Source: Klenkia taihuensis (GTDB lineage: Bacteria > Actinomycetota > Actinomycetes > Mycobacteriales > Geodermatophilaceae). Taken from it: DNA of 64,000 bases. Position 1 is the first letter of the stretch; each line of letters starts with the position of its first letter. Location: the NCBI RefSeq assembly GCF_900112525.1, contig NZ_FOMD01000001.1, positions 1 to 64,000 of the forward strand. Reading direction: 5' to 3'. Made by a program: the position numbers and the translations under genes. The notes below the pieces were generated by a model that saw nothing but the letters and a program-made list of their open reading frames with translations, ran no database searches and was not told where the DNA came from. Positions 1 to 64,000 of this stretch are shown here, piece by piece.

Positions 1-198
1 AACCACCATGCGGTGAAAGAAGAATATCCGGTATTAGCACCAATTTCTTGGAGTTATCCCAGAGCCGGGGGCAGGTTGCCCACGTGTTACTCACCCGTTC
101 GCCACTAATCCACCAGCAAGCTGGCTTCATCGTTCGACTTGCATGTGTTAAGCACGCCGCCAGCGTTCGTCCTGAGCCAGGATCAAACTCTCCGTAGA
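1..198 (-). rRNA. rrs: 16S ribosomal RNA, 5' end (partial)
   Basis: Read on the minus strand, the stretch contains the universal 5' 16S signature AGAGTTTGATCCTGGCTCAG (plus-strand 172-191), followed by the conserved GACGAACGCTGGCGGCGTGC helix and the GTGAGTAACACGTGGG motif. Only about the first 200 nt of the gene are inside the window; it continues beyond position 1. The mature 5' end is placed near 198 because the signature begins at E. coli position 8. The sequence is actinobacterial in style. It marks the start of an rrn operon transcribed leftward, out of the window. Confidence 0.97.
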
Positions 199-382
199 TG
201 AATTCAACCCAGACCAAGAACCAAGACCTGACAGATCTTGATCATCAATCCAGAAACCCCCAGACCCACAAGCCTGAAGGGGTCAAACAGTTGGCACTGA
301 CTTTCGGCACGCTGTTGAGTTCTCAAAGAGCGGACGCGCAGAAGATCGGCCCTTTCGGGCTCTCCGTCCTGGCGGCTGCTAC
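199..382 (-). other. rRNA leader
   Basis: This is the transcribed leader upstream of 16S. On the minus strand it holds a GAGCCCGAAAGGGC hairpin (about 348-363) and the sequence TTTGAGAACTCAACAGCGTG (about 311-331), which recurs in actinobacterial rrn leaders and takes part in 16S precursor processing. No protein-coding signature was seen. The rest of the spacer up to the alkB-like gene (411-577) is GC-rich and I see no gene in it. Confidence 0.6.
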
Positions 383-410
383 ACGTTACTCCACGATCCG
401 AGCGCGTCAA
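383..410 (-). promoter_or_regulatory. Probable rrn promoter
   Basis: On the minus strand TTGACG (410-405) is followed after 16 bases by TAACGT (388-383), close to the TTGACN/TANNNT pattern of vegetative actinobacterial promoters. It lies about 190 bases before the 16S 5' end, with the leader hairpin between. Additional upstream rrn promoters cannot be excluded. Confidence 0.5.
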
Positions 411-577
411 CCCTGGGGTCTGGCTCGCGGTTCGGCCCTTCGGCCTTGCCGGTGTTTCGCGGTGCAGGGAGAACCATACACGGCTTCCGGAGGCCTCTGC
501 AGGGGGGTCCCCGGAGGGGGGTCCAGCCCCCTCCCCGAACGGGCCGCACAGCCCGCCGAGCAGCGCGGACAGGCCGT

Positions 578-1213
578 TCAGGCGATGCCGCGAGGGCGGA
601 ACTGCACGCTGACGCGGGGTCCGACCGCCTTGCTCGTCTTCGGCACGCAGTGGTCCCAGGTCCGCTGGCAGCTGCCGCCCATCACGACGAGGTCCCCGTG
701 CCCGAGGGCGAAGCGCCGGGAGTCGCCTCCGCCGACCGGGCGCAGCAGCAGCGACCGCGGGGAGCCGAACGAGACGATCGCGACGACCGTGTCCTGGCTG
801 CTGCCGCGCCCGATGCGGTCGCCGTGCCAGGCCACGGAGTCGCGCCCGTCCCGGTAGAGGCACATGCCGGCAGTGGCGAAGGGCTCGCCGAGCTCGCCCG
901 CGTAGTGCGCGCCGAGCCGGCTTCGTGCCTCGCCCAGGAGGGGGTGCGGCAGTTCCTCGCCCTCGTCGAACCACCGCAGGAGCCGGGGCACGGCGACCTC
1001 GCGGTCGTACATCTGCCGCCGGTCCGCACGCCAGCCGATGTCGCCCAGCAGAACCTCCAGCACCTGGTCGGACCCCTCGACCCAGCCGGGCAGGTGGTCG
1101 ACCCACGCGCCGGCGGTCAGCGGGTGCCGCACGACCCGGCCCGGCAGCGGTGTGAGCACGGGCTCGTCGGCCAGGTCCCACATCGACGGCTGGTGCGCGG
1201 GCATGGCGGACAT
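578..1213 (-). CDS. AlkB-like 2-oxoglutarate/Fe(II) DNA repair dioxygenase
   Basis: Protein of 211 aa of the AlkB family, which removes alkyl groups from nucleic-acid bases by oxidative demethylation. The iron ligands are visible as H130-G-D132 in AWHGDR and H188 in TWDHC. The 2-oxoglutarate-binding arginine pattern is R200-V-S-V-Q-F-R206, a variant of the family RxNxxxR. The length is normal for a stand-alone AlkB. The start at 1213 gives the longer N-terminus; an in-frame ATG at 1204 is an alternative. Two SOS-box-like sites lie just upstream (1235-1250 and 1278-1293), so DNA-damage induction through LexA is likely. The gene follows recQ in the same orientation with a 95-base gap. Confidence 0.85.
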   Translation of the reverse strand: MSAMPAHQPSMWDLADEPVLTPLPGRVVRHPLTAGAWVDHLPGWVEGSDQVLEVLLGDIGWRADRRQMYDREVAVPRLLRWFDEGEELPHPLLGEARSRLGAHYAGELGEPFATAGMCLYRDGRDSVAWHGDRIGRGSSQDTVVAIVSFGSPRSLLLRPVGGGDSRRFALGHGDLVVMGGSCQRTWDHCVPKTSKAVGPRVSVQFRPRGIA

Positions 1214-1234
1214 GGGTCCACCCTAGACCCGGTT

Positions 1235-1250
1235 TCGAACAGGTGTGCGA
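1235..1250. promoter_or_regulatory. LexA SOS box, proximal to alkB-like gene
   Basis: TCGAACAGGTGTGCGA matches the Gram-positive/mycobacterial SOS box TCGAAC-N4-GTTCGA with one mismatch. It lies between the putative -35 and -10 (TAGGGT, about 1223-1228 read on the minus strand) of the alkB-like gene, a position suited to repression. Confidence 0.65.
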
Positions 1251-1277
1251 AAGCCTGTGGGCGACGCCCGTCGAGTT

Positions 1278-1293
1278 TCGAACAGGTGTGCGG
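1278..1293. promoter_or_regulatory. LexA SOS box, distal copy
   Basis: TCGAACAGGTGTGCGG is a second SOS-box-like site, 43 bases from the first. Both sit in a 29-base direct repeat (1232-1260 and 1275-1303) that differs at only a few bases. It has one more mismatch than the proximal copy. Confidence 0.5.
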
Positions 1294-1308
1294 AACCCTG
1301 TGGACAGC

Positions 1309-3549
<2,241 letters not shown>

Positions 3550-3628
3550 GCACCCGACCCTAGGCACCGGGTACGACAACCCGGGCCCGGCGGGCGCAGC
3601 TGTGGACGACCGGGGAGGATGCACGACG

Positions 3629-4450
3629 ATGCTGCCTCCCGACAACCACGTGCACAGCGAGTTCTCGTGGGACACCGGGCCCTCGGCCTCGATGGTGGAG
3701 ACCTGCGCACGGGCCGTGCGCACGGGCCTGCCCGCGGTCGCGTTCACCGAGCACCTGGACTTCACCGTGTGGGCGGCCGAGGACCGGGCCAGCCGGGACG
3801 GCATCGTGGACCGGCACCCGGCCCAGCAGCAGCCGATCGACGGCGAGGCCTACGCCGCGGCGATCGAGGAGTGCCGCGACCGCTTCCCCGACCTGCGGGT
3901 CGTCTCCGGCGTGGAGGCCGGCGAGCCGCACCTGTTCGCGGCCAGCATCGCCGCCCACCTGGCCGCGGGCCCGGTCGACCGGGTGCTGGGGTCCCTGCAC
4001 TCGCTGACCGACGGCGGCCGGCTGGTCGGGGTGAGCCGGATGCTCACCCGCAGCGGCGCCGACGCCACCATGCGCCGGTACCTGGGCGAGATGGCGCAGA
4101 TGGTCCGCGACAGCGACGTCTTCGAGGTGCTGGCGCACGTGGACTTCCCCCGCCGGTACTGGCCGGGCGGACGCGACCGGTACGCCGAGCGCCCGTTCGA
4201 GGCCGAGTACCGGGAGGTGTTCCGCGCCCTGGCGGAGACCGGTCGGGCGCTGGAGGTCAACACCACCAGCCCGCTGGCGTCGGTCGAGCTGGTGCGCTGG
4301 TTCCGCGACGAGGGCGGCGAGGCGGTGAGCTTCGGCAGCGACGCGCACACGCCCACCGCGGTCGGCCAGCGCTTCGACCTCGCGGTCGACGTCGTCGAGG
4401 CCGCCGGGTTCCGGCCCGGGCGCGACCGGTTCGACTTCTGGCGCCGGTGA
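3629..4450 (+). CDS. PHP-domain phosphoesterase (histidinol-phosphatase-like)
   Basis: Protein of 273 aa. The PHP metal site begins with D5-N-H7-V-H9-SEFSWD; it continues with FTEHLDF, GSLH and a C-terminal GSDAHTP motif, covering the usual metal ligands. Family members hydrolyse phosphate monoesters such as histidinol phosphate, but many PHP proteins outside his operons have other substrates. The ATG at 3629 is preceded by GGGGAGG about 10 bases upstream. It is divergent from recQ with 79 bases between. Substrate not assignable from sequence. Confidence 0.8.
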   Translation: MLPPDNHVHSEFSWDTGPSASMVETCARAVRTGLPAVAFTEHLDFTVWAAEDRASRDGIVDRHPAQQQPIDGEAYAAAIEECRDRFPDLRVVSGVEAGEPHLFAASIAAHLAAGPVDRVLGSLHSLTDGGRLVGVSRMLTRSGADATMRRYLGEMAQMVRDSDVFEVLAHVDFPRRYWPGGRDRYAERPFEAEYREVFRALAETGRALEVNTTSPLASVELVRWFRDEGGEAVSFGSDAHTPTAVGQRFDLAVDVVEAAGFRPGRDRFDFWRR

Positions 4451-4456
4451 GACAAG

Positions 4457-4474
4457 TACTTCACCGCTAAGAGA
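4457..4474. promoter_or_regulatory. Shared palindromic operator, site 1 (before carbamate kinase)
   Basis: TACTTCACCGCTAAGAGA matches the consensus TACCTCAGCGCTGAGGTA deduced from six sites in this window. It sits 8 bases before a TAGGGT -10 box (4483-4488), covering the -35 to spacer region of the carbamate kinase promoter. The ATG begins about 6 bases after the -10, so the transcript is probably leaderless. Confidence 0.65.
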
Positions 4475-4494
4475 AATCCCGCTAGGGTCTCGCC

Positions 4495-5451
4495 ATGACC
4501 TCCCCCCGCCGCGTCGTGGTCGCCCTGGGCGGCAACGCGATGACCGGCCCCGACGGCTCGGCCACGCCCGGCGCCCAGCGCGCCGCCATCGCCGTCGCCG
4601 CCGGGCACGTGGCCGACGTCGTGGCCACCGGCGCCGAGGTCGTGGTCACCCACGGCAACGGCCCCCAGGTGGGCAACCTGCTGGTCAAGAACGAGCTGGC
4701 CGCGCACGAGGTCCCCCCGGTGCCGCTGGACTGGAACGTCGCGCAGACCCAGGGGACGATCGGCTTCACCGTCGTCGACGAGCTCGACGCCGCCCTGGCG
4801 TCCCGCGGGCTGGCCCAGCGGACGGCGGCGCTGGTCACCCGCACCCTGGTCGACGCCGACGACCCCGGGTTCCGCGAGCCCACCAAGCCGGTCGGCCGCT
4901 TCCTGCCCCGCGAGCGGGCACAGCAGTTCGTCGACCTCGGCCAGACCTGGGAGGACCGCGGCGAGAAGGGCTGGCGCCGCGTCGTCGCCTCCCCCGAGCC
5001 CCGGTCGGTGCTGGACTCCCCCGCCGTCCGCGCGCTGGCCGGCGCCGGGTTCGTCGTCGTGTGCGCCGGCGGTGGCGGCATCCCGGTCGTCGACGACGGG
5101 CAGGACGGCGCCGCCCTGCGCGGGGTGGAGGCGGTCATCGACAAGGACCTCACCGCCGCGCTGATGGCCGCCGAGCTGGACGCCGACACCCTGGTCATCG
5201 CCACCGACGTCGACGCCGTGATGGTCGACTTCGGCACCCCCGACTCCCGGCCGCTGGGCCGGGTCACGGTCGCCGAGCTGCAGGCGCAGGCCGCAGCCGG
5301 CCAGTTCGCCCGCGGCAGCATGGGCCCCAAGGTGGACGCCGCGCTGCGGTTCGCCGCCTCGGGCCCCGGCCGGCGCGCGGTCATCACCTCGCTCGAGCAC
5401 ATCGCCGACGCCGTCGCCGGCGACTCCGTCGGAACCGTCGTCACCGCCTGA
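4495..5451 (+). CDS. arcC: Carbamate kinase
   Basis: Protein of 318 aa, full length for the amino-acid kinase family carbamate kinases. Visible motifs are ALGGNAM (10-16), [11 protein letters not shown] (52-62), the [10 protein letters not shown] nucleotide/carbamate loop and [12 protein letters not shown]. It interconverts carbamoyl phosphate plus ADP with carbamate plus ATP; in catabolism it recovers ATP while carbamate decays to ammonia and CO2. It is the first gene of a two-gene operon with a barbiturase-family hydrolase, 37 bases apart, behind operator site 1. No arginine deiminase genes are near, so the carbamoyl phosphate is unlikely to come from citrulline. Co-regulation with fdrA/DUF1116 suggests it comes from an N-carbamoyl amide instead. 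Confidence 0.93.
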
Positions 5452-5488
5452 CCACCCCGAGAAGCCCCCGAGAAGAAGGAGCCACCCC

Positions 5489-6592
5489 GTGCCTGCACCC
5501 ATCGAGGTCCGCAAGGTCCCGCTGCACAACGTCAGCGACGCCTCCGAGCTGGCCAAGCTCATCGACTCCGGCGTCATGGAGGCCGACCGGGTCGTCGCCG
5601 TCATCGGCAAGACCGAGGGCAACGGCGGGGTGAACGACTACACCCGCATCATCGCCGACCGCGCCTTCCGCGAGGTCCTCATGGAGAAGGGCAGCCGCTC
5701 CAAGGAGGAGGTCGCCGACATCCCGATCGTGTGGTCCGGCGGCACCGACGGCGTCATCAGCCCGCACGCCACCATCTTCGCCACGCTGCCCGAGGACTCG
5801 GTCGAGAAGACCGACGAGCCCCGCCTGACCGTCGGCTTCGCGATGAGCGACGTGCTGCTGCCCGAGGACATCGGCCGCATCTCGATGGTGGAGAAGGTCG
5901 CCGAGGGCGTGAAGCGCGCCATGGCCGAGGCCGGCATCACCGACCCCGCCGACGTGCACTACGTGCAGACCAAGACCCCGCTGCTGACCATCGAGACCAT
6001 CCGCGACGCCAAGTCCCGCGGCGAGGACACCTACTACGACGAGCCGCACGGCTCGATGGACCTCTCCAACGGCACCACCGCGCTGGGCATCGCCCTGGCC
6101 CTCGGCGAGATCGAGCTGCCGAAGCAGGAGCAGGTCATGCGGGACCTCTCGCTGTACTCCGCCGTCGCCTCCTGCTCGTCGGGCGTCGAGCTCGACCGCG
6201 CGCAGATCGTCGTCGTCGGCAACGCCCGCGGCCACGGCGGCGCCTACAAGATCGGCCACTCGGTCATGAAGGACGCCCTGGACCAGGACGGCATCTGGGA
6301 CGCCATCCGCCAGGCCGGCCTGGACCTGCCCGAGCGCCCGCACGTCTCCGACCTCGGCGACCGGCTGGTCAACGTCTTCCTCAAGTGCGAGGCCGACCCG
6401 ACCGGCTACGTCCGCGGCCGCCGGAACGCGATGCTGGACGACTCCGACGTGTTCTGGCACCGCCAGATCAAGGCCACCGTCGGCGGCGTCGCCGCCTCGG
6501 TGACCGGCGACCCGGCGGTGTTCGTCTCCGTCGCCGCCGTCCACCAGGGCCCCTCGGGCGGCGGTCCCGTCGCCGCCATCATCAAGGCCTGA
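5489..6592 (+). CDS. Ring-opening amidohydrolase, probable barbiturase
   Basis: Protein of 367 aa of the cyanuric acid hydrolase/barbiturase family, a fold of three repeated units each with a Ser-Lys pair. Candidate lysines are K41 ([10 protein letters not shown]), K162 (VQTKTPLL) and K299 (FLKCEAD). Candidate serines are S83 (VWSGGTDG), S230/S231 (CSSGVELD) and S356 ([11 protein letters not shown]). Length is typical. The family hydrolyses either cyanurate or barbiturate. The shared operator with a uracil-type permease and a molybdenum hydroxylase favours barbiturate to ureidomalonate in oxidative pyrimidine breakdown. GTG start with AGAAGGAG about 7 bases upstream. A strong hairpin ends the operon. 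Confidence 0.88.
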
Positions 6593-6602
6593 CCCCGTGA
6601 CG

Positions 6603-6638
6603 CCGGCGGCCCGCACCCACCCGGGTGCGGGCCGCCGG
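6603..6638. terminator. Bidirectional hairpin terminator
   Basis: A perfect 16-bp stem (6603-6618 with 6623-6638) closes on an ACCC loop between the convergent barbiturase-like and Dabb-domain genes. No U-tract follows, as usual in high-GC actinobacteria. Confidence 0.75.
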
Positions 6639-6643
6639 TGCGT

Positions 6644-6931
6644 TCAGGCCGCGAACTGCACCCGGGCGATCTCGGCGCACAGCGGGCCGAACAGCTCGGC
6701 GCGGATACGGTTGTGCTCGGCGTCCAGGTCGTAGGCCCGGTAGGCCTCGGCGTCCGCCCAGTCGCTGGTGATGGCGAACCCCCAGGCGCCCTCGCGCAGC
6801 CCGGCGTCCCGGCCGACCCGGCAGTCCAGCCGGCCGGGCAGGTCCAGCGCCGTGATCGCGGCGAGCGCGGCGTCCACGGCGACCGGGTCGGCGTCGGGGT
6901 GCAGCCGCCCGACGACGACGTTGCGGATCAC
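6644..6931 (-). CDS. Dabb-domain (stress-responsive alpha/beta barrel) protein
   Basis: Small protein of 95 aa of the dimeric alpha/beta barrel (Dabb) type. The N-terminal strand IRNVVVGRLHPDADP and the later GAWGFAITSDWADAEAYRAY pattern are typical. Members include stress-induced proteins and small cyclases or oxygenases; no catalytic role can be assigned here. It follows the ohr gene with only 3 bases between stop and start, so the two form an operon. Confidence 0.7.
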   Translation of the reverse strand: MIRNVVVGRLHPDADPVAVDAALAAITALDLPGRLDCRVGRDAGLREGAWGFAITSDWADAEAYRAYDLDAEHNRIRAELFGPLCAEIARVQFAA

Positions 6932-6934
6932 GCC

Positions 6935-7360
6935 TCAGCCGACCGTGGTGTCGAGGGTGGTCGGCACGTTGCCGCGGGTGGCGTTGGAGTAGGGGCACAC
7001 CGCGTGCGCGGCCTCGACCAGCTGCTCGGCGGCCGCCTGCTCGATGCCGCCGCCCAGCTCCACGTGCAGCGCGGCCTCCAGGCCGAAGGTGCCGTCCTCG
7101 CTGCGGCCGATGCCGACCTCGGCGGTGACGGCGGCGTCGGCGAGCTCCACCTGCTGCCGACGCGCGACGACCTTCAGCGCGTTGAGGAAGCAGGCCGCCC
7201 AGCCGGCGGCGAACAGCTGCTCGGGGTTGGTCGCCCCGCCGGCACCGCCCATCTCGACCGGGGTGGCGAGGTCGAGGTCGACCAGGCCGTCGGAGGAGCG
7301 GGTGTGGCCGTTGCGGCCCTCCCCGGTGGCGGTGGCGACGGCGGTGTAGACGGCGGGCAC
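6935..7360 (-). CDS. ohr: Organic hydroperoxide resistance protein (Ohr/OsmC family)
   Basis: Protein of 141 aa. The two redox cysteines are C57 (WAACFLNAL) and C122 (HAVCPYSNATRGN); R16 and E47 (NPEQLFAAG), which polarise the peroxidatic cysteine in Ohr, are also present. It reduces organic hydroperoxides to alcohols. The CPYSNATRGN ending and PEQLFAAGWAACF favour Ohr over OsmC. GTG start with an AGGAGGA ribosome-binding site. No OhrR-type regulator is adjacent. Confidence 0.92.
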   Translation of the reverse strand: MPAVYTAVATATGEGRNGHTRSSDGLVDLDLATPVEMGGAGGATNPEQLFAAGWAACFLNALKVVARRQQVELADAAVTAEVGIGRSEDGTFGLEAALHVELGGGIEQAAAEQLVEAAHAVCPYSNATRGNVPTTLDTTVG

Positions 7361-7427
7361 GGGTCCTCCTGGTCTCGGGGTGCGGTCCCCCCGACCAAGC
7401 TCCCCGGCCCCGGGTCGATTCCCCGGC

Positions 7428-8462
7428 TCAGCCGCGGGCGGCGAGCACCCGGGCGGCCTCCCGGTCGGCGGCGGTGTTCACGACCCCGGCCCGGGACCCC
7501 CGCAGCTTGGCCGCGACGTGCTCGCCGACGGTGACCGGGAGGTACTTCGGCTCCTCCCCCGGCCCCAGGCACGAGGGCAGGACGGCGACCACCGCGTCGA
7601 CGTCCCCGTCGTGGAAGAACGCCGCGGAGCGGCGGCGCCGGATCGTGCCGTCGACCACCGGTGGCTTGACCCGGTGCAAGGTCGAGCGCCACCGCTCGTT
7701 GGTCAGCCGGGTGGTGACGTCGCCGAGGTTGACCAGCAGTGCGCCGTCGACCGGCGAGACGTCGTGCCAGCCACCGTCGTCGCCCAGGACCTGCAGGCCG
7801 GGCACCTGGTCGGCCCAGAGCACGGTGACGATGCCGTAGTCGGTGTGCTCGCCCATGCCGGTCAGCTCGCCGTCCAGCTCGACGGTGCCGGGCGGCAGCG
7901 CGTAGTTGACCATCCGCAGCACGTCGAGCGAGTGGCCGGTCATGGCGGGGAAGAAGTCCGGCGGCAGGTGCAGCGCGTCGGCGAAGACGCCGGTCAGCGT
8001 GCGGGCCACCCGGGACGCCTCGGCGAACCAGGCCTCGACGGCGGCGCGGAACCCGGGGACGTCGGGCCAGGTGTTCTCCGCGTAGTCCGGCTGCGGCAGG
8101 CCGGGGGCGTGCGGGTAGCTGGCCTGGGAGGCCCCGACGTTGAACGCCTCGAAGAAGTCGTTCATCCGGGACGCGGACTCGACCCCCAGCGACAGCGAGA
8201 GCGACTCCGACCTCGGGGGCGAGTAGCCGCGGTTGACCTCGGGCGGGGTCCGCCAGCCGGCCTTCTGCCCGGCCGGCAGCGCGAAGAAGGCGTCCATCGC
8301 CGCGGCCAGCCCGTCGGCGAGCGCGGGGTTGACGCCGTGGCCGACGACCTGCACGAAGCCGACCTCGCGGCAGGCGGCGTCCATGGCCGCCGCGGTGGCC
8401 GCCCGGTCCCCGGTCCCGGTGACGTAGGGCGCGATGTCGACGACGGGGACGGCGAAGGTCAC
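7428..8462 (-). CDS. 2-oxoglutarate/Fe(II) oxygenase, isopenicillin-N-synthase family
   Basis: Protein of 344 aa. N-terminal DIOX_N segment (VPVVDIAPYV, then VGFVQVVGHGV) is followed by the catalytic jelly-roll with iron ligands H206-T-D208 (GEHTDYG) and H263 (STLHRV). The arginine-serine pair that holds the co-substrate carboxylate lies in RRRRSAAFF (275-283). Such enzymes perform oxidative ring closures, hydroxylations or ethylene formation on small acids; the substrate cannot be read from sequence. GTG start at 8462 is where homology begins. It lies downstream of the PH-SDR gene in the same orientation with 34 bases between. Confidence 0.82.
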   Translation of the reverse strand: MTFAVPVVDIAPYVTGTGDRAATAAAMDAACREVGFVQVVGHGVNPALADGLAAAMDAFFALPAGQKAGWRTPPEVNRGYSPPRSESLSLSLGVESASRMNDFFEAFNVGASQASYPHAPGLPQPDYAENTWPDVPGFRAAVEAWFAEASRVARTLTGVFADALHLPPDFFPAMTGHSLDVLRMVNYALPPGTVELDGELTGMGEHTDYGIVTVLWADQVPGLQVLGDDGGWHDVSPVDGALLVNLGDVTTRLTNERWRSTLHRVKPPVVDGTIRRRRSAAFFHDGDVDAVVAVLPSCLGPGEEPKYLPVTVGEHVAAKLRGSRAGVVNTAADREAARVLAARG

Positions 8463-8496
8463 CCGGCCAGGCTGGCGCAGCGGTGTTGCGCCGGTG

Positions 8497-9738
8497 TCAC
8501 GGCAGGATCGAGTCCGTGTAGCCGCCGTCGACCCGCAGCGCGCCGCCGGTGGTCGCCGACGCCAGCGGCGAGGCCAGGTAGACCACCATGGCGGCGATCT
8601 CCTCGGGCTCGATGAGCCGCTGCAGCAGCGACTGCGGCCGGTGCACCCGCATGAACTCGCGCTGGGCGTCGTCCCAGGGCAGGTCGGCGCCGACCAGCGA
8701 GCGGACGAAGTCCTCGACGCCGCCGGTGTGCGTGGGCCCGGCGATGACCGAGTTGACCGTGACGCCGGTGCCGGCCACCTCCTTGGCGAAGCCGCGCGAG
8801 ACCGCGAGCAGGGCGGTCTTGGAGACGCCGTAGTGCACCATCTCGGCCGGGGTCGCGACGGCGCTGTCGCTGGCGATCTGCAGCGCCCGGCCCCAGCCGC
8901 GGTCGCGCATGCCGGGCAGGTAGGCCCGCAGCAGCCGGACGGCGGTGAGCACGTTGGTGTCGAAGTAGCGGCGCCACTCCTCGTCGGGGATCTCCAGCGC
9001 CGGCTGGGCCCCGAAGACACCGAGGTTGTTGACCAGCACGTCGGCGTCGGGGACGGCGGCCAGCAGGGCGGCGGTGCCGTCGTCGGCGGCGAGGTCGGTG
9101 GCCACGGTGGTGACGTCGGCGCCGTCGACCGCCGTCCGCACCTGCTCGGCCGCGGCACCCAGCCGCGCGGGGTCGCGGGCCACGAGGACGACGGCGGCCC
9201 CGGCGGATGCCAGCCCGGTGGCGATGGCCAGCCCGATGCCCTGGGACGAACCGGTCACCACCGCGCGGCGTCCGTGCAGGTCCAGCCGCAGCCCGCCCTG
9301 CTGCGGCCCCGGCGCGGGGGCCGCCGGGCGGGGTGCGGGCGCGGCGGCGCGGGGGTGCCGGCGGGCCATCGAGCGCAGCCCGCCCTCCAGCGCCGCACCG
9401 TGCTCGTTGGACAGCTCGGTGAACGCGAGCTCCCCGGTGGTGGTCTGCACGGCCAGCCGGCTGCGGCCGCGGAAGGAGCGCTTCCACTCGACGCCCAGGA
9501 CCTCCCGCAGCGGTACGGCGACCTCGGTGGCCTGCTTGCCCACCTTGAGGAACAGCAGCCGGCGGTCGGTGAGCACGAGGAGGCCGAAGACGCCCTCGTG
9601 CATCGGGGTGCCGACGTCGAGCACCCGCTCGTCGTCGGTCAGGCGGGCCGGCAGCTCGGCGAGCTCGGGCCGGCCGAGGCCGGTCAGGTCGGCGCGCTCC
9701 CCCGCCTGCTGGACGTCGGGCCGGGTTCCGTCGGGCAC
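8497..9738 (-). CDS. Fusion of bacterial PH-like domain with short-chain dehydrogenase
   Basis: Protein of 413 aa in two parts. Residues about 20-130 look like a bacterial PH/YokE-type domain: DDERVLDVG, VFGLLVLTDRRLLFLKVG, then a basic strand WKRSFRGRSRLAVQT. An alanine-proline linker (131-147) leads to an SDR domain from 153 with VTGSSQGIGLAIA (cofactor loop), NNLGVFG and the catalytic Y-x-x-x-K in HYGVSKTAL. The SDR domain resembles 3-oxoacyl-ACP reductase-type oxidoreductases. PH-like domains in bacteria often sense protein or membrane partners, so the dehydrogenase may be tethered. The GTG at 9738 is chosen because the sequence before it loses coding character. Divergent from a mycofactocin SDR. 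Confidence 0.78.
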   Translation of the reverse strand: MPDGTRPDVQQAGERADLTGLGRPELAELPARLTDDERVLDVGTPMHEGVFGLLVLTDRRLLFLKVGKQATEVAVPLREVLGVEWKRSFRGRSRLAVQTTTGELAFTELSNEHGAALEGGLRSMARRHPRAAAPAPRPAAPAPGPQQGGLRLDLHGRRAVVTGSSQGIGLAIATGLASAGAAVVLVARDPARLGAAAEQVRTAVDGADVTTVATDLAADDGTAALLAAVPDADVLVNNLGVFGAQPALEIPDEEWRRYFDTNVLTAVRLLRAYLPGMRDRGWGRALQIASDSAVATPAEMVHYGVSKTALLAVSRGFAKEVAGTGVTVNSVIAGPTHTGGVEDFVRSLVGADLPWDDAQREFMRVHRPQSLLQRLIEPEEIAAMVVYLASPLASATTGGALRVDGGYTDSILP

Positions 9739-9805
9739 GCACCGGACGCTAGCGGGAGAGCCCTGGGCAACGCCGCGGCCGGTCTGTACGGTGACCCGCA
9801 CCACA

Positions 9806-9820
9806 TGGCACTCAGTGCCA
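9806..9820. promoter_or_regulatory. Perfect palindrome before mycofactocin SDR, candidate operator
   Basis: TGGCACTCAGTGCCA has 7-base perfect arms around one base. It lies 14-28 bases after a TACGGT -10-like box (9787-9792) and 22 bases before the ATG of the SDR gene at 9843. Size and symmetry suit a TetR- or GntR-type repressor; no regulator gene is adjacent. Confidence 0.5.
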
Positions 9821-9842
9821 CCTGTCCGCCGAGGAGATCCGC

Positions 9843-10661
9843 ATGACCAGTCCCGCCCGCCGTCTCGAGGGCAAGGTCGCCCTCGTCACCGGGGCCGCCC
9901 GCGGCCAGGGCCGGGCGCACGCCGTCCGGCTGTCGGCCGAGGGCGCCGACGTCATCGCCGTGGACGTCTGCGCGCAGCCGGCCACCACGCACTACGCCGG
10001 CGCCACCCCCGACGACCTGGCCGAGACCGTGCGACTGGTCGAGGCCCAGGACCGGCGGATCGTCGCCCGGCAGGCCGACGTCGCCGACTTCGCGGCGCTG
10101 TCGGCCGCGGTGTCCGACGGCGTGGCCGAGCTGGGCCGCCTGGACGTCGTCGTCGCCAACGCCGGCATCTGCTCGGCCGGCAACAGCTGGGAGATCACCC
10201 TCGAGCAGTGGAACGAGACCGTGGCGGTCAACCTGACCGGCGTCTTCCACACCGCCAAGGCCACCATCCCGACCCTGCTCGAGCAGGGCACCGGCGGGTC
10301 GATCATCATCACCAGCTCGGTCGCCGGGCTGCGCGGGCTGCCGTTCCTGTCCGCCTACGCGGCCACCAAGCACGGCGTGGTCGGGTACGCGAAGTCGCTG
10401 GCCAACGAGCTGGCGCAGCACCGCATCCGGGTCAACACCGTGCACCCGCACGGCGTGGCCACCGGGATGACCGTGGACGACCTGCAGCCGCTGATCGCCG
10501 CGCACGCGCAGACCCTGGCGCCGATCTTCATGCAGGCGCTGCCGGACCAGTACTCCGAGCCCGAGGACATCGCGAACGCCGTGGCGTTCCTCGCCAGCGA
10601 CGAGGCCCGGCACGTCACCGGCATCCAGCTGCCCGTGGACCTGGGCACGCTGATCCGCTGA
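9843..10661 (+). CDS. Mycofactocin-dependent SDR family oxidoreductase
   Basis: Protein of 272 aa. The N-terminus LEGKVALVTGAARGQGRAHA and the following GADVIAVDVC are characteristic of the mycofactocin-coupled SDR subfamily, which holds NAD(P) tightly and passes electrons to the peptide-derived cofactor mycofactocin. The catalytic serine-tyrosine-lysine set is visible in ITSSVAG and SAYAATKHG, and the C-terminus ends TGIQLPVDLGTLIR as in that subfamily. Likely acts on alcohols. RBS GAGGAG 7 bases before ATG. Mycofactocin biosynthesis genes are not in the window. Confidence 0.87.
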   Translation: MTSPARRLEGKVALVTGAARGQGRAHAVRLSAEGADVIAVDVCAQPATTHYAGATPDDLAETVRLVEAQDRRIVARQADVADFAALSAAVSDGVAELGRLDVVVANAGICSAGNSWEITLEQWNETVAVNLTGVFHTAKATIPTLLEQGTGGSIIITSSVAGLRGLPFLSAYAATKHGVVGYAKSLANELAQHRIRVNTVHPHGVATGMTVDDLQPLIAAHAQTLAPIFMQALPDQYSEPEDIANAVAFLASDEARHVTGIQLPVDLGTLIR

Positions 10662-10670
10662 CGGGCCGGG

Positions 10671-10702
10671 CCCGCGCCGTCCTCAGACGAGGGCGGCGCG
10701 GG
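10671..10702. terminator. Hairpin between convergent SDR and DUF1116 genes
   Basis: CCCGCGCCGTCCTC (10671-10684) pairs with 10689-10702 with one mismatch around an AGAC loop. It overlaps the stop codon of the DUF1116 gene and can terminate both converging transcripts. Confidence 0.6.
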
Positions 10703-12089
10703 ACTCCTCCGCGAGCGCGGCGACGGCCTGCTCGAAGCAGGCCGCCGGCGGCTGCACCAGACCGGCGCCGACCTGACCGGTGCCGGCGACCCGGCCGGCC
10801 ATGCCGGTGTTGATCTGCGGCAGCCACCCGGTGCGGGCGACCTTGAGGACGTCGATGCCGGTCGGCGCGCCGCGGAAGCCGAGGATCGGCACCTGCATCG
10901 CCGGGCTCTCGGCCAGCGTGATCTGGTACATCCGCTCGGTGGTGGCCAGCGCGTCGGGCACGGTGCCGCCGACGAACCGGACGATCGCCGGGGCGGCGGC
11001 CATGCAGAACCCGCCGATGCCGTAGGTCTCCATGATCGCGGAGTCGCCGATGTCGGGGTTGGCGTCCTCGGGGCCGTAGTCGCCCAGGAACAGCCCGACC
11101 GGGGTGTTGGCGGGGGCGGTGAACCAGCGGTCGCCGGTGCCCGCCGTCCGGATGCCGAACTCGGTGCCGTTGCGGGCCAGCGTGGTGACCATCGTCGAGC
11201 CCGGGACCGACCCGACGGCGTCCATCGCGAGCTTCGCGCTGGGCATGCCGAGGTTGAGGAAGAAGTGCTCGTTGCCGCCGATGAAGCGCAGCACCTCGGC
11301 GATGTCGGACTTCGGGGCGTCGACCGCGACGATGGACGGCGACAGCTCGCGCAGCGTCATCAGCGAGCCGGCCCGGTTGCGGTTGTGCGCCTCGTCGCCC
11401 ATCTGGAGCATCTGGGCGAGGATCCCGGTGACGTCCAGCGGCTCGGTGCGCGAGCGGACGGCGGCCTGCAGCACCGGGCCCATCACCGTCGTCATCCAGT
11501 GCAGCCGCTCGATGACCTCGGGGCCGTAGGCGCCCATCCGGAGCACCTTGCCCAGGCCCTCGTTGAGGTTGCTGTAGGCCTCGCGCCCGTCGGTGGGGTC
11601 GGTGAGGCACCACATCCACATCGACGGGCTGGTCACGCCGGCCATCGGGCCGACGGCACGGTGGTGGTGACAGCTGTCGAGCTCGACGCCGCCCGAGGCG
11701 AGCAGTGCCTCGGCGGCCTCGGGGGTGTCGGCCCAGCCCTCGAACAGGCAGGCGCCGATGAGCGCGCCGCGCATCGGCCCGGAGGCGGTCTCCCAGGTCA
11801 GCGGCGGCCCGGAGTGCAGCAGGGTGCGGCCGGTCAGGCCGAGCACCTCGGTGGCCGGGCGGACGTCGGTGAGGGTGGACCGGCTGGCCAGCACGCGCTC
11901 GACGGCGACCCGGTTGGCCGCGGCGCGGCGCGGGTCCAGGGCGAGCTGGGTGAGGTCGTCGGCCGAGCCGATGGTCGGCGGGCGCCACTCGACGTCGGTG
12001 ACGCCGACGCCCTGGGCGCGCAGCGCGTCGGAGAAGACGTCGACGCCGGCGGCCACCACGGCCGGGCGTCCGGTCAGCAGGCTGCTCAC
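10683..12089 (-). CDS. DUF1116 protein, probable carbamoyltransferase subunit (AllG/YlbE-like)
   Basis: Protein of 468 aa of the DUF1116 family. In E. coli the homologue YlbE (AllG) works with FdrA (AllF) and AllH as oxamate carbamoyltransferase, which phosphorolyses oxalurate to oxamate and carbamoyl phosphate. The family is recognised from its overall pattern, including the SMWMWCLTDP segment and SNLNEGLGKVLRMGAYGPEV. The gene starts 4 bases after the fdrA stop and is surely co-translated with it. The third E. coli subunit (AllH, DUF2877) is not found here. The shared operator with the barbiturase-like and uracil-oxidation genes suggests ureidomalonate as the N-carbamoyl amide substrate; that is inference. 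Confidence 0.83.
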   Translation of the reverse strand: MSSLLTGRPAVVAAGVDVFSDALRAQGVGVTDVEWRPPTIGSADDLTQLALDPRRAAANRVAVERVLASRSTLTDVRPATEVLGLTGRTLLHSGPPLTWETASGPMRGALIGACLFEGWADTPEAAEALLASGGVELDSCHHHRAVGPMAGVTSPSMWMWCLTDPTDGREAYSNLNEGLGKVLRMGAYGPEVIERLHWMTTVMGPVLQAAVRSRTEPLDVTGILAQMLQMGDEAHNRNRAGSLMTLRELSPSIVAVDAPKSDIAEVLRFIGGNEHFFLNLGMPSAKLAMDAVGSVPGSTMVTTLARNGTEFGIRTAGTGDRWFTAPANTPVGLFLGDYGPEDANPDIGDSAIMETYGIGGFCMAAAPAIVRFVGGTVPDALATTERMYQITLAESPAMQVPILGFRGAPTGIDVLKVARTGWLPQINTGMAGRVAGTGQVGAGLVQPPAACFEQAVAALAEESRAALV

Positions 12090-12092
12090 TTC

Positions 12093-13547
12093 TCAGGCCC
12101 CGATCAGGTCGACCGCGAACCGGGTGGCCGCGGAGTTGGAGGCGAACACGTGCGCGCCGGCGGCGGCCAGCGCATCGGCCTGGCGGGACCACCCCTGCGG
12201 GTCGCCCTCGGTGCCGACCAGGCCCACCACGACGGGGAACGGCAGGTCGCGGATGGCCGGCACCAGTGCGCCGGCGGGGTCGGGGTCGGCCCCGTACCCG
12301 AGGACGACGTCGAGCAGCAGGACGGCGGGCTCCCCGCTCGCGGCCAGACCGGCGATCGCCTCCAGCCGCAGCGTGGGGTCGATCATCGGGTGCGCCCGGC
12401 CGACGGTCAGCGCGTCGTCGCCGAAGTCGACGACGACGTGGCCGGCGGCGCCGAAGTCGGCGCCCAGGTCGAGCTCCGGCTTCAACGGGGTGTTGCTGCG
12501 GACGTCGCCCAGCACCGGGGCGGCCACCAGCATCGCCTCGTCGGCCAGGGTGCCGCCGGAGTAGAAGCCCTTGAGCACCGCGCCCTCGGGGACCTCGCGG
12601 TCGGCGCCGGGCCGGCTGGGCCAGGTCGGGACGTCGGCGCCCATGTCCTGCAGCAGCGCCTCGACGGCGGCGGTGAGGTCGGGACTGTCGGGGCTCAGCG
12701 CCGCGCTGGAGAAGGGCGTGGCCAGCCCGGCCGCCGTCCTCCCCACCTCCTGCGCGACCTCGGGGGCCGGGGGCTTGCTGACCAGCAGCACCCGCTCGGT
12801 GGCGTCGTCGGCGTCCAGCATCGCCAGCGCGTCGAGGGTGGCGCGGCCACCGACCGCGGCGGACAGGTCGCGCCCGCCGGTGCCCAGCACGTGGCTGACG
12901 CCGACGCCGGCCATGTCGAGCAGGCAGCTGACCTGCTGCGCGCCGGTGCCCGACGCGGCGACCAGGCCCACCGGCCCGGGGCGGACGACGTTGGCGAAGC
13001 CGAGGGCGACGCCGCCGACGATGGCCGTCCCGCAGTCGGGGCCCATGACCAGCACGCCGGCCTCGTGGGCGGCGGCCTTGAGCGCGACCTCGTGCTCGAC
13101 CGGGACGCCGTCGGAGAAGACCAGCACGCTGCGACCGGCGGCGACGGCGTCCATGGCCTCGGCGACGGCGTAGGGGCCGGGGACGCTGACCACCGCGAGC
13201 GGGGTCTCGGCCTCCTCGGCGAGGGCGAAGCCGACGGTGCGCGGCGGGATGGCGTCGGCCGAGCCGCGCTCCTCGCGGGCGGTCAGCGCGACCTCGACGG
13301 CGGTGACGGCGGCGGCCAGCTCGGCGTCGTCGACGGCACGCAGTGCGACCAGCAGCTGGTCGGGCTTGGCGTCCTCGTCGGGGGCCAGGCCCATGCCGGC
13401 GGCCAGCTCGAGGTTCAGCGGGGTGGCCATCGCGACCAGCACGGCGGTGACGCCGTCGCGGGCCCCGACCGCCTTGCTGACCTGCATCAGCTTGACCGAG
13501 TCGGCGTAGACGCCGCTGCGCAGGGAGACGTGCACGGAGTCGCTCAC
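12093..13547 (-). CDS. fdrA: FdrA-family acyl-CoA-synthetase-like protein (AllF-like)
   Basis: Protein of 484 aa of the FdrA family, related to the succinyl-CoA synthetase alpha fold. Visible segments are LVMGPDCGTAIVGGVALGF (166-184), AASGTGAQQVSCLLD (197-211) and GTGGRDLS (222-229), which form the CoA-ligase-like phosphate site. Homologue AllF is part of E. coli oxamate carbamoyltransferase. GTG start at 13547; a TAGCGT -10 box (13556-13551, minus strand) ends 6 bases before it, so the mRNA is probably leaderless. Operator site 2 lies 9 bases upstream of that -10, the same geometry as before carbamate kinase. Divergent from the uracil permease/molybdenum hydroxylase operon. Confidence 0.87.
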   Translation of the reverse strand: MSDSVHVSLRSGVYADSVKLMQVSKAVGARDGVTAVLVAMATPLNLELAAGMGLAPDEDAKPDQLLVALRAVDDAELAAAVTAVEVALTAREERGSADAIPPRTVGFALAEEAETPLAVVSVPGPYAVAEAMDAVAAGRSVLVFSDGVPVEHEVALKAAAHEAGVLVMGPDCGTAIVGGVALGFANVVRPGPVGLVAASGTGAQQVSCLLDMAGVGVSHVLGTGGRDLSAAVGGRATLDALAMLDADDATERVLLVSKPPAPEVAQEVGRTAAGLATPFSSAALSPDSPDLTAAVEALLQDMGADVPTWPSRPGADREVPEGAVLKGFYSGGTLADEAMLVAAPVLGDVRSNTPLKPELDLGADFGAAGHVVVDFGDDALTVGRAHPMIDPTLRLEAIAGLAASGEPAVLLLDVVLGYGADPDPAGALVPAIRDLPFPVVVGLVGTEGDPQGWSRQADALAAAGAHVFASNSAATRFAVDLIGA

Positions 13548-13568
13548 GCCGCGACGCTACCGCGGAAG

Positions 13569-13586
13569 TATCTCAGCGGTGAGAGA
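13569..13586. promoter_or_regulatory. Shared palindromic operator, site 2 (before fdrA)
   Basis: TATCTCAGCGGTGAGAGA matches the shared consensus. It stands 9 bases upstream of the probable fdrA -10 (minus strand). It is one arm of a long inverted repeat with site 3 (13564-13636). Confidence 0.7.
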
Positions 13587-13613
13587 AATCTTCGGGCAAC
13601 ATCACGGACCCGA

Positions 13614-13631
13614 AGATTTAGCGCTGAGGTA
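13614..13631. promoter_or_regulatory. Shared palindromic operator, site 3 (before uracil permease)
   Basis: AGATTTAGCGCTGAGGTA matches the shared consensus. Six bases further, TAGTGT (13638-13643) mirrors the fdrA -10 box and would start the permease operon near 13650. That leaves a leader of about 88 bases before the permease ATG, unlike the leaderless promoters at the other sites. Confidence 0.68.
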
Positions 13632-13737
13632 CTTCCGTAGTGTCGGTGGTCGGTGTCACAGTGGCCGCGCCCGGCGGGATCGTGCCCACCGGAGAGCGCC
13701 CGCGGCCGGCTGAGGCCGCACCGAGCAGGAGGACGTC

Positions 13738-15207
13738 ATGGCGTTCGGGTGGAAGTTGTACGGCGACGGGAAGACCCCGCCGCCCGGTGAGGCCGTGGCC
13801 CCCGACGAGCGGCTCTCGTGGCCCCTGACCGTCGGCATCGGCGCCCAGCACGTCGTCGCCATGTTCGGCGCGACCTTCGTCTTCCCGCTGATCATGGGCC
13901 TGGACGCGAACCTCGCGATCATGATGTCCGGCGTCGCGACCATCGTCTTCCTGCTCATCGTGCAGGGGAAGGTGCCCTCCTACCTCGGCACCTCGGCCGC
14001 CTTCGTCGGCGGCGTCGCGGCCATCACCGCCCAGGGCGGCGGGGTCTCGGACAAGGTCGGCGCGATCCTCGTCGCCGGCGTCGTCCTCGCCCTGGTCGGC
14101 ATCCTGATCCAGGTCGCCGGCGTCCGCGTCGTCAACAAGGTGCTGCCGCCCGCCGTCACCGGCGCCGTCGTGCTGCTCATCGGGTTCAACCTGGCCCCGG
14201 TCGCCGCGCAGACGTACTGGCCCCAGGACCAGTGGGTCGCCCTGGCCACGATGGCCTTCGTCATCGTCGCCTCGCTCGCGCTGCGCGGCTTCTGGTCCCG
14301 CATCTCCATCCTGCTCGGCCTGGTCTTCGGCTACCTGCTCTCCCTGCTGCTCGACGCCACCGCCGGCCCCATCACCTCCGTGCTCGGCGGCGCCACCGAG
14401 GCCACCGTGCACGACCGGGTCGACCTCTCCGGCGTCGGCGCGGCCCCCTGGTTCGGGTTGCCCACCTTCACCGCGCCCAGCTTCTCGCTGAACTTCACCC
14501 TGCTCGTGCTGCCCGCCGTCATCGCGCTGGTCGCCGAGAACGCCGGCCACGTGAAGGCCGTGGGCGAGATGACCAAGCGCGACCTCGACCCGGTCATGGG
14601 CCGCGCGGTCTTCGCCGACGGCGTGGGCACCGTGATCGCCAGCTCGGTCGGCGGCTCCCCCACCACCACCTACGCCGAGAACATCGGCGTCATGGCGGCC
14701 ACCCGCGTCTACTCCACCGCCGCCTACTACGTGGCCGCGGTCGTGGCGATCCTGCTCGGCCTGGTGCCGAAGTTCGGCGCGATCGTGAACGCCACCCCCG
14801 GCGGCGTCCTCGGCGGCATCACCGTCGTCCTCTACGGGATGATCGGTCTGCTGGGCGCCAAGATCTGGAAGGAGAACCGGGTCGACTTCGCCAACCCGAT
14901 CAACCTGGTGCCGCTGGCCGCCGGGATCATCATCGGCATCGGCAACGTGACCCTGGTCTTCACCGACAACTTCTCCCTGGGCGGCATCGCGCTGGGCACG
15001 ATCGTGGCGGTCGCCGGCTGGCACGTCGCCCGCGCCCTCGCGCCCCGGGACATGAAGGACGCCCTGCTGTCCGAGGACGGCTTCCGGCACGGCACCGGCC
15101 CCGCGCTGGGCAACGCCGGTGCCCACGACGCCGGCGGCGCCGACCCGTCCTCCCTGGACCAGCAGACCACCACCCGCACGATCGAGAGGGAGACCCGCAA
15201 CCCGTGA
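13738..15207 (+). CDS. NCS2-family uracil permease (UraA/RutG-like)
   Basis: Membrane protein of 489 aa, about 14 transmembrane segments, of the nucleobase:cation symporter-2 family. The signature SPTTTYAENIGVMAATRVYS (307-326) follows the UraA-type NTTYGENIGVMAITRVYS rather than the xanthine/urate-type signature, and E267 in ALVAENAGHVKAVG corresponds to the other base-binding glutamate. Uracil or a related pyrimidine is therefore the likely substrate. AGGAGG lies 5 bases before the ATG. It heads a five-gene operon with molybdenum hydroxylase subunits (GTGA and ATGA overlaps throughout). The hydrophilic C-tail after residue 440 is longer than in UraA. Confidence 0.9.
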   Translation: MAFGWKLYGDGKTPPPGEAVAPDERLSWPLTVGIGAQHVVAMFGATFVFPLIMGLDANLAIMMSGVATIVFLLIVQGKVPSYLGTSAAFVGGVAAITAQGGGVSDKVGAILVAGVVLALVGILIQVAGVRVVNKVLPPAVTGAVVLLIGFNLAPVAAQTYWPQDQWVALATMAFVIVASLALRGFWSRISILLGLVFGYLLSLLLDATAGPITSVLGGATEATVHDRVDLSGVGAAPWFGLPTFTAPSFSLNFTLLVLPAVIALVAENAGHVKAVGEMTKRDLDPVMGRAVFADGVGTVIASSVGGSPTTTYAENIGVMAATRVYSTAAYYVAAVVAILLGLVPKFGAIVNATPGGVLGGITVVLYGMIGLLGAKIWKENRVDFANPINLVPLAAGIIIGIGNVTLVFTDNFSLGGIALGTIVAVAGWHVARALAPRDMKDALLSEDGFRHGTGPALGNAGAHDAGGADPSSLDQQTTTRTIERETRNP

Positions 15208-16067
15208 AGCCCGCGCCCTTCGGCTACGCCGACCCCACCTCGCTCGACGAGGCGCTGACCCTCCTCGCCGAGGACGGCGCCAAGGTGTTGGCCGGAGGGC
15301 AGTCGCTGCTCCCCCTGCTGTCCATGCGGCTGGCCTCCCCGGCCACGCTCGTGGACATCAACCGGATCCCCGGCCTGGACTCCGTCGCCGTCAGCGGCGA
15401 CGGGGTCCGGGTCGGGGCCCTGGTCCGCCACGTGGACCTGCTGCACCACGCCGAGGCCGCGCGGGTCCAACCGCTGCTGGCCCGGGCGACGGCGAACGTC
15501 GCCCACCCCGCGATCCGCAACCGCGGCACGACCGTCGGTTCCATCGCCCACGCCGACCCCTCCGGCGAGATGACCTCCGTGCTGGCGCTGACCGGTGGCT
15601 CCGTCACCGTCGCGACGCCGGGTGGTCCGCAGACCGTCGACTGGGCCGACTTCTTCGTCGGCCCCCTGGAGACCTCCGTGCACGGCCCGGCCGTGGTCAC
15701 CGAGGCGTTCTTCCCCGCGCTCCCGCCCCGCAGCGGCACCGCCTTCGAGGAGGTGTCCCGCCGCAAGGGCGACTACGCCGTCTGCGGCGCCGGGGTCACC
15801 GTGACCCTCGACGAGGACTCGAGGGTCTCCTCCGTCCGGGCCGCCTACATCTCCGTGGGCCTGGTCCCCGAGGTGCACGACCTGACCGAGGCCGTCGCCG
15901 GCCGCACCGTCGCCGAGGCCGACTGGTCCGCCGCGGCCGACCTGGCCCGCACCCTGGTCGACCCGGACGGCGACCTGCACGCCAGCGCGGACTACCGCCG
16001 GCTGCTCGTCGGCGTCCTCACCGAACGCACGCTCGCCCGCGCCGCCGAGGAGGCCCAGACCCGATGA
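15204..16067 (+). CDS. Molybdenum hydroxylase FAD-binding subunit (CoxM-like), candidate uracil dehydrogenase
   Basis: Protein of 287 aa, the medium subunit of the xanthine oxidase/CO dehydrogenase family. It shows the FAD loops AGGQSLLPLLSMRL (about 30-43) and TTVGSIAHADPSGE (about 112-125). It passes electrons from the iron-sulfur subunit to FAD and an acceptor. Its GTG start overlaps the permease stop (GTGA). Context with uracil permease and barbiturase-like gene suggests the complex oxidises uracil (or thymine) to barbiturate; family membership is certain, substrate is inferred. Confidence 0.9.
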   Translation: MKPAPFGYADPTSLDEALTLLAEDGAKVLAGGQSLLPLLSMRLASPATLVDINRIPGLDSVAVSGDGVRVGALVRHVDLLHHAEAARVQPLLARATANVAHPAIRNRGTTVGSIAHADPSGEMTSVLALTGGSVTVATPGGPQTVDWADFFVGPLETSVHGPAVVTEAFFPALPPRSGTAFEEVSRRKGDYAVCGAGVTVTLDEDSRVSSVRAAYISVGLVPEVHDLTEAVAGRTVAEADWSAAADLARTLVDPDGDLHASADYRRLLVGVLTERTLARAAEEAQTR

Positions 16068-16603
16068 ACCACCCGACGACCGAGGTCACCACCGAACGCG
16101 CCATCACCGTCACCGTCAACGGTGTGCCACGTGAAACGACCGTGCCGGTGCGCCGGTTGCTGTCCGACGCGCTCCGGCACGACCTGGAGCTGACCGGCAC
16201 CCACGTCGGCTGCGAGCACGGCGTGTGCGGCGCCTGCACCGTGCTGGTCGACGGCACCCCGGTGCGCTCCTGCCTGGTGCTGGCCGTGCAGGTCGACGGC
16301 AAGGCGGTCACCACCGTCGAGGGCCTGGCCCGCGACGACGGCCGGGGCGGGGAGGTCCTGCACCCGGTGCAGGAGGCCTTCCGCGAGTGCCACGCCCTGC
16401 AGTGCGGGTTCTGCACCCCCGGCTTCCTCATGACCATGGCCGCCGGCCTCGAGGCGCGCGACGCCTCGACCGACATCACCGAGGAGGAGGTCGACGAGAT
16501 CGTCGGCGGCAACCTCTGCCGGTGCACCGGCTACGCCAACATCAAGAAGGCCTGCCGGCACGCCGCGGGCCTCATGAAGGACGCGGCAGGAGGCCACGCA
16601 TGA
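16064..16603 (+). CDS. Molybdenum hydroxylase [2Fe-2S] subunit (CoxS-like), candidate uracil dehydrogenase
   Basis: Protein of 179 aa with two [2Fe-2S] clusters. The plant-type cluster uses C50, C55, C58 and C70 (GCEHGVCGACTV). The second uses C114, C117, C152 and C154 (CGFCTPG and LCRCTGY). All eight cysteines are present. It relays electrons from the molybdenum centre to FAD. ATGA overlap with the preceding gene. The roughly 14-residue N-terminal extension before the ferredoxin fold is a little longer than usual. Confidence 0.95.
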   Translation: MNHPTTEVTTERAITVTVNGVPRETTVPVRRLLSDALRHDLELTGTHVGCEHGVCGACTVLVDGTPVRSCLVLAVQVDGKAVTTVEGLARDDGRGGEVLHPVQEAFRECHALQCGFCTPGFLMTMAAGLEARDASTDITEEEVDEIVGGNLCRCTGYANIKKACRHAAGLMKDAAGGHA

Positions 16604-19008
16604 CCACCAAGCTGTTCGGCGAGCCGGTCCGCCGGCGCGAGGACCTCCGGCTGATCACCGGGCGCGGCCGGTACACCGACGACATCGGCCACGGCGCGCT
16701 CGCCGCCGCCTTCGTCCGCAGCCCCTACGCGCACGCCCGGATCACCGGCATCGACGTCAACGGGGCGCTGGACGTCGAGGGCGTCGTCGCCGTCTACACC
16801 TACGAGGACCTGGTCGGCCCGATGGCCGAGCCGTTGCCCGTGCTCATCCCGCACCCGCAGCTGACCGCACCCCGCACCGGCTACCCGCTGGCCCGCGACG
16901 TCGTGCAGCACGTCGGCGAGGCCGTGGTCATGGTCGTCGCGACCGACCGGTACGTCGCCGAGGACGTCTGCGACCGCATCGTCGTCACCTACGAGGAGCT
17001 GCCGGTCGTCGTCGGCGTCGACGCCGCCCGGGAAGCCGCGCACGCCGTGCACGAGGACGTGCCCGACAACGTCGCTGCCCGGCACCACCAGGAGACCGGG
17101 GACGTCGAGGCCGCGCTGGCCGCCTCGACGCACACGCTGAGCTTCACCCAGTACATCGAGCGCAGCGCCTGCATGCCCATGGAGGGCAAGGGCGTGCACG
17201 CGGTCTGGGACCACGACGACGCCTCGCTGCGGGTGCACACCTCCACCCAGGCCTCCACCTCGGTGCGCGCGGCCATCGCGGCCAAGCTGCAGCTGTCGCT
17301 GGAGAAGGTCGAGGTCGTGGCACCCGACGTCGGCGGCGGGTTCGGCGTCAAGATCGTGCACCCGTGGCCCGAGGAGCTGCTCGTGCCCATGGCCGCCATC
17401 GCGCTGGGCCAGCCGGTGCACTGGGCCGAGGACCGCCGCGAGCACTTCATCTCCTCCGCGCACGAGCGCGAGCAGCGCCAGGAGATCACCGTCGGCTACG
17501 ACGACGAGGGCCGGGTCACCGCGCTCGACGTCCGGGGCTGGCACGACAACGGCGCGTACACGCCCTACGGGATCATCGTGCCGATCGTGACGGCCACCCA
17601 GCTGGTCGGCCCGTACGCCATCCCGGTCTACCGGGTGCGCATCGACAGCGTCTACACCAACACCGTCATCGTGACGCCCTACCGCGGCGCCGGCCGGCCC
17701 CAGGGCTGCTACGCCATGGAGCGGACGATGGACCGGATCGCCCAGGACCTCGGCCTGGACCGCGCCGAGGTGCGCCGGCGCAACCTGATCCGGCCCGACC
17801 AGTTCCCCTACGACCACCACCTGACGTTCCAGGACGGCCGGCCGGTCATCTACGACTCGGGCAACTACGAGGGCCTGCTCGACAAGCTCGTCGCCCTGGT
17901 CGGCTGGGACTCGATGGACGCCCGGCGCGAGGAGGCGGCGTCGCGCGGCAAGCAGCTCGGTGTCGGCATGGCCATGTACGTCGAGGGCACCGGCCCCGGC
18001 CCCTACGAGGGCGGCCACGTGCAGGTGCTCGGCAGCGGCAAGGTGCTGGTCTCCACCGGCCTCACCTCGCAGGGCCAGGGCCACGAGACCGCGTTCGCCC
18101 AGATCGTCGCGCACGAGCTCGGCGTCCCGATCGAGGACGTCGAGGTCACCACCGGCGACACCCGGCGCTTCGGCTACGCGGTGGGCACCTTCGCCTCCCG
18201 CGCCGCGGTGATGAGCGGCAACGCCATCGCGCTGGCCGCCCGCGGGGTGCGGGCCAAGGCGCTGCGCATCGCCGCCGACGTGCTCGAGGCCGACGTCGAG
18301 GACCTCGAGATCGACGAGGGCCTGGTCCAGGTCAAGGGCACCCCGGGCGCCTCGATCCCGCTGCGCACCGTCGCCGTCCTCTCCAACCCGCTGCGGTACG
18401 CCTTCGACGAGGCCGCCCGGCAGGCCACCCAGTTCGCCGGGCCCGGCGACGACTCCAAGCCGCCGGTCGCCGTCGGCGACGCCCCCGGCCTGGAGCACGT
18501 CGACTACTACTCCCCCATCCGGTCGACCTTCGCCTCCGGCGCGCACGCCGCCGTGGTCGAGATCGACCCGACCACGTGGGAGATCGACGTCGTCGACTAC
18601 GCCGTGGTCCACGACTGCGGCAACATCGTCAACCCGATGATCGTCGAGGGCCAGGTCCACGGCGGGGTCGCCCAGGGCGTGGGCGGTGCGCTCTACGAGC
18701 GGATGGCCTACGACGCCGACGGCCAGCTGCAGAACGCCTCGTTCATGGACTTCCTCATGCCCTACGCCAGCGAGGTCCCCGACGTGGTCATCGACCACCA
18801 GGAGACCCCGTCGCCGCTGAACCCGCTGGGCCTCAAGGGCGCCGGCGAGGCCGGCGTCATCCCGGGCACCGCGTGCATCGCCTCGGCCATCGAGGACGCC
18901 GTCGGCCGGCGCATCGCCGCCATGCCCATCTCCCCCACCGAGCTCTACGACCTGGTCCGCGACCCCGACGCGGAGCGGGTCCCCACCCGAGAAGGAGCAC
19001 CTGCGTGA
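16600..19008 (+). CDS. Molybdenum hydroxylase molybdopterin-binding subunit (CoxL-like), candidate uracil dehydrogenase
   Basis: Protein of 802 aa, the large catalytic subunit. GGGFG (245-249) and PYRGAGRPQG (360-369) bind the molybdopterin cytosine dinucleotide cofactor, and the catalytic glutamate is E750 in LKGAGEAGVIPG. The AYRCSFR loop of true (form I) CO dehydrogenase is absent, so CO is not the substrate. Such enzymes hydroxylate N-heterocycles with water-derived oxygen. Uracil to barbiturate fits the neighbouring uracil-type permease and the co-regulated barbiturase-family gene. ATGA overlap upstream, GTGA overlap downstream. Confidence 0.93.
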   Translation: MTTKLFGEPVRRREDLRLITGRGRYTDDIGHGALAAAFVRSPYAHARITGIDVNGALDVEGVVAVYTYEDLVGPMAEPLPVLIPHPQLTAPRTGYPLARDVVQHVGEAVVMVVATDRYVAEDVCDRIVVTYEELPVVVGVDAAREAAHAVHEDVPDNVAARHHQETGDVEAALAASTHTLSFTQYIERSACMPMEGKGVHAVWDHDDASLRVHTSTQASTSVRAAIAAKLQLSLEKVEVVAPDVGGGFGVKIVHPWPEELLVPMAAIALGQPVHWAEDRREHFISSAHEREQRQEITVGYDDEGRVTALDVRGWHDNGAYTPYGIIVPIVTATQLVGPYAIPVYRVRIDSVYTNTVIVTPYRGAGRPQGCYAMERTMDRIAQDLGLDRAEVRRRNLIRPDQFPYDHHLTFQDGRPVIYDSGNYEGLLDKLVALVGWDSMDARREEAASRGKQLGVGMAMYVEGTGPGPYEGGHVQVLGSGKVLVSTGLTSQGQGHETAFAQIVAHELGVPIEDVEVTTGDTRRFGYAVGTFASRAAVMSGNAIALAARGVRAKALRIAADVLEADVEDLEIDEGLVQVKGTPGASIPLRTVAVLSNPLRYAFDEAARQATQFAGPGDDSKPPVAVGDAPGLEHVDYYSPIRSTFASGAHAAVVEIDPTTWEIDVVDYAVVHDCGNIVNPMIVEGQVHGGVAQGVGGALYERMAYDADGQLQNASFMDFLMPYASEVPDVVIDHQETPSPLNPLGLKGAGEAGVIPGTACIASAIEDAVGRRIAAMPISPTELYDLVRDPDAERVPTREGAPA

Positions 19009-19691
19009 AGCTCGACGGCACCGCCACCCTGTCCGCCCCGCCGGCGGAGGTGTGGGCGGCGATCACCGACCCGGCCGTGCTGGCCCGCACCATCCCCGGC
19101 TGCCAGGGGCTGGAGCGCACCGGCGAGGACGAGTACGCGATGACCGTCTCGGTCGGCGTCGGCGCCATCCGCGGGGTCTACGCCGGCGAGGTGAAGCTCA
19201 CCGACAAGGAGCAGCCCACCCGGTACGTCATGCACGCCTCCGGCTCGGGCGGTCCGGGCTCGGTGCGGGCCACCGTGCCGATCACGCTGGAGGCCGTCGA
19301 CGGCGGCACGAAGCTCAGCTACGACGCCGACGCGGTCGTCGGCGGCGCGGTCGCCGGCGTCGGCCAGCGGATGATCACCGGGGTGGCCAAGCGGCTGGCC
19401 GGGCAGTTCTTCTCCGCCATCGACGCCGAGCTGACCGGCACGGCCCCGGCCGCGCAGGCGCCGGCGAACGCGGACGTGACCCCGTCGGCGGCTGCCGTCA
19501 GCGACACCGCGGTGCACGGCGGGTCGTCCCCCGAGACCACCCCGTCGGCAGCCCCCACCCGGTTCGCGGCCCCCGCGGCCGGCGGCGGCGCCGGTGCGGC
19601 CCCGGCCGAGCTGGCCCTGGCCGCCGTGGGCGGTGGCGTGCTCACCCTGCTCGGCGTCCTCGTCGGCTACCTCCTGGGCCGCCGCAGCTGA
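19005..19691 (+). CDS. CoxG-like SRPBCC protein with C-terminal membrane anchor
   Basis: Protein of 228 aa. Residues 1-150 form a CoxG/START-like domain (LDGTATLSAPPAEVWAAITDP, IPGCQGLE). An alanine/proline/threonine-rich linker follows, then a single transmembrane segment (about 200-223) with a GRRS end. CoxG in Oligotropha anchors the related CO dehydrogenase to the membrane; the same recruiting role is plausible here and would couple uracil oxidation to the respiratory chain. GAAGGAG precedes the GTG start, which overlaps the coxL-like stop. Confidence 0.85.
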   Translation: MKLDGTATLSAPPAEVWAAITDPAVLARTIPGCQGLERTGEDEYAMTVSVGVGAIRGVYAGEVKLTDKEQPTRYVMHASGSGGPGSVRATVPITLEAVDGGTKLSYDADAVVGGAVAGVGQRMITGVAKRLAGQFFSAIDAELTGTAPAAQAPANADVTPSAAAVSDTAVHGGSSPETTPSAAPTRFAAPAAGGGAGAAPAELALAAVGGGVLTLLGVLVGYLLGRRS

Positions 19692-19707
19692 TCCCCTGCC
19701 ACCCCCG

Positions 19708-19784
19708 CAGTTGATCATCGTCAGCTGCAGGCGGCACGCGCCGGCCGACGGCGTGTCCCGCCTGCGGATGACGATGATCAACTG
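19708..19784. repeat. Long palindromic repeat with GTTGATCA ends
   Basis: CAGTTGATCATCGTCA at the left end is matched by its exact reverse complement at the right end (19769-19784), with further imperfect pairing inward (GCAGGCGG). It follows the CoxG-like gene and can act as its terminator. The GTTGATCA termini are shared with the palindromic repeats at 22423 and 61588, so this may be a distant member of the same family. Confidence 0.65.
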
Positions 19785-19804
19785 ACGGTGCCAGGATGCG
19801 GGTC

Positions 19805-20263
19805 GTGAGCGACCCGGTTCCGCCCTCGCAGCTGCGGGTGTCCGACGCCGACCGCGCGCTGGTCGAGACCCGGCTGCGGCGGGCGGTCGAGGTCGGCCAG
19901 CTGGAGCTGCGCGAGTTCGACGAGCGCGCCCGCCTGGTCTGGGCCGCGCGCACCCGCGGCGACCTCGACGCCGTCACCGCCGACCTCGGCCCCCTGCCCT
20001 CCCCCGAGGTGACCGCCGCGTCGGTGCACCCGGCCCGGCGCGACCGGTCCGCGGTGTTCAGCGACACCGGCGGCGGCACCGCGATGCGGGTCCTCACCAT
20101 CATCTGGGCCTGCGTGCTGGTGGTGAACGTCGTGACCTGGGCCGCGGTCAGCCTCGGCACCGCCGACCTGGTCTTCCCGTGGCCGCTGTTCGTCACCGCC
20201 CCGGGCGCGGTGCTGCTCACCCTCTACGTCGCCGGCATCGGCCGGCCGGAGGAGAAGGACTGA
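19805..20263 (+). CDS. DUF1707 (SHOCT-like) membrane protein
   Basis: Protein of about 152 aa. Residues 10-60 match the DUF1707 pattern (LRVSDADRALVETRLRRAV, then LELREFDERARLVWAARTRGDL). Two transmembrane segments follow near the C-terminus (about 96-117 and 127-148). Function unknown; DUF1707 is common in actinobacterial membrane or stress proteins. An ATG at 19796 would add three residues, but CAGGAT (19792-19797) looks like a -10 box ending 7 bases before the GTG at 19805, favouring a leaderless GTG start. Confidence 0.72.
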   Translation: MSDPVPPSQLRVSDADRALVETRLRRAVEVGQLELREFDERARLVWAARTRGDLDAVTADLGPLPSPEVTAASVHPARRDRSAVFSDTGGGTAMRVLTIIWACVLVVNVVTWAAVSLGTADLVFPWPLFVTAPGAVLLTLYVAGIGRPEEKD

Positions 20264-20345
20264 TCCGTCCGGCTCCTCGACGGGTGGTCCGCGGCGGGCT
20301 CGGGCATGGTGTGGCGAGCCGCAACCCCCACCAGGAGGTCCAGAC

Positions 20346-21551
20346 ATGGGCAACTCAGTAGGAAACGCACTCGGGGACGTCGTCGCGTTCCTGCCCAAGC
20401 TGCTGCTGGCGGTGATCATCCTCGTCGTCGGCTACTTCGTCGCCAAGGCGCTGGAGAAGCTGCTGACGAAGGTGCTGGAGAAGGTCGGCTTCGACCGGGC
20501 CGTCGAGCGCGGCGGCGTCCGCAAGCTGCTGCAGGGCAGCCAGTACGACGCCTCGGCGATCCTCGCGAAGATCCTCTTCTACGCGGTGATGCTGTTCGTC
20601 CTGTCCACCGCCTTCGGCGTGTTCGGGCAGAACCCGATCAGCGACTACCTCGCCGCGATCATCGGCTACCTGCCCAAGGTCTTCGTCGCGATCCTCATCC
20701 TGGTGATCGCCGCGGCCGTCGCCGCCGCCGTCCGGCTGGTCGTGCAGAACGCGCTGGGGTCGCTGTCCTACGCCCGCACCCTGGCCACCGCCGCCTCGAC
20801 CGTCGTCCTGGCCCTCGGCATCATCGCCGCGCTCGACCAGCTCGAGATCGCGCAGAACGTGGTCAACGCCGTCCTCTACGCGATCCTGGTCGCCGTCGTC
20901 GGCGTCGTCGTGGTGGCCGTCGGCGGCGGCGGCATCGTGCCGATGCGGCAGCGCTGGGAGAACGCGCTGAGCAAGGTCGAGGCCGAGGCGCCGAACATGC
21001 GCCGCGAGGCGCAGGCCGCGCGGCCGGCGTCGGAGGTGCTGCAGGCCGAGGCCGACCGGATCGCCGCCGAGCAGCGCCGCATCCGGGAGGAGCGCGAGGC
21101 CGCCGAGCGCGCCCGCCAGGAGGCCGAGCGGGCCGAGGCCGAGCGCCAGCGCGCCCAGCAGGCCGAGGCCGAGCGGATGGCGGCCGAGCGGGCCGCCGCC
21201 GAGCGTGCCGCGCAGGAGCGGGCCGTCGCCCCGGCCGCCGCGCCCTACCCGCCGCAGCCTGCCGACCAGCACCCCACCCAGGTCTACGACCCGCAGTCGA
21301 TGACCCCGCCGCCGACGTCCGAGGAGCACTACGGCCAGCAGTACGGGTCGCCGCAGCCCTGGTCGGGCGGCACGCCGTCCGGTGGGTCGACCGCCTCCTC
21401 GGCCGCGCCCGACCCCTACCAGGCCTACGACCGGCCGGCGGAGGAGCCGCCGATCTGGGCCGAGGAGCAGCCGCGCACCGACGAGCCCGGCACCGCCCAG
21501 CTGCCGCGGATCACCGACGAGCAGCACCCCCGGGACGACGACCGCCGCTGA
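20346..21551 (+). CDS. CmpX/TM-helix-repeat membrane protein with charged coiled-coil tail
   Basis: Protein of 401 aa. The first ~205 residues hold about five hydrophobic helices with the conserved 'TM_helix' pattern found in small mechanosensitive-channel-like proteins (LPKLLLAVIILVVGYFVAK and GYLPKVFVAILILVIAAAVA). Residues about 215-300 are a highly charged Glu/Arg/Ala coiled coil. The remainder is a Pro/Gln/Tyr-rich, probably disordered cytoplasmic tail. It may be a membrane channel or scaffold. AGGAGGT lies 7 bases before the ATG. Monocistronic as far as can be seen. Confidence 0.78.
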   Translation: MGNSVGNALGDVVAFLPKLLLAVIILVVGYFVAKALEKLLTKVLEKVGFDRAVERGGVRKLLQGSQYDASAILAKILFYAVMLFVLSTAFGVFGQNPISDYLAAIIGYLPKVFVAILILVIAAAVAAAVRLVVQNALGSLSYARTLATAASTVVLALGIIAALDQLEIAQNVVNAVLYAILVAVVGVVVVAVGGGGIVPMRQRWENALSKVEAEAPNMRREAQAARPASEVLQAEADRIAAEQRRIREEREAAERARQEAERAEAERQRAQQAEAERMAAERAAAERAAQERAVAPAAAPYPPQPADQHPTQVYDPQSMTPPPTSEEHYGQQYGSPQPWSGGTPSGGSTASSAAPDPYQAYDRPAEEPPIWAEEQPRTDEPGTAQLPRITDEQHPRDDDRR

Positions 21552-21589
21552 CGGGAACACCCCGGCCGCGGGGGGCGCTGGCACCAGGC

Positions 21590-22411
21590 ATGTCGAAGAC
21601 CTGGTTCATCACCGGCGCCTCCCGCGGTTTCGGCCGCGCCTGGACGATCGCCGCCCTCGAGCGCGGTGACTCCGTCGCCGCCACCGTCCGCGACACCGCC
21701 TCGCTGGAGGACGTCGTCGCCCGGTTCGGTGATCGCGTCCTCCCCGTGCAGCTCGACGTCGACGACCGCGCGGCCGTCTTCGCCGCCGTCGAGCGGGCGC
21801 ACGCCCACTTCGGCCGGCTCGACGTCGTGGTCAACAACGCCGGCTACGGCCAGTTCGGCATGGTCGAGGAGGTCTCCGAGGCCGAGGCGCGGGCGCAGTT
21901 CGAGACCAACGTCTTCGGCGCGCTGTGGGTCACCCAGGCCGCGCTGCCGTTCCTGCGCGAGCAGGGCTCGGGCCACGTGCTGCAGGTGTCCAGCATCGGC
22001 GGCATCTCCGCCTTCCCGAACATCGGCATCTACAACGCCTCGAAGTGGGCGCTGGAGGGCTTCTCCCAGGCGCTGGCCGCGGAGGTCGCCGACTTCGGCA
22101 TCCACGTCACGCTGATCGAGCCGGGCGGCTTCGACACCGACTGGCCCGGCGCCTCGGCCAAGCACGCCACCCCGAACCCGGCCTACGACGACTTCCGGGT
22201 CAAGGCCGCCGAGCAGCGCAAGGCCCGGGTCGCGACCCCCGGCGACCCGGAGGCGTCCGCCGCCGCCGTCCTGCAGCTCGTGGACAGCGAGGCCCCGCCG
22301 CTGCGGGTCTTCTTCGGCACCGCGCCGCTGGGCATCGCGACGAAGGACTACGAGTCGCGGCTGCAGGGCTGGCGCGACACCCAGCACCTCGCCGAGCTCG
22401 CCCAGGGCTGA
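21590..22411 (+). CDS. Short-chain dehydrogenase/reductase
   Basis: Protein of 273 aa, classical SDR. It has the cofactor loop TGASRGFGRA near the N-terminus, NNAGYGQFG, and the catalytic S...Y-x-x-x-K (VSSIGG, IYNASKWAL). The pattern FGMVEEVSEAEARAQFETNVFGALWVTQAALP places it with NADP-dependent oxidoreductases of the retinol/17-beta-hydroxysteroid dehydrogenase-like group. Substrate unknown. Followed immediately by a palindromic repeat. Confidence 0.85.
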   Translation: MSKTWFITGASRGFGRAWTIAALERGDSVAATVRDTASLEDVVARFGDRVLPVQLDVDDRAAVFAAVERAHAHFGRLDVVVNNAGYGQFGMVEEVSEAEARAQFETNVFGALWVTQAALPFLREQGSGHVLQVSSIGGISAFPNIGIYNASKWALEGFSQALAAEVADFGIHVTLIEPGGFDTDWPGASAKHATPNPAYDDFRVKAAEQRKARVATPGDPEASAAAVLQLVDSEAPPLRVFFGTAPLGIATKDYESRLQGWRDTQHLAELAQG

Positions 22412-22422
22412 CCCCGGCCGCT

Positions 22423-22516
22423 CAGCGTTGATCAGGGGAGTTGATCCACGTCCGTCCTGGTGCACGAGATCTGGTGAACCAGGACGGAGTTCGATCAACC
22501 TCCCTGATCAACGCTG
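22423..22516. repeat. Interspersed palindromic repeat, complete copy
   Basis: A 94-base imperfect palindrome centred on AGATCT (22468-22473). Each arm runs from CAGCGTTGATCAGGG through GTTGATC to CGTCCTGGT. The outer half-arm is almost identical to the right arm of the element at 61588-61653. It lies between convergent genes, so it could also terminate transcription. No encoded protein. Confidence 0.8.
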
Positions 22517-22528
22517 CACAGGGAGGGG

Positions 22529-23968
22529 TCAGCGGCGGCGGGAGGGACGGCGGCCGATGACGCCCGCGGCGGCGTCGGCCAGGAGCGAGCCCACCGTCTC
22601 CTCGGCGTCCGGCCGGTTGGCGCCGATGCCGCCCGAGGGCCCGCGCTTGGCCCAGCCCACGACGTAGGTGCCGGCCGGCGCGCCGGTGACCCGGCCGGCC
22701 TCGTGCGGCACCCGCCCGGTCCCGGCGTCGAAGGGCAGGCCCGGCAGCTCGGTGCCGCGGTGGCCGATCGCCCGCACCACCAGCTCGGCGGGCACGGTGA
22801 CGTCGCCCTCGGAGGAGCCCAGCACGATGCCGGTGACCCGGCCGTCCTCGCCCACCAGCTCGCGGGTGGCCTGGCCGAAGGCGAACACGATGCGCCGGCC
22901 CGGCTCCGGCGGTGCGGCGAGGTCGTCGTCGAAGCGGTCCAGGCCGGCGAACAGCTCGGCCTTGGACCCGGGCGGGGCGTCGTCGGGCGCCTTGCCCGAC
23001 AGCACGGTGCGCACGCCGGGCAGGTGGGTGAGCGCGCGCAGCTCCGACGAGCTGCAGGCGGCGTCCTCGGCCCCGCGCCGGCCCACCACCACCACCTCGC
23101 GCAGCGCGCTGGTGCGCAGCGCCTCGAGCGTCGCCGGCGAGGTCGCGGTACCGGTCAGCCGGCCGGGGTCGGAGGACAGCATGCGGGCGACGTCCAGGGC
23201 CACGTTGCCGGTGCCGACGACGACCACCCGGCGCACCTGCGACAGGTCCACGGGCGCGGCCTCGGGGTGGCCGGTGTACCAGTTGACGACCTCGCGGGCC
23301 GAGACGCTGCCCGCGAGCTCGTCGCCGGGGACGTCGAGGGCGCGGTCCCCAGCGGCCCCGGTCGCGTAGAGGACGGCGTCGTAGCGGCGGGCCAGCTCGG
23401 CGGGGTTGACGTCGCGGCCGACCTCGACGCCGGTGCGCAGGGTGACGCGCGGGTGGTCCAGGACGGCGGAGGTGTGCTCCAGCACGCGGCGGGTGCCCGG
23501 GTGGTCGGGGGCCACCCCCCAGCGGGCCAGGCCACCGGGGTGGGCCAGCCGCTCCAGGAAGGTCACCCGCGCCTCGGTGGCGCGCAGCACCGACTGCGCC
23601 GCGTAGACCGCGGCCGGGCCGGTGCCCACGATCGCGACCTCGAGCCGGCCGATGGCCGACAGGTCGACGGTCGGGAAGCGCGGGGCGTCCCACACCGGGG
23701 CGGCCGGGGCGTCGGGCCGGGTGAACCAGTCGGCGTTGACCTGCGCGTACACCTGCTGCTCGGGGCGCAGCAGCCAGGTCGGGGCGATGGCGTCGACCGG
23801 GCAGGCGTCGGCGCAGGCACCGCAGTCGATGCAGGTCCGCGGGTCGACGTAGAGCGTCTCGGTCTGCCCGAACCCGGGCTCGTCCGGGGTGGGGTGGATG
23901 CAGTTGACCGGGCAGACCGAGACGCAGGAGGCGTCCGAGCAGCAGTTCTGGGTGATCGCGAACGCCAT
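22529..23968 (-). CDS. Ferredoxin-fused ferredoxin-NADP+ reductase (FprB-type)
   Basis: Protein of 479 aa. The N-terminal ~65 residues are a bacterial ferredoxin with two cluster motifs: C9/C10, C15, C19, C23 and C46-x2-C-x2-C-x3-C56. From residue 108 an adrenodoxin-reductase-like flavoprotein begins, with the FAD loop GTGPAAVYA (115-123) and a second Rossmann loop VVGTGNVALDVAR for NADPH. It moves electrons from NADPH to ferredoxin and on to an oxygenase. It starts 10 bases after the stop of the diiron-oxygenase gene upstream, so it is the obvious reductant for that enzyme. Confidence 0.92.
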   Translation of the reverse strand: MAFAITQNCCSDASCVSVCPVNCIHPTPDEPGFGQTETLYVDPRTCIDCGACADACPVDAIAPTWLLRPEQQVYAQVNADWFTRPDAPAAPVWDAPRFPTVDLSAIGRLEVAIVGTGPAAVYAAQSVLRATEARVTFLERLAHPGGLARWGVAPDHPGTRRVLEHTSAVLDHPRVTLRTGVEVGRDVNPAELARRYDAVLYATGAAGDRALDVPGDELAGSVSAREVVNWYTGHPEAAPVDLSQVRRVVVVGTGNVALDVARMLSSDPGRLTGTATSPATLEALRTSALREVVVVGRRGAEDAACSSSELRALTHLPGVRTVLSGKAPDDAPPGSKAELFAGLDRFDDDLAAPPEPGRRIVFAFGQATRELVGEDGRVTGIVLGSSEGDVTVPAELVVRAIGHRGTELPGLPFDAGTGRVPHEAGRVTGAPAGTYVVGWAKRGPSGGIGANRPDAEETVGSLLADAAAGVIGRRPSRRR

Positions 23969-23978
23969 GGGGTGCCCC

Positions 23979-24911
23979 TCAGAGCATGTGCAGGCGGCGG
24001 TAGATCGCCTTGGCCGGGGCGGTGAGCATGCCGCACTCGCCCAGGAAGGTCATCAGGTGCCGGCTGCTGGTCCGCATCATCGCGTGGTGGTGCTTGTTCG
24101 CCGCGGCCTCGCGCTCGGCGCGGTCGGCGTCCAGGCCGGCAGCGGTGTAGACGTCGCGGTGCACCAGGTTGGTGACCACGACGGCGGTCACGATCGCCAG
24201 CAGGGTGGCGGTGGTGCGCCGGCGCGGGGCGCTGATGCCCTCGAGGCTCTCCCGCATCTCCTGCCGGGCGTAGGTCATGTGCCGGGACTCCTCGACCACG
24301 TGGATCCGGCTCGTGGTGCGGATGAGCGGCAGCACGTCCTCACCGCGCATCCAGTCGCGCTGCATGACGTCGAGGACCTCCTCGGCCACCAGCGCCGCCC
24401 CGAAGGCGCGCTCGCCGTCGGCGAAGGTCTTGAAGAACCGGCCCAGCTCGATGCCGCTGCGCTTGGGCGCGTAGCCGGTGGCGCCGAGCTTCTCGCAGGC
24501 CCGGGCGAACATCAGCGAGTGCCGGCACTCGTCGGCGATCTCGGTGAGCGCGAACTGGAAGTCCTTGCGGGTGGTGTCACCGGCGTAGTGCTCCCGCAGC
24601 AGCATCTGCTGCAGGATCATCTCGAACCAGATGCCGGTGCTCATGATCGAGGCGACCTCGTGCCGGGTCAGCGTGACCCGCTGCTCCTCGGTCATCTCGT
24701 CCCACAGCTCCGTCCCGTACAGCGTGCTCCACTCGGGGTTCAGCCCGTGCAGGGCCGGGTCGAGCGGCTCGTCCCAGTCGACCTCGGTGGTGGGGTCGTA
24801 GGAGAGCTGGCGGGAGGAGTCCAGCAGCCTCGCTGCGACCGCCTCGCCGTCGCGGTCGGCGGCCGAGAAGGCGGCGGACAGCTGGTCGGTGCGCGGCAGC
24901 GTGCTGGTCAT
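23979..24911 (-). CDS. AurF-family diiron oxygenase
   Basis: Protein of 310 aa resembling the AurF (p-aminobenzoate N-oxygenase) branch of ferritin-like diiron proteins. The ligand-bearing helices are visible as ALTEIADECRHSLMFA, VVEESRHMTYAR and the later HHH of NKHHHAMM. AurF relatives oxidise amines to nitro or hydroxylamine groups or hydroxylate other substrates; the substrate here is unknown. GGAGGG lies about 8 bases before the ATG at 24911. It is the first gene of an operon with the ferredoxin-fused reductase. A 17-base palindrome sits 26 bases upstream of the start. Confidence 0.8.
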   Translation of the reverse strand: MTSTLPRTDQLSAAFSAADRDGEAVAARLLDSSRQLSYDPTTEVDWDEPLDPALHGLNPEWSTLYGTELWDEMTEEQRVTLTRHEVASIMSTGIWFEMILQQMLLREHYAGDTTRKDFQFALTEIADECRHSLMFARACEKLGATGYAPKRSGIELGRFFKTFADGERAFGAALVAEEVLDVMQRDWMRGEDVLPLIRTTSRIHVVEESRHMTYARQEMRESLEGISAPRRRTTATLLAIVTAVVVTNLVHRDVYTAAGLDADRAEREAAANKHHHAMMRTSSRHLMTFLGECGMLTAPAKAIYRRLHML

Positions 24912-24937
24912 GGGATCGACCCTCCGTGATGGTTGCG

Positions 24938-24954
24938 TGTAACACCCGGTTACA
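24938..24954. promoter_or_regulatory. Palindrome TGTAAC-N5-GTTACA, candidate TetR-type operator
   Basis: TGTAACACCCGGTTACA has perfect 6-base arms and lies directly upstream of the diiron-oxygenase/reductase operon (minus strand). The form is typical of TetR repressors that control lipid- or alkane-related oxygenases. The only TetR gene in the window (55.4 kb) is too far away to link with confidence. Confidence 0.55.
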
Positions 24955-25074
24955 GGTACCAAGCATGGCGGATGCCGCCGGTAGCTGCAACCCCGGGACA
25001 CGTCTTCCCGCACGGACTGTGACCCAACCCTCATCCGGGTCCGATGTTCTGACGTGGACGTCTTCCGCTGGAAA

Positions 25075-25092
25075 TACCTCAGCGCTAAGTTA
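25075..25092. promoter_or_regulatory. Shared palindromic operator, site 4 (before hyuA)
   Basis: TACCTCAGCGCTAAGTTA agrees with the shared consensus at nearly every position. Its right half contains a plausible -10 (TAAGTT, 25086-25091) ending 7 bases before the hyuA ATG, so the operator would overlap the -10 of a leaderless promoter. Confidence 0.7.
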
Positions 25093-25098
25093 TCGGTC

Positions 25099-27204
25099 AT
25101 GACGAGCAGGCGGGTACGCATCGGCATCGACACCGGCGGCACCTTCACCGACGTCGTCGCGGTGGACGAGGAGTCCGGCGCCACGACGACCACGAAGACG
25201 CCGTCCACCCCCGGCAACCCGGCCGACGGCTTCCTCGCCGGCGTGCAGAAGGTCCTCGACCTCATGGGCCTGGACGGCGACGCCGTCACCGCGGTCAGCC
25301 ACGGCACCACCGTGGCCACCAACCAGCTGCTCGAGGGCAAGCTGGACCGGATCGGCTTCATCACCACCGAGGGCTACGCATCGGTGCTCGAGATCGCCCG
25401 CCAGTCGGTGCCCGACGGCTACGGCAACAGCTACTTCTGGGTCAAGCCGCCGCGCATCGTCCCGGCCGACCTGGTGAAGACCGTCGGCGGGCGGCTGGAC
25501 CACACCGGCGCCGAGGTGCGCCCCTTCGACCGCGACCAGGCCGTCGCCGCCGCGCAGTTCTTCAAGGACGCCGGCATCGGCTGCGTCGGCGTCTGCTTCC
25601 TGCACGCCTACGCCAACGACGCGCACGAGCGGGCCATGCTCGAGGTGCTGCACGAGGTGCACCCCGACTGCGTCGTGTCGGTGTCCTCCGGCGTGCTGCG
25701 CGAGTACCGCGAGTACGAGCGGTCGGTCACCACGCTGGTCGACGCCGCGGTGAAGCCCAAGGTCGGCGCCTACGTGACCAGCATCCGGTCGCGGCTGGAC
25801 GAGATCGCCCCCGGCGTCCCCTTCTACGTCATGAAGAGCAACGGCGGTGTGCTGTCCGCCGAGGAGGTCGTGCACCAGCCGATCACCACCATGCTCTCCG
25901 GCCCGGCCGCCGGCGCCCTGGGGGCCGCGCTCATCGCGCAGACCGCCGGGTTCGACCGGATCCTCACCTGCGACGGCGGCGGCACCTCCACCGACGTCAC
26001 CGTGGTCATCGACGGCGAGCCCGCGCTCACCACCGAGGGCACGGTCGGCGCCTACCCGTCCAAGATCCCGATGATCGACGTCGTCACCGTGGGCGCCGGC
26101 GGTGGCTCCATCGCCTGGATCGCCCCCGAGGGCACCCTCAAGGTCGGCCCGAAGAGCGCCGGCGCCGACCCCGGCCCGATGTGCTACCCCAGCCGCGGCC
26201 CCGAGCCCACCGTCACCGACGCGCACGTCGTGCTCGGCCGGATCCCCCCGCACCTGCTGGGCGGGGAGATCCCGCTGTCGGTCGAGGCGGCCACCGGCGG
26301 CCTGGACACCCTGGGCGGCGAGCTCGGGCTGTCGCTGGAGAAGACCGCCACCGGGATCCTGGAGATCTCGGCCTGGAACCAGGCCAACGCGCTGCGGCAG
26401 GTCACCGTGGCCCGCGGCCTCGACGTCCGCGACTTCACGCTGACCACGTTCGGCGGCTCCGGCTCGCTGCTGGCCTGCCGGCTGATGGACATCCTCGGTC
26501 TGCCCCGCACGCTGGTGCCGCCGAACCCGGGCAACGTCAGCGCGTTCGGCCTGCTCACCGTCGACGTCCGCAACGACTACGTGCAGACGATGATTGCCAA
26601 GCACACAGCGCTGGACGCCGGCGCCGTGGCCAGCGCCTACGCCGAGCTCGAGGCCCGGGCCGGCACCGCCCTGGACGGCGAGGGCTTCGCCCGCGACGAC
26701 CAGCGCATGCAGCGGACGGCGGACCTGCGCTACGTCGGCCAGGCCTTCGAGGTCCGGGTCCCCGTGCCCGACGGCGAGCTCGACGACGCCGCGCTGGCCA
26801 CGGTGGCGGACGCGTTCCACGCCGCGCACCACCAGCTCTACGGCTACGACTTCCGCACCGACCCCCGCCAGGCGGTGGAGTGGGTGAACCTGCGGGTCAG
26901 CGGCATCGGCCCGATCCGCCGTCCCGACCTCGTGGCCCGGCCCGACCGCACCGAGGGGTCGGTCGCCGACGCCGTCACCGGCACCCGCCGGGTCTTCTTC
27001 GACGCAGTGTCGACGGCGCCGTCCTCCGGAGGCGACTGGGTCGACACCCCGCTCTACGCCCGCACCCAGCTGCAGCCGGGCGACGTCGTCACCGGCCCGG
27101 CGATCGTCGAGGAGTTCGGCTCCACGGTCCCGGTGCACCCCGGCTTCCGCGCCACCGTCGACAGCTACGCCAACCTGCTGCTCACCAAGGAGACCTCGCG
27201 ATGA
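25099..27204 (+). CDS. hyuA: Hydantoinase/oxoprolinase family protein, subunit A
   Basis: Protein of 701 aa, full length for HyuA. The actin-like ATPase fold begins with GIDTGGTFTD (9-18) and continues with SHGTTVATNQLLEG and the second phosphate motif LTCDGGGTSTDVTVV. HyuA/HyuB pairs use ATP to open or carboxylate cyclic amides and ketones (N-methylhydantoin, 5-oxoproline, caprolactam, acetophenone). No ribosome-binding site separates operator site 4 from the ATG, so a leaderless transcript is likely. It overlaps hyuB by ATGA. The shared operator suggests a nitrogen heterocycle or amide from nucleobase breakdown as substrate. Confidence 0.92.
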   Translation: MTSRRVRIGIDTGGTFTDVVAVDEESGATTTTKTPSTPGNPADGFLAGVQKVLDLMGLDGDAVTAVSHGTTVATNQLLEGKLDRIGFITTEGYASVLEIARQSVPDGYGNSYFWVKPPRIVPADLVKTVGGRLDHTGAEVRPFDRDQAVAAAQFFKDAGIGCVGVCFLHAYANDAHERAMLEVLHEVHPDCVVSVSSGVLREYREYERSVTTLVDAAVKPKVGAYVTSIRSRLDEIAPGVPFYVMKSNGGVLSAEEVVHQPITTMLSGPAAGALGAALIAQTAGFDRILTCDGGGTSTDVTVVIDGEPALTTEGTVGAYPSKIPMIDVVTVGAGGGSIAWIAPEGTLKVGPKSAGADPGPMCYPSRGPEPTVTDAHVVLGRIPPHLLGGEIPLSVEAATGGLDTLGGELGLSLEKTATGILEISAWNQANALRQVTVARGLDVRDFTLTTFGGSGSLLACRLMDILGLPRTLVPPNPGNVSAFGLLTVDVRNDYVQTMIAKHTALDAGAVASAYAELEARAGTALDGEGFARDDQRMQRTADLRYVGQAFEVRVPVPDGELDDAALATVADAFHAAHHQLYGYDFRTDPRQAVEWVNLRVSGIGPIRRPDLVARPDRTEGSVADAVTGTRRVFFDAVSTAPSSGGDWVDTPLYARTQLQPGDVVTGPAIVEEFGSTVPVHPGFRATVDSYANLLLTKETSR

Positions 27205-29042
27205 CCGCTGCAGACCCGGTGCTCGTCGAGATCGTCGCCGGCACGCTGGCCGCGATCGAGATGGAGGTCGAGACCGCCATCGGCCGCACCTCGCGCTCCC
27301 CGATGATCCGCGACGCGCACGACTTCCGGGCCGGCATCCACGACCGGCAGCTGCGCAAGCTCACCGGCCGCTCCTACTCCGCGCTGGTGCAGCCGGTGGT
27401 GCGCGACTACCCGATCGCGGAGATGAACGTCGGCGACGTCTTCTTCCACAACGACGTCTACCTGTCCGAGGGCGGGATCGGCCACCTGCCCGACCTGTGC
27501 GTGACGGTGCCGGTCTTCGCCGAGGGCGAGGTCGTCGCGTTCATCCAGGCCTTCGGCCACCACGACGACATCGGCGGCGCCGTCCCGGGCTCCATGCCCT
27601 CGGCGGCGACCAGCATGTTCGAGGAGGGCCTGATGGTCCCCCCGATCAAGCTGTGGGACCGCGGCGTCCCCAACGAGTCGGCGCTGAAGATCATGACGCG
27701 CAACTCCCGGATGCCCGACTCGCTGGCCGCCGACCTCGACGCCGAGTGCTCGGCCTGCCTGGCCGGCGCCCGCCGCCTGGGCGAGCTGTTCGAGCGGTAC
27801 GGCGTCGCGGCGGTGGAGGCCTGCTTCGACGCGATCCTGGCCAACTCGACCGAGGTCTACCGGACCGAGATCCTCAGCCAGATCCCCGACGGCACCTACG
27901 TCTGGGAGGACTACGCCGAGCACGACGGCGTCGACGAGCCGATGCTGCACCGGCAGCGCATCACGCTGACCATGGACTCCTCCGCGGAGGTCCCGCTGGT
28001 CATCGACTTCACCGGCACCGGCCCGCAGGCCAAGGGCCCGATCAACCACTGCGGCGACTACTCCGACGGCAACTTCCTCAAGAAGTGGCTCGCGCCCATC
28101 CTGCGCAACCTGGCGGCGACGCCGGAGCGCATGGCCGAGCTCGACGTCAACGAGGGCGTCGTCCCGCTGATCGAGATGCGGTTCCCGGAGAAGGGCACGC
28201 TGCTCACCCCGGTGTTCCCCGCGCCGACCAACGCCCGCACGTTCGTCATCCTGCGGTTGCTGGGCGTGCTGGCCGGTGTGCTGGCCAAGGCCACCGGCGG
28301 CCGGATGCCCGCCGACCAGGAGACGATCCGCTACACCGGCGTCTACGGCACGGACGTCGACGGCGAGCCCTACCTCATGCGCGAGGTGCTCGGCGGCGGC
28401 TCGGGCGGGCGGTACTACGCCGACGGCGAGGACACCATCCACGTCGTCCCCGACTCCCGGAACCTGCCGACGGAGTTCACCGAGGGCCGCTTCCCGCTCC
28501 GGATCGAGGCCCTGGGCCTGGCGATGGACTCCGGCGGCCCGGGCCGGTACCGCGGTGGCTGCGGCTACGAGAAGCACATCCGGGTGCTCCGCGACGCGCA
28601 CTTCATGTCCATCGCCGACCGCTCGATCCTGGCCTGCTGGGGCGTCAAGGGCGGCAAGGCCGGCCGGCCCTTCCAGATCACGGTCGACCCGGGCGGCCCG
28701 GACGAGCACGAGGTCGACGCCCTCGCCGACGCCGAGCCGCTCAAGGCCGGCACGGTCGTGCGGGTGCGGACGACGGGCGGCGGCGGCTGGGGCGACCCGC
28801 TGGACCGCCCGGTCGAGGAGGTGCTGCAGGACATCGCGTGGCTGAAGGTGAGCGTCGAGGGCGCCCGCCGCGACTACGGCGTGGTCGTCGACGACGACGG
28901 CGACGCCGACCTCACCGCCACCGACGCGCTGCGCGAGGAGATGCGCGCGGCCCGCACCGGCGAGGAGCCGTTCTTCGACCGCGGCCCCGGCTACGCCACC
29001 CTCTCCGGCGGCGCGGCGTTCAACGAGTTCGACGTCCTGTAG
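27201..29042 (+). CDS. hyuB: Hydantoinase/oxoprolinase family protein, subunit B
   Basis: Protein of 613 aa of the HyuB family, the partner that carries the hydrolytic or carboxylating site. Recognisable segments are RSPMIRDAHDFRAGI, GDVFFHNDVYLSEGGIGHLPD, a conserved FGHHDDIGG metal site and the late GGGGWGDPLDRP. The last ~60 residues form an acidic extension. No third (gamma) subunit follows, so it is not an acetone carboxylase. ATGA overlap with hyuA. A perfect hairpin terminator lies 14 bases after the stop. Confidence 0.92.
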   Translation: MTAADPVLVEIVAGTLAAIEMEVETAIGRTSRSPMIRDAHDFRAGIHDRQLRKLTGRSYSALVQPVVRDYPIAEMNVGDVFFHNDVYLSEGGIGHLPDLCVTVPVFAEGEVVAFIQAFGHHDDIGGAVPGSMPSAATSMFEEGLMVPPIKLWDRGVPNESALKIMTRNSRMPDSLAADLDAECSACLAGARRLGELFERYGVAAVEACFDAILANSTEVYRTEILSQIPDGTYVWEDYAEHDGVDEPMLHRQRITLTMDSSAEVPLVIDFTGTGPQAKGPINHCGDYSDGNFLKKWLAPILRNLAATPERMAELDVNEGVVPLIEMRFPEKGTLLTPVFPAPTNARTFVILRLLGVLAGVLAKATGGRMPADQETIRYTGVYGTDVDGEPYLMREVLGGGSGGRYYADGEDTIHVVPDSRNLPTEFTEGRFPLRIEALGLAMDSGGPGRYRGGCGYEKHIRVLRDAHFMSIADRSILACWGVKGGKAGRPFQITVDPGGPDEHEVDALADAEPLKAGTVVRVRTTGGGGWGDPLDRPVEEVLQDIAWLKVSVEGARRDYGVVVDDDGDADLTATDALREEMRAARTGEEPFFDRGPGYATLSGGAAFNEFDVL

Positions 29043-29055
29043 GTCGTGCGGTCGT

Positions 29056-29081
29056 GCGGCCCAGCCCCCAGGCTGGGCCGC
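29056..29081. terminator. Hairpin terminator after hyuAB
   Basis: GCGGCCCAGCC and GGCTGGGCCGC form a perfect 11-bp stem with a CCCA loop directly after the hyuB stop codon. Confidence 0.75.
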
Positions 29082-29210
29082 ATGACCGAACCCGACGAGA
29101 AGGACCAGTCCGCCGCCGAGGCACAACTGCACGCCGGCCCCCGCGACGAGGGCGGCGAGGGCGGCATGGCCACCCGTGAGCTGCGCGCCCGGGAGGCCGA
29201 GGAGGACTAA
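29082..29210 (+). CDS. Small acidic hypothetical protein (42 aa)
   Basis: An ATG frame encoding MTEPDEKDQSAAEAQLHAGP and ending ELRAREAEED. It is strongly charged and Glu/Asp/Ala-rich, without a recognised family. Codon third positions are GC-rich as in neighbouring genes. No ribosome-binding site is visible: the hyuB terminator stem runs up to the base before the ATG. It overlaps the 3' end of the Mur-ligase gene on the other strand by 4 bases. It may be a real small protein or chance. Confidence 0.4.
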   Translation: MTEPDEKDQSAAEAQLHAGPRDEGGEGGMATRELRAREAEED

Positions 29211-30718
29211 CCGGCGGCCCGGCGGCGCCCGTCCAGGGCCGCCCGGGCCACCTCGGCGTCGGCGAACCGCTCCGCGCGGGCGGGGTCCACCGCCCCGGGC
29301 GCGTCCTGCAGCAACGTCTCGTGGCCCCGGCCGACGACCAGGACGACGTCGCCCGGGCCGGCCTCGCCCACGGCCGCGGTGATCGCGGTGCGCCGGTCGA
29401 GCACGGTGCGCACCCCGGCCGCGGAGCCGATCAGCCCCACCGCCAGCTCGGCCACGATGGCCGCCGGGTCCTCGCCGTGGCTGCCCTCGTTGGTCAGCCA
29501 GACCTCGTCGGCGGCCCGCGCGGCGGCGCCCAGGCCCTGCCGTTTCCACCGGTCCCGGGCGCCGCGCGCACCGAGCACCAGGTGCACCCGGCCGGCGGGC
29601 CGCAGCTGCGCCGCGGTGACCAGGGCCTCGGCGAGCGCGCCGGGGGTGTGCGCGTAGTCCACGACCACCAGCGGTGCGCCGGGTGCGCTGAGCAGCTCGC
29701 CGCGCCCGGGTGGCGCGTGGACGGCGGCCAGCGCGGCGGTGACGGCGGCGGGGTCGCGGCCCAGCCGGACGGCGGCGGCCCAGGCCGCGGCCAGGTTGGT
29801 GGTGTGCGCACGGCCCACGACCGGGGTGCGCACCCGGTGGCGCCCGCCGCCGACCTGGAGCAGCACCTCGGTGCCCGCCGCCCCCGACGAGCCCTCGAGC
29901 ACCCGGACGTCGCAGTCGGCGCCGTGCCCCACCCGGGTCACCGGCACCCGGGCCTGGTCGGCCAGCCGCCGGCCCCACGGCTCGTCGACCACGACGACGG
30001 CCGCCCGGGTGCGGTCGGGGGCGAACAGCCGGGCCTTGCTGGCCCAGTACTGCTCGACGGTGCCGTGGTGGTCCAGGTGGTCGGCCTCGAAGCCGGTGAA
30101 GACGGCGAGCTGCGCGGGCAGGGCGTCCAGCCGGCCGACGTCCAGGGCGATGGAGGAGGCCTCGACGACGGCGCCGACGGCCCCGCGCTGCACCATCCAG
30201 CGCAGCAGCCGGTGCAGGTCGGGCGCCTCGGGGGTGGTCAGCTCGGTGGCCCGGGTGTGCCGGCCCACCCGCGCACCGACCGTGGTGAGCAGCCCGCAGC
30301 GGGCAGCGGGCCGGTCCAGCGCGCCGGCCAGCAGGGTGCTCGTCGTCGTCTTGCCGTTGCTGCCGGTCACCGTGACCACCCGCAGCCGGTCCGCCGGGTC
30401 CCCGGCCAGCAGGGCGCCGGCCGGCCCCAACGCGGCCCGCACCGAGGGCACCTCCAGCACCGGCACGCCGAGCCCGGCGGGCAGCCGCTCGGGCCGGTCG
30501 GCCAGCAGCGCCACCGCCCCGACCCCGACGGCCGCGGCGGCGAGCCGGTGGCCGTCGGCGCGGGCGCCGCGCACGCAGCCGAACAGGTCCCCCGGGCGCA
30601 CGCGGCGGGAGTCGGTGACCAGGTCGGTGACCGGCAGGTCGACCGCGGGCGGCGGGACGGACAGCCGGGCGGCGACGGCGGACAGGGGTGTCCCGGGGGA
30701 CAGGGACGGGCGGGGCAC
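29207..30718 (-). CDS. MurE-like Mur ligase paralogue
   Basis: Protein of 503 aa with the three Mur-ligase domains: N-terminal UDP-substrate domain (TDSRRVRPGDLFGCVRG), central ATPase with GSNGKTTT (119-126) and the lysine to be carbamylated K228 (YWASKARLF), and C-terminal domain. At the position where diaminopimelate-adding MurE has DNPR, this protein has TNEGSHGED (409-417). The VLGARGARDRWKR stretch also departs from the usual GGDRD. It stands outside any division/cell-wall cluster. It is therefore a paralogue with altered amino-acid specificity, not the housekeeping MurE. Confidence 0.8.
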   Translation of the reverse strand: MPRPSLSPGTPLSAVAARLSVPPPAVDLPVTDLVTDSRRVRPGDLFGCVRGARADGHRLAAAAVGVGAVALLADRPERLPAGLGVPVLEVPSVRAALGPAGALLAGDPADRLRVVTVTGSNGKTTTSTLLAGALDRPAARCGLLTTVGARVGRHTRATELTTPEAPDLHRLLRWMVQRGAVGAVVEASSIALDVGRLDALPAQLAVFTGFEADHLDHHGTVEQYWASKARLFAPDRTRAAVVVVDEPWGRRLADQARVPVTRVGHGADCDVRVLEGSSGAAGTEVLLQVGGGRHRVRTPVVGRAHTTNLAAAWAAAVRLGRDPAAVTAALAAVHAPPGRGELLSAPGAPLVVVDYAHTPGALAEALVTAAQLRPAGRVHLVLGARGARDRWKRQGLGAAARAADEVWLTNEGSHGEDPAAIVAELAVGLIGSAAGVRTVLDRRTAITAAVGEAGPGDVVLVVGRGHETLLQDAPGAVDPARAERFADAEVARAALDGRRRAAG

Positions 30719-30802
30719 AGAGGGCCTCTCGACGGGACCACGGGCGTCGGCTCCACCCGCTGGCCATCATGGGGACCTCGCACCGCCCCCGGCCACCCGG
30801 GA

Positions 30803-31402
30803 TCAGGCGGCGGTGCGCCCCCGGGCCACCGACCGCACGACCGGGACCAGCGCCTCGGCGATCAGCGCGTAGCCGGCCGAGGAGGGGTGGAAGCGGTCGG
30901 CGGAGAACAGCGCCGGCTGGGCCCGGAACCGGTCGCCCAGCTCGCTGCCGATCGGCACGGCCACCCCGCCGGCGGCCCGCACGGCGTCGGTCTGCCGGCG
31001 CTGCAGCTCGCCGCTGGCCACCGCGACCAGCTGCTGGAACGCCGGCGGCACCCACGGCACCGCGGACAGGTCGGGCGCGGGGACGACGAGGACGTCGGCA
31101 CCGAGCACCCGCAGGTCGCGGACCGCCGCGCCCAGCTGCTCGGCCGCGGCGGCCGGGGGGACGAGCCGGGTGAGGTCGTTGGCGCCGACGACCACCAGCG
31201 CCAGGTCGCACCGGGTCACCTGGCGGACCTGGCCGGGCAGCGCGGCCGACACCGCGCCCGGGACGGCCACGACCTGCAGGGTCGCGTCGACGCCGTCCTC
31301 GGCCAGCGCCCGGACCAGCCGCGGGCCGATCGCGTCGTCGGGCCGGGCGGCGCCGGTGCCGTAGGCGATCGAGTCGCCGAGCGCGGCCAGGGAGAAGCTC
31401 AC
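30803..31402 (-). CDS. SGNH/GDSL hydrolase
   Basis: Protein of 199 aa. The GDS block is LAALGDSIAYGTGA (catalytic serine in GDSIA), the GxND block is VVVGANDLTRL, and the DxxH block is SADRFHPSSAGYALIAEAL. All four SGNH residues are present. No signal peptide is seen with the GTG start at 31402, so it is probably cytoplasmic. It would hydrolyse small esters or thioesters. It lies divergent from the phosphofructokinase gene. Confidence 0.82.
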   Translation of the reverse strand: MSFSLAALGDSIAYGTGAARPDDAIGPRLVRALAEDGVDATLQVVAVPGAVSAALPGQVRQVTRCDLALVVVGANDLTRLVPPAAAAEQLGAAVRDLRVLGADVLVVPAPDLSAVPWVPPAFQQLVAVASGELQRRQTDAVRAAGGVAVPIGSELGDRFRAQPALFSADRFHPSSAGYALIAEALVPVVRSVARGRTAA

Positions 31403-31532
31403 GGGAGTGGGAACGGGCCTCCGACCAGGGGTGTTCCGGGCGAGAACACGTCTGGGACGTCTACCCCGTTCGTGCAGGTCAGCGGCGAGCCGGGGTCCCG
31501 GCGGGGGCCCGGGACAGGGCACACTGGGGGCC

Positions 31533-32870
31533 GTGGACACCGACGAGCAGCTCGAGCTGACGGCGGCCGACCTCGCCGTCCGCACCCTCGGCGAGCTGAC
31601 CATCCCCTCTCCGCTGGAGAGCGGCCTGCTCGAGCGCGGGGAGTCCCTGCACTACGTCGGCGAGCACGACCGGGTGCTGGTCGACGGCACCCTGGGCATG
31701 GCCGCCCGGCGCGGCGTCCCGGTGGAGGAGCTGCCGACCTTCGAGCCCGGCGGCCCGCGCCGCACGCTGTTCTTCGACCCGAAGAAGACCAAGGTCGGCA
31801 TCGTGACCTGCGGCGGGCTGTGCCCGGGGCTGAACAACGTCATCCGCGGCCTGGTCGGCGAGCTCGCCGAGCACTACGGCGTGCACTCGGTGACCGGTTT
31901 CCGCGACGGCTACCTGGGCCTGACCCCGCACGGCGACGAGCCGATGGACCTCACCCCGGAGTCGGTCCGCTACATCAACCAGCAGGGCGGCACGGTGCTC
32001 GGCACCTCCCGCGGGAGCCAGGACCCGCGGGTGATGGTGGAGACGCTGCGGCTGCGGCAGATCGACATCCTGTTCGTCGTCGGTGGCGACGGGTCGCTGC
32101 GCGGGGCGCAGGCCATCGCCGACGAGGCGATGCGGCAGGGCCTGCCCATCGCGGTCGTCGGCGTCCCCAAGACCATCGACAACGACATCCCCTGGATCGA
32201 CCGCAGCTTCGGGTTCCAGACCGCGTTCGGCCGGGCGGCGGAGTCGATCCGGTCGGCGGCCACCGAGGCGCGCTCGCACCGCGGCGGGGTCGGCCTGGTG
32301 AAGCTGATGGGCCGGCACTCCGGGTTCATCGCCGCCTACGCGACGCTGGCCAGCGACGACGTCGACCTGGTGCTCATCCCCGAGGTGGCCATGCCGCTGG
32401 GCGGGGAGCGCGGCGTGCTGGCGCACGTGGAGAAGGTGCTGGCCGACCAGGGCCACGCCGTCGTGGTGGTCGCCGAGGGCTACGGGCAGGACATGTTCGC
32501 CGGGGTGGAGGGCGGCGCCGACGCCTCGGGCAACGCGAAGCTGTTCGACATCGGCAAGAAGCTGCGCGACGAGATCGGCGCCCACCTCGGCGCCAGCGGG
32601 GTCCCGTTCCAGCTGCGCTACGTCGACCCGGGCTACGCCATCCGCAGCGTGCCGGCCAACAGCCACGACTCGGTCTACTGCACCCGGCTGGCGCAGGCCG
32701 CGGTGCACGCCGCGATGGCCGGCCGCACCGCGATCGTCGCCGGCCGCTGGCACGGCCGGTTCGTCAACCTGCCGATCCCGCTGGTCACCCGCTCGCGCAA
32801 CCAGGTCGACCCGCGCGGGGACCTGTGGCTGTCGGTGCTGGAGACCACCGGGCAGCCGGTGCACCTCTAG
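31533..32870 (+). CDS. Phosphofructokinase (plant-type ATP-PFK group)
   Basis: Protein of 445 aa. It has the PFK signatures VTCGGLCPGLNNVIRGLV (91-108), VVGGDGSLRG (182-191), PKTIDNDI (212-219) and MGRHSGF. In GGDGS the glycine that follows GGD marks ATP rather than pyrophosphate use, while the lysine of PKTIDND is shared with the long plant-like and PPi-type group. The ~80-residue N-terminal extension is typical of that group. It phosphorylates fructose 6-phosphate in glycolysis. The GTG at 31533 follows a CACACT -10-like element by 7 bases, so it may be leaderless. Confidence 0.88.
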   Translation: MDTDEQLELTAADLAVRTLGELTIPSPLESGLLERGESLHYVGEHDRVLVDGTLGMAARRGVPVEELPTFEPGGPRRTLFFDPKKTKVGIVTCGGLCPGLNNVIRGLVGELAEHYGVHSVTGFRDGYLGLTPHGDEPMDLTPESVRYINQQGGTVLGTSRGSQDPRVMVETLRLRQIDILFVVGGDGSLRGAQAIADEAMRQGLPIAVVGVPKTIDNDIPWIDRSFGFQTAFGRAAESIRSAATEARSHRGGVGLVKLMGRHSGFIAAYATLASDDVDLVLIPEVAMPLGGERGVLAHVEKVLADQGHAVVVVAEGYGQDMFAGVEGGADASGNAKLFDIGKKLRDEIGAHLGASGVPFQLRYVDPGYAIRSVPANSHDSVYCTRLAQAAVHAAMAGRTAIVAGRWHGRFVNLPIPLVTRSRNQVDPRGDLWLSVLETTGQPVHL

Positions 32871-32961
32871 CGCCGCACCGCGTACCGCTCGGCGACGATG
32901 CCGTCGAGGGAGCAGATCGCGGAGCAGAGCAGCCGGGCCACACGGTGGGCACGGCCCGCGC

Positions 32962-33747
32962 TCAGGTGCCGGGGAAGAAGAAGGGCACCCGCTGCTGGTA
33001 GTCCTGGTAGGCGGGGCGGTCGCCCATCCTGTCCTCGGTCCGCTTGGCCCCGGTGGCGTACACGAGGAAGTAGGTCATCGCGGCCGGGGCGGCGACCAGC
33101 CAGCCGCCGGGGGCGGAGGCGGCACCGGCCAGCCAGACGCCGTCCCACATGATCGAGTCGCCCAGGTAGTTCGGGTGCCGGGAGACACCCCACAGCCCGG
33201 TGTCCAGGACGTCGGGCCGCTCGTCCCGGTCGCGCTGCGCGTAGGCCGACTTCTGCCGGTCGGCGACGGCCTCCACCACCGCGCCGGCCACCGCGACGGT
33301 CACGCCGGCGGGGACCAGCCAGCGGCGGGCCGAGCGGGGCAGCGTGCTGGCCGCGGCCAGCTGCAGCGGGGCGGAGACCAGCAGCTGCGCGGCGGCCTGG
33401 GTGCCGAACACCTTCGCCAGCACCCGCGGGGTGGAGTCGCCCTCGAGGAACTCGGTGTACCGCTCGTCCTCGGTGTCGCTGCCGCGCAGCCGACGCAGCA
33501 TCAGCGACTCCAGCCGGACCGCCCAGGCCGTGGTGAGCGCGGCCAGCGCCCACCGCCGGGTGCGGTCGCCGGTGCCCAGCGCCGCGCCGGTCAGCGCGAC
33601 GGCGGCCAGGCCGGGGCCCCAGACGCCGTCGGCGTAGTCCCGCCGTCCCGTGCGCAGCGCCAGCGCCGCGGTGCCGGCCTGCAGCGCCGTCACCACCGCC
33701 GCCGACGCACCGATGACCCGCCGCAGGTTTCTCCTGTCCACGCCCAC
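32962..33747 (-). CDS. DUF1295 integral membrane protein
   Basis: Protein of about 261 aa with several transmembrane segments. The C-terminal half carries the DUF1295 signature LWGVSRHPNYLGDSIMWDGV and ends AYQDYQQRVPFFFPGT, as in steroid-reductase/isoprenylcysteine-methyltransferase-like proteins. Exact reaction unknown. GTG at 33747 has GAGAGAGG 5-6 bases upstream; a second GTG two codons later is possible. Confidence 0.82.
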   Translation of the reverse strand: MGVDRRNLRRVIGASAAVVTALQAGTAALALRTGRRDYADGVWGPGLAAVALTGAALGTGDRTRRWALAALTTAWAVRLESLMLRRLRGSDTEDERYTEFLEGDSTPRVLAKVFGTQAAAQLLVSAPLQLAAASTLPRSARRWLVPAGVTVAVAGAVVEAVADRQKSAYAQRDRDERPDVLDTGLWGVSRHPNYLGDSIMWDGVWLAGAASAPGGWLVAAPAAMTYFLVYATGAKRTEDRMGDRPAYQDYQQRVPFFFPGT

Positions 33748-33793
33748 CGGGCCTCTCTCCCCCGCGGCGGGCCCGCTCAACCCCGGGTGGGGG

Positions 33794-33832
33794 CCGGTCG
33801 TCGCCGGGCCGGCGGGCACCGGCGACGACCGG
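33794..33832. terminator. Hairpin terminator after sugar ABC operon
   Basis: CCGGTCGTCGCCGG (33794-33807) and its exact complement (33819-33832) form a 14-bp stem just past the acetyl-esterase stop on the minus strand. Confidence 0.72.
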
Positions 33833-33836
33833 GGTC

Positions 33837-34811
33837 TCAGGGGTGCAGGAGCTGCCGCAGCCAGGCCAGCTGCTCGGCCTCCTGGTGGAACTGGCCGCCC
33901 TCGTGGTCGTTGAAGGGGTAGCTGCGCAGCTGCTTGTCCCCCGCGTAGGCGTTGTAGGCGGCGTAGACCGTCGAGGGCGGGCAGACGTTGTCCATCAGCG
34001 CGACCGAGAACAGCGCCGGCGCCGTCGACCGGGTCACCAGCACCGCCGCGTCCACGTAGGCCAGCGTGGCGAAGACGCGGTCGACGTGGTCGCGGTGGCT
34101 GGCGAGGTAGGCCGCGATCTCCGGGTAGGGACCCGCGGTCGCCGTCACCACCGCCCGGGGGAAGTCCGAGAGGAACGGGACGTCGGCCATCACCCCGGCC
34201 AGGTCGTCGCGCAGCGCGGAGACGGCCAGCGCGATGCCACCGCCCTGGCTGATCCCGGCCACCACGACCTGCGAGGGGTCGACGCCGGGCAGCTGCTGGG
34301 CCGCGTCCACCGCGAGCACGGCGTCGGTGATCAGCCGGCGGTAGTAGTACTCCTCGGGGTCGAGCAGCCCCCGGGTCATGAACCCGCCGAGGTAGGAGGG
34401 CCCGTGGCCGTGCGGGTCGGGGGTGTCGCCCACCCAGCCGTAGCCGGTGCCCTGCCCGCGGCTGTCGACCTCGAGCACGGCGTACCCGGCCAGCGGGTAG
34501 GGGCCGACCTGGTGCGGCAGGCCGCGGCCGCCGGTGTAGCCCTGGTAGCGGACGACGACCGGCAGGTCGCCGGTCACCCCGGCGGGCCGGCGGTACCAGG
34601 CCTTGACGGGCTCGCCGTCGAAGCCGCTGAGGGTGACGTCGGAGACCTCGACGACGGACAGGCCGCTGTCGACGGGCTGCACCTTGGGCGGGGAGGCCAC
34701 CTCGCGGGCGGCGTCGAGGGTGCGGGTCCAGAAGGCGTCGAGGTCGGCGGGCGGGGTGGCCGAGCTGCGGTAGCGCTGCAGCTCGGCGAGGGGCAGGTCG
34801 TACTGGGGCAC
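33837..34811 (-). CDS. Acetylxylan esterase / cephalosporin-C deacetylase family (CE7)
   Basis: Protein of 324 aa. CE7 features are RGQG (118-121), the nucleophile S188 in AGISQGGGIAL, D274 in ALMDNVCPPS and H303 in FNDHEGGQF. These intracellular hexameric esterases remove acetyl groups from short xylo-oligosaccharides and similar compounds. It is the last gene of a sugar ABC operon (26 bases after the second permease), so it probably deacetylates the imported oligosaccharide. GTG start with AGGACCTCCC just upstream. Confidence 0.9.
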   Translation of the reverse strand: MPQYDLPLAELQRYRSSATPPADLDAFWTRTLDAAREVASPPKVQPVDSGLSVVEVSDVTLSGFDGEPVKAWYRRPAGVTGDLPVVVRYQGYTGGRGLPHQVGPYPLAGYAVLEVDSRGQGTGYGWVGDTPDPHGHGPSYLGGFMTRGLLDPEEYYYRRLITDAVLAVDAAQQLPGVDPSQVVVAGISQGGGIALAVSALRDDLAGVMADVPFLSDFPRAVVTATAGPYPEIAAYLASHRDHVDRVFATLAYVDAAVLVTRSTAPALFSVALMDNVCPPSTVYAAYNAYAGDKQLRSYPFNDHEGGQFHQEAEQLAWLRQLLHP

Positions 34812-34837
34812 GGGAGGTCCTGTCGGGAGGGGGCCGG

Positions 34838-35662
34838 TCAGCCCTTGACGGCGCCTTGCAGGAGGGCCTGGGAGAACTGGCGCTGGAAGACCAGGAACAC
34901 CACGATCGTCGGCGCCATGATCAGCAGGGCGCCGGCCGAGAGCAGCACGATGTCGGTGCCGTAGCGGCCCTGGAAGGCACCCAGGGCGCCGGCCATCGTC
35001 CGCTTCAGCGGGTCGTCGACCATGACGATGGCGAGGATGAACTGGTTCCAGGTCCAGAGGAACAGCAGGATCGCCAGCGAGGACAGCGCGGGCACCGCCA
35101 GCGGCAGGTGGATCCGCCGGAACGCCCCCCACGGGCCGGCGCCGTCCAGCGCCGCGGCCTCGCTGAGCTCGACCGGCACGGTCTGGAAGTGGGCCCGCAT
35201 CCAGAAGACGCCGAAGGGCATGAACAGCGCGATCAGCGGCAGGATGATCGCCCACCGGCTGCCCAGCAGCCCCAGCTCCTGCATCTGGTAGTAGAGCGGG
35301 GTGATGAGCGACTCGAAGGGGATCGTCAGCCCGGCGACGAAGACCAGGAAGAGCGCGCCGGCGAAGGGCACCTTCAGCTGCGCCAGGCCGTAGCCGGCCA
35401 GCGCGGCGAACAGCAGCGCGACCGGCACGACGCCGAGCACGATGAGCAGGCTGCTGCCCAGCAGCGGGCCCAGGTTCGCGACCCGGAACGCGTCGACGAA
35501 GTTGTGCCACTGCGGGTCGTCGGGCCAGCTGACCCCGGTGGGGATGCTGCCCTGGGGCTGCAGCGCGGTGGAGAAGATCGTGACGAACGGGACCAGCGTC
35601 GCGATCATGAACAGCACGAGCAGGCCGCGGCCGGCCAGCGTGCTGCGGGTCCTGGCGTTCAC
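34838..35662 (-). CDS. Sugar ABC transporter permease (MalG type)
   Basis: Protein of 274 aa with six predicted transmembrane segments. The EAA loop reads LSEAAALDGAGPWGAFRRIHLP and contacts the ATPase. It belongs to the carbohydrate uptake transporter-1 family. Its GTG start overlaps the stop of the preceding permease gene. The operon encodes binding protein, two permeases and an esterase but no ATPase; a shared MsmK-type ATPase encoded elsewhere must serve it. Confidence 0.9.
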   Translation of the reverse strand: MNARTRSTLAGRGLLVLFMIATLVPFVTIFSTALQPQGSIPTGVSWPDDPQWHNFVDAFRVANLGPLLGSSLLIVLGVVPVALLFAALAGYGLAQLKVPFAGALFLVFVAGLTIPFESLITPLYYQMQELGLLGSRWAIILPLIALFMPFGVFWMRAHFQTVPVELSEAAALDGAGPWGAFRRIHLPLAVPALSSLAILLFLWTWNQFILAIVMVDDPLKRTMAGALGAFQGRYGTDIVLLSAGALLIMAPTIVVFLVFQRQFSQALLQGAVKG

Positions 35663-36606
35663 TGGTCGCTCCGCTGGGTCAGGCGCTGCACGGGCAGGAT
35701 CGCGACCAGCACGAGCACCATGAGGACGACGGCCATCGCCGAGGCCTGGCCCACCTCGCGCTCGGAGAACGCCAGCCGGTAGATCTCGACGCCGGGGACC
35801 ATCGTCTGGTTGCCCGGGCCGCCCTGGGTGGTGATGTAGACGATGTCGAAGCTGGCCAGCGCGGCGATCATGGTGACCGTCACGCAGACGCCGATCTCCC
35901 GGCGCAGGCCGGGCAGCGTCACGTGCCGGAACACCTGCAGGCGGCTGGCGCCGTCCAGCCGTGCGGCCTCGTAGAGCGAGGGGTCGATCTTGGCGATGCC
36001 GGTCAGCAGCAGCAGGGTGCACAGGCCCAGCTGGACCCAGGACCCGATGAGGCCGACGGCGGGCAGCGCGGTGTCGAAGTCGGCGAGCCAGGGCCGGGTG
36101 ATGCCGCCGAGCCCGACGGCCGACAGGAGCTGGTTGGCGATGCCGTTGGTCGAGTAGACCCAGTCCCAGACGATGCCGGCGGCGACCAGCGGGATGACCT
36201 GGGGGATGAAGAGCACCGACCGGGAGACGGTGGTGAACGACCCCGACGGCAGGCCGTGCATCAGCGCTGCGGCCAGCAGGCCGAGGGCGACCGGGATGAC
36301 GGTGAAGAAGAGGACCAGCACGACCGCGTTGGCGATGATGCCGAGCTGCTCGGGGTCGGTGAGGACCTCGACGTAGTTGGCGCCGCCGACGAAGGTGGCG
36401 ACCCCGATGCCGTTCCACTCGTACAGCGAGTACTGCACCGAGGTGATCAGCGGGCGGAGCACGAAGAAGGCGTAGACGGCCAGGGCCGGGGCGACCCAGA
36501 TCAGCTGACCCCAGCGGCGGCGCCCGACCGGGCGCCGCCGGCGGGTGGCCGCCCCGGCCCCGTCCACGAGGGACGGGACCGGGGCGGCCACGACGGAGGA
36601 GCTCAC
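35659..36606 (-). CDS. Sugar ABC transporter permease (MalF type)
   Basis: Protein of 315 aa. A basic, cytoplasmic N-terminus (ATRRRRPVGRRRW) is followed by six transmembrane segments and the EAA loop YEAARLDGASRLQVFRHVTLP (shown from its first residues). The ITTQGGPGNQT segment is typical of MalF-type subunits. It overlaps the binding-protein stop by 4 bases and the next permease start by 4 bases, so translation is coupled. Confidence 0.9.
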   Translation of the reverse strand: MSSSVVAAPVPSLVDGAGAATRRRRPVGRRRWGQLIWVAPALAVYAFFVLRPLITSVQYSLYEWNGIGVATFVGGANYVEVLTDPEQLGIIANAVVLVLFFTVIPVALGLLAAALMHGLPSGSFTTVSRSVLFIPQVIPLVAAGIVWDWVYSTNGIANQLLSAVGLGGITRPWLADFDTALPAVGLIGSWVQLGLCTLLLLTGIAKIDPSLYEAARLDGASRLQVFRHVTLPGLRREIGVCVTVTMIAALASFDIVYITTQGGPGNQTMVPGVEIYRLAFSEREVGQASAMAVVLMVLVLVAILPVQRLTQRSDQ

Positions 36607-37952
36607 GATCCGACTTCGTCCTCGTACGCGGCCTGGATGGCGGCCACCGCGTCCTCGGGGGTGGTGCGGTCGTCGATCAGCGACTGCAGCTCGGGCCGGA
36701 TCGACCCGGCGTAGATCCCGGCGGTGGCGTTGGCGACGAAGTCGACCAGCGTGCCGTCGGAGCCGACGGTGGCACCCGCGGCCAGGGTCTGCTCGGTCAG
36801 CGGGTTGGCCGCCTCGGGGATCTCGAGGTCGGTCGGGCCGCCGGGGTTGGCGCCCGAGGAGTTGACGATGATGCTGCGCGCGGTCTCGTCGGTGTGCAGC
36901 CAGTTCAGGAAGAAGGCCGCCTCGTCGGGGTGCTCGGCCTTGGCCGGGATGGTGTAGCTGTTCGGCGCGCCCATGGCGACCGGCGCGGCGCCGGCCTCGG
37001 TGCCCGGCATCAGGAAGAAGCCGACGTCGTCACCCATGGACTCCGCCAGGTTCGCCGACTCCCAGTCGCCGTTGAACATGAACAGGCCCTCGCCGCCGGA
37101 GAAGCGGCCCATCATGGTCGTGTAGTCCAGGCTGTTGGCGTCGGCGGGGAAGTACCCGGCGTCGGCCCACTCCTGGATGGTGGCCATGGCCTCGGTGGCC
37201 TCGGGGTTGTCGATGGTGGCCCCGGGCTGCTGGAAGGTCCAGTCCGCGATGTCGGTCGGGTCGGCCAGCTGGTTGTACAGCGCCTGGAACGGGAAGGCGA
37301 TGCCGCCGATGTCGTTGAACTGCATGATCGGCTGCTGCCCGGCCGCCGCCGCGGTGGCCATGTCGGCCTCGAGCTCGTCGATCGTGGTGGGGGCCTCGGT
37401 GATGCCCAGCTGGGCGCCGATCGCCTTGTTCCAGTAGACGCCGGTCACCGAGTAGCCGATGCCCATGCCGTACAGCGAACCGGAGCCGCGGGCGTCGTCG
37501 GAGATGCGCATCTGCTGCAGCTGCGACTCGGGGAAGGCGTCCCAGCCGTAGGCGTCGAAGTAGGGGTCGAGGTCGAGCAGCAGGCCGTCGCGGGCCGGGT
37601 CGACCAGCTGGGGCAGCCGGATCAGGTCGGGGGCGTCGTCGCCGGCCATGACGCGGGAGGCGTTCTCGGTGAGGACGGCGAACTGGTCGCTGCGGATGTT
37701 GAACGTGATGTTCGGGTGCTGCTCGGTGAACTCGTCGGCCAGCTCCTGGGCGATCGGGAAGCCGGTCTCGATGTAGAAGTCGAGCTCGACGTCCTCGCTG
37801 GTCAGCTCGGTGCTGATCTCGCGGTCCTCGTCCTGGCCGCTCGCGGAGCCGTCCGCGCCCGGCGCGCTGCAGCCGGCCAGCAGGACGAGGGACAGCGCCG
37901 ATGCGCCCACGACTGCTCGGGTGACCAGGCGGCGCCCGGTTCTGGTGTTCAC
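36603..37952 (-). CDS. Sugar ABC transporter substrate-binding lipoprotein
   Basis: Protein of 449 aa. The signal peptide has a basic start (NTRTGRRLVTR), a hydrophobic core and a lipobox LLAGC, so the mature protein is membrane-anchored by lipid. The rest is a type 1 extracellular solute-binding fold (VYWNKAIGAQLG, FMFNGDWESANL). The GTG at 37952 is preferred because GAGGAG lies 5 bases before it; the alternative GTG at 37958 overlaps that site. Precedes two permeases and an acetyl-esterase, so an acetylated oligosaccharide is a likely ligand. Confidence 0.9.
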   Translation of the reverse strand: MNTRTGRRLVTRAVVGASALSLVLLAGCSAPGADGSASGQDEDREISTELTSEDVELDFYIETGFPIAQELADEFTEQHPNITFNIRSDQFAVLTENASRVMAGDDAPDLIRLPQLVDPARDGLLLDLDPYFDAYGWDAFPESQLQQMRISDDARGSGSLYGMGIGYSVTGVYWNKAIGAQLGITEAPTTIDELEADMATAAAAGQQPIMQFNDIGGIAFPFQALYNQLADPTDIADWTFQQPGATIDNPEATEAMATIQEWADAGYFPADANSLDYTTMMGRFSGGEGLFMFNGDWESANLAESMGDDVGFFLMPGTEAGAAPVAMGAPNSYTIPAKAEHPDEAAFFLNWLHTDETARSIIVNSSGANPGGPTDLEIPEAANPLTEQTLAAGATVGSDGTLVDFVANATAGIYAGSIRPELQSLIDDRTTPEDAVAAIQAAYEDEVGS

Positions 37953-38039
37953 ACGCACTCCTCGGTGTCGGACCGGCCGCGTTCTGCGGCAGCCCGCGAA
38001 CCGTAAGTGGGACGGGTCACAACCGTCAAGGACTTTGCA

Positions 38040-38051
38040 TAAAGCTCTTTA
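38040..38051. promoter_or_regulatory. LacI-type operator before the minus-strand sugar ABC operon
   Basis: TAAAGCTCTTTA has 5-base inverted arms (TAAAG/CTTTA) and lies 88 bases upstream of the binding-protein start. A similar element precedes the adjacent lacI gene (39076-39087). Confidence 0.55.
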
Positions 38052-38062
38052 CAACACTTCGG

Positions 38063-39073
38063 TCACCGTGGCGGCGCGGTGGTCCGCCGCTCGACGAGGG
38101 TGCAGTCCAGCAGGGTCATCCGGCGCTGGGTCGCCCCGCCGATCGCCTCCAGCAGCAGGCCCGCGGCGACCGAGCCGGACTCCTCGAAGGGCTGCCGCAC
38201 GGTCGACAGACCGGCTGCCTCGGCGGCCGGGCCGTCGTCGAACCCGAGCACCGACAGGTCGCCGGGCACGTCCAGCCCCAGCTCGGCGGCGGCGTGCACC
38301 ACGCCCAGCGCCAGGTCGTCGAAGTGCGCCATCACCGCGGTCGGCCGGTCCGGGCCGTCCAGCAGGGCGAGGGCGGCCTCGCGGGCGGCCGCCATGGTGC
38401 CCTCGGCCTGGGTGGTGGCGAGGACGACGTCGGGGTGGGCGGCAAGCTCGTCGCGGAAACCGCCCAGCCGGCGGCGGGCCTGGGACTCGTAGTCCGAGGC
38501 CTGCGCCTCCGACAGGTAGCCGATCCGGCGGTGCCCGAGGTCGAGCAGGTAGCGGGCGGCCCGGCGGCCGGCGCCGTGGTCGTCGATGTTGACCACACTG
38601 AACCGGTCGCTGTCGGCGTCGACGAGGACCACCGGGAGCCCGCGGCTGGCCAGCCGCTCCTCGGTGCTGGCCTCGATCGGGGCGCCCATGACGACGAGGC
38701 CGTCGACCACGCCGCGGATCGGCATGCTGGCCAGCAGCGGGGAGCTGGCGGTGGCGGCCGACTCCTGGTCGATCAGCGAGATGTCCACCGGCTGGGCCCG
38801 GGTGGCCCGCATGACCCCGACCAGCCGCCGGAGGTAGCTGGGGTAGGTGGAGAACGGGGCGACGACGCCGATCCGGCCGGTCTGCTTGCGGGCCAGGTCG
38901 ATGGCGGTGGCCTTGGGCAGGTAACCCAGCTCGTCGGCCACCTGCAGCACCCGGGTGCGGGTGGCGGCGGCCACCCGGTCGGGCTTGTTGAGCACGTTGG
39001 AGACCGTGGAGATGCTGACCCCGGCGTGCTCGGCGACGTCGTAGATGGTCGCCGGTTTGCTGGGATCGGTCAC
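38063..39073 (-). CDS. LacI-family transcriptional regulator (sugar cluster)
   Basis: Protein of 336 aa. The N-terminal helix-turn-helix plus hinge reads TIYDVAEHAGVSISTVSNVL (8-27), followed by a periplasmic-binding-protein-like effector domain (IGVVAPFSTYPSYLRRLVGV, HFDDLALGV, VLGFDDGP). It lies between two sugar ABC operons and near an esterase and a deacetylase-like gene, so it probably represses their use until an oligosaccharide is present. GTG start at 39073 with no visible ribosome-binding site. Operator-like elements stand before itself and both transport operons. Confidence 0.92.
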   Translation of the reverse strand: MTDPSKPATIYDVAEHAGVSISTVSNVLNKPDRVAAATRTRVLQVADELGYLPKATAIDLARKQTGRIGVVAPFSTYPSYLRRLVGVMRATRAQPVDISLIDQESAATASSPLLASMPIRGVVDGLVVMGAPIEASTEERLASRGLPVVLVDADSDRFSVVNIDDHGAGRRAARYLLDLGHRRIGYLSEAQASDYESQARRRLGGFRDELAAHPDVVLATTQAEGTMAAAREAALALLDGPDRPTAVMAHFDDLALGVVHAAAELGLDVPGDLSVLGFDDGPAAEAAGLSTVRQPFEESGSVAAGLLLEAIGGATQRRMTLLDCTLVERRTTAPPR

Positions 39074-39075
39074 GG

Positions 39076-39087
39076 AAAAGCACTTTA
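39076..39087. promoter_or_regulatory. LacI-type operator before the lacI gene (autoregulation)
   Basis: AAAAGCACTTTA reads TAAAGTGCTTTT on the minus strand, the same TAAAG-N2-CTTTA architecture as the site at 38040. It abuts the lacI start codon. Confidence 0.5.
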
Positions 39088-39226
39088 GGTCTCGCCGGAC
39101 CGCGCCCCGGCGCACGCAGGCCGTCAGGACCGGGCGGGTCGGCGTCCGGGAGACGTCACGGTCCTCCCCCGCCGGGCCACCCCGCTCGGCCGGTGGGGGG
39201 CGCCGGCCGGTGGTTGCATCGGGGCC

Positions 39227-40243
39227 GTGACCACCGACGCCGAGCTGCTCGCCGCGGCCCGCGCGGTGGCCGCCGAGGACGAGGACCGGGCCGGCGTCGC
39301 GATGCTGGTGGCGCTCCTGGACCGCACCGGGACGGCGACCACCGGCACCCCGGACCCGGCCGACCGCGCGCTGGCCGCCGACGTCCGGCGGGCCTGGGAG
39401 GTGCTGCGCGCCGCCGACCCCGACACCACCGTGCAGGACGCCCTCGCCGCCCTCGCCCTGCTGCACCTCCGCCCGGGCACCCAAGGTGGGCGCGGGGGTG
39501 GGGGAGGCGGCGGGCTGGCGGCGTGGCGGCCCGGCGACACCGGCCGGCCCGACCACGGGACCCGGGACGCCGAGGCCGACGCCGTCGTGGACGCGGTCCT
39601 GCACGGCCGGCACCTGCGGGTGGTCAACTGGCACAACACCCCCGCCTCGCACGCCGAGGAGCTGCGGCGGGAGCTCACCTGGTACGCCGAGCGCTTCTCC
39701 CCCGTCACCGAGGCCGACCTGCACACCGCGCTGGACACCGGCCGGTGGGCCGACCCACGGCCGGGCGTCGTCCCCGCCTTCTTCGACGGGTTCGCCAGCG
39801 CCGTGCAGGTCGCCGCGCCGCTGTGCGAGGAGCTGGGCCTGGTCGGCTGGTTCTACCCGCCGACGGAGTTCCTGGACTGCCCGCCGGAGCAGCAGCGGGC
39901 CTTCGCCGCCGAGCACGACCTCGGCGTGCTGGACGAGGACCTCCCCGGCGACGCCCCGCTGGCGATGACCTGGGACGACCTGGCCGACCTCGCCGGCCGG
40001 CACGTGGTGTGCGGGCACTCGGCCACCCACGCGAGCTCGGCGTCGGTGCGCACCCCCGCCGACGTCGACCGGCAGGTGCTGCGCCCGCTGGCCCGGCTCA
40101 CGGAGGTGATCGGCCGCCGTCCGGCCGGGTGGGCCTGGCTGGGCGGCACGCCCTTCGACCCGGCCGCCCCGGGGGACGCCGCGGTCGCGGAGTCGGGCAT
40201 CCGGTTGTGGACCTCGAACGCCGCGGTGGAACGCCTCCGCTGA
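39227..40243 (+). CDS. Polysaccharide-deacetylase-like (NodB fold) protein with degenerate active site
   Basis: Protein of 338 aa. The N-terminal ~80 residues are an acidic helical domain of unknown type, followed by a glycine-rich linker (GGRGGGGGGG). The C-terminal ~200 residues follow the NodB/CE4 order: NWHNTP, then VVPAFFDGFASA at the place of the catalytic TFDDG motif, LVGWFYPP, and the metal-binding H-x3-H motif in CGHSATHAS. In the first motif the catalytic-base aspartate is replaced by phenylalanine while the second, metal-binding aspartate remains. No signal peptide. It may be inactive, or act on an unusual substrate. Confidence 0.65.
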   Translation: MTTDAELLAAARAVAAEDEDRAGVAMLVALLDRTGTATTGTPDPADRALAADVRRAWEVLRAADPDTTVQDALAALALLHLRPGTQGGRGGGGGGGLAAWRPGDTGRPDHGTRDAEADAVVDAVLHGRHLRVVNWHNTPASHAEELRRELTWYAERFSPVTEADLHTALDTGRWADPRPGVVPAFFDGFASAVQVAAPLCEELGLVGWFYPPTEFLDCPPEQQRAFAAEHDLGVLDEDLPGDAPLAMTWDDLADLAGRHVVCGHSATHASSASVRTPADVDRQVLRPLARLTEVIGRRPAGWAWLGGTPFDPAAPGDAAVAESGIRLWTSNAAVERLR

Positions 40244-40244
40244 C

Positions 40245-40264
40245 TGCGCAAAGGACGTTCACAA
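40245..40264. promoter_or_regulatory. Weak LacI-type site before the plus-strand sugar ABC operon
   Basis: TGCGCAAAGGACGTTCACAA aligns with the flanks and half-sites of the operator at 38036-38054 (TGC..AAAG...TT.ACAA), but the right half is poor. It lies 43 bases before the binding-protein start. Confidence 0.3.
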
Positions 40265-40306
40265 GATCAAGTGGTGCCCGGACGCACCAGGCCCCAAGGT
40301 CGGGCG

Positions 40307-41602
40307 GTGATCAGCTCACGGCTGTCCCGGCGGGGGTTCCTGGGCGCGACGGCGGCCGGCGCACTGGCCCTGACCGGCTGCGGCACCGGGTTCGCCCTGC
40401 AGAGCGGTGACGGCACCGGCAGCACCGAGGGCCGGCTGAGCTTCACGCTCTGGGCCGGGGAGGCCGAGCTCGCCGCGTTCCGCACCGTCGCCGAGCGCTG
40501 GACGGCGACCAGCGGGGTCCCGGTGGTGTTCAACGTGGTCCCGTTCTCCGAGGCGCTGACCGGGGTGGACGCGAACCTGGCCAGCAACCGCGGCCCGGAC
40601 CTGTTCCGGGTGACCTACCAGGACATCGGCATCTACGCCGCCGGCGGCGCGCTGCTCGACCTCACCGACCTGCTGCCCGGGGGGTTCCTGCAGGGGTTCG
40701 GCGACGCCTTCGTCTCCGCGGTGCAGAGCGAGGGCCGGGTGTACGGCGTGCCGCACCACACCGACACCTCGCTGGTCCTCTACGACACCGAGGCGCTGGC
40801 CGGCGCCCGCATCCCCACGAGCCTGGACGACGCCTGGACCTGGGAGGAGTTCCGGTCGGTCGCGGCGGGGCTGCCCACCGCCGAGGCGCAGTTCGCCTTC
40901 GGGGTGAACTGGCAGCTGGCCGGGGCCTACCGGTGGCTGAACTGGGTCGACCAGCGCGGCGGCCGGCTGCTCACCGACGACCTCACCGGCCCGGCGATCG
41001 ACAGCGCCGAGGGCCGCGACGCCCTGGCCTTCACCCAGGCCTTCTTCACCGACGGGCTGGTGCCGCCGACGACGTCCACGAAGGGCTCCTACGTCGACGA
41101 GCTGTTCACCACCGGCACGATCGCGATGGTCTTCGCCGGGGACTTCCTGCTGCCCACCATCGACCCCGCGTTCGTCTCCGCGGGCCGGGAGTACGGTGCC
41201 ACGTTCCTGCCGGCCGACGAGCGGGCCTCGGCCGACCTCGGCGGCAACGCGGTGGTGGCCACCGCGCAGTCGGTGAACCCCGAGGCCGCGGCGGACTTCC
41301 TGGCCTTCCTCTCCGACGACGAGCAGCAGGCGCTGTTCTGCGAGCAGGCCACCGTGCTGCCCACCCGCACCGCCCTGCTGGGCCAGCAGCTGGACTACGC
41401 CGTCCGGCCCGACCTCATGGAGCTGTTCGTGGAGCAGGCCACCACCATCACCCCCGAGCTCTCGGCGCAGGTGACCGTGCCGCAGTTCAACGCGGTCAAC
41501 TCCTCGATCGTCGACCGGCTCGAGCAGGCGTTCCTGTCCGGCGACGACCCCGGCCGGGTACTGGCCGACCTCGCCGAGGACATCACCGGGCGGCTGGCGT
41601 GA
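40307..41602 (+). CDS. Sugar ABC transporter substrate-binding lipoprotein (second system)
   Basis: Protein of 431 aa. The leader contains SRRGFLGATAAGALALTGC: a twin-arginine-like motif and a lipobox, so export by Tat and lipid anchoring are plausible. The rest is a type 1 solute-binding fold (LWAGEAELAAF, GPDLFRVTYQDIGIYAAGG). GTG start at 40307. It heads an operon with two permeases (4-base overlaps) and again no ATPase. Confidence 0.9.
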   Translation: MISSRLSRRGFLGATAAGALALTGCGTGFALQSGDGTGSTEGRLSFTLWAGEAELAAFRTVAERWTATSGVPVVFNVVPFSEALTGVDANLASNRGPDLFRVTYQDIGIYAAGGALLDLTDLLPGGFLQGFGDAFVSAVQSEGRVYGVPHHTDTSLVLYDTEALAGARIPTSLDDAWTWEEFRSVAAGLPTAEAQFAFGVNWQLAGAYRWLNWVDQRGGRLLTDDLTGPAIDSAEGRDALAFTQAFFTDGLVPPTTSTKGSYVDELFTTGTIAMVFAGDFLLPTIDPAFVSAGREYGATFLPADERASADLGGNAVVATAQSVNPEAAADFLAFLSDDEQQALFCEQATVLPTRTALLGQQLDYAVRPDLMELFVEQATTITPELSAQVTVPQFNAVNSSIVDRLEQAFLSGDDPGRVLADLAEDITGRLA

Positions 41603-42534
41603 CGACGGCGGCGCCGGCCGCGGTGACCGCTCCGGTCCCCCGCCCGGACCCCCCACGGAGGCGGCGCGTCTCCCGCGACTCGCTGGCCGCCTGGGGGCTG
41701 CTCTCCCCCAACCTGCTGGTCTTCGGCGTCTTCCTCTTCCTGCCGCTGCTGGCCACCGTGTGGCTGTCCTTCTACTCCTCCTCGGGCTTCGGGCCCCGGG
41801 AGTTCGTCGGCGCGGACAACTACACCGAGCTGTTCGGCGACTCCACCTTCTGGCGGGCGACCGCGAACACCGGCCTGTACGCGCTGCTGACCGTGCCGGT
41901 GTCGCTGGTCATCGGCCTCGGCATCGCGCTGGCGATGAACAAGCCGCTGCGCGGGCGCGGCGTGCTGCGGGCGATCTACTACGTGCCGTACGTGATCAGC
42001 GGCGTGGTCATCGCCGTCGCCGGCCGGTGGATCTTCAACGAGAACGTCGGGGTGATCAACCGGCTGCTGCGGTCGGCCGGCCTGGACGGCGTGCCGTGGC
42101 AGTCCGACGCCGTGGGCGCCATGGGCTCCCTGGTGCTGATCAGCATCTGGACCAAGATCGGCTTCGTCATGGTGGTCTACCTGGCCGGGCTGCAGTCGAT
42201 CCCGAAGGAGTACCTGGAGGCCGCGCAGACCGACGGCGCCGGCCGCTGGCAGCGGCTGCGGTACGTCGTGGTGCCGCTGCTCAAGCCGACGACGATCTTC
42301 CTGGTGGTGCTCGGCGTCATCGAGAGCTTCCAGGTCTTCGACATCGTCTACGTGCTCACCGGCGGCGGGCCCGGCAACGCCACCGAGATGCTGGTGACCT
42401 ACGCCTACGCCGAGGGCTTCGACGCCCGCCGGCAGGGCTACGCGGCGACCATCGGCGTCGTCACCTACCTGTTCATCGCCGTGCTCACCGCGCTCTGGTA
42501 CCGCCGGCAGCGCGCCCAGGAGGCCGACCTGTGA
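41599..42534 (+). CDS. Sugar ABC transporter permease (MalF type, second system)
   Basis: Protein of 311 aa with six transmembrane helices after a proline/arginine-rich N-terminus. The EAA loop is YLEAAQTDGAGRWQRLRYVV, and VLTGGGPGNATEMLV follows as in MalF-type subunits. GTGA overlap with the binding-protein gene. Confidence 0.9.
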   Translation: MTTAAPAAVTAPVPRPDPPRRRRVSRDSLAAWGLLSPNLLVFGVFLFLPLLATVWLSFYSSSGFGPREFVGADNYTELFGDSTFWRATANTGLYALLTVPVSLVIGLGIALAMNKPLRGRGVLRAIYYVPYVISGVVIAVAGRWIFNENVGVINRLLRSAGLDGVPWQSDAVGAMGSLVLISIWTKIGFVMVVYLAGLQSIPKEYLEAAQTDGAGRWQRLRYVVVPLLKPTTIFLVVLGVIESFQVFDIVYVLTGGGPGNATEMLVTYAYAEGFDARRQGYAATIGVVTYLFIAVLTALWYRRQRAQEADL

Positions 42535-43400
42535 CCGCCGCCCCCCGCACCGGCCGGGCCCCCCGCACCGGCCGGTCGCTCCAGGCCGGCGCCGGCTGGG
42601 CCTCCTGGCGCGCGGTCGGCCTGGTCGCCGGCGCGCTGGTCATGCTGTTCCCGCTGTACTGGATGGTGGTCACCGCCTTCAGCGACCAGGGCGCGCTGAC
42701 CAGCGGGCCGCTGCGGTTCTTCCCGGAGAACCCGACGCTGGACGGCTTCCGGCGGGCATTCACCCTGCTGCCCTTCGGCCAGTTCTTCCTCAACTCCGCC
42801 GCCATCGCGCTGGTGGCCATGGCGCTGTCGGTGACGCTGAACCTGCTGGCCGGCTACGTGCTCGCCAAGTACCGGTTCCGCGGCCAGCAGGTCGTGTTCA
42901 TCATGATCGTCTCGACCCTGATGATCCCGGTGCAGGTCGTGATGGTGCCGCAGTTCCAGCTGGTCGCGGGGCTGGGCTGGATCAACTCCTACTGGGCGGT
43001 GATCATCCCGCGGGCCGCCGAGGCGTTCGGCATCTTCCTGTGCCGGCAGTTCATGCTCGGCATCCCCGACGAGGTGCTCGAGGCCGCCCGGCTCGACGGC
43101 GCCGGCCACCTGCGGATCTTCTGGTCGGTGGTGCTGCCGATGAGCAAGCCGCTGATCGCCGTCCTGGTGATCCTGACCTTCATGTACCGGTGGAACGAGT
43201 TCGCCTGGCCGCTGATCGTGCTCAACGACCAGCAGCTGTTCACCGTGCCGATCGGGCTGTCGTTCCTGCAGGGCGAGTACGGCACCGACTACCCGGCGCT
43301 GATGGGCATGGCGCTGCTGTCGACGCTGCCGGTGCTGGTGGTCTTCGCGCTCTTCCAGCGCCAGTTCGTCGAGGGGGTCGCGCGCAGCGGGCTGCGCTGA
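42531..43400 (+). CDS. Sugar ABC transporter permease (MalG type, second system)
   Basis: Protein of 289 aa, six transmembrane helices, EAA loop VLEAARLDGAGHLRIFWSVV. The start overlaps the preceding stop (GTGA). Its stop codon directly abuts the stop of the convergent ycaO-like gene; a GCAGCGGGC/GCCCGCTGC inverted repeat (about 43384-43416) spans both 3' ends and may terminate both. Confidence 0.9.
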   Translation: MTAAPRTGRAPRTGRSLQAGAGWASWRAVGLVAGALVMLFPLYWMVVTAFSDQGALTSGPLRFFPENPTLDGFRRAFTLLPFGQFFLNSAAIALVAMALSVTLNLLAGYVLAKYRFRGQQVVFIMIVSTLMIPVQVVMVPQFQLVAGLGWINSYWAVIIPRAAEAFGIFLCRQFMLGIPDEVLEAARLDGAGHLRIFWSVVLPMSKPLIAVLVILTFMYRWNEFAWPLIVLNDQQLFTVPIGLSFLQGEYGTDYPALMGMALLSTLPVLVVFALFQRQFVEGVARSGLR

Positions 43401-44822
43401 TCAGGCCGCCCGCTGCGGCGCGTGCCGGGTCGGCTCCCGGTACAGCGGGTACAGCTCGCCGACCGTGCGCGCGACCGCGGCGACGTCCAGCCAGGCCGGG
43501 CCGCCCACCCGCTCGGTGGCCTCGGGGGTGAGCACCACCGGCCGCCGGTCCCCGGACGGCGCCCCCAGCCCGACGAGGTCCGACCCGCGGTCGAGCAGCC
43601 GGCGCAGCACCCGCTCGCCGATCCGGCCGTAGGACAGCGTCTCCACCTCGAGCCCCGGCACCAGCACCTTGGCCACGTGCACGTCGCCGACGCGGACGGG
43701 GGCGACCAGCAGGTCGAACCCGGCCAGCCGCTCCCGGTACAGCGCCAGGGTGTCGGCGGGCCCGGTGACGGCGGAGGTCGGCAGGTCGGCGAAGGCCACC
43801 TCCGAGGTGCGCCGCCACATCGGGGCGAGCAGCCCGTCCAGCTGCGCCGCCGTCAGCCCGTCCCACGCCGTCATCGCGGCCAGCGCGCGCTCCTCCTGCG
43901 GCGGCAGCGGGACGGCGAGCTCGGCGGCCAGGTAGTCCGGGTGCAGCGCGCGGACCCGGTCCAGCGGGCCGAACGCGAACGCCCGCCGGGCCCGGGAGGA
44001 GGCCAGCTCCAGCACCGCCTTGCGCACCGCCTCCGCCCGGTCGGGGGCCGCGGCCTCCCCGACCGCGCTGAGCACCACCGGCGGGTCGGCGGCGGCGTCG
44101 CGGGCCACCGCGTGCACGACGACGGCGAACTCGGTGCTGTCCAGCTTCACGGTGACGTCGAGGCCGGCGGCGGCCAGCGCGTCGAGCAGCGCCACGGTCT
44201 GCGGGTCGTCGATGCCGGTGACCACCCGGCCGGTGTCCAGGGCGCGGAAGTCGACGGTGTCGCCGTCGCGCTGCAGCAGCTCGCCGATGCCGTGCGCGAC
44301 CGCCCGCTCGGCGGTGTCCCCGGCGCCCATGCCGTTGGTGATCGGGGTGACCAGCCAGCCCCCGGGGGGCGGGTCGGCCGCGATCCCCCCGGCGTGCGGG
44401 GCGACGAACTCGGCGGGGACCAGCACCTCCTCGCCGGTCGCCCAGCGGGTGGTGGGCAGCCAGCGCAGCGGCCGGTCGGGGTCGGCGCCGGCCGGCAGCA
44501 CCAGGGTGCGGGGGTCGGCCACCCGGTCGGCGCCGCGCTCGGCGACCAGCTCGCGGTGCGTGGCCGTGCGTGGTTCCACGTGGAGCAGTGCGTCGTCCAG
44601 CAGCACCTGCTCGGCCAGCTCGCCCCACGCGCCGATGGCCGCGGCGGCCTCCGTGGCGCCGTAGCCGACGCCGTGGCCGGACCGGGTGCCGTCGGCGGAG
44701 CGCCAGACCGTGGCCACGACCGGCACGCCGGTGCGGTCGTACGCGCGCAGGTCCAGCTCGGTGGTCCAGCCCTCGGGCAGGGATGCGCGGTAGGCCGCCG
44801 CCGGGTCGGTCACCCGTGCCAC
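43401..44822 (-). CDS. YcaO-domain protein
   Basis: Protein of about 473 aa (470 if the GTG at 44813 is used). The YcaO ATP-binding pattern is clear: GMGAGDTAERAVAHGIGELLQRD, with the conserved glutamates and the ExxxR-D element, and later RRTSEVAFADLP and a C-terminal Pro-poor tail. YcaO enzymes use ATP to activate amide carbonyls (azoline or thioamide formation) or, as in E. coli YcaO, assist RimO. No RiPP precursor, TfuA or cyclodehydratase partner is adjacent. Operator site 5 lies 55 bases upstream, placing it in the nucleobase regulon. The exact start is uncertain because no ribosome-binding site is visible. Confidence 0.82.
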   Translation of the reverse strand: MARVTDPAAAYRASLPEGWTTELDLRAYDRTGVPVVATVWRSADGTRSGHGVGYGATEAAAAIGAWGELAEQVLLDDALLHVEPRTATHRELVAERGADRVADPRTLVLPAGADPDRPLRWLPTTRWATGEEVLVPAEFVAPHAGGIAADPPPGGWLVTPITNGMGAGDTAERAVAHGIGELLQRDGDTVDFRALDTGRVVTGIDDPQTVALLDALAAAGLDVTVKLDSTEFAVVVHAVARDAAADPPVVLSAVGEAAAPDRAEAVRKAVLELASSRARRAFAFGPLDRVRALHPDYLAAELAVPLPPQEERALAAMTAWDGLTAAQLDGLLAPMWRRTSEVAFADLPTSAVTGPADTLALYRERLAGFDLLVAPVRVGDVHVAKVLVPGLEVETLSYGRIGERVLRRLLDRGSDLVGLGAPSGDRRPVVLTPEATERVGGPAWLDVAAVARTVGELYPLYREPTRHAPQRAA

Positions 44823-44876
44823 TGTGCCCGGCGCCGCCGTGACCCGCTCGTGGACTGGACTGACTCCACCGGGTGA

Positions 44877-44894
44877 TCTCTCAGCGCTGAGGCA
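44877..44894. promoter_or_regulatory. Shared palindromic operator, site 5 (before ycaO-like gene)
   Basis: TCTCTCAGCGCTGAGGCA contains the perfect 12-base core CTCAGCGCTGAG of the shared consensus. It lies between the divergent ycaO-like gene and the small gene at 44998 and could serve either; a TGGAGT -10-like box (44868-44863, minus strand) stands 8 bases downstream on the ycaO side. Confidence 0.65.
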
Positions 44895-44997
44895 TGTGTT
44901 CCCCATTGACGGGCATCCCCGGCTGCGAACACCGTGTACCCACCCGTTCCAGCACCGGCCGGGTCCGGGTGGCGGTGGACGGAGACGAGGAGAAGAC

Positions 44998-45324
44998 GTG
45001 GAGTCGTTCGTGACCTGCGCGGTCGTGGAGACCGACCTGCGGCACGCCTTCGAGGTGGGCGTGGCGCTGCGGCTGGAGGCCCCCGAGGGCACCGCCGTCC
45101 GCGAGGACCCGCACGTGCCCGAGGTGTTCTACCTCGAGGCCACCACCGCCGCGGCCGACGTGCAGCGCGCCGTGGCCGCCGCCGCGCAGTCGACCACCAC
45201 CCTGCTGGCCGGGCTGGACCTGCCGGCCGAGGTGCACGAGGTCGTCGTCCTCTCCCTCGACGGCGCGGTGCACTGGGTGCCCGACGTCGACGCCGCCCTC
45301 CCGGCCGGCGAGAGCTCGCACTGA
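44998..45324 (+). CDS. Hypothetical protein (108 aa)
   Basis: GTG start with GAGGAG 7 bases upstream. The sequence begins MESFVTCAVVETDLRHAFEV and is acidic, with a regular alternation that suggests an alpha/beta fold; no family is recognised. It is divergent from the ycaO-like gene with the shared operator between them, so it may belong to the same regulon. The good ribosome-binding site and GC-rich third codon positions support a real gene. Confidence 0.65.
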   Translation: MESFVTCAVVETDLRHAFEVGVALRLEAPEGTAVREDPHVPEVFYLEATTAAADVQRAVAAAAQSTTTLLAGLDLPAEVHEVVVLSLDGAVHWVPDVDAALPAGESSH

Positions 45325-45340
45325 GCCGGGGCGGGCGCGG

Positions 45341-45802
45341 TCACCGGCCGCGCCCGTGCTCGAAGATCAGGCTGGTGTTGGTCGCGGCCACCATCGGCTG
45401 GGTGGAGATGCGGTCGGTGACGAAGTCGCGCAGGTGCGCGGTGTCCCGGGCCCGCACGTGGACGACGAAGTCCTCCGCCCCCGCCAGGTAGAAGAACTGG
45501 GCCACCTCCGGCAGCTGGCGCAGCCCGTCGGCGAAGGTGGTCAGCTGGTGCCGCGCGCCCGGGCGCAGCCGCACCGAGACCAGCGCCTGCAGCGGGTCCC
45601 CGACGGCCTCGGGGTCCAGGTCGACGGTGAACCGGGTGATGACGCCGTCGGCCACCAGCGCCCGCACCCGCGCCAGGCAGGTGGACGGCGAGAGCCCCAC
45701 CGCGGCGGCCAGCTGGTTGTTCGGCCGCCGTCCGTCGGCGCGCAGCAGCTCCAGCAGCCGGCGGTCGACGTCGTCCAGCGTTCGGCGGGGCACCCCGCTC
45801 AC
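45341..45802 (-). CDS. Lrp/AsnC-family regulator, probable regulator of ald (AldR-like)
   Basis: Protein of 153 aa. N-terminal helix-turn-helix (LDDVDRRLLELLRADGRRPN, then NQLAAAVGLSPSTCLARVRAL) and C-terminal RAM/AsnC ligand domain (ALVSVRLRPG, FFYLAGAEDFVVHV). It is divergent from the alanine dehydrogenase gene with 119 bases between, the arrangement of AldR and ald in mycobacteria, where AldR responds to alanine. Confidence 0.88.
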   Translation of the reverse strand: MSGVPRRTLDDVDRRLLELLRADGRRPNNQLAAAVGLSPSTCLARVRALVADGVITRFTVDLDPEAVGDPLQALVSVRLRPGARHQLTTFADGLRQLPEVAQFFYLAGAEDFVVHVRARDTAHLRDFVTDRISTQPMVAATNTSLIFEHGRGR

Positions 45803-45921
45803 CGCCGATCACCGCACCCGGTGCGGTGGAGCGGTCGATCTGTGCGCACTTGTTCGGCTCCTCTGGTCGTCGGCCGCAGCGGACCGCTGAGATGGTGTCA
45901 CCCGTCACCCAGGAGGACATC

Positions 45922-47034
45922 GTGCGCGTCGGCATCCCCAGCGAGATCAAGGACAACGAGCAGCGGGTCTCCCTGCAGCCCGACGGCGCGGCCGAGCTGG
46001 TGCACCACGGGCACGAGGTGCTCGTGCAGTCCGGCGCCGGGACGGGCTCCCGGTTCACCGACGAGGAGTACGCCGCCGCCGGCGCCCGGGTGGTGGCCGA
46101 CGCCGACGCCGTGTTCGCCGAGGCCGACCTGGTGGTCAAGGTCAAGGAGCCGGTGCCCGCGGAGTACCACCGCTTCCGCGAGGGCCAGCAGCTGTTCACC
46201 TACCTGCACGCCGCCGCCGACCGCTCGCTGACCGACTTCCTCCTCGAGCGGCGGATCGACTCCATCGCCTACGAGACGGTGCAGACCGCCGACGGCCGGC
46301 TGCCGCTGCTGACCCCGATGAGCGAGGTCGCCGGCCGGATGGCCGTGCAGGCCGCCGCGCACCACCTGGAGAGCCCCGCCGGCGGCGCCGGGATCCTCAT
46401 GGGCGGCGTCCCCGGCACCCCCGCGGCCAAGGTGACCATCATCGGCGGCGGCGTCTCCGGCACCGAGGCGGCCAAGATCGCGGTCGGCATGCGGGCGATC
46501 GTGCGCGTCTTCGACACCAACCCCGCCCGGCTGGCCTACCTCTCCGACGTCTTCGAGGGCCGGCTGGACCTGGTGCAGCCCAACCGCGCCCGGCTCGCGC
46601 AGTACGTCGCCGACTCCGACGTGCTCATCGGCGCCGTGCTGGTGCCGGGCACCAAGGCCCCCAAGCTGGTCAGCCGCGAGATGGTCGCCTCGATGCGGCC
46701 GGGCAGCGTCGCCGTGGACATCGCCATCGACCAGGGCGGCTGCTTCGAGACCAGCCGGCCCACCACGCACTCCGACCCGACCTACGTCGAGGAGGGCGTC
46801 GTGCACTACTGCGTGGCCAACATCCCCGGCGCGGTCGCCCGCACCTCCACCCTCGCGCTGACCTCGGCGACCCTGGCCTACCTGGTCACCGTCGCCGACT
46901 CCGGGATCCGCGGCGCGGCGGCGTCCTCGCCGGTGCTGGCCAAGGGCCTCACCAGCCTGGGCGGGCAGCTGACCAGCGAGCCGGTCGCCGCCGCGCACGG
47001 CCTGCCGTGGACCTCAGCCGCCGAGCTGCTCTGA
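45922..47034 (+). CDS. ald: Alanine dehydrogenase
   Basis: Protein of 370 aa, the family's usual length. It begins VRVGIPSEIKDNEQRVSLQP, has the pyruvate-site lysine and histidine (KVKEPVPAEYH, FTYLHAAADR) and the NAD loop GGGVSGTEAAKIAVGM. It interconverts alanine with pyruvate and ammonia using NAD. GTG at 45922 chosen because AGGAGG stands 5 bases before it and the N-terminus matches the family. Its 3' end overlaps the marR-type gene on the other strand by 21 bases. Confidence 0.95.
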   Translation: MRVGIPSEIKDNEQRVSLQPDGAAELVHHGHEVLVQSGAGTGSRFTDEEYAAAGARVVADADAVFAEADLVVKVKEPVPAEYHRFREGQQLFTYLHAAADRSLTDFLLERRIDSIAYETVQTADGRLPLLTPMSEVAGRMAVQAAAHHLESPAGGAGILMGGVPGTPAAKVTIIGGGVSGTEAAKIAVGMRAIVRVFDTNPARLAYLSDVFEGRLDLVQPNRARLAQYVADSDVLIGAVLVPGTKAPKLVSREMVASMRPGSVAVDIAIDQGGCFETSRPTTHSDPTYVEEGVVHYCVANIPGAVARTSTLALTSATLAYLVTVADSGIRGAAASSPVLAKGLTSLGGQLTSEPVAAAHGLPWTSAAELL

Positions 47035-47541
47035 CGTCTCCCGGTCGGGGACCCGGCCCAGCGCGACGAGGAACCGGCGCAGCAGGTCGGCCAGCTGCTC
47101 CCGCTCCTCGGCGCTGAGGCCGGCCAGCATGCCGTGCTCGGTGTCCAGGTGGTCGGGCAGCGCGGTGTCCAGCGCGGTGCGCCCGGCCTCGGTCAGCGTG
47201 ACGACGACGGCCCGCCCGTCGGCCTCGCTGCGCTCCCGGGTGATCAGGCCCTTCTCCTCCAGCCGGTCCAGCCGCTGGGTGATGGCCCCGCTGGTGACCA
47301 GCGCCGTGCGCATCAGCGCCGTGGGCGTCAGCTGGTAGGGCTCCCCGGCCCGGCGCAGCGCGGCAAGGACGTCGAAGGACGGCGCGTCCAGGCCGTGCCG
47401 GGCGAAGGTGGCCCGCTGGGCCAGGTGCACCTCGCGCTGCAGCTGGGAGATGCGGCCGATGATGCCCATCGGCGAGCAGTCCAGGTCGGGGCGCTCCCGG
47501 GCCCACTGCGCCAGGATGGTGTCCATCGCGTCACCGGTCAT
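47014..47541 (-). CDS. MarR-family transcriptional regulator, candidate regulator of the shared operator
   Basis: Protein of 175 aa. The winged helix-turn-helix is PYQLTPTALMRTALVTSGAI then RLDRLEEKGLITRERSEADG. An N-terminal helical extension (AQWARERPDLDCSPMGIIGRI) carries the Trp and Asp/Arg residues seen in urate- or metabolite-responsive MarR proteins of the HucR/UrtR group. It is co-transcribed with an NmrA-like gene (ATGA overlap), and that operon is headed by operator site 6, the most symmetrical copy of the shared palindrome. Autoregulation from such a site is usual for MarR proteins, so it is the best candidate to control all six sites. ATG with GAGGAGG 8 bases upstream. Confidence 0.9.
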   Translation of the reverse strand: MTGDAMDTILAQWARERPDLDCSPMGIIGRISQLQREVHLAQRATFARHGLDAPSFDVLAALRRAGEPYQLTPTALMRTALVTSGAITQRLDRLEEKGLITRERSEADGRAVVVTLTEAGRTALDTALPDHLDTEHGMLAGLSAEEREQLADLLRRFLVALGRVPDRETSEQLGG

Positions 47542-48356
47542 GCCGCGACCTCCTCGAGGTGCTCGGCGTAGGTGCGGGGCGGCCGGCCGAGCAGGTCGGT
47601 GAGCACCCGCGGGCTGCCGGTGAACCCGTGCGCCCGGTAGTGGTCGAGCATCGTGCGCAGGCAGCGGCCGGCGTAGTCGTCGCGCTCGGGGGCCCGGGCG
47701 TCGACGGCGGTGACCGGGCGGCCCAGCCGCTGCGCCATGGCCGCCGCCACGTCGCGCGCGGTGAGCGCGGCCGGCCCGACCGCCTCGAAGGTGCCGCCGT
47801 CCAGGCCGTCCTCGGTGAGCAGCACGGCGGCGGCGTCGGCGACGTCCCGCAGGTCGACGAAGGACTGCGCCTGCACCAGCCCCCAGGCGCTGCGCAGCTC
47901 GCCGGTGGCCGCCGCGGTGGCCAGCGCGGCGTCGAGGTTGTCGGCGTAGGCGCAGGGCTGCAGCACCCGCCACGGCACCCCGGCGGTGTCCAGCGCCTCC
48001 TCGGCGCGGTCCTTGGCCGCGTGGTGCGGCATCGAGCGCAGCTGCGGGCGCAGCACCGAGTGGTAGACCACCCGGCCCACCCCGGCGGCGCGGGCGGCGC
48101 GGAAGGCGGTCGGTGCGCCGGCGGCCTCGGAGGGCTCGAAGTTCGGCCAGATCAGGTACAGGGCGTCGGCGCCGCCGAGCGGCAGGCCGCCCGGGTCGCC
48201 GACCAGGTCGGCCACCACCACCTCCGCGCCCAGGCCGTCCAGCTCCGGGCGCGGGCGCCGGCTGCCGACCACGGCGCGCACCTGCTCCCCGCGGGCCCGC
48301 AGTGCGCGGACCACCGCCGTCCCCGTGCTGCCCCCGGCCGCCGTCACCACGATCAC
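47538..48356 (-). CDS. NmrA-like NAD(P)-binding protein
   Basis: Protein of 272 aa, atypical SDR (NmrA/QOR2-like). The N-terminal Rossmann loop is VTAAGGSTGTAVVRALRARG, and DALYLIWPNFEPSEA and YHSVLRPQLRSMPHHAAKDRAEEAL follow the family pattern. Such proteins bind NAD(P) and often reduce quinones or sense redox state. The GTG start at 48356 is 6 bases from operator site 6, implying a leaderless transcript. It overlaps the marR-type gene. A role in the nucleobase regulon is possible but not visible from sequence. Confidence 0.83.
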   Translation of the reverse strand: MIVVTAAGGSTGTAVVRALRARGEQVRAVVGSRRPRPELDGLGAEVVVADLVGDPGGLPLGGADALYLIWPNFEPSEAAGAPTAFRAARAAGVGRVVYHSVLRPQLRSMPHHAAKDRAEEALDTAGVPWRVLQPCAYADNLDAALATAAATGELRSAWGLVQAQSFVDLRDVADAAAVLLTEDGLDGGTFEAVGPAALTARDVAAAMAQRLGRPVTAVDARAPERDDYAGRCLRTMLDHYRAHGFTGSPRVLTDLLGRPPRTYAEHLEEVAA

Positions 48357-48361
48357 CCGCT

Positions 48362-48379
48362 TACCTCAGCGGTGAGGTA
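48362..48379. promoter_or_regulatory. Shared palindromic operator, site 6 (before NmrA-MarR operon)
   Basis: TACCTCAGCGGTGAGGTA is symmetrical at 16 of 18 positions and is the best match to the shared consensus. Its distal half (GAGGTA on the minus strand) could double as the -10 of a leaderless promoter for the NmrA-like gene. Confidence 0.75.
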
Positions 48380-48388
48380 CCGCCCGCG

Positions 48389-49345
48389 TCAAGCCCGGGG
48401 GTCCGTCGCGGTGGTCAGCCGGACCGTGGACCCGGTCGCGGCGCCCTCGACGTCGACGTGGTCGCACAGCTTGCGGGCCAGCCACAGGCCCATGCCGCCG
48501 TGGGAGAGGTCGTCGCCGTGCGCGGGCCGGTAGCCGGCCAGCCGGCCGTCGAAGCCCTCCCGCCCGCCGTCGGAGATCGACACCACGACCCGGTCGGCGT
48601 CCGCCCAGACCCGGGCGGAGACCGGCCGGCCGCCGTGCCGGAAGGCGTTGGCGGCGATCTCGCTGGCCGCCAGGTGCACGTCCTCCTCGGTGTCCCGGTC
48701 GGCGAACCGGCCGCGCAGCGCCGCCGACAGCGCGTGCCGGAGCTCGGGGAGCGTGGGGACGTCGTCGACGGCGAAGACCGGCTCGGTGGCCTGCAGCGGC
48801 TCGACCGGGGTGCCCAGGGCGGCGACCGCCTCGGCCGGGGCCAGGTGCGCGGGGTTGGCCAGGATCCGACCGTCGACCTGCTGCTGCGGGTGGGCCAGCA
48901 GTGCGGCCTGCAGCACGGCGGGCGGGGTGGTGCGGCGGTCGTAGACGCACAGCGTGCTCACCGGGACCGAGCCGAGGACGTGCTCGTAGGCGACCTCGCT
49001 GCGCACCCGCTCGTCCCAGACCCGCAGGGCGTCGGCGTCCTCGTGCAGCTGGCCCACGACCCGCAGCCGCCGGCCCTCGGCGGCCGCGCGCCGCGCGAGC
49101 TCCAGCTGCACGGCGATGCCGTCGGGCGCCCGCGGGGTCACCGCACCGAGCTCGCAGACCTCGACCCCGGGCAGCTCGGCGCGCACGTGCTCGGCCACCC
49201 AGGGCAGGACGACGGCCACGGTGAGGTCGCCGGCGGCGAGGCCGGCCCGCGCCCAGCCGAGGACGGCGGTCAGCAGCTCGTCGTCGGTGGACGGTGCGAC
49301 CAGGCCGTGCACCCGCTGGGGTGCGGCGTCCACGTCAACGCGCAC
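48389..49345 (-). CDS. MEDS-domain / HATPase anti-sigma-type regulatory protein
   Basis: Protein of 318 aa. The N-terminal ~150 residues follow the MEDS (methanogen/methylotroph DcmR-type) sensor pattern, including HVLGSVPVSTLCVYDRR. The C-terminal ~130 residues are a histidine-kinase-like ATPase of the RsbW type, with the N box LAASEIAANAFRHG and the G box HGGMGLWLARKLCDHV. It probably acts as an anti-sigma factor or kinase switch. GGAGGAGGG precedes the GTG at 49345. Stop codon is 10 bases from operator site 6. Confidence 0.83.
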   Translation of the reverse strand: MRVDVDAAPQRVHGLVAPSTDDELLTAVLGWARAGLAAGDLTVAVVLPWVAEHVRAELPGVEVCELGAVTPRAPDGIAVQLELARRAAAEGRRLRVVGQLHEDADALRVWDERVRSEVAYEHVLGSVPVSTLCVYDRRTTPPAVLQAALLAHPQQQVDGRILANPAHLAPAEAVAALGTPVEPLQATEPVFAVDDVPTLPELRHALSAALRGRFADRDTEEDVHLAASEIAANAFRHGGRPVSARVWADADRVVVSISDGGREGFDGRLAGYRPAHGDDLSHGGMGLWLARKLCDHVDVEGAATGSTVRLTTATDPRA

Positions 49346-49491
49346 GTGCCCTCCTCCCCGCTCACGGAACCCGATCGACCGCGTCATCATGACCGGTTCG
49401 GCGGTGCGCAACCGACAGGGGCCGCGCACGTCCGGCCGCCATGGTCCCCCTCGAGCCCCTGACCTGCACGGGCATCCTCCCGGACGGCACT

Positions 49492-49524
49492 GTGAGCGCG
49501 CACATACGGCGTGTCGGCGCTCAC
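49492..49524. terminator. Hairpin terminator after DUF6986 gene
   Basis: GTGAGCGC (49492-49499) pairs with GCGCTCAC (49517-49524), extended by ACA/TGT inside. It overlaps the stop codon of the minus-strand malate synthase-DUF6986 operon. The rest of 49346-49520 holds no gene that I can see. Confidence 0.55.
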
Positions 49525-50717
49525 CGTGGCAGGCGCCCGGCCAGTGCGTCCAGCCCCGCGCGGTCGACGCCCGCGGCCGCGGTGACCTCGCCGGCGTCCA
49601 GCGCGCCGCAGTCCAGCCCGCGCAGCAGCACCGCGGCCAGCGCCTTCGCCGTCGCCGGCTCGTCGAGCACCCCGCCGTCCACCCGGGCGGTGTAGGCCGC
49701 CAGCCGGGCCCCGGCCGCCGGCAGCGCGGCCCGGAAGAACGCGTAGGTGGCCGTGTACCGGGTCACCAGCTGCGCCGGGTGCAGGTCCCAGCCCTGGTAG
49801 AAGCCGCGTTCCAGCGCCCGCCGCACCAGCCCGGCGTGCAGCTGCCAGGCCCGGTGCACCGCGGCCCGGTCGCCCACCGGCAGCACGTTGGTCGAGCCGT
49901 CGACCGCGCGGGCACCGGTGCCGGCCACCGCGACCTGCATGGTGGCCTTGGCGTGGTCGGCGGCCGGGTGGTCACTGGCCTGGTGGGCGGCGGAGATGCC
50001 GAGGGAGGCCGAGTAGTCGTAGGTGCCGTAGTGCAGCCCGGTCACCCGGCCGCGCCCGGCGTGCAGCATGGCGGCCAGCGTCGCCGCGCCGTCGGCGCCC
50101 AGCACCGCCTGCGGGGTCTCCACCTGCAGCTCGAGGTCGAGCGCCAGCCCGTGCGCCTGCTCCAGCGCGTCGAGCACCGGCAGGAAGGCCGCGACCTGCT
50201 CGACCGCGGTCACCTTCGGCAGGGTGACCACCGCGCGGCCCCGGCCGGCCAGCCCGCCGAGGAACAGGTCCAGCGAGCGGACGCCGCGGCGGCGGGTCGG
50301 GCCCTCCAGCGACTTGGCCCGGGTGCCCCAGAACGGCGGCAGGCCCGGCTCCGCGGCCAGCACGGCGGCCGCCGTCCGCACGTCGTCGTCCTCGCGGTCG
50401 GGCGGGCCGCGGTAGCCGTCCTCGCTGTCCACCCGCAGGTCCTCGACCGGCTCGTCGGCCAGCTTGGCGCGCACCCGGGGCAGCACCTGCTCGACCAGCT
50501 CACCGGGCAGCCCGAGGTCGGGCAGGCCGTGCTCGTCCAGGGCCTCGAGCGCCTGCCGGCCCCAGGACACGACCAGCCCGGGGACGACGGCGTCGGCGGG
50601 GACGTAGCAGGTGTGCACCGGCTGGCGGGTCGGCGCCTCGCCCGGGTAGGCCGCCGCCCGGGCCGCGTCGACCGGCTCCAGCGCCCGGTCGAGCTCGGCG
50701 AGCACCGACTCGTCCAC
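49521..50717 (-). CDS. DUF6986 (HpcH/HpaI-aldolase/citrate-lyase-like) protein
   Basis: Protein of 398 aa with the TIM-barrel pattern of the HpcH/citrate-lyase-beta superfamily: LRVDSEDGYRG, VTLPKVTA, LDLELQVETPQAVLG, GLHYGTYDYSASLGI and QGWDLHPAQL. The family usually handles C-C bonds next to a carboxylate with Mg2+. Its start overlaps the malate synthase stop by one base (TAGTG), and the divergent operon encodes urate degradation, so it may act on an intermediate near glyoxylate. The actual substrate is unknown. Confidence 0.82.
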   Translation of the reverse strand: MDESVLAELDRALEPVDAARAAAYPGEAPTRQPVHTCYVPADAVVPGLVVSWGRQALEALDEHGLPDLGLPGELVEQVLPRVRAKLADEPVEDLRVDSEDGYRGPPDREDDDVRTAAAVLAAEPGLPPFWGTRAKSLEGPTRRRGVRSLDLFLGGLAGRGRAVVTLPKVTAVEQVAAFLPVLDALEQAHGLALDLELQVETPQAVLGADGAATLAAMLHAGRGRVTGLHYGTYDYSASLGISAAHQASDHPAADHAKATMQVAVAGTGARAVDGSTNVLPVGDRAAVHRAWQLHAGLVRRALERGFYQGWDLHPAQLVTRYTATYAFFRAALPAAGARLAAYTARVDGGVLDEPATAKALAAVLLRGLDCGALDAGEVTAAAGVDRAGLDALAGRLPR

Positions 50718-52300
50718 TAGTCGACCAGGGAGTAGGCGGGCAGGGTGAGGAAGTCGGGGAAGTCCTCGGCCAGCGCGACCTGCTCGAACAGCCGGCGGGC
50801 GTCGTCGAGCCGGTCCAGCTCGCCGATCCCGGCGACCTCCTCCTCGATGACCCGGTGCACCAGCTCGGGGGTGACCGTCTCGCCGGTGTCCAGGACGACG
50901 CCGCTGCGCAGCCACTGCCAGACCTGGGAGCGGCTGATCTCGGCGGTGGCGGCGTCCTCCATGAGGCCGTGGATGCCGACCGCGCCGTTGCCGGCCAGCC
51001 ACGCGGCCAGGTAGCGGATGCCGACCTCGACGTTGGCCCGCAGGCCCGCCTCGGTGCGCTCGCCGGGGACGCCCGCGACGTCCAGCAGCTGCTCACGGGT
51101 GACGTGGACGTCGTCCCGCTGCGTGCCCAGCTGGTTGTCGGCGTCGCCGAGCACGCCCTCGAAGACCTCGCGGCAGACCGGGACCAGGTCGGGGTGGGCG
51201 ACCCAGGAGCCGTCGAAGCCGTCGCCGGCCTCGCGGGTCTTGTCCTCGCGCACCTTGGCCAGTGCGCGCTCGTTGGCCTCGGCGTCGCGCCGGCTGGGGA
51301 TCTGCGCGGCCATGCCGCCGATCGCCAGCGCGCCGCGGCGGTGGCAGGTGGCCACCAGCTGCTCGGTGTAGGCCCGCATCATCGGCGCGGTCATGGTCAC
51401 CGCGGAGCGGTCGGGCAGCACGAAGTCCGGCCCGGCGTCGCGGAAGACCTTCACCACGCTGAACAGGTAGTCCCAGCGGCCGGCGTTGAGACCGGTGGCG
51501 TGCTCGCGCAGCTCGTAGAGCAGCTCCTCCATCTCGAAGGCGGCCGGGATGGTCTCGATGAGCATCGTGCAGCGGACCGACCCGCGCGGGAGGCCGAGCT
51601 CGCGCTCGCAGTGCACGAAGACGTCGGCCCACAGCCGCGCCTCGAGGTGGCTCTCCATCTTCGGCAGGTAGAAGTAGGGGCCGCTGCCGCGGTCGAGCTG
51701 GGCCCGCGCGTTGTGGAACAGGTAGAGGCCGGCGTCGACGAGGGCGCCGACCGCCGGGGCGCCGTCCACCAGCACGTGCCGCTCGTCCAGGTGCCAGCCC
51801 CGCGGGCGGGGCACGATCGTGGGCAGCACGGCGTCGGGCCGGACGGCGTAGTGCTTGCCCTCGGGGCTGGTGAACGACAGCGAGCCGCGGACGGCGTCGC
51901 GCAGCACGAGCTGGCCGGTGACCACGTTGCGCCAGTGCGGGGTGTTGGCGTCCTCGAGGTCGGCCAGCCAGACGTCGGCGCCGCAGTTGAGCGCATTGAT
52001 CGCCATCTTGGGCTCGGTGGGGCCGGTGATCTCCACCCGGCGGCGGACCAGGCCCGGCGGCGGGGGCGGCACCGACCAGTCGCCGGCGCGGACGTCGGCG
52101 GTCTCGGGCAGGAAGTCCAGCGGCTCGCCGTCGGCGACGGCCTGCCGCCGGCGGGCGCGGGCGGCGAGCAGCTCGTCGCGGGAGGCACCGAAGAGGTGCT
52201 GCAGGGTGCCGACGAACTGCAGCGCCTCGGGGGTCAGCACCTCCTCCGACCGCTCGACCTCGGGTCCGACCACCTGCACGTCTACGGGGACGTCGGCCAC
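50717..52300 (-). CDS. aceB: Malate synthase A
   Basis: Protein of 527 aa, the length of the A isoform. Signature segments include NCGADVWLADLEDANTPHW, RPRGWHLDERHVLVDG, MLIETIPAAFEMEELLYELR and GLNAGRWDYLFS with the Mg2+ and acetyl-CoA site residues. It condenses glyoxylate with acetyl-CoA to malate. No isocitrate lyase gene is near; the divergent urate genes suggest glyoxylate from the ureide (allantoin) route. GTG at 52300 preferred, with GAGGAG 5 bases upstream; the GTG at 52306 would overlap that site. Confidence 0.95.
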   Translation of the reverse strand: MADVPVDVQVVGPEVERSEEVLTPEALQFVGTLQHLFGASRDELLAARARRRQAVADGEPLDFLPETADVRAGDWSVPPPPPGLVRRRVEITGPTEPKMAINALNCGADVWLADLEDANTPHWRNVVTGQLVLRDAVRGSLSFTSPEGKHYAVRPDAVLPTIVPRPRGWHLDERHVLVDGAPAVGALVDAGLYLFHNARAQLDRGSGPYFYLPKMESHLEARLWADVFVHCERELGLPRGSVRCTMLIETIPAAFEMEELLYELREHATGLNAGRWDYLFSVVKVFRDAGPDFVLPDRSAVTMTAPMMRAYTEQLVATCHRRGALAIGGMAAQIPSRRDAEANERALAKVREDKTREAGDGFDGSWVAHPDLVPVCREVFEGVLGDADNQLGTQRDDVHVTREQLLDVAGVPGERTEAGLRANVEVGIRYLAAWLAGNGAVGIHGLMEDAATAEISRSQVWQWLRSGVVLDTGETVTPELVHRVIEEEVAGIGELDRLDDARRLFEQVALAEDFPDFLTLPAYSLVD

Positions 52301-52343
52301 GCGCACTCCTCGACTCGGGGTTGGTCCTGGCATCCTCGCAGCC

Positions 52344-52841
52344 GTGGACCTGGCCAGCTTCAACACCGCCGACGACGACGAGGTGACGACGGCGCTGCGA
52401 GCGTGCAACGCGGCCGCCCCGTTCGCCCCCGCCGTGGCGTCGGGACGCCCCTACGAGTCGGTCGACGCGCTGGTCGGCTGGGCCGGCGAGGTCTCCCGCG
52501 CGCTGCCGTGGGCCGAGGTGGCGCAGGCGCTGGCCGCGCACCCGCGGATCGGCGACCGGGTGTCCGGGGAGTCGGCGGAGGCGTCGTCGTCCCGCCGCGA
52601 GCAGGCCGCCATGTCGGGGGCGGGGGACGACGTCCGGGAGGCGATCCTGGCCGGCAACCGCGACTACGAGGCGAGGTTCGACCACGTCTTCCTGGTCCGG
52701 GCGGCCGGGCGGTCCCCGGAGGAGATGCTCGCCGAGCTGCAGCGCCGGCTGGGGCACACCGAGGACCAGGAGCGGCCCGAGGTGGTCGAGCAGCTGGCCC
52801 AGATCACCGAGCTGCGGGTGCGGGCGCTGGTGGCGTCGTGA
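52344..52841 (+). CDS. uraD: OHCU decarboxylase (2-oxo-4-hydroxy-4-carboxy-5-ureidoimidazoline decarboxylase)
   Basis: Protein of 165 aa. The active-site segment [12 protein letters not shown] carries the catalytic histidine, and [18 protein letters not shown] is the conserved core. It performs the third step of urate breakdown, giving S-allantoin. The GTG start overlaps nothing upstream and may be leaderless; its stop overlaps the uraH start (GTGA). Confidence 0.93.
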
Positions 52842-53155
52842 GCGTCTCCACGCACGTGCTCGACTCGGTGCTCGGCCGCCCCGCCGCGGGCATGGTGGTG
52901 CAGCTGTTCGCCGGTTCCTCGCTGGTGGCCGAGGGGGTGACCGACGCCGACGGCCGGTTCCGGCTGGCCGACCACGAGACCGGTACCGGCCCCCACCGGG
53001 TCGTCTTCGCCACCGGTCCGTGGTTCGCCGAGCAGGGCCGGGAGACCTTCTACCCGACGGTGAGCCTGGACTTCACCGTCGTCGACGGCGCGGCGCACCA
53101 CCACGTGCCGCTGCTGCTGGCGCCCTTCGCCTTCTCCACCTACCGCGGCAGCTGA
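52838..53155 (+). CDS. uraH: 5-Hydroxyisourate hydrolase
   Basis: Protein of 105 aa of the transthyretin-like family. It begins [19 protein letters not shown] with the catalytic histidine and ends in the hallmark YRGS. It hydrolyses 5-hydroxyisourate to OHCU, between uricase and uraD in the pathway. GTGA overlap with uraD. Confidence 0.96.
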
Positions 53156-53166
53156 GAGGGGTCCCC

Positions 53167-53625
53167 GTGACCGAGCCCCGTCCCCCCTTCCCGCCCTTCG
53201 ACGCCGGCACGGCCGCCGCCAAGGTCCAGGCCGCCGAGGACGCCTGGAACAGCCGCGACCCGCACCGGGTGAGCCTGGCCTACACCGAGGACACCCTCTG
53301 GCGGAACCGGGACGAGTTCCTCACCGGCCGGGCCGAGGTGGTCGCCTTCCTGACCGGCAAGTGGGAGCGCGAGCTGGACTACGCGCTGCGCAAGAGCCTG
53401 TGGGCGTTCACCGACGACCGCATCGCCGTCCGGTTCCAGTACGAGTGGCACGACGCCGGCCGGTGGTGGCGCAGCTACGGCAACGAGCTCTGGGAGTTCG
53501 ACGAGCACGGGTTGATGCGCCGCCGGGAGGCGAGCATCAACGACACGCCCATCCAGGAGGCGGACCGCCGCATCCGCGGCCCCCGGCCGGAGGACGAGCG
53601 GGGTCGGGACTTCCCGCTGCGGTGA
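53167..53625 (+). CDS. SnoaL/NTF2-like protein (DUF1348)
   Basis: Protein of 152 aa. The cone-shaped NTF2-like fold is recognised from [21 protein letters not shown] (first 20 residues as listed region), [12 protein letters not shown] and the DUF1348 ending [13 protein letters not shown]. It begins 11 bases after uraH and precedes uricase, so it is in the urate operon, but no role in urate breakdown is established for this family. It could handle a reactive intermediate. Confidence 0.8.
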
Positions 53626-53673
53626 GGTTCCACGTGCAACACCGCTGACATCGAGATCGGGGAAGGTGACGCC

Positions 53674-54564
53674 ATGGCGATCGTGCTCGGACCCAACCAG
53701 TACGGGAAGGCCGAGGTGCGGGTGGTCGCGGTCGACCGCTCCACCCCGCAGCACTCCCTCGTGGACCTCAACGTCAGCTCCGCGCTGCGCGGCGACTTCT
53801 CGGCAGCCCACCTGACCGGCGACAACGCGCACGTGCTCACCACCGACGCGCAGAAGAACACCGTCTTCGCCTTCGCGCGCGACGGCATCGCCTCCCCGGA
53901 GGCCTTCGGCATCCGGCTGGCCACCCACTTCGCCGGGTCCTACCCGTGGATCAGCGGCGCCCGGGTGGCGGTCGAGTCCTACGGCTGGGACCGGATCACC
54001 GTCGGCGGGCAGCCCCACGACCACGCGTTCCGCCGGGCGGGCGCGGAGGTGCGCACGGCCGTCGTCACCGCCGACGACTCCCGGCTGCACGTCGTCGCCG
54101 GGCTGACCGACCTCGTCGTCCTCAAGACCACCGGGTCGGAGTTCTGGGGCTTCCCGCGCGACGCCTACACGACCCTGGCCGAGACCCGGGACCGGATCCT
54201 GGCCACCGCGGTGACCGCCCGCTGGCGCTACCTGGGCACCGACCTGGACTGGCACGGCGTGTTCGACACGGTGCGGACGACGATGCTCGAGGCCTTCGCG
54301 TCGACCCACTCGCTGGCGCTGCAGCAGACCCTGCACGCGATGGGCGCCGCGGTGCTGGAGACCGTGCCCGAGGTGGCGGAGGTCCGGCTGTCGATGCCGA
54401 ACAAGCACCACTTCCTGCAGGACCTGTCGGCGTTCGGGCTGGACAACCCCGACGTCGTCTACCACGCCGACGACCGGCCCTACGGGCTCATCGAGGGCAC
54501 CGTGCTGCGCGACGACGTCCCCCCGGCCGAGGTCGCCTGGCAGGGCACCCCCGGGTTCGTCTGA
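53674..54564 (+). CDS. Urate oxidase (cofactor-free uricase)
   Basis: Protein of 296 aa, typical tunnelling-fold uricase. It has GPNQYGKAEVRVV with the catalytic lysine, LTTDAQKNTVFA with the threonine of the catalytic pair, VVLKTTGSEFWGF and the C-terminal SMPNKHHFLQDLS with the histidine. It oxidises urate to 5-hydroxyisourate with O2. No peroxisome signal. GGGAAGGTGACGCC provides the ribosome-binding site. It completes the urate-to-allantoin set uraD-uraH-uox. Confidence 0.96.
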   Translation: MAIVLGPNQYGKAEVRVVAVDRSTPQHSLVDLNVSSALRGDFSAAHLTGDNAHVLTTDAQKNTVFAFARDGIASPEAFGIRLATHFAGSYPWISGARVAVESYGWDRITVGGQPHDHAFRRAGAEVRTAVVTADDSRLHVVAGLTDLVVLKTTGSEFWGFPRDAYTTLAETRDRILATAVTARWRYLGTDLDWHGVFDTVRTTMLEAFASTHSLALQQTLHAMGAAVLETVPEVAEVRLSMPNKHHFLQDLSAFGLDNPDVVYHADDRPYGLIEGTVLRDDVPPAEVAWQGTPGFV

Positions 54565-54582
54565 GCCCGCCCGGCGGGCTCA
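54562..54582. terminator. Perfect palindrome carrying both convergent stop codons
   Basis: TGAGCCCGCC-C-GGCGGGCTCA is a 10-bp inverted repeat that begins with the uricase stop (TGA) and ends with the complement of the ANTAR gene's TGA. It should act as a bidirectional terminator. Confidence 0.7.
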
Positions 54583-55284
54583 GGGGGCGGGCAGCGTGAT
54601 CTCGCCGGTGAGCACCCGGTCGGCGGCGGCGTCGATGTCGATGCCGTGCCGGAACGCCAGCGCCCGCAGGGTGGCCAGGGCCGCGCTGGTCGTGCTGCCC
54701 TGCACGCCGGCGAGCTGCCCGATGGCCAGCCACACCCGCTGCCGGGCGTCGATGGCCGGGGTGCGCAGCAGCGGCGGCAGGCCCAGCTGCAGGTCGCCGT
54801 CCTCGGCCAGGTCGCCGGCGAGGGCCTCGCCCACCGCGTCGGCGACGTCGGCCACCGCAGCCAGCACGTCCTCGGCCAGCGGGCCGGACGCCGACCGGTA
54901 CAGGTCCAGGGCGACCACGCCGGACAGCGACCCGCCCACGGGGGTGGACAGCACGCTGCAGAACGGGGTGAGCCCGGTCAGCTGCAGGGTGTAGACCGGC
55001 CACCGGTCGCGCAGCTCCTCGACGGTCGCCGCCACCACCCGGGTGCGGGTCTGCTGCGCCGTCAGGCAGGGCCCCTCGCCCAGGGTGAACTGCAGCCGCT
55101 CGGCCGCCGCCGCGACCGGGTCGCTGGCCCCCAGCGGCAACCGGTGGTCGGGCAGGAGGGCGGCCGACAGGCCCGCGCCGTCGACGGGCAGCAGGGCCGT
55201 GCAGACCCGCGCCAGCCGGTCGGGCAGCAGGTCCCCGTCCGGGGTGCGCGCGAGCTCGTGCCGGAACCGCTCGACCAGGCTCAT
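54580..55284 (-). CDS. GAF-ANTAR regulator
   Basis: Protein of 234 aa. The N-terminal ~150 residues form a GAF-like sensor (FTLGEGPCLTAQQTRT, TPVGGSLSGVVALDLYR). The C-terminal ~55 residues (ARQRVWLAIGQLAGV ... AALATLRALAFRHG) have the three-helix ANTAR pattern that binds paired RNA hairpins to prevent transcription termination. Many such genes are present in actinobacteria; the target is unknown. Confidence 0.78.
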   Translation of the reverse strand: MSLVERFRHELARTPDGDLLPDRLARVCTALLPVDGAGLSAALLPDHRLPLGASDPVAAAAERLQFTLGEGPCLTAQQTRTRVVAATVEELRDRWPVYTLQLTGLTPFCSVLSTPVGGSLSGVVALDLYRSASGPLAEDVLAAVADVADAVGEALAGDLAEDGDLQLGLPPLLRTPAIDARQRVWLAIGQLAGVQGSTTSAALATLRALAFRHGIDIDAAADRVLTGEITLPAP

Positions 55285-55409
55285 CGACGCGCACCGGCAC
55301 GCGGAGGGGCTGGGACCACCGGACGCTCCTCGACGACGGGTCCCTGGCCGCCACGGACTGGACGGGCTCGCGATTGCGGGACACGAACTGCCGAAAATTA
55401 GCAGACCGG

Positions 55410-56027
55410 TCAGGTCCGGTCGACGAGGGGCAGCACCGCCCGGTCGACGATCTCCTCGACCTCGGCCGCACTGCTCGCCGGACGCCCGGTCACGTACCGC
55501 TCCCACCACAGCGCCTGCACGACGACGCCGACCAGCCGCCGCCGGTCGTCGGGCACCGGCCGCCCGCGGTGGCCCTCCCGGTCGGCGACCGCCGCCACGG
55601 CCGCGGCCAGCGGCTCGACGACCGCCGCGTCGAGGGCGGTGCGCAGCGCGTCGTCGTGGGCGGCCGGGCCCAGCAGCGCCGCCGCGGTCTGCTCGGCGGA
55701 GGTCAGCGGGTGCCGCCACGGCTCGAACAGCGCCAGCAGGTCCCCGCGCAGGCTGCCCGTGTCGGCCGCCTCGGGGACCAGGGGCTCCTGGGTCAGCGCG
55801 TCGGCCACCAGGCTGCTCATGTCCGACCACCGGCGGTAGAGCCCGCTGCGCCCGGACCCGGTGCGCGCGACCAGCGCATCGGCGTTCAGCCGGCCCAGCC
55901 CCTGCTCGGCGACCAGGTCCAGCGCGCCGTGCAGCAGCCGGCCGGTCAGCTCCTCGTCCCGCGGCCGACCGCGTCCGCGCCGTCGCGCGACGGTCGGGTC
56001 GGCGGGCTCTCGGGGTGGGGGCGTCAC
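55410..56027 (-). CDS. TetR-family transcriptional regulator
   Basis: Protein of 205 aa. After a basic start (ARRRGRGRPRDEELTGRLLH) comes the helix-turn-helix LNADALVARTGSGRSGLYRRW, then an all-helical ligand domain. GTG start at 56027. It is divergent from the LacI-type gene that precedes the pseudouridine operon, with 145 bases between. Ligand and target unknown. Confidence 0.85.
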   Translation of the reverse strand: MTPPPREPADPTVARRRGRGRPRDEELTGRLLHGALDLVAEQGLGRLNADALVARTGSGRSGLYRRWSDMSSLVADALTQEPLVPEAADTGSLRGDLLALFEPWRHPLTSAEQTAAALLGPAAHDDALRTALDAAVVEPLAAAVAAVADREGHRGRPVPDDRRRLVGVVVQALWWERYVTGRPASSAAEVEEIVDRAVLPLVDRT

Positions 56028-56172
56028 GGTGGCTCGTTCCGTTCGGGAATGGAGACCCCGACGTTCCCAGCCCGGGCCGCTCCGCACAACGGCGGGGGGT
56101 GGGATTCCGTCAAGCACCGGACGACCACGGCGGGTTATCGTCCGACCAGCACCGGAGGAGGGCAGTCCAGCG

Positions 56173-57177
56173 ATGACCAGACCGCCCCGCCGGGCCCGGG
56201 CGGTCGACGTCGCCGCCCGCGCCGGCGTCTCGGTCGCCACGGTGTCCTTCGTCGTCAACGGCAAGGCCGAGGGCCGGGTCTCCCCCGCCACCCGGTTGCG
56301 GGTGCTGGACGCCATCGCCGCGCTCGGCTACGTCACCGACGCCTCCGCCCGCGCCCTGGCCACCGGCCGGCGCCGCCAGGTCGCGCTGCTGGCCCACGAC
56401 ATGACCAACCCGTTCACCGCCCAGGTCGCGGCGGGCGCGGCCGCCGGCATCGCCGAGGCCACCGAGGGCACCGGCCACCTGCTGCTCCTGCTCGCCTCCG
56501 ACGACGCCGAGCCCGACACCGAGCCGGTCGGCGCGGCCACCGTCGACGGCGTGCTCATCAACTACCCCGGCACCCTGCCCGCCGGCCGCCCCGACCTCCC
56601 GGTCGTGCACCTGGACGACCCCGCCGCGGGCGGCCACCAGGTCTCGATGGACGTCACCGTCGGCGCCCGCGAGCTCGCCGCCCACCTGGCCGACCTCGGC
56701 CACCGGCACGTGGTGTTCCTGGACAGCAACCGGCCCTGGTCGACCTTCGCCGAGCGCCGGACGGCGTTCACCGGGGAGTTCACCCGCCGGGTGCCCGGCG
56801 CCGTGGTCACCGGCGACCGCTCCGGCATCGACCTGGCCGGCGCGGTCGGCCGGGCCGCGGCCGCACTGGAGGGCTGGCTGGGGTCCGGGGCCACCGCCGT
56901 CGTCACCGCGACCGACGTGCAGGCCCTCGGCGTGCTGTCCGCGCTGGCCACCGCCGGGGTCCCCGTGCCGGGCCGGTTGTCGGTGGCCGCCTTCGACGAC
57001 ATCCCCTTCGCCGCGGTCTCGGCACCCCCGCTCACCACCGTCGCGCTCCCGGCCCGCGAGCTCGGCCACCGCGGCGCCGTCCTGCTGTCCCGGGTGATCG
57101 ACGGGACGGCGGTGGACCCGGCGCCGCTGGTGCTGCCGGCCCACCTCGTCGTGCGGGGCAGCACCGGACCCCCGTGA
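56173..57177 (+). CDS. LacI-family regulator of the pseudouridine operon
   Basis: Protein of 334 aa. Helix-turn-helix and hinge: AVDVAARAGVSVATVSFVVN, then a ligand domain with DMTNPFTAQVAAGAAAG, FLDSNRPWS and VAAFDDIPFAAVSAPPLTTV. It lies 39 bases upstream of the pseudouridine kinase gene, and a perfect LacI-type operator (57187-57200) stands between, so it probably represses that operon in the absence of pseudouridine or a product. Confidence 0.92.
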   Translation: MTRPPRRARAVDVAARAGVSVATVSFVVNGKAEGRVSPATRLRVLDAIAALGYVTDASARALATGRRRQVALLAHDMTNPFTAQVAAGAAAGIAEATEGTGHLLLLLASDDAEPDTEPVGAATVDGVLINYPGTLPAGRPDLPVVHLDDPAAGGHQVSMDVTVGARELAAHLADLGHRHVVFLDSNRPWSTFAERRTAFTGEFTRRVPGAVVTGDRSGIDLAGAVGRAAAALEGWLGSGATAVVTATDVQALGVLSALATAGVPVPGRLSVAAFDDIPFAAVSAPPLTTVALPARELGHRGAVLLSRVIDGTAVDPAPLVLPAHLVVRGSTGPP

Positions 57178-57186
57178 TACCGTCGG

Positions 57187-57200
57187 GTTAAGCGCTTAAC
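57187..57200. promoter_or_regulatory. LacI-type operator before pseudouridine operon
   Basis: GTTAAGCGCTTAAC is a perfect 14-base palindrome with the central CG typical of LacI/PurR-type operators. It lies 16 bases before the kinase GTG, overlapping its leader; GGAGGAGG follows as ribosome-binding site. Confidence 0.75.
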
Positions 57201-57216
57201 GCCGGAGGAGGGTCCC

Positions 57217-58091
57217 GTGCTGGTCTGCATCGGCGACGTCGTCGAGGACGTCGTCGTCTGGACCGAGGGCCCCCTGCAGCACGGCACCGACAACCCCGGC
57301 CGGGTGGTGCGCACCCGGGGCGGCAGCGCCGCCAACGTCGCGGTCTTCGCCGCCGCCACCGGGGCCGCCAGCCGCTTCGTCGGCCGGGTCGGCGACGACG
57401 CCCTCGGCGTCGCGCTCACCGCCGAGCTCGAGGCCGCCGGTGTCGAGGTGGCGGTCCAGCGGGCCGGGCGCACCGGCAGCATCGTGGTGCTGGTCGACCC
57501 GGCCGGCGAGCGCACGATGGTCCCCGACCGGGGCGCCGCCGCCGAGCTGGCCGACCCGCCGCCGTCCTGGGTCGACGGCGCGGCCGTGGTGCACGCCCCC
57601 GCCTACGCGCTGGCCACCCCGGGCCCCGCCGCCGCGGTGGCCACCCTGTTCACCGCCGCCCGCGCCGCCGGTGCGCTGACCAGCGTCGACGTCTCCTCCG
57701 TCGACCTGGTCACCCGGCTGGGCGCGGACACCCTGCGGGCCGCCATCGAGCGGCTGGACCCCGACGTGCTCATCGCCAACGGCGAGGAGTCCCTGGCCCT
57801 GGGCCCGGTCCCGGGGGCACGCACCACCGTGGTCAAGGCCGGCGCCGCCCCGACCACCGTCACCACGCCCGACGGCGCCGCCACCCGGGTGCCCGTCGAC
57901 CCGGTCGCCGCCGTCCGCGACACCACCGGCGCCGGCGACGCGTTCGCCGCCGGGTTCCTCACCGCCCTCGCCGCCACCTCGACCACCGGCGCCGGCCTCG
58001 TGCCCGCCGTCCGGGCCGGCCACGCGCTGGCCGCCCGCGTCCTGCAGCAGCCGGGCGCCGTCCTCGACCCGACCCCCCTGGGAGACACCGC

Positions 58092-58095
<4 letters not shown>
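57217..58095 (+). CDS. psuK: PfkB-family sugar kinase, probable pseudouridine kinase
   Basis: Protein of 292 aa. PfkB features are RGGSAANVAVFAAATG near the N-terminus and the catalytic DTTGAGDAFAAGFLTAL near the C-terminus. It is translationally coupled (ATGA) to a pseudouridine-5'-phosphate glycosidase gene, so pseudouridine phosphorylation is the natural assignment. GTG start with GGAGGAGG upstream. Confidence 0.88.
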
Positions 58096-59012
<917 letters not shown>

Positions 59013-59033
59013 GCGGGGTGCCAGGATGACGGC

Positions 59034-59531
59034 GTGACGGCACCGGAACGCGAGACGCTGACCTACGAGCTCTTCGGGACGGCGGGCCGCGCGCTGGCCC
59101 AGCAGGTCGCCGACGACGGCTACGAGCCCGACCTCATCCTGGCCATCGCCCGCGGCGGCCTCTTCCTCGGCGGGGCGCTGGGCTACGCGCTGGACGTGAA
59201 GAACCTCTTCGTGATGAACGTGGAGTTCTACACCGGCGTCGACGAGCGCCTCGAGCTGCCGGTGATGCTGCCGCCCAACCTGGACCGGGTGGACCTCACC
59301 GGGGCGAACGTGCTGATCGCCGACGACGTCGCCGACACCGGCAAGACGCTGGAGCTGGTGCGCGACTTCTGCGCCGGCTACGTCGCCGAGGTGCGCTCCG
59401 CGGTGGTCTACGAGAAGCCCCGCTCGGTCGTGAAGTGCGACTACGTCTGGAAGCGCACCGACGCCTGGATCGACTTCCCCTGGTCGGTGCAGCCCCCGGT
59501 GGTCAACCGCCGCGGGGGCCTCGCGCACTGA
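59034..59531 (+). CDS. Phosphoribosyltransferase-domain protein
   Basis: Protein of 165 aa. The PRPP loop is NVLIADDVADTGKTLELV, preceded by the strand DLILAIARGGLFLGGAL, as in xanthine/guanine-type PRTases. It lacks features of uracil PRTase (Upp), so purine salvage is more likely, but its substrate is unproven. It follows psuG by 21 bases. A CAGGAT -10-like box ends 6 bases before the GTG, so it may also have its own leaderless promoter. Confidence 0.82.
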   Translation: MTAPERETLTYELFGTAGRALAQQVADDGYEPDLILAIARGGLFLGGALGYALDVKNLFVMNVEFYTGVDERLELPVMLPPNLDRVDLTGANVLIADDVADTGKTLELVRDFCAGYVAEVRSAVVYEKPRSVVKCDYVWKRTDAWIDFPWSVQPPVVNRRGGLAH

Positions 59532-59695
59532 CACCGGGCCACCTGTTAGCGGAACCCGCGCAGTCATTATTCTGGTCGGGTTCGGTGCTCCACCCAGTCG
59601 GCCGGTCGACGTCGAGGACGAGGCGCGCGACCCCGCGGCACCGCACTCGAGGCCGTACCCGGACGTCCGGGCACGGCCGGAGGGCGAGGTACCGG

Positions 59696-60445
59696 TTGTC
59701 CCCATCGCAGGCTGCCGACCCCCGGCGCGACCCCGCCGGCGGTGTGGCGGACCAGCTGCTCGGTCTGCTGCTGCGCGAGCACACCCCCGACGACGTGCAC
59801 CAGCTGCTGACCCGTGCCGTGCTGGCCGCGGTGCCGGCCGCCGACGCCGTGTCGCTGACCACCGCCACGCCGGCGGGCGCGACCAGCTCCGCCTGGACCG
59901 GGCTGCTGGCGCACGAGCTCGACGAGGCCCAGCGGGTCGCCGGGACCGGCCCGGTCGTCACCGCCGCGCGCACGGCGCAGACCCAGCTGCTGCCCGACGT
60001 CCGCACCGACGAGCGCTGGCCGCAGTTCCGCGCCGCCGCCGTCCGCCAGGGCGCGCTGGGCTGCGCGGCGCTGCCGGTCCCGGTCCCGGTCGAGGGGCTC
60101 GGCGTCGCGCTGGCCCTGTACTCCTGCGACGCCGGCGCCCTCGGCGAGCAGACCGTGGCCGCGCTGACCACCGAGCTGCCCGCCGTCGGCGTCGTGCTGG
60201 CCAACGTGCACGAGTACGCCCGGGCCCGCGACGAGGTGGACCAGCTGCGCGAGGCGGTGGCGCACCGGGCGGTGATCGAGCAGGCCAAGGGCATGCTCGC
60301 CGCCCGCACCGGCGTCACCCCCGAGGAGGCGTTCAGCCAGCTGCGGGTGCTGTCCTCGCACACCAACACCAAGGTGCGCACGCTGGCCCAGCAGGTCGTC
60401 GCCCGCACCCTGCCCGACGAGCTGTTCGCCTCGCTGCAGCCGTGA
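59696..60445 (+). CDS. GAF-ANTAR regulator
   Basis: Protein of 249 aa. GAF-like sensor (about 20-165) followed by a clear ANTAR domain: LREAVAHRAVIEQAKGMLAA, then TPEEAFSQLRVLSSHTNTKV. It is predicted to act by binding RNA hairpins. A TTG start at 59696 is chosen: GAGG stands 6 bases before it, the family homology begins soon after, and the upstream in-frame sequence is not protein-like. AT-rich CATTATTCT (about 59565-59573) may be the -10 region. Confidence 0.8.
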   Translation: MSPSQAADPRRDPAGGVADQLLGLLLREHTPDDVHQLLTRAVLAAVPAADAVSLTTATPAGATSSAWTGLLAHELDEAQRVAGTGPVVTAARTAQTQLLPDVRTDERWPQFRAAAVRQGALGCAALPVPVPVEGLGVALALYSCDAGALGEQTVAALTTELPAVGVVLANVHEYARARDEVDQLREAVAHRAVIEQAKGMLAARTGVTPEEAFSQLRVLSSHTNTKVRTLAQQVVARTLPDELFASLQP

Positions 60446-60446
60446 C

Positions 60447-61547
60447 TCAGAGCCGGGTGGAGGCCGTGACGGTGAACCGGGGGTCGCGGGAGAGCTGACG
60501 GGTCGGGCCCACCAGCCGGCGCAGCGCCGCCCGGTGCGGCAGGTGCGAGTTGTAGACGGTGAGCAGCTGACCGCCCGGGCGCAGCACCCGGCCCGCCGCG
60601 GCGAACAGCGGGTCGGCGATGCCGGCGTGCACCGTCGTCCCCTGGTGGAAGGGCGGGTTGCACACCACCAGGTCGACGCTGCCCGGCTCGACCCCGGCCA
60701 GGGCGTCGTCCCGGGTGACCCGGACCCGGTCGGCGACGCCGTTGGCGGCCGCGGTGGCCGCCGCCGACGCGACCGCCGCGGCGGAGGCGTCCGAGGCCAG
60801 CACGTCGAAGCCGGCCCGGGCCAGCGCGACGGCCAGGACGCCGGTGCCGCAGCCCAGGTCGACCGCGCTGCCGCCGCCCGCGGCCGGCAGCTGGGACAGC
60901 AGGGCGCGGGTGCCGAGGTCGACCTTGGTGCCGGCGAACGCGGCTCCGTGGGCCACGACGGTGACCCCGAGGTCGGGGTGCTCGGCCGAGCGGGGGAAGG
61001 ACGGCTCACCCGGGCGCGGGCCGGTGGCCACCAGCAGCCGCGACTTCTGCCGGGCCAGCGTGGCGTGCACGTCGGTGAAGGAGTCGCCCAGGACGTCGTT
61101 CATCGCGTGCACCATGTGCTTGACCCGCCCGCCGACGTAGACGGTGACGGAGGGGTCCGCCCCCGCCGCGACGACCTCGGCGACCTCGCGCAGCGCGTCC
61201 AGCGCCTTGGGTGCCTGGACCAGCACCACCCGGGCGCCGGTGGCGTCCAGCTGCGGGAGCACGGTGAACCCGGTGGTGCCGGTGCGCTCGGCGTTGGCGG
61301 CCAGGGCCAGCTCGGCCACCCGCAGGTCGGTGTGCGCCCGCACCCCGGTCGCGCCGTGCAGCGCGATCGCCCCGAGGGTCAGCGCGCCGTGGGTGTCGCC
61401 GACGGTGAGCACGCCGTCGGGGTGGACGGCGATCGCCGCCGCGGCCTCGTCCAGCAGCAGCCGGTCGGTGGCGTCGACGGCGACCAGGTCGGGCGCCTCG
61501 ACGTCGGGGGCACGGCGGAGCTGGTCGAGGAAGGCCACCCGGTCCAC
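60447..61547 (-). CDS. RsmC/RlmG-type 16S/23S rRNA guanine-N2 methyltransferase
   Basis: Protein of 366 aa with two MTase-like halves. The C-terminal catalytic half has the SAM loop [18 protein letters not shown] and the base-flipping motif CNPPFHQG. The N-terminal degenerate half ([15 protein letters not shown]) is typical of RsmC/RlmG. It methylates a guanine N2 in rRNA. GTG start at 61547; GTG 61538 is an alternative. A palindromic repeat lies just upstream. Confidence 0.87.
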
Positions 61548-61587
61548 TCTGCCTGACCGGCCCGCGGCGGCGTCCTCCTGCACCGGA

Positions 61588-61653
61588 GTCCGTCCTCCTG
61601 CGCCAGATCTGGTGCAGGAGGACGGACGTGGATCAACCTCCCTGATCAACGCT
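61588..61653. repeat. Interspersed palindromic repeat, copy with truncated left arm
   Basis: A palindrome centred on AGATCT (61605-61610) with GTCCGTCCTCCTGC inner arms. The right side continues through GTGGATCAACCTCCC and TGATCAACGCTG, nearly identical to the outer arm of the element at 22423-22516. The matching left outer arm is missing, replaced by unrelated sequence. Confidence 0.78.
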
Positions 61654-61671
61654 GGACCAGGGGGTGGCCGC

Positions 61672-62331
<660 letters not shown>

Positions 62332-62363
62332 GCCCCCGAATGTAAGACCGGCCCGCAACCTGC

Positions 62364-64000
62364 TCAGTCCAGCTGCAGGGCCCGGGGCGCGGGGTCCAGC
62401 GGGGCGGGCCGGCCGAACAGGTAGCCCTGGGCGAAGGTGCAGCCCAGCTCGGCGAGCGCGGCCTGCTGCACCGGGGTCTCCACGCCCTCGGCGACGACGT
62501 CCAGCGCGAGGCTGCGGGCCAGCTCGAGGATGGAGGCGACCAGGGTGGTGGCCGACCCGCCACGGGCCAGGTCGGTGACGAAGCTGCGGTCGATCTTGAC
62601 GATGTCGACCGGCAGCCGGCGCAGGTAGGACAGGCTGGAGTAGCCGGTGCCGAAGTCGTCGATGGCGATCCGGACGCCGAGGTCGCGCACCGCCTGCAGC
62701 CGGGCGCAGACGGCGTCCAGGTCGTCGGCGAGCACGCTCTCGGTCACCTCGAGGACCAGCGACTGCGCGGGCAGCCCGCTCTCGGCCAGCGCGGCCGCGA
62801 CGCCGTCGACGAAGCCCTCGTCGGCCAGCTGCACCGCCGAGACGTTGACCGCGACCCGGCTGGGCCCGGGCTGCCCGGCCAGCCCCGCGGCGGCGTCGGC
62901 CACGGCCCGGCGCAGCACCCAGGCCCCGAGCGGGCCGATGGCGCCGGTGCGCTCGGCGATCGGCACGAACTGCAGCGGCGGGACCGGCCCCCGGGTGGGG
63001 TGCCGCCAGCGCAGCAGCGCCTCGTGGCCGTGCACCCGGCCCTCGGGCAGGGTCACGACGGGCTGGTAGTGCAGGGAGAACTGGTCGCCGGCAGCGAGCG
63101 CGGCGGTGAGGTCCTCGGCGAGCTCGACCCGGTCCAGCACGGCCTCGGCCATGCCGGGGGCGAAGGTGACGATGCGGTCGCGGCCGGTGGCCTTGGCCTG
63201 GTACATCGCGACGTCGGCGTTGCGCAGCAGCTCCTCGGCGTCCCGGCGGACGGCGGTGGCCGTGGTGGCCACCCCGATGCTGGCGGTCACCGTCACCGGC
63301 CGGCCGGTGAGCTGCACGGGCACCCGCATGGCGGTCTGCAGCCGGCGGGCGACGTCGGCGGCGTGCACGGCCGGCCCGGGGACCAGGACGGCGAACTCGT
63401 CGCCGCCCAGGCGCACCACCAGGTCGCCGCTGCGCACCCCGGCGCCCAGCCGTCCGGCGACCTCGGCCAGCAGCTGGTCGCCGAACTGGTGGCCGCGGCT
63501 GTCGTTGACGCCCTTGAAGCCGTCCAGGTCGCAGAACAGCACGCTCACCGGGCCGTCCTGGCGCAGCATCCGGTCGGTGGCCTCGGCCAGCAGCCGCCGG
63601 TTGCCCAGCCCGGTCAGCGGGTCGGTGCGGGCGGTGTCCTCGGCCAGCTGCCAGGTGCGGTGGTGCACCAGGCAGACCAGCAGGGTGGCCACCACGGGCA
63701 GCAGGTCGTAGGGGTCGAGCCGGTCGGGGCGGAAGACGACGACCGCGAAGTCGACGACGGCGACCACCACCGCGGTGGGCACGATGACCCAGTCCTGGTA
63801 GAGCGCGCAGACCGCGATGGCCAGCAGCATCCAGGTGAAGGCCTCGCCCTCGCCGGTGACCGGCACCAGCAGGGCCGCGCCGGTGGTCAGGGACAGCGTG
63901 GTCAGCACGGTGCGCACCCGGGTGGGCCAGGTCTCGCGGGTGGCGAGCACGGCCGGCAGCCCGGTGGCCAGCAGCGCCAGCGCCGCCGCGCCGCGCCCGT
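62364..64000 (-). CDS. GGDEF-EAL c-di-GMP protein (partial, cut at window end)
   Basis: At least 540 residues; the frame stays open to the window edge, so the N-terminus is missing. Several transmembrane segments at the visible N-terminus ([13 protein letters not shown]) are followed by a GGDEF domain with intact [13 protein letters not shown] and an EAL domain with [30 protein letters not shown] and VVAEGVETP. Both cyclase and phosphodiesterase residues look intact, so it may make or break cyclic di-GMP at the membrane. An internal GTG at 63950 could be misread as the start, but the hydrophobic sequence continues upstream of it. Confidence 0.92.

Follow-up and report, generated by a model that had tools for sequence, protein, structure and literature searches.

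Stand-alone YcaO enzymes and purine-responsive regulators of the MarR family are the described systems closest to the locus presented here. According to PMC13063428, the YcaO protein of Escherichia coli thioamidates ribosomal protein uL16 in an organism that has no TfuA. HucR and PecS are described in PMC5487221 and PMC6391409 as MarR repressors that respond to urate or xanthine. The open-licence literature that we searched yielded no paper joining YcaO to barbiturase, nor one joining YcaO to the genus Klenkia.

The DNA analyzed here is a stretch of 64,000 nucleotides, referred to as the window, from the 4.3 Mb genome of Klenkia taihuensis; its relevant features are listed in Table 1. The YcaO gene encodes a stand-alone protein of ~470 amino acids (aa) and has its start codon at position 44813 or 44822 and its stop at 43401. 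The neighboring open reading frame, which encodes a protein of 108 aa, is oriented divergently. The preliminary description of this DNA had placed the two genes on either side of a perfectly palindromic site, and both the coordinates and the reading on the two strands were confirmed: the 12 bp sequence CTCAGCGCTGAG, identical on both strands, lies between the genes, at a distance of 66 bp from position 44813, the YcaO start, and of 118 bp from the start of the 108-aa gene. For comparison within the genus we used nine Klenkia genomes, these being the window genome, K. brasiliensis, Klenkia sp. PcliD-1-E, K. terrae, K. soli, K. marina, a metagenome-assembled genome (MAG) that is 73% complete (G082), and genomes G080 ('Modestobacter sp. 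Leaf380') and G079.

Table 1. Positions within the window of the genes and of the observed or candidate regulatory sites.
Feature	Position	Strand	Remarks
Barbiturase/cyanuric acid hydrolase family gene	5489..6592	+	PF09663, E 6.7e-147; in 9/9 Klenkia genomes
fdrA-proximal operator of the divergent fdrA/uraA promoter region	13568..13583	+	Match to the extended pattern
uraA-proximal operator of the divergent fdrA/uraA promoter region	13617..13632	-	GTACCTCAGCGCTAAA, in 9/9 Klenkia genomes
Operator between AurF-like gene and hyuA	25074..25089	+	K. marina locus L130 is arranged likewise
YcaO gene	43401..44813	-	PF02624, 138.1 bits against a cut-off of 25.7, E 5.6e-40; YcaO fold; dN/dS 0.12-0.43 against 8 Klenkia orthologues
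Operator core CTCAGCGCTGAG	44880..44891	.	Perfect palindrome; extended match at 44880-44895 on the minus strand
-35-like sequence TTGACGGGCA	44906..44915	+	Between the operator and the 108-aa gene; identical in 5/6 aligned upstream regions
108-aa protein gene	44998..45324	+	In 7/9 Klenkia genomes; predicted ferredoxin-like fold; fast evolving
MarR-family regulator gene	47014..47541	-	Candidate operator-binding protein; putative function from PDB sequence matches
Palindrome TACCTCACCGCTGAGGTA, operator type	48362..48379	.	In front of the NmrA-MarR gene pair; 12 bp core conserved

Within the window, the 12-mer was matched 14 times when up to two mismatches were allowed, compared with a mean of 6.8, and 2 out of 100 shuffles reached 14. 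This enrichment is mild and, taken alone, weak evidence. The extended pattern RTRYYTCAGCGNTRAR, scored on both strands at palindromic places, matched five times in the window genome and two to six times in each of the nine Klenkia genomes; because its design relied on sites known beforehand, some of them in these genomes, the counts are not fully independent. The reversed control gave no match in any of the nine. Among 112 genomes of the family, 78 contained a match to RTRYYTCAGCGNTRAR and the control was zero in every row. The GTACCTCAGCGCTAAA site is accompanied by a second match at a distance of 49 bp in eight of the nine Klenkia genomes. In eight genomes it also shares a contig with the barbiturase gene, no more than 10 kb away; in the incomplete genome G082 the two are on separate contigs. 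The surrounding genes encode FdrA, AllG, a uracil/xanthine permease and subunits of a molybdenum hydroxylase, a context that was read in two of the nine Klenkia genomes, namely in the window and, going by similarity of the encoded proteins, at locus L144 of K. marina. Judged by this comparative evidence, the operator and the nucleobase-degradation regulon are real, in agreement with the preliminary description, which took the palindrome for an operator common to nucleobase-degradation genes.

In seven of the nine Klenkia genomes an operator also separates an amidase-like gene from a GNAT-like one (loci L041, positions 60-2028, L103, L104, L108, L109, L115 and L123). The window genome's own copy of this amidase belongs to the PRK07486 subfamily, and the gene is a ureidomalonase candidate. 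In three Klenkia genomes an operator lies between tandem genes and a further gene that, going by their sequences, we take to be ABM-like and Nei/Fpg-like (DNA glycosylase), respectively (L106 1501-1516, L116 1501-1516 and L143 2599-2618).

The operator may be bound by a protein encoded 2 kb away. The MarR-family protein matches PDB sequences 8ylf (E 6.9e-38), 8ylh (E 3.3e-34) and 2fbk (E 1.2e-17), of which we take 2fbk to be HucR, and its N-terminal QWxxERPDLD stretch is common to 8ylf and 8ylh. The PDB codes 8YLF, 8YLH and 8YLM appeared in no paper found in the open-licence literature. The MarR gene forms a pair with an NmrA gene (47014-48379), and the palindrome TACCTCACCGCTGAGGTA covers the presumed promoter of this pair. 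The 12 bp core, CTCACCGCTGAG, is identical in all six Klenkia regions read, while the flanks vary in three of them. The likeness to HucR and PecS thus consists of the match to 2fbk together with an operator-type palindrome in front of the regulator's own gene pair. Combined with the ligands described for HucR and PecS, these features make a purine-responsive, autoregulated MarR protein of the PecS/HucR type a good hypothesis for the regulator that governs the regulon. Such a protein would probably repress its targets until a purine-type ligand binds.

The preliminary description had put both genes flanking the palindrome under its control. For the 108-aa gene this part of the claim stands. The gene is present in seven of the nine Klenkia genomes, one of the two that miss it being G082, and the operator is kept upstream in six of these seven carriers, including genomes in which YcaO is located elsewhere. 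In five carriers the upstream 12-mer has no or one mismatch; in K. soli it is found at the aligned position with 3 out of 12 positions mismatched. No operator is present upstream of the copy in G080. As a measure of chance, 44 out of 3000 random 184 bp stretches of the window, stretches over real sites included, showed zero or one mismatch. The -35-like sequence TTGACGGGCA, on the 3' side of the operator, is changed in K. marina, the exception among the six aligned upstream regions, and is a candidate -35 promoter box of the 108-aa gene.

Searches with the 108-aa protein gave no Pfam hit above the cut-off and no NCBIfam hit at E 0.01. Among the rows listed, with 12 candidates scored per genome, none of the remaining 393 genomes in a class-wide sample of 394 gave a match; within the searches made, the protein thus appears to be found only in Klenkia. 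Its AlphaFold2 model (pLDDT 86.4) has a predicted ferredoxin-like fold. No PDB structure matched this model with an E value up to 0.001; the best match had E 7e-3, and structures of the antibiotic-monooxygenase type were among the best, weak, matches. The dN/dS ratio ranges from 0.45 to 1.3 over five orthologues. We regard the 108-aa gene as a conserved member of the operator regulon, its product having a predicted ferredoxin-like fold. Similarity of the 108-aa protein to the operator-linked ABM-like proteins was looked for and not found in a comparison with one such protein, taken from a single genome among the three Klenkia concerned (hhalign probability 0.2%). In G080 the diverged 108-aa copy is followed by a Nei/Fpg-like gene, at a locus lacking the operator (L142 3933-5124).

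The results obtained for YcaO are different, and the part of the claim that concerned this gene fell. YcaO is present in all nine Klenkia genomes, the other eight copies being 82-96% identical to that of the window. An operator within ~80 bp upstream of it was found in just three genomes, those of the window, K. brasiliensis and Klenkia sp. PcliD-1-E, and there it has one mismatch at most. No operator was present within 300 bp of YcaO in the other six, where the best 12-mer has three to five mismatches. The gene preceding YcaO varies too: it encodes AsnC in K. terrae and K. soli and an aquaporin (MIP) in K. marina, and other genes occupy this position in the remaining three. At locus L047 it is a GGDEF gene according to Pfam. 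Membership of YcaO in the nucleobase regulon, as proposed in the preliminary description, is therefore not supported by these upstream regions, and we rejected YcaO as a conserved regulon member.

The arrangement in K. marina is informative. Here the operator sits between the 108-aa gene and a pair formed by a 67-aa gene and the aquaporin gene, and is separated from YcaO by 1.35 kb containing this pair and a strong hairpin. The 67-aa gene, the aquaporin gene and YcaO are on one strand, all running away from the operator. The hairpin, located between aquaporin and YcaO (L046 10557-10683), has GTCCTGGCTCAC arms and a 13 bp stem in the computed fold. An inverted repeat resembling it is present in the window near 22440-22500.

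Sequence and model agree on the nature of the YcaO protein. The AlphaFold2 model (pLDDT 79.9) gave 41 PDB matches with E values of 0.001 or less. The titles of all these entries name a YcaO, a heterocyclase or a microcin synthetase, and the Methanocaldococcus jannaschii YcaO structures 6peu and 6pe3 were on top. As sequence patterns, motifs of the types G-x-G-Y-G, G-E-x-x-E and E-x-L-Q-R are invariant in 16 aligned YcaO rows. The dN/dS ratios (Table 1) indicate that Klenkia YcaO is a conserved protein under purifying selection, and its Pfam domain and fold make it an ordinary stand-alone member of a known, amide-activating family. The cut-offs of models for particular reactions were not reached. 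The best NCBIfam score, 91 bits, was obtained for TIGR03266 (thioamidation of McrA glycine; cut-off 365), and TIGR03604 (TOMM/SagD cyclodehydratase) scored 70.3 against a cut-off of 219.25 bits. A C-terminal PxPxP is the motif of the azoline-forming cyclodehydratases of the TOMM/SagD type; the Klenkia protein ends in ...LYREPTRHAPQRAA and does not have it. No E1-like protein was found among the window neighbors scanned. The lack of a TfuA partner, already pointed out in the preliminary description, extends to the whole genus: TfuA (PF07812), and with it the TfuA-dependent route to thioamides, was absent from all nine Klenkia genomes, the positive control being found in M. acetivorans.

The archaeal stand-alone YcaO MJ1094 (6pe3/6peu) is the sole entry that a sequence search of the PDB returned at E 0.001 (its own E value is 1.3e-10) and also the best fold match. 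We take MJ1094 to be of the McrA-thioamidating type, the type of the best-scoring NCBIfam model as well. The window protein differs from archaeal McrA-type YcaO in being bacterial, in scoring far under the TIGR03266 cut-off and in belonging to a genus without TfuA. With E. coli YcaO it shares the absence of TfuA, acidity (computed pI 4.96) and slow evolution, but the E. coli-type model NF040716 did not match it at E 0.01. Because the nearest solved relative is of the thioamidating type and E. coli YcaO thioamidates uL16 without TfuA, the Klenkia enzyme is probably thioamidating. By analogy with its family, phosphorylation of a backbone amide oxygen would open the way for a nucleophile, most likely sulfide, which would yield a thioamide on a conserved host molecule.

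Outside Klenkia, YcaO is found in another setting. A match was present in 42 of the 112 family genomes, comprising the nine Klenkia, 32 others with long matches, and a weak partial match in G103 that was left out of the linkage count. In all 32 non-Klenkia genomes a gene for a zinc-ribbon metallo-beta-lactamase-like (MBL) protein is located at most 131 bp upstream of YcaO. With these genomes as positive control, this gene was found in none of the nine Klenkia genomes. A set of 40 named loci, largely overlapping the family genomes, gave a similar picture. MBL adjoins YcaO in 29, of which 26 also match all of Gfo/Idh/MocA, TIM barrel, GT4 and PIG-L; it is not beside YcaO in seven Klenkia-type loci and in L069, L079, L087 and L097, of which L079 ends inside YcaO. 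The conserved set of methyltransferase, Gfo/Idh/MocA, zinc-ribbon MBL, YcaO, TIM barrel, GT4 and PIG-L genes occurs in Geodermatophilaceae and in a MAG of the Frankiaceae; Kineococcus and a MAG of Pseudonocardia have it too, except that one part gave no match (examples are L055 4604-13585, L098 1-6513 and L096 246-7967). No NCBIfam model scored over its cut-off for the cluster proteins scanned from L096 and L098.

The operator is not part of this setting. The extended pattern RTRYYTCAGCGNTRAR matched in four of the 40 named loci, all from Klenkia, and in none of the 33 loci outside the Klenkia type. A shorter form of the operator matched at two of the latter, within the next gene at L069 and ~5 kb away at L080. 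This short motif was absent from all twelve 20-kb YcaO regions of other genera, and it is these regions that show no operator near YcaO in G106 and G111. Among the places listed, no contig with a non-Klenkia YcaO has an operator closer to that gene than ~91 kb (G048). Examination of homologue neighborhoods, the check that the preliminary description itself had put forward, thus gave the result that it had named as refuting: homologues in the family outside Klenkia are located with another gene set and, in the YcaO regions read, lack the full operator. Its suggestion that YcaO matures an enzyme of the pathway likewise found no support, as homologues outside Klenkia sit in the MBL-linked cluster.

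How then can the position of YcaO be explained? If YcaO truly belonged to the nucleobase regulon and modified one of the pathway enzymes, for instance by thioamidation or cyclization near the active site, its distance from the palindrome in the window and the near-perfect palindromes in K. brasiliensis and PcliD-1-E would be accounted for, as would the joint presence of barbiturase and YcaO in 9/9 Klenkia genomes, on one contig in five. On these contigs, however, the two genes are ~30-162 kb apart, and a proximity of at least ~30 kb is a loose one. With six of nine genomes lacking a nearby operator and an unrelated cluster housing YcaO in other genera, we regard such a role as quite unlikely. 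It is more improbable still that YcaO acts on the 108-aa protein or together with it, in a divergent pair resembling a RiPP precursor and its enzyme. The genes are adjacent and divergent in three genomes, and the protein is small and fast-evolving with a T-C-A-V-V stretch near its N terminus that is invariant in the alignment, all of which would suit a precursor. Against this, YcaO occurs without a 108-aa match in two of nine Klenkia genomes, G082 with its 73% completeness being one, on which ground we rejected the partnership; moreover, the genes are not adjacent in 4/7 carriers, the confident folded model is unlike a leader-core peptide, and no 108-aa match is seen beside YcaO at loci of other genera.

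A further possibility is that Klenkia YcaO performs the same small-molecule reaction as the YcaO of the glycosyltransferase/PIG-L/MBL cluster, its partners having been lost or replaced. The two share ~50% identity over their full length, and the cluster enzyme of Geodermatophilus, Blastococcus, Modestobacter and Kineococcus has constant neighbors, MBL foremost. In a tree of 27 rows, however, YcaO of Klenkia, Quadrisphaera sp. INWT6 and MAG M60 forms a separate clade with support 100/99, MBL was found in none of the nine Klenkia genomes, and none of five cluster partners has a match within the window. We consider a shared reaction unlikely, though somewhat less so than the two readings above. 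We also tentatively entertain the idea that YcaO enzymes of this family act outside RiPP chemistry. In the sister clade, MBL, embedded in a cluster for glycosyltransferase, PIG-L deacetylase, TIM-barrel and sugar-oxidoreductase proteins, would then be a new kind of YcaO partner in a small-molecule pathway that perhaps leads to a thioamide or thiol-glycoside, and Klenkia YcaO would be a stand-alone derivative.

The explanation that we favor, and hold to be probable, is that the operator works for the 108-aa gene and that YcaO is an unrelated stand-alone ATPase brought beside it. The operator would then be a working site of the nucleobase-degradation regulon with the 108-aa gene as its conserved local target, whose putative -35 box would lie 14 bp downstream of the operator. 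Since the aquaporin and 67-aa genes separate YcaO from the operator in K. marina, loss of these genes in the lineage of the window genome may have put YcaO beside the operator. An operator-adjacent YcaO is limited to three closely related species, and any effect of the operator on YcaO in the window genome would be a recent side effect. Some observations speak against this explanation. The site is 66 bp from the YcaO start, an operator that is a palindrome can act in both directions, and the three species with the site at this place have kept it; in K. marina, read-through from the 67-aa and aquaporin genes into YcaO is possible despite the hairpin; and the 108-aa gene evolves fast, is missing from two genomes and has a copy in G080 without operator.

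In summary, a gene's position next to a perfect operator does not in itself show that function is shared, and it is the comparison of nine congeneric genomes that parts the target from its neighbor. What is gained for Klenkia is a nucleobase regulon together with a candidate for its regulator. A more interesting lead comes from the sister genera, in which an uncharacterised YcaO clade has a strictly linked, hydrolase-like partner.
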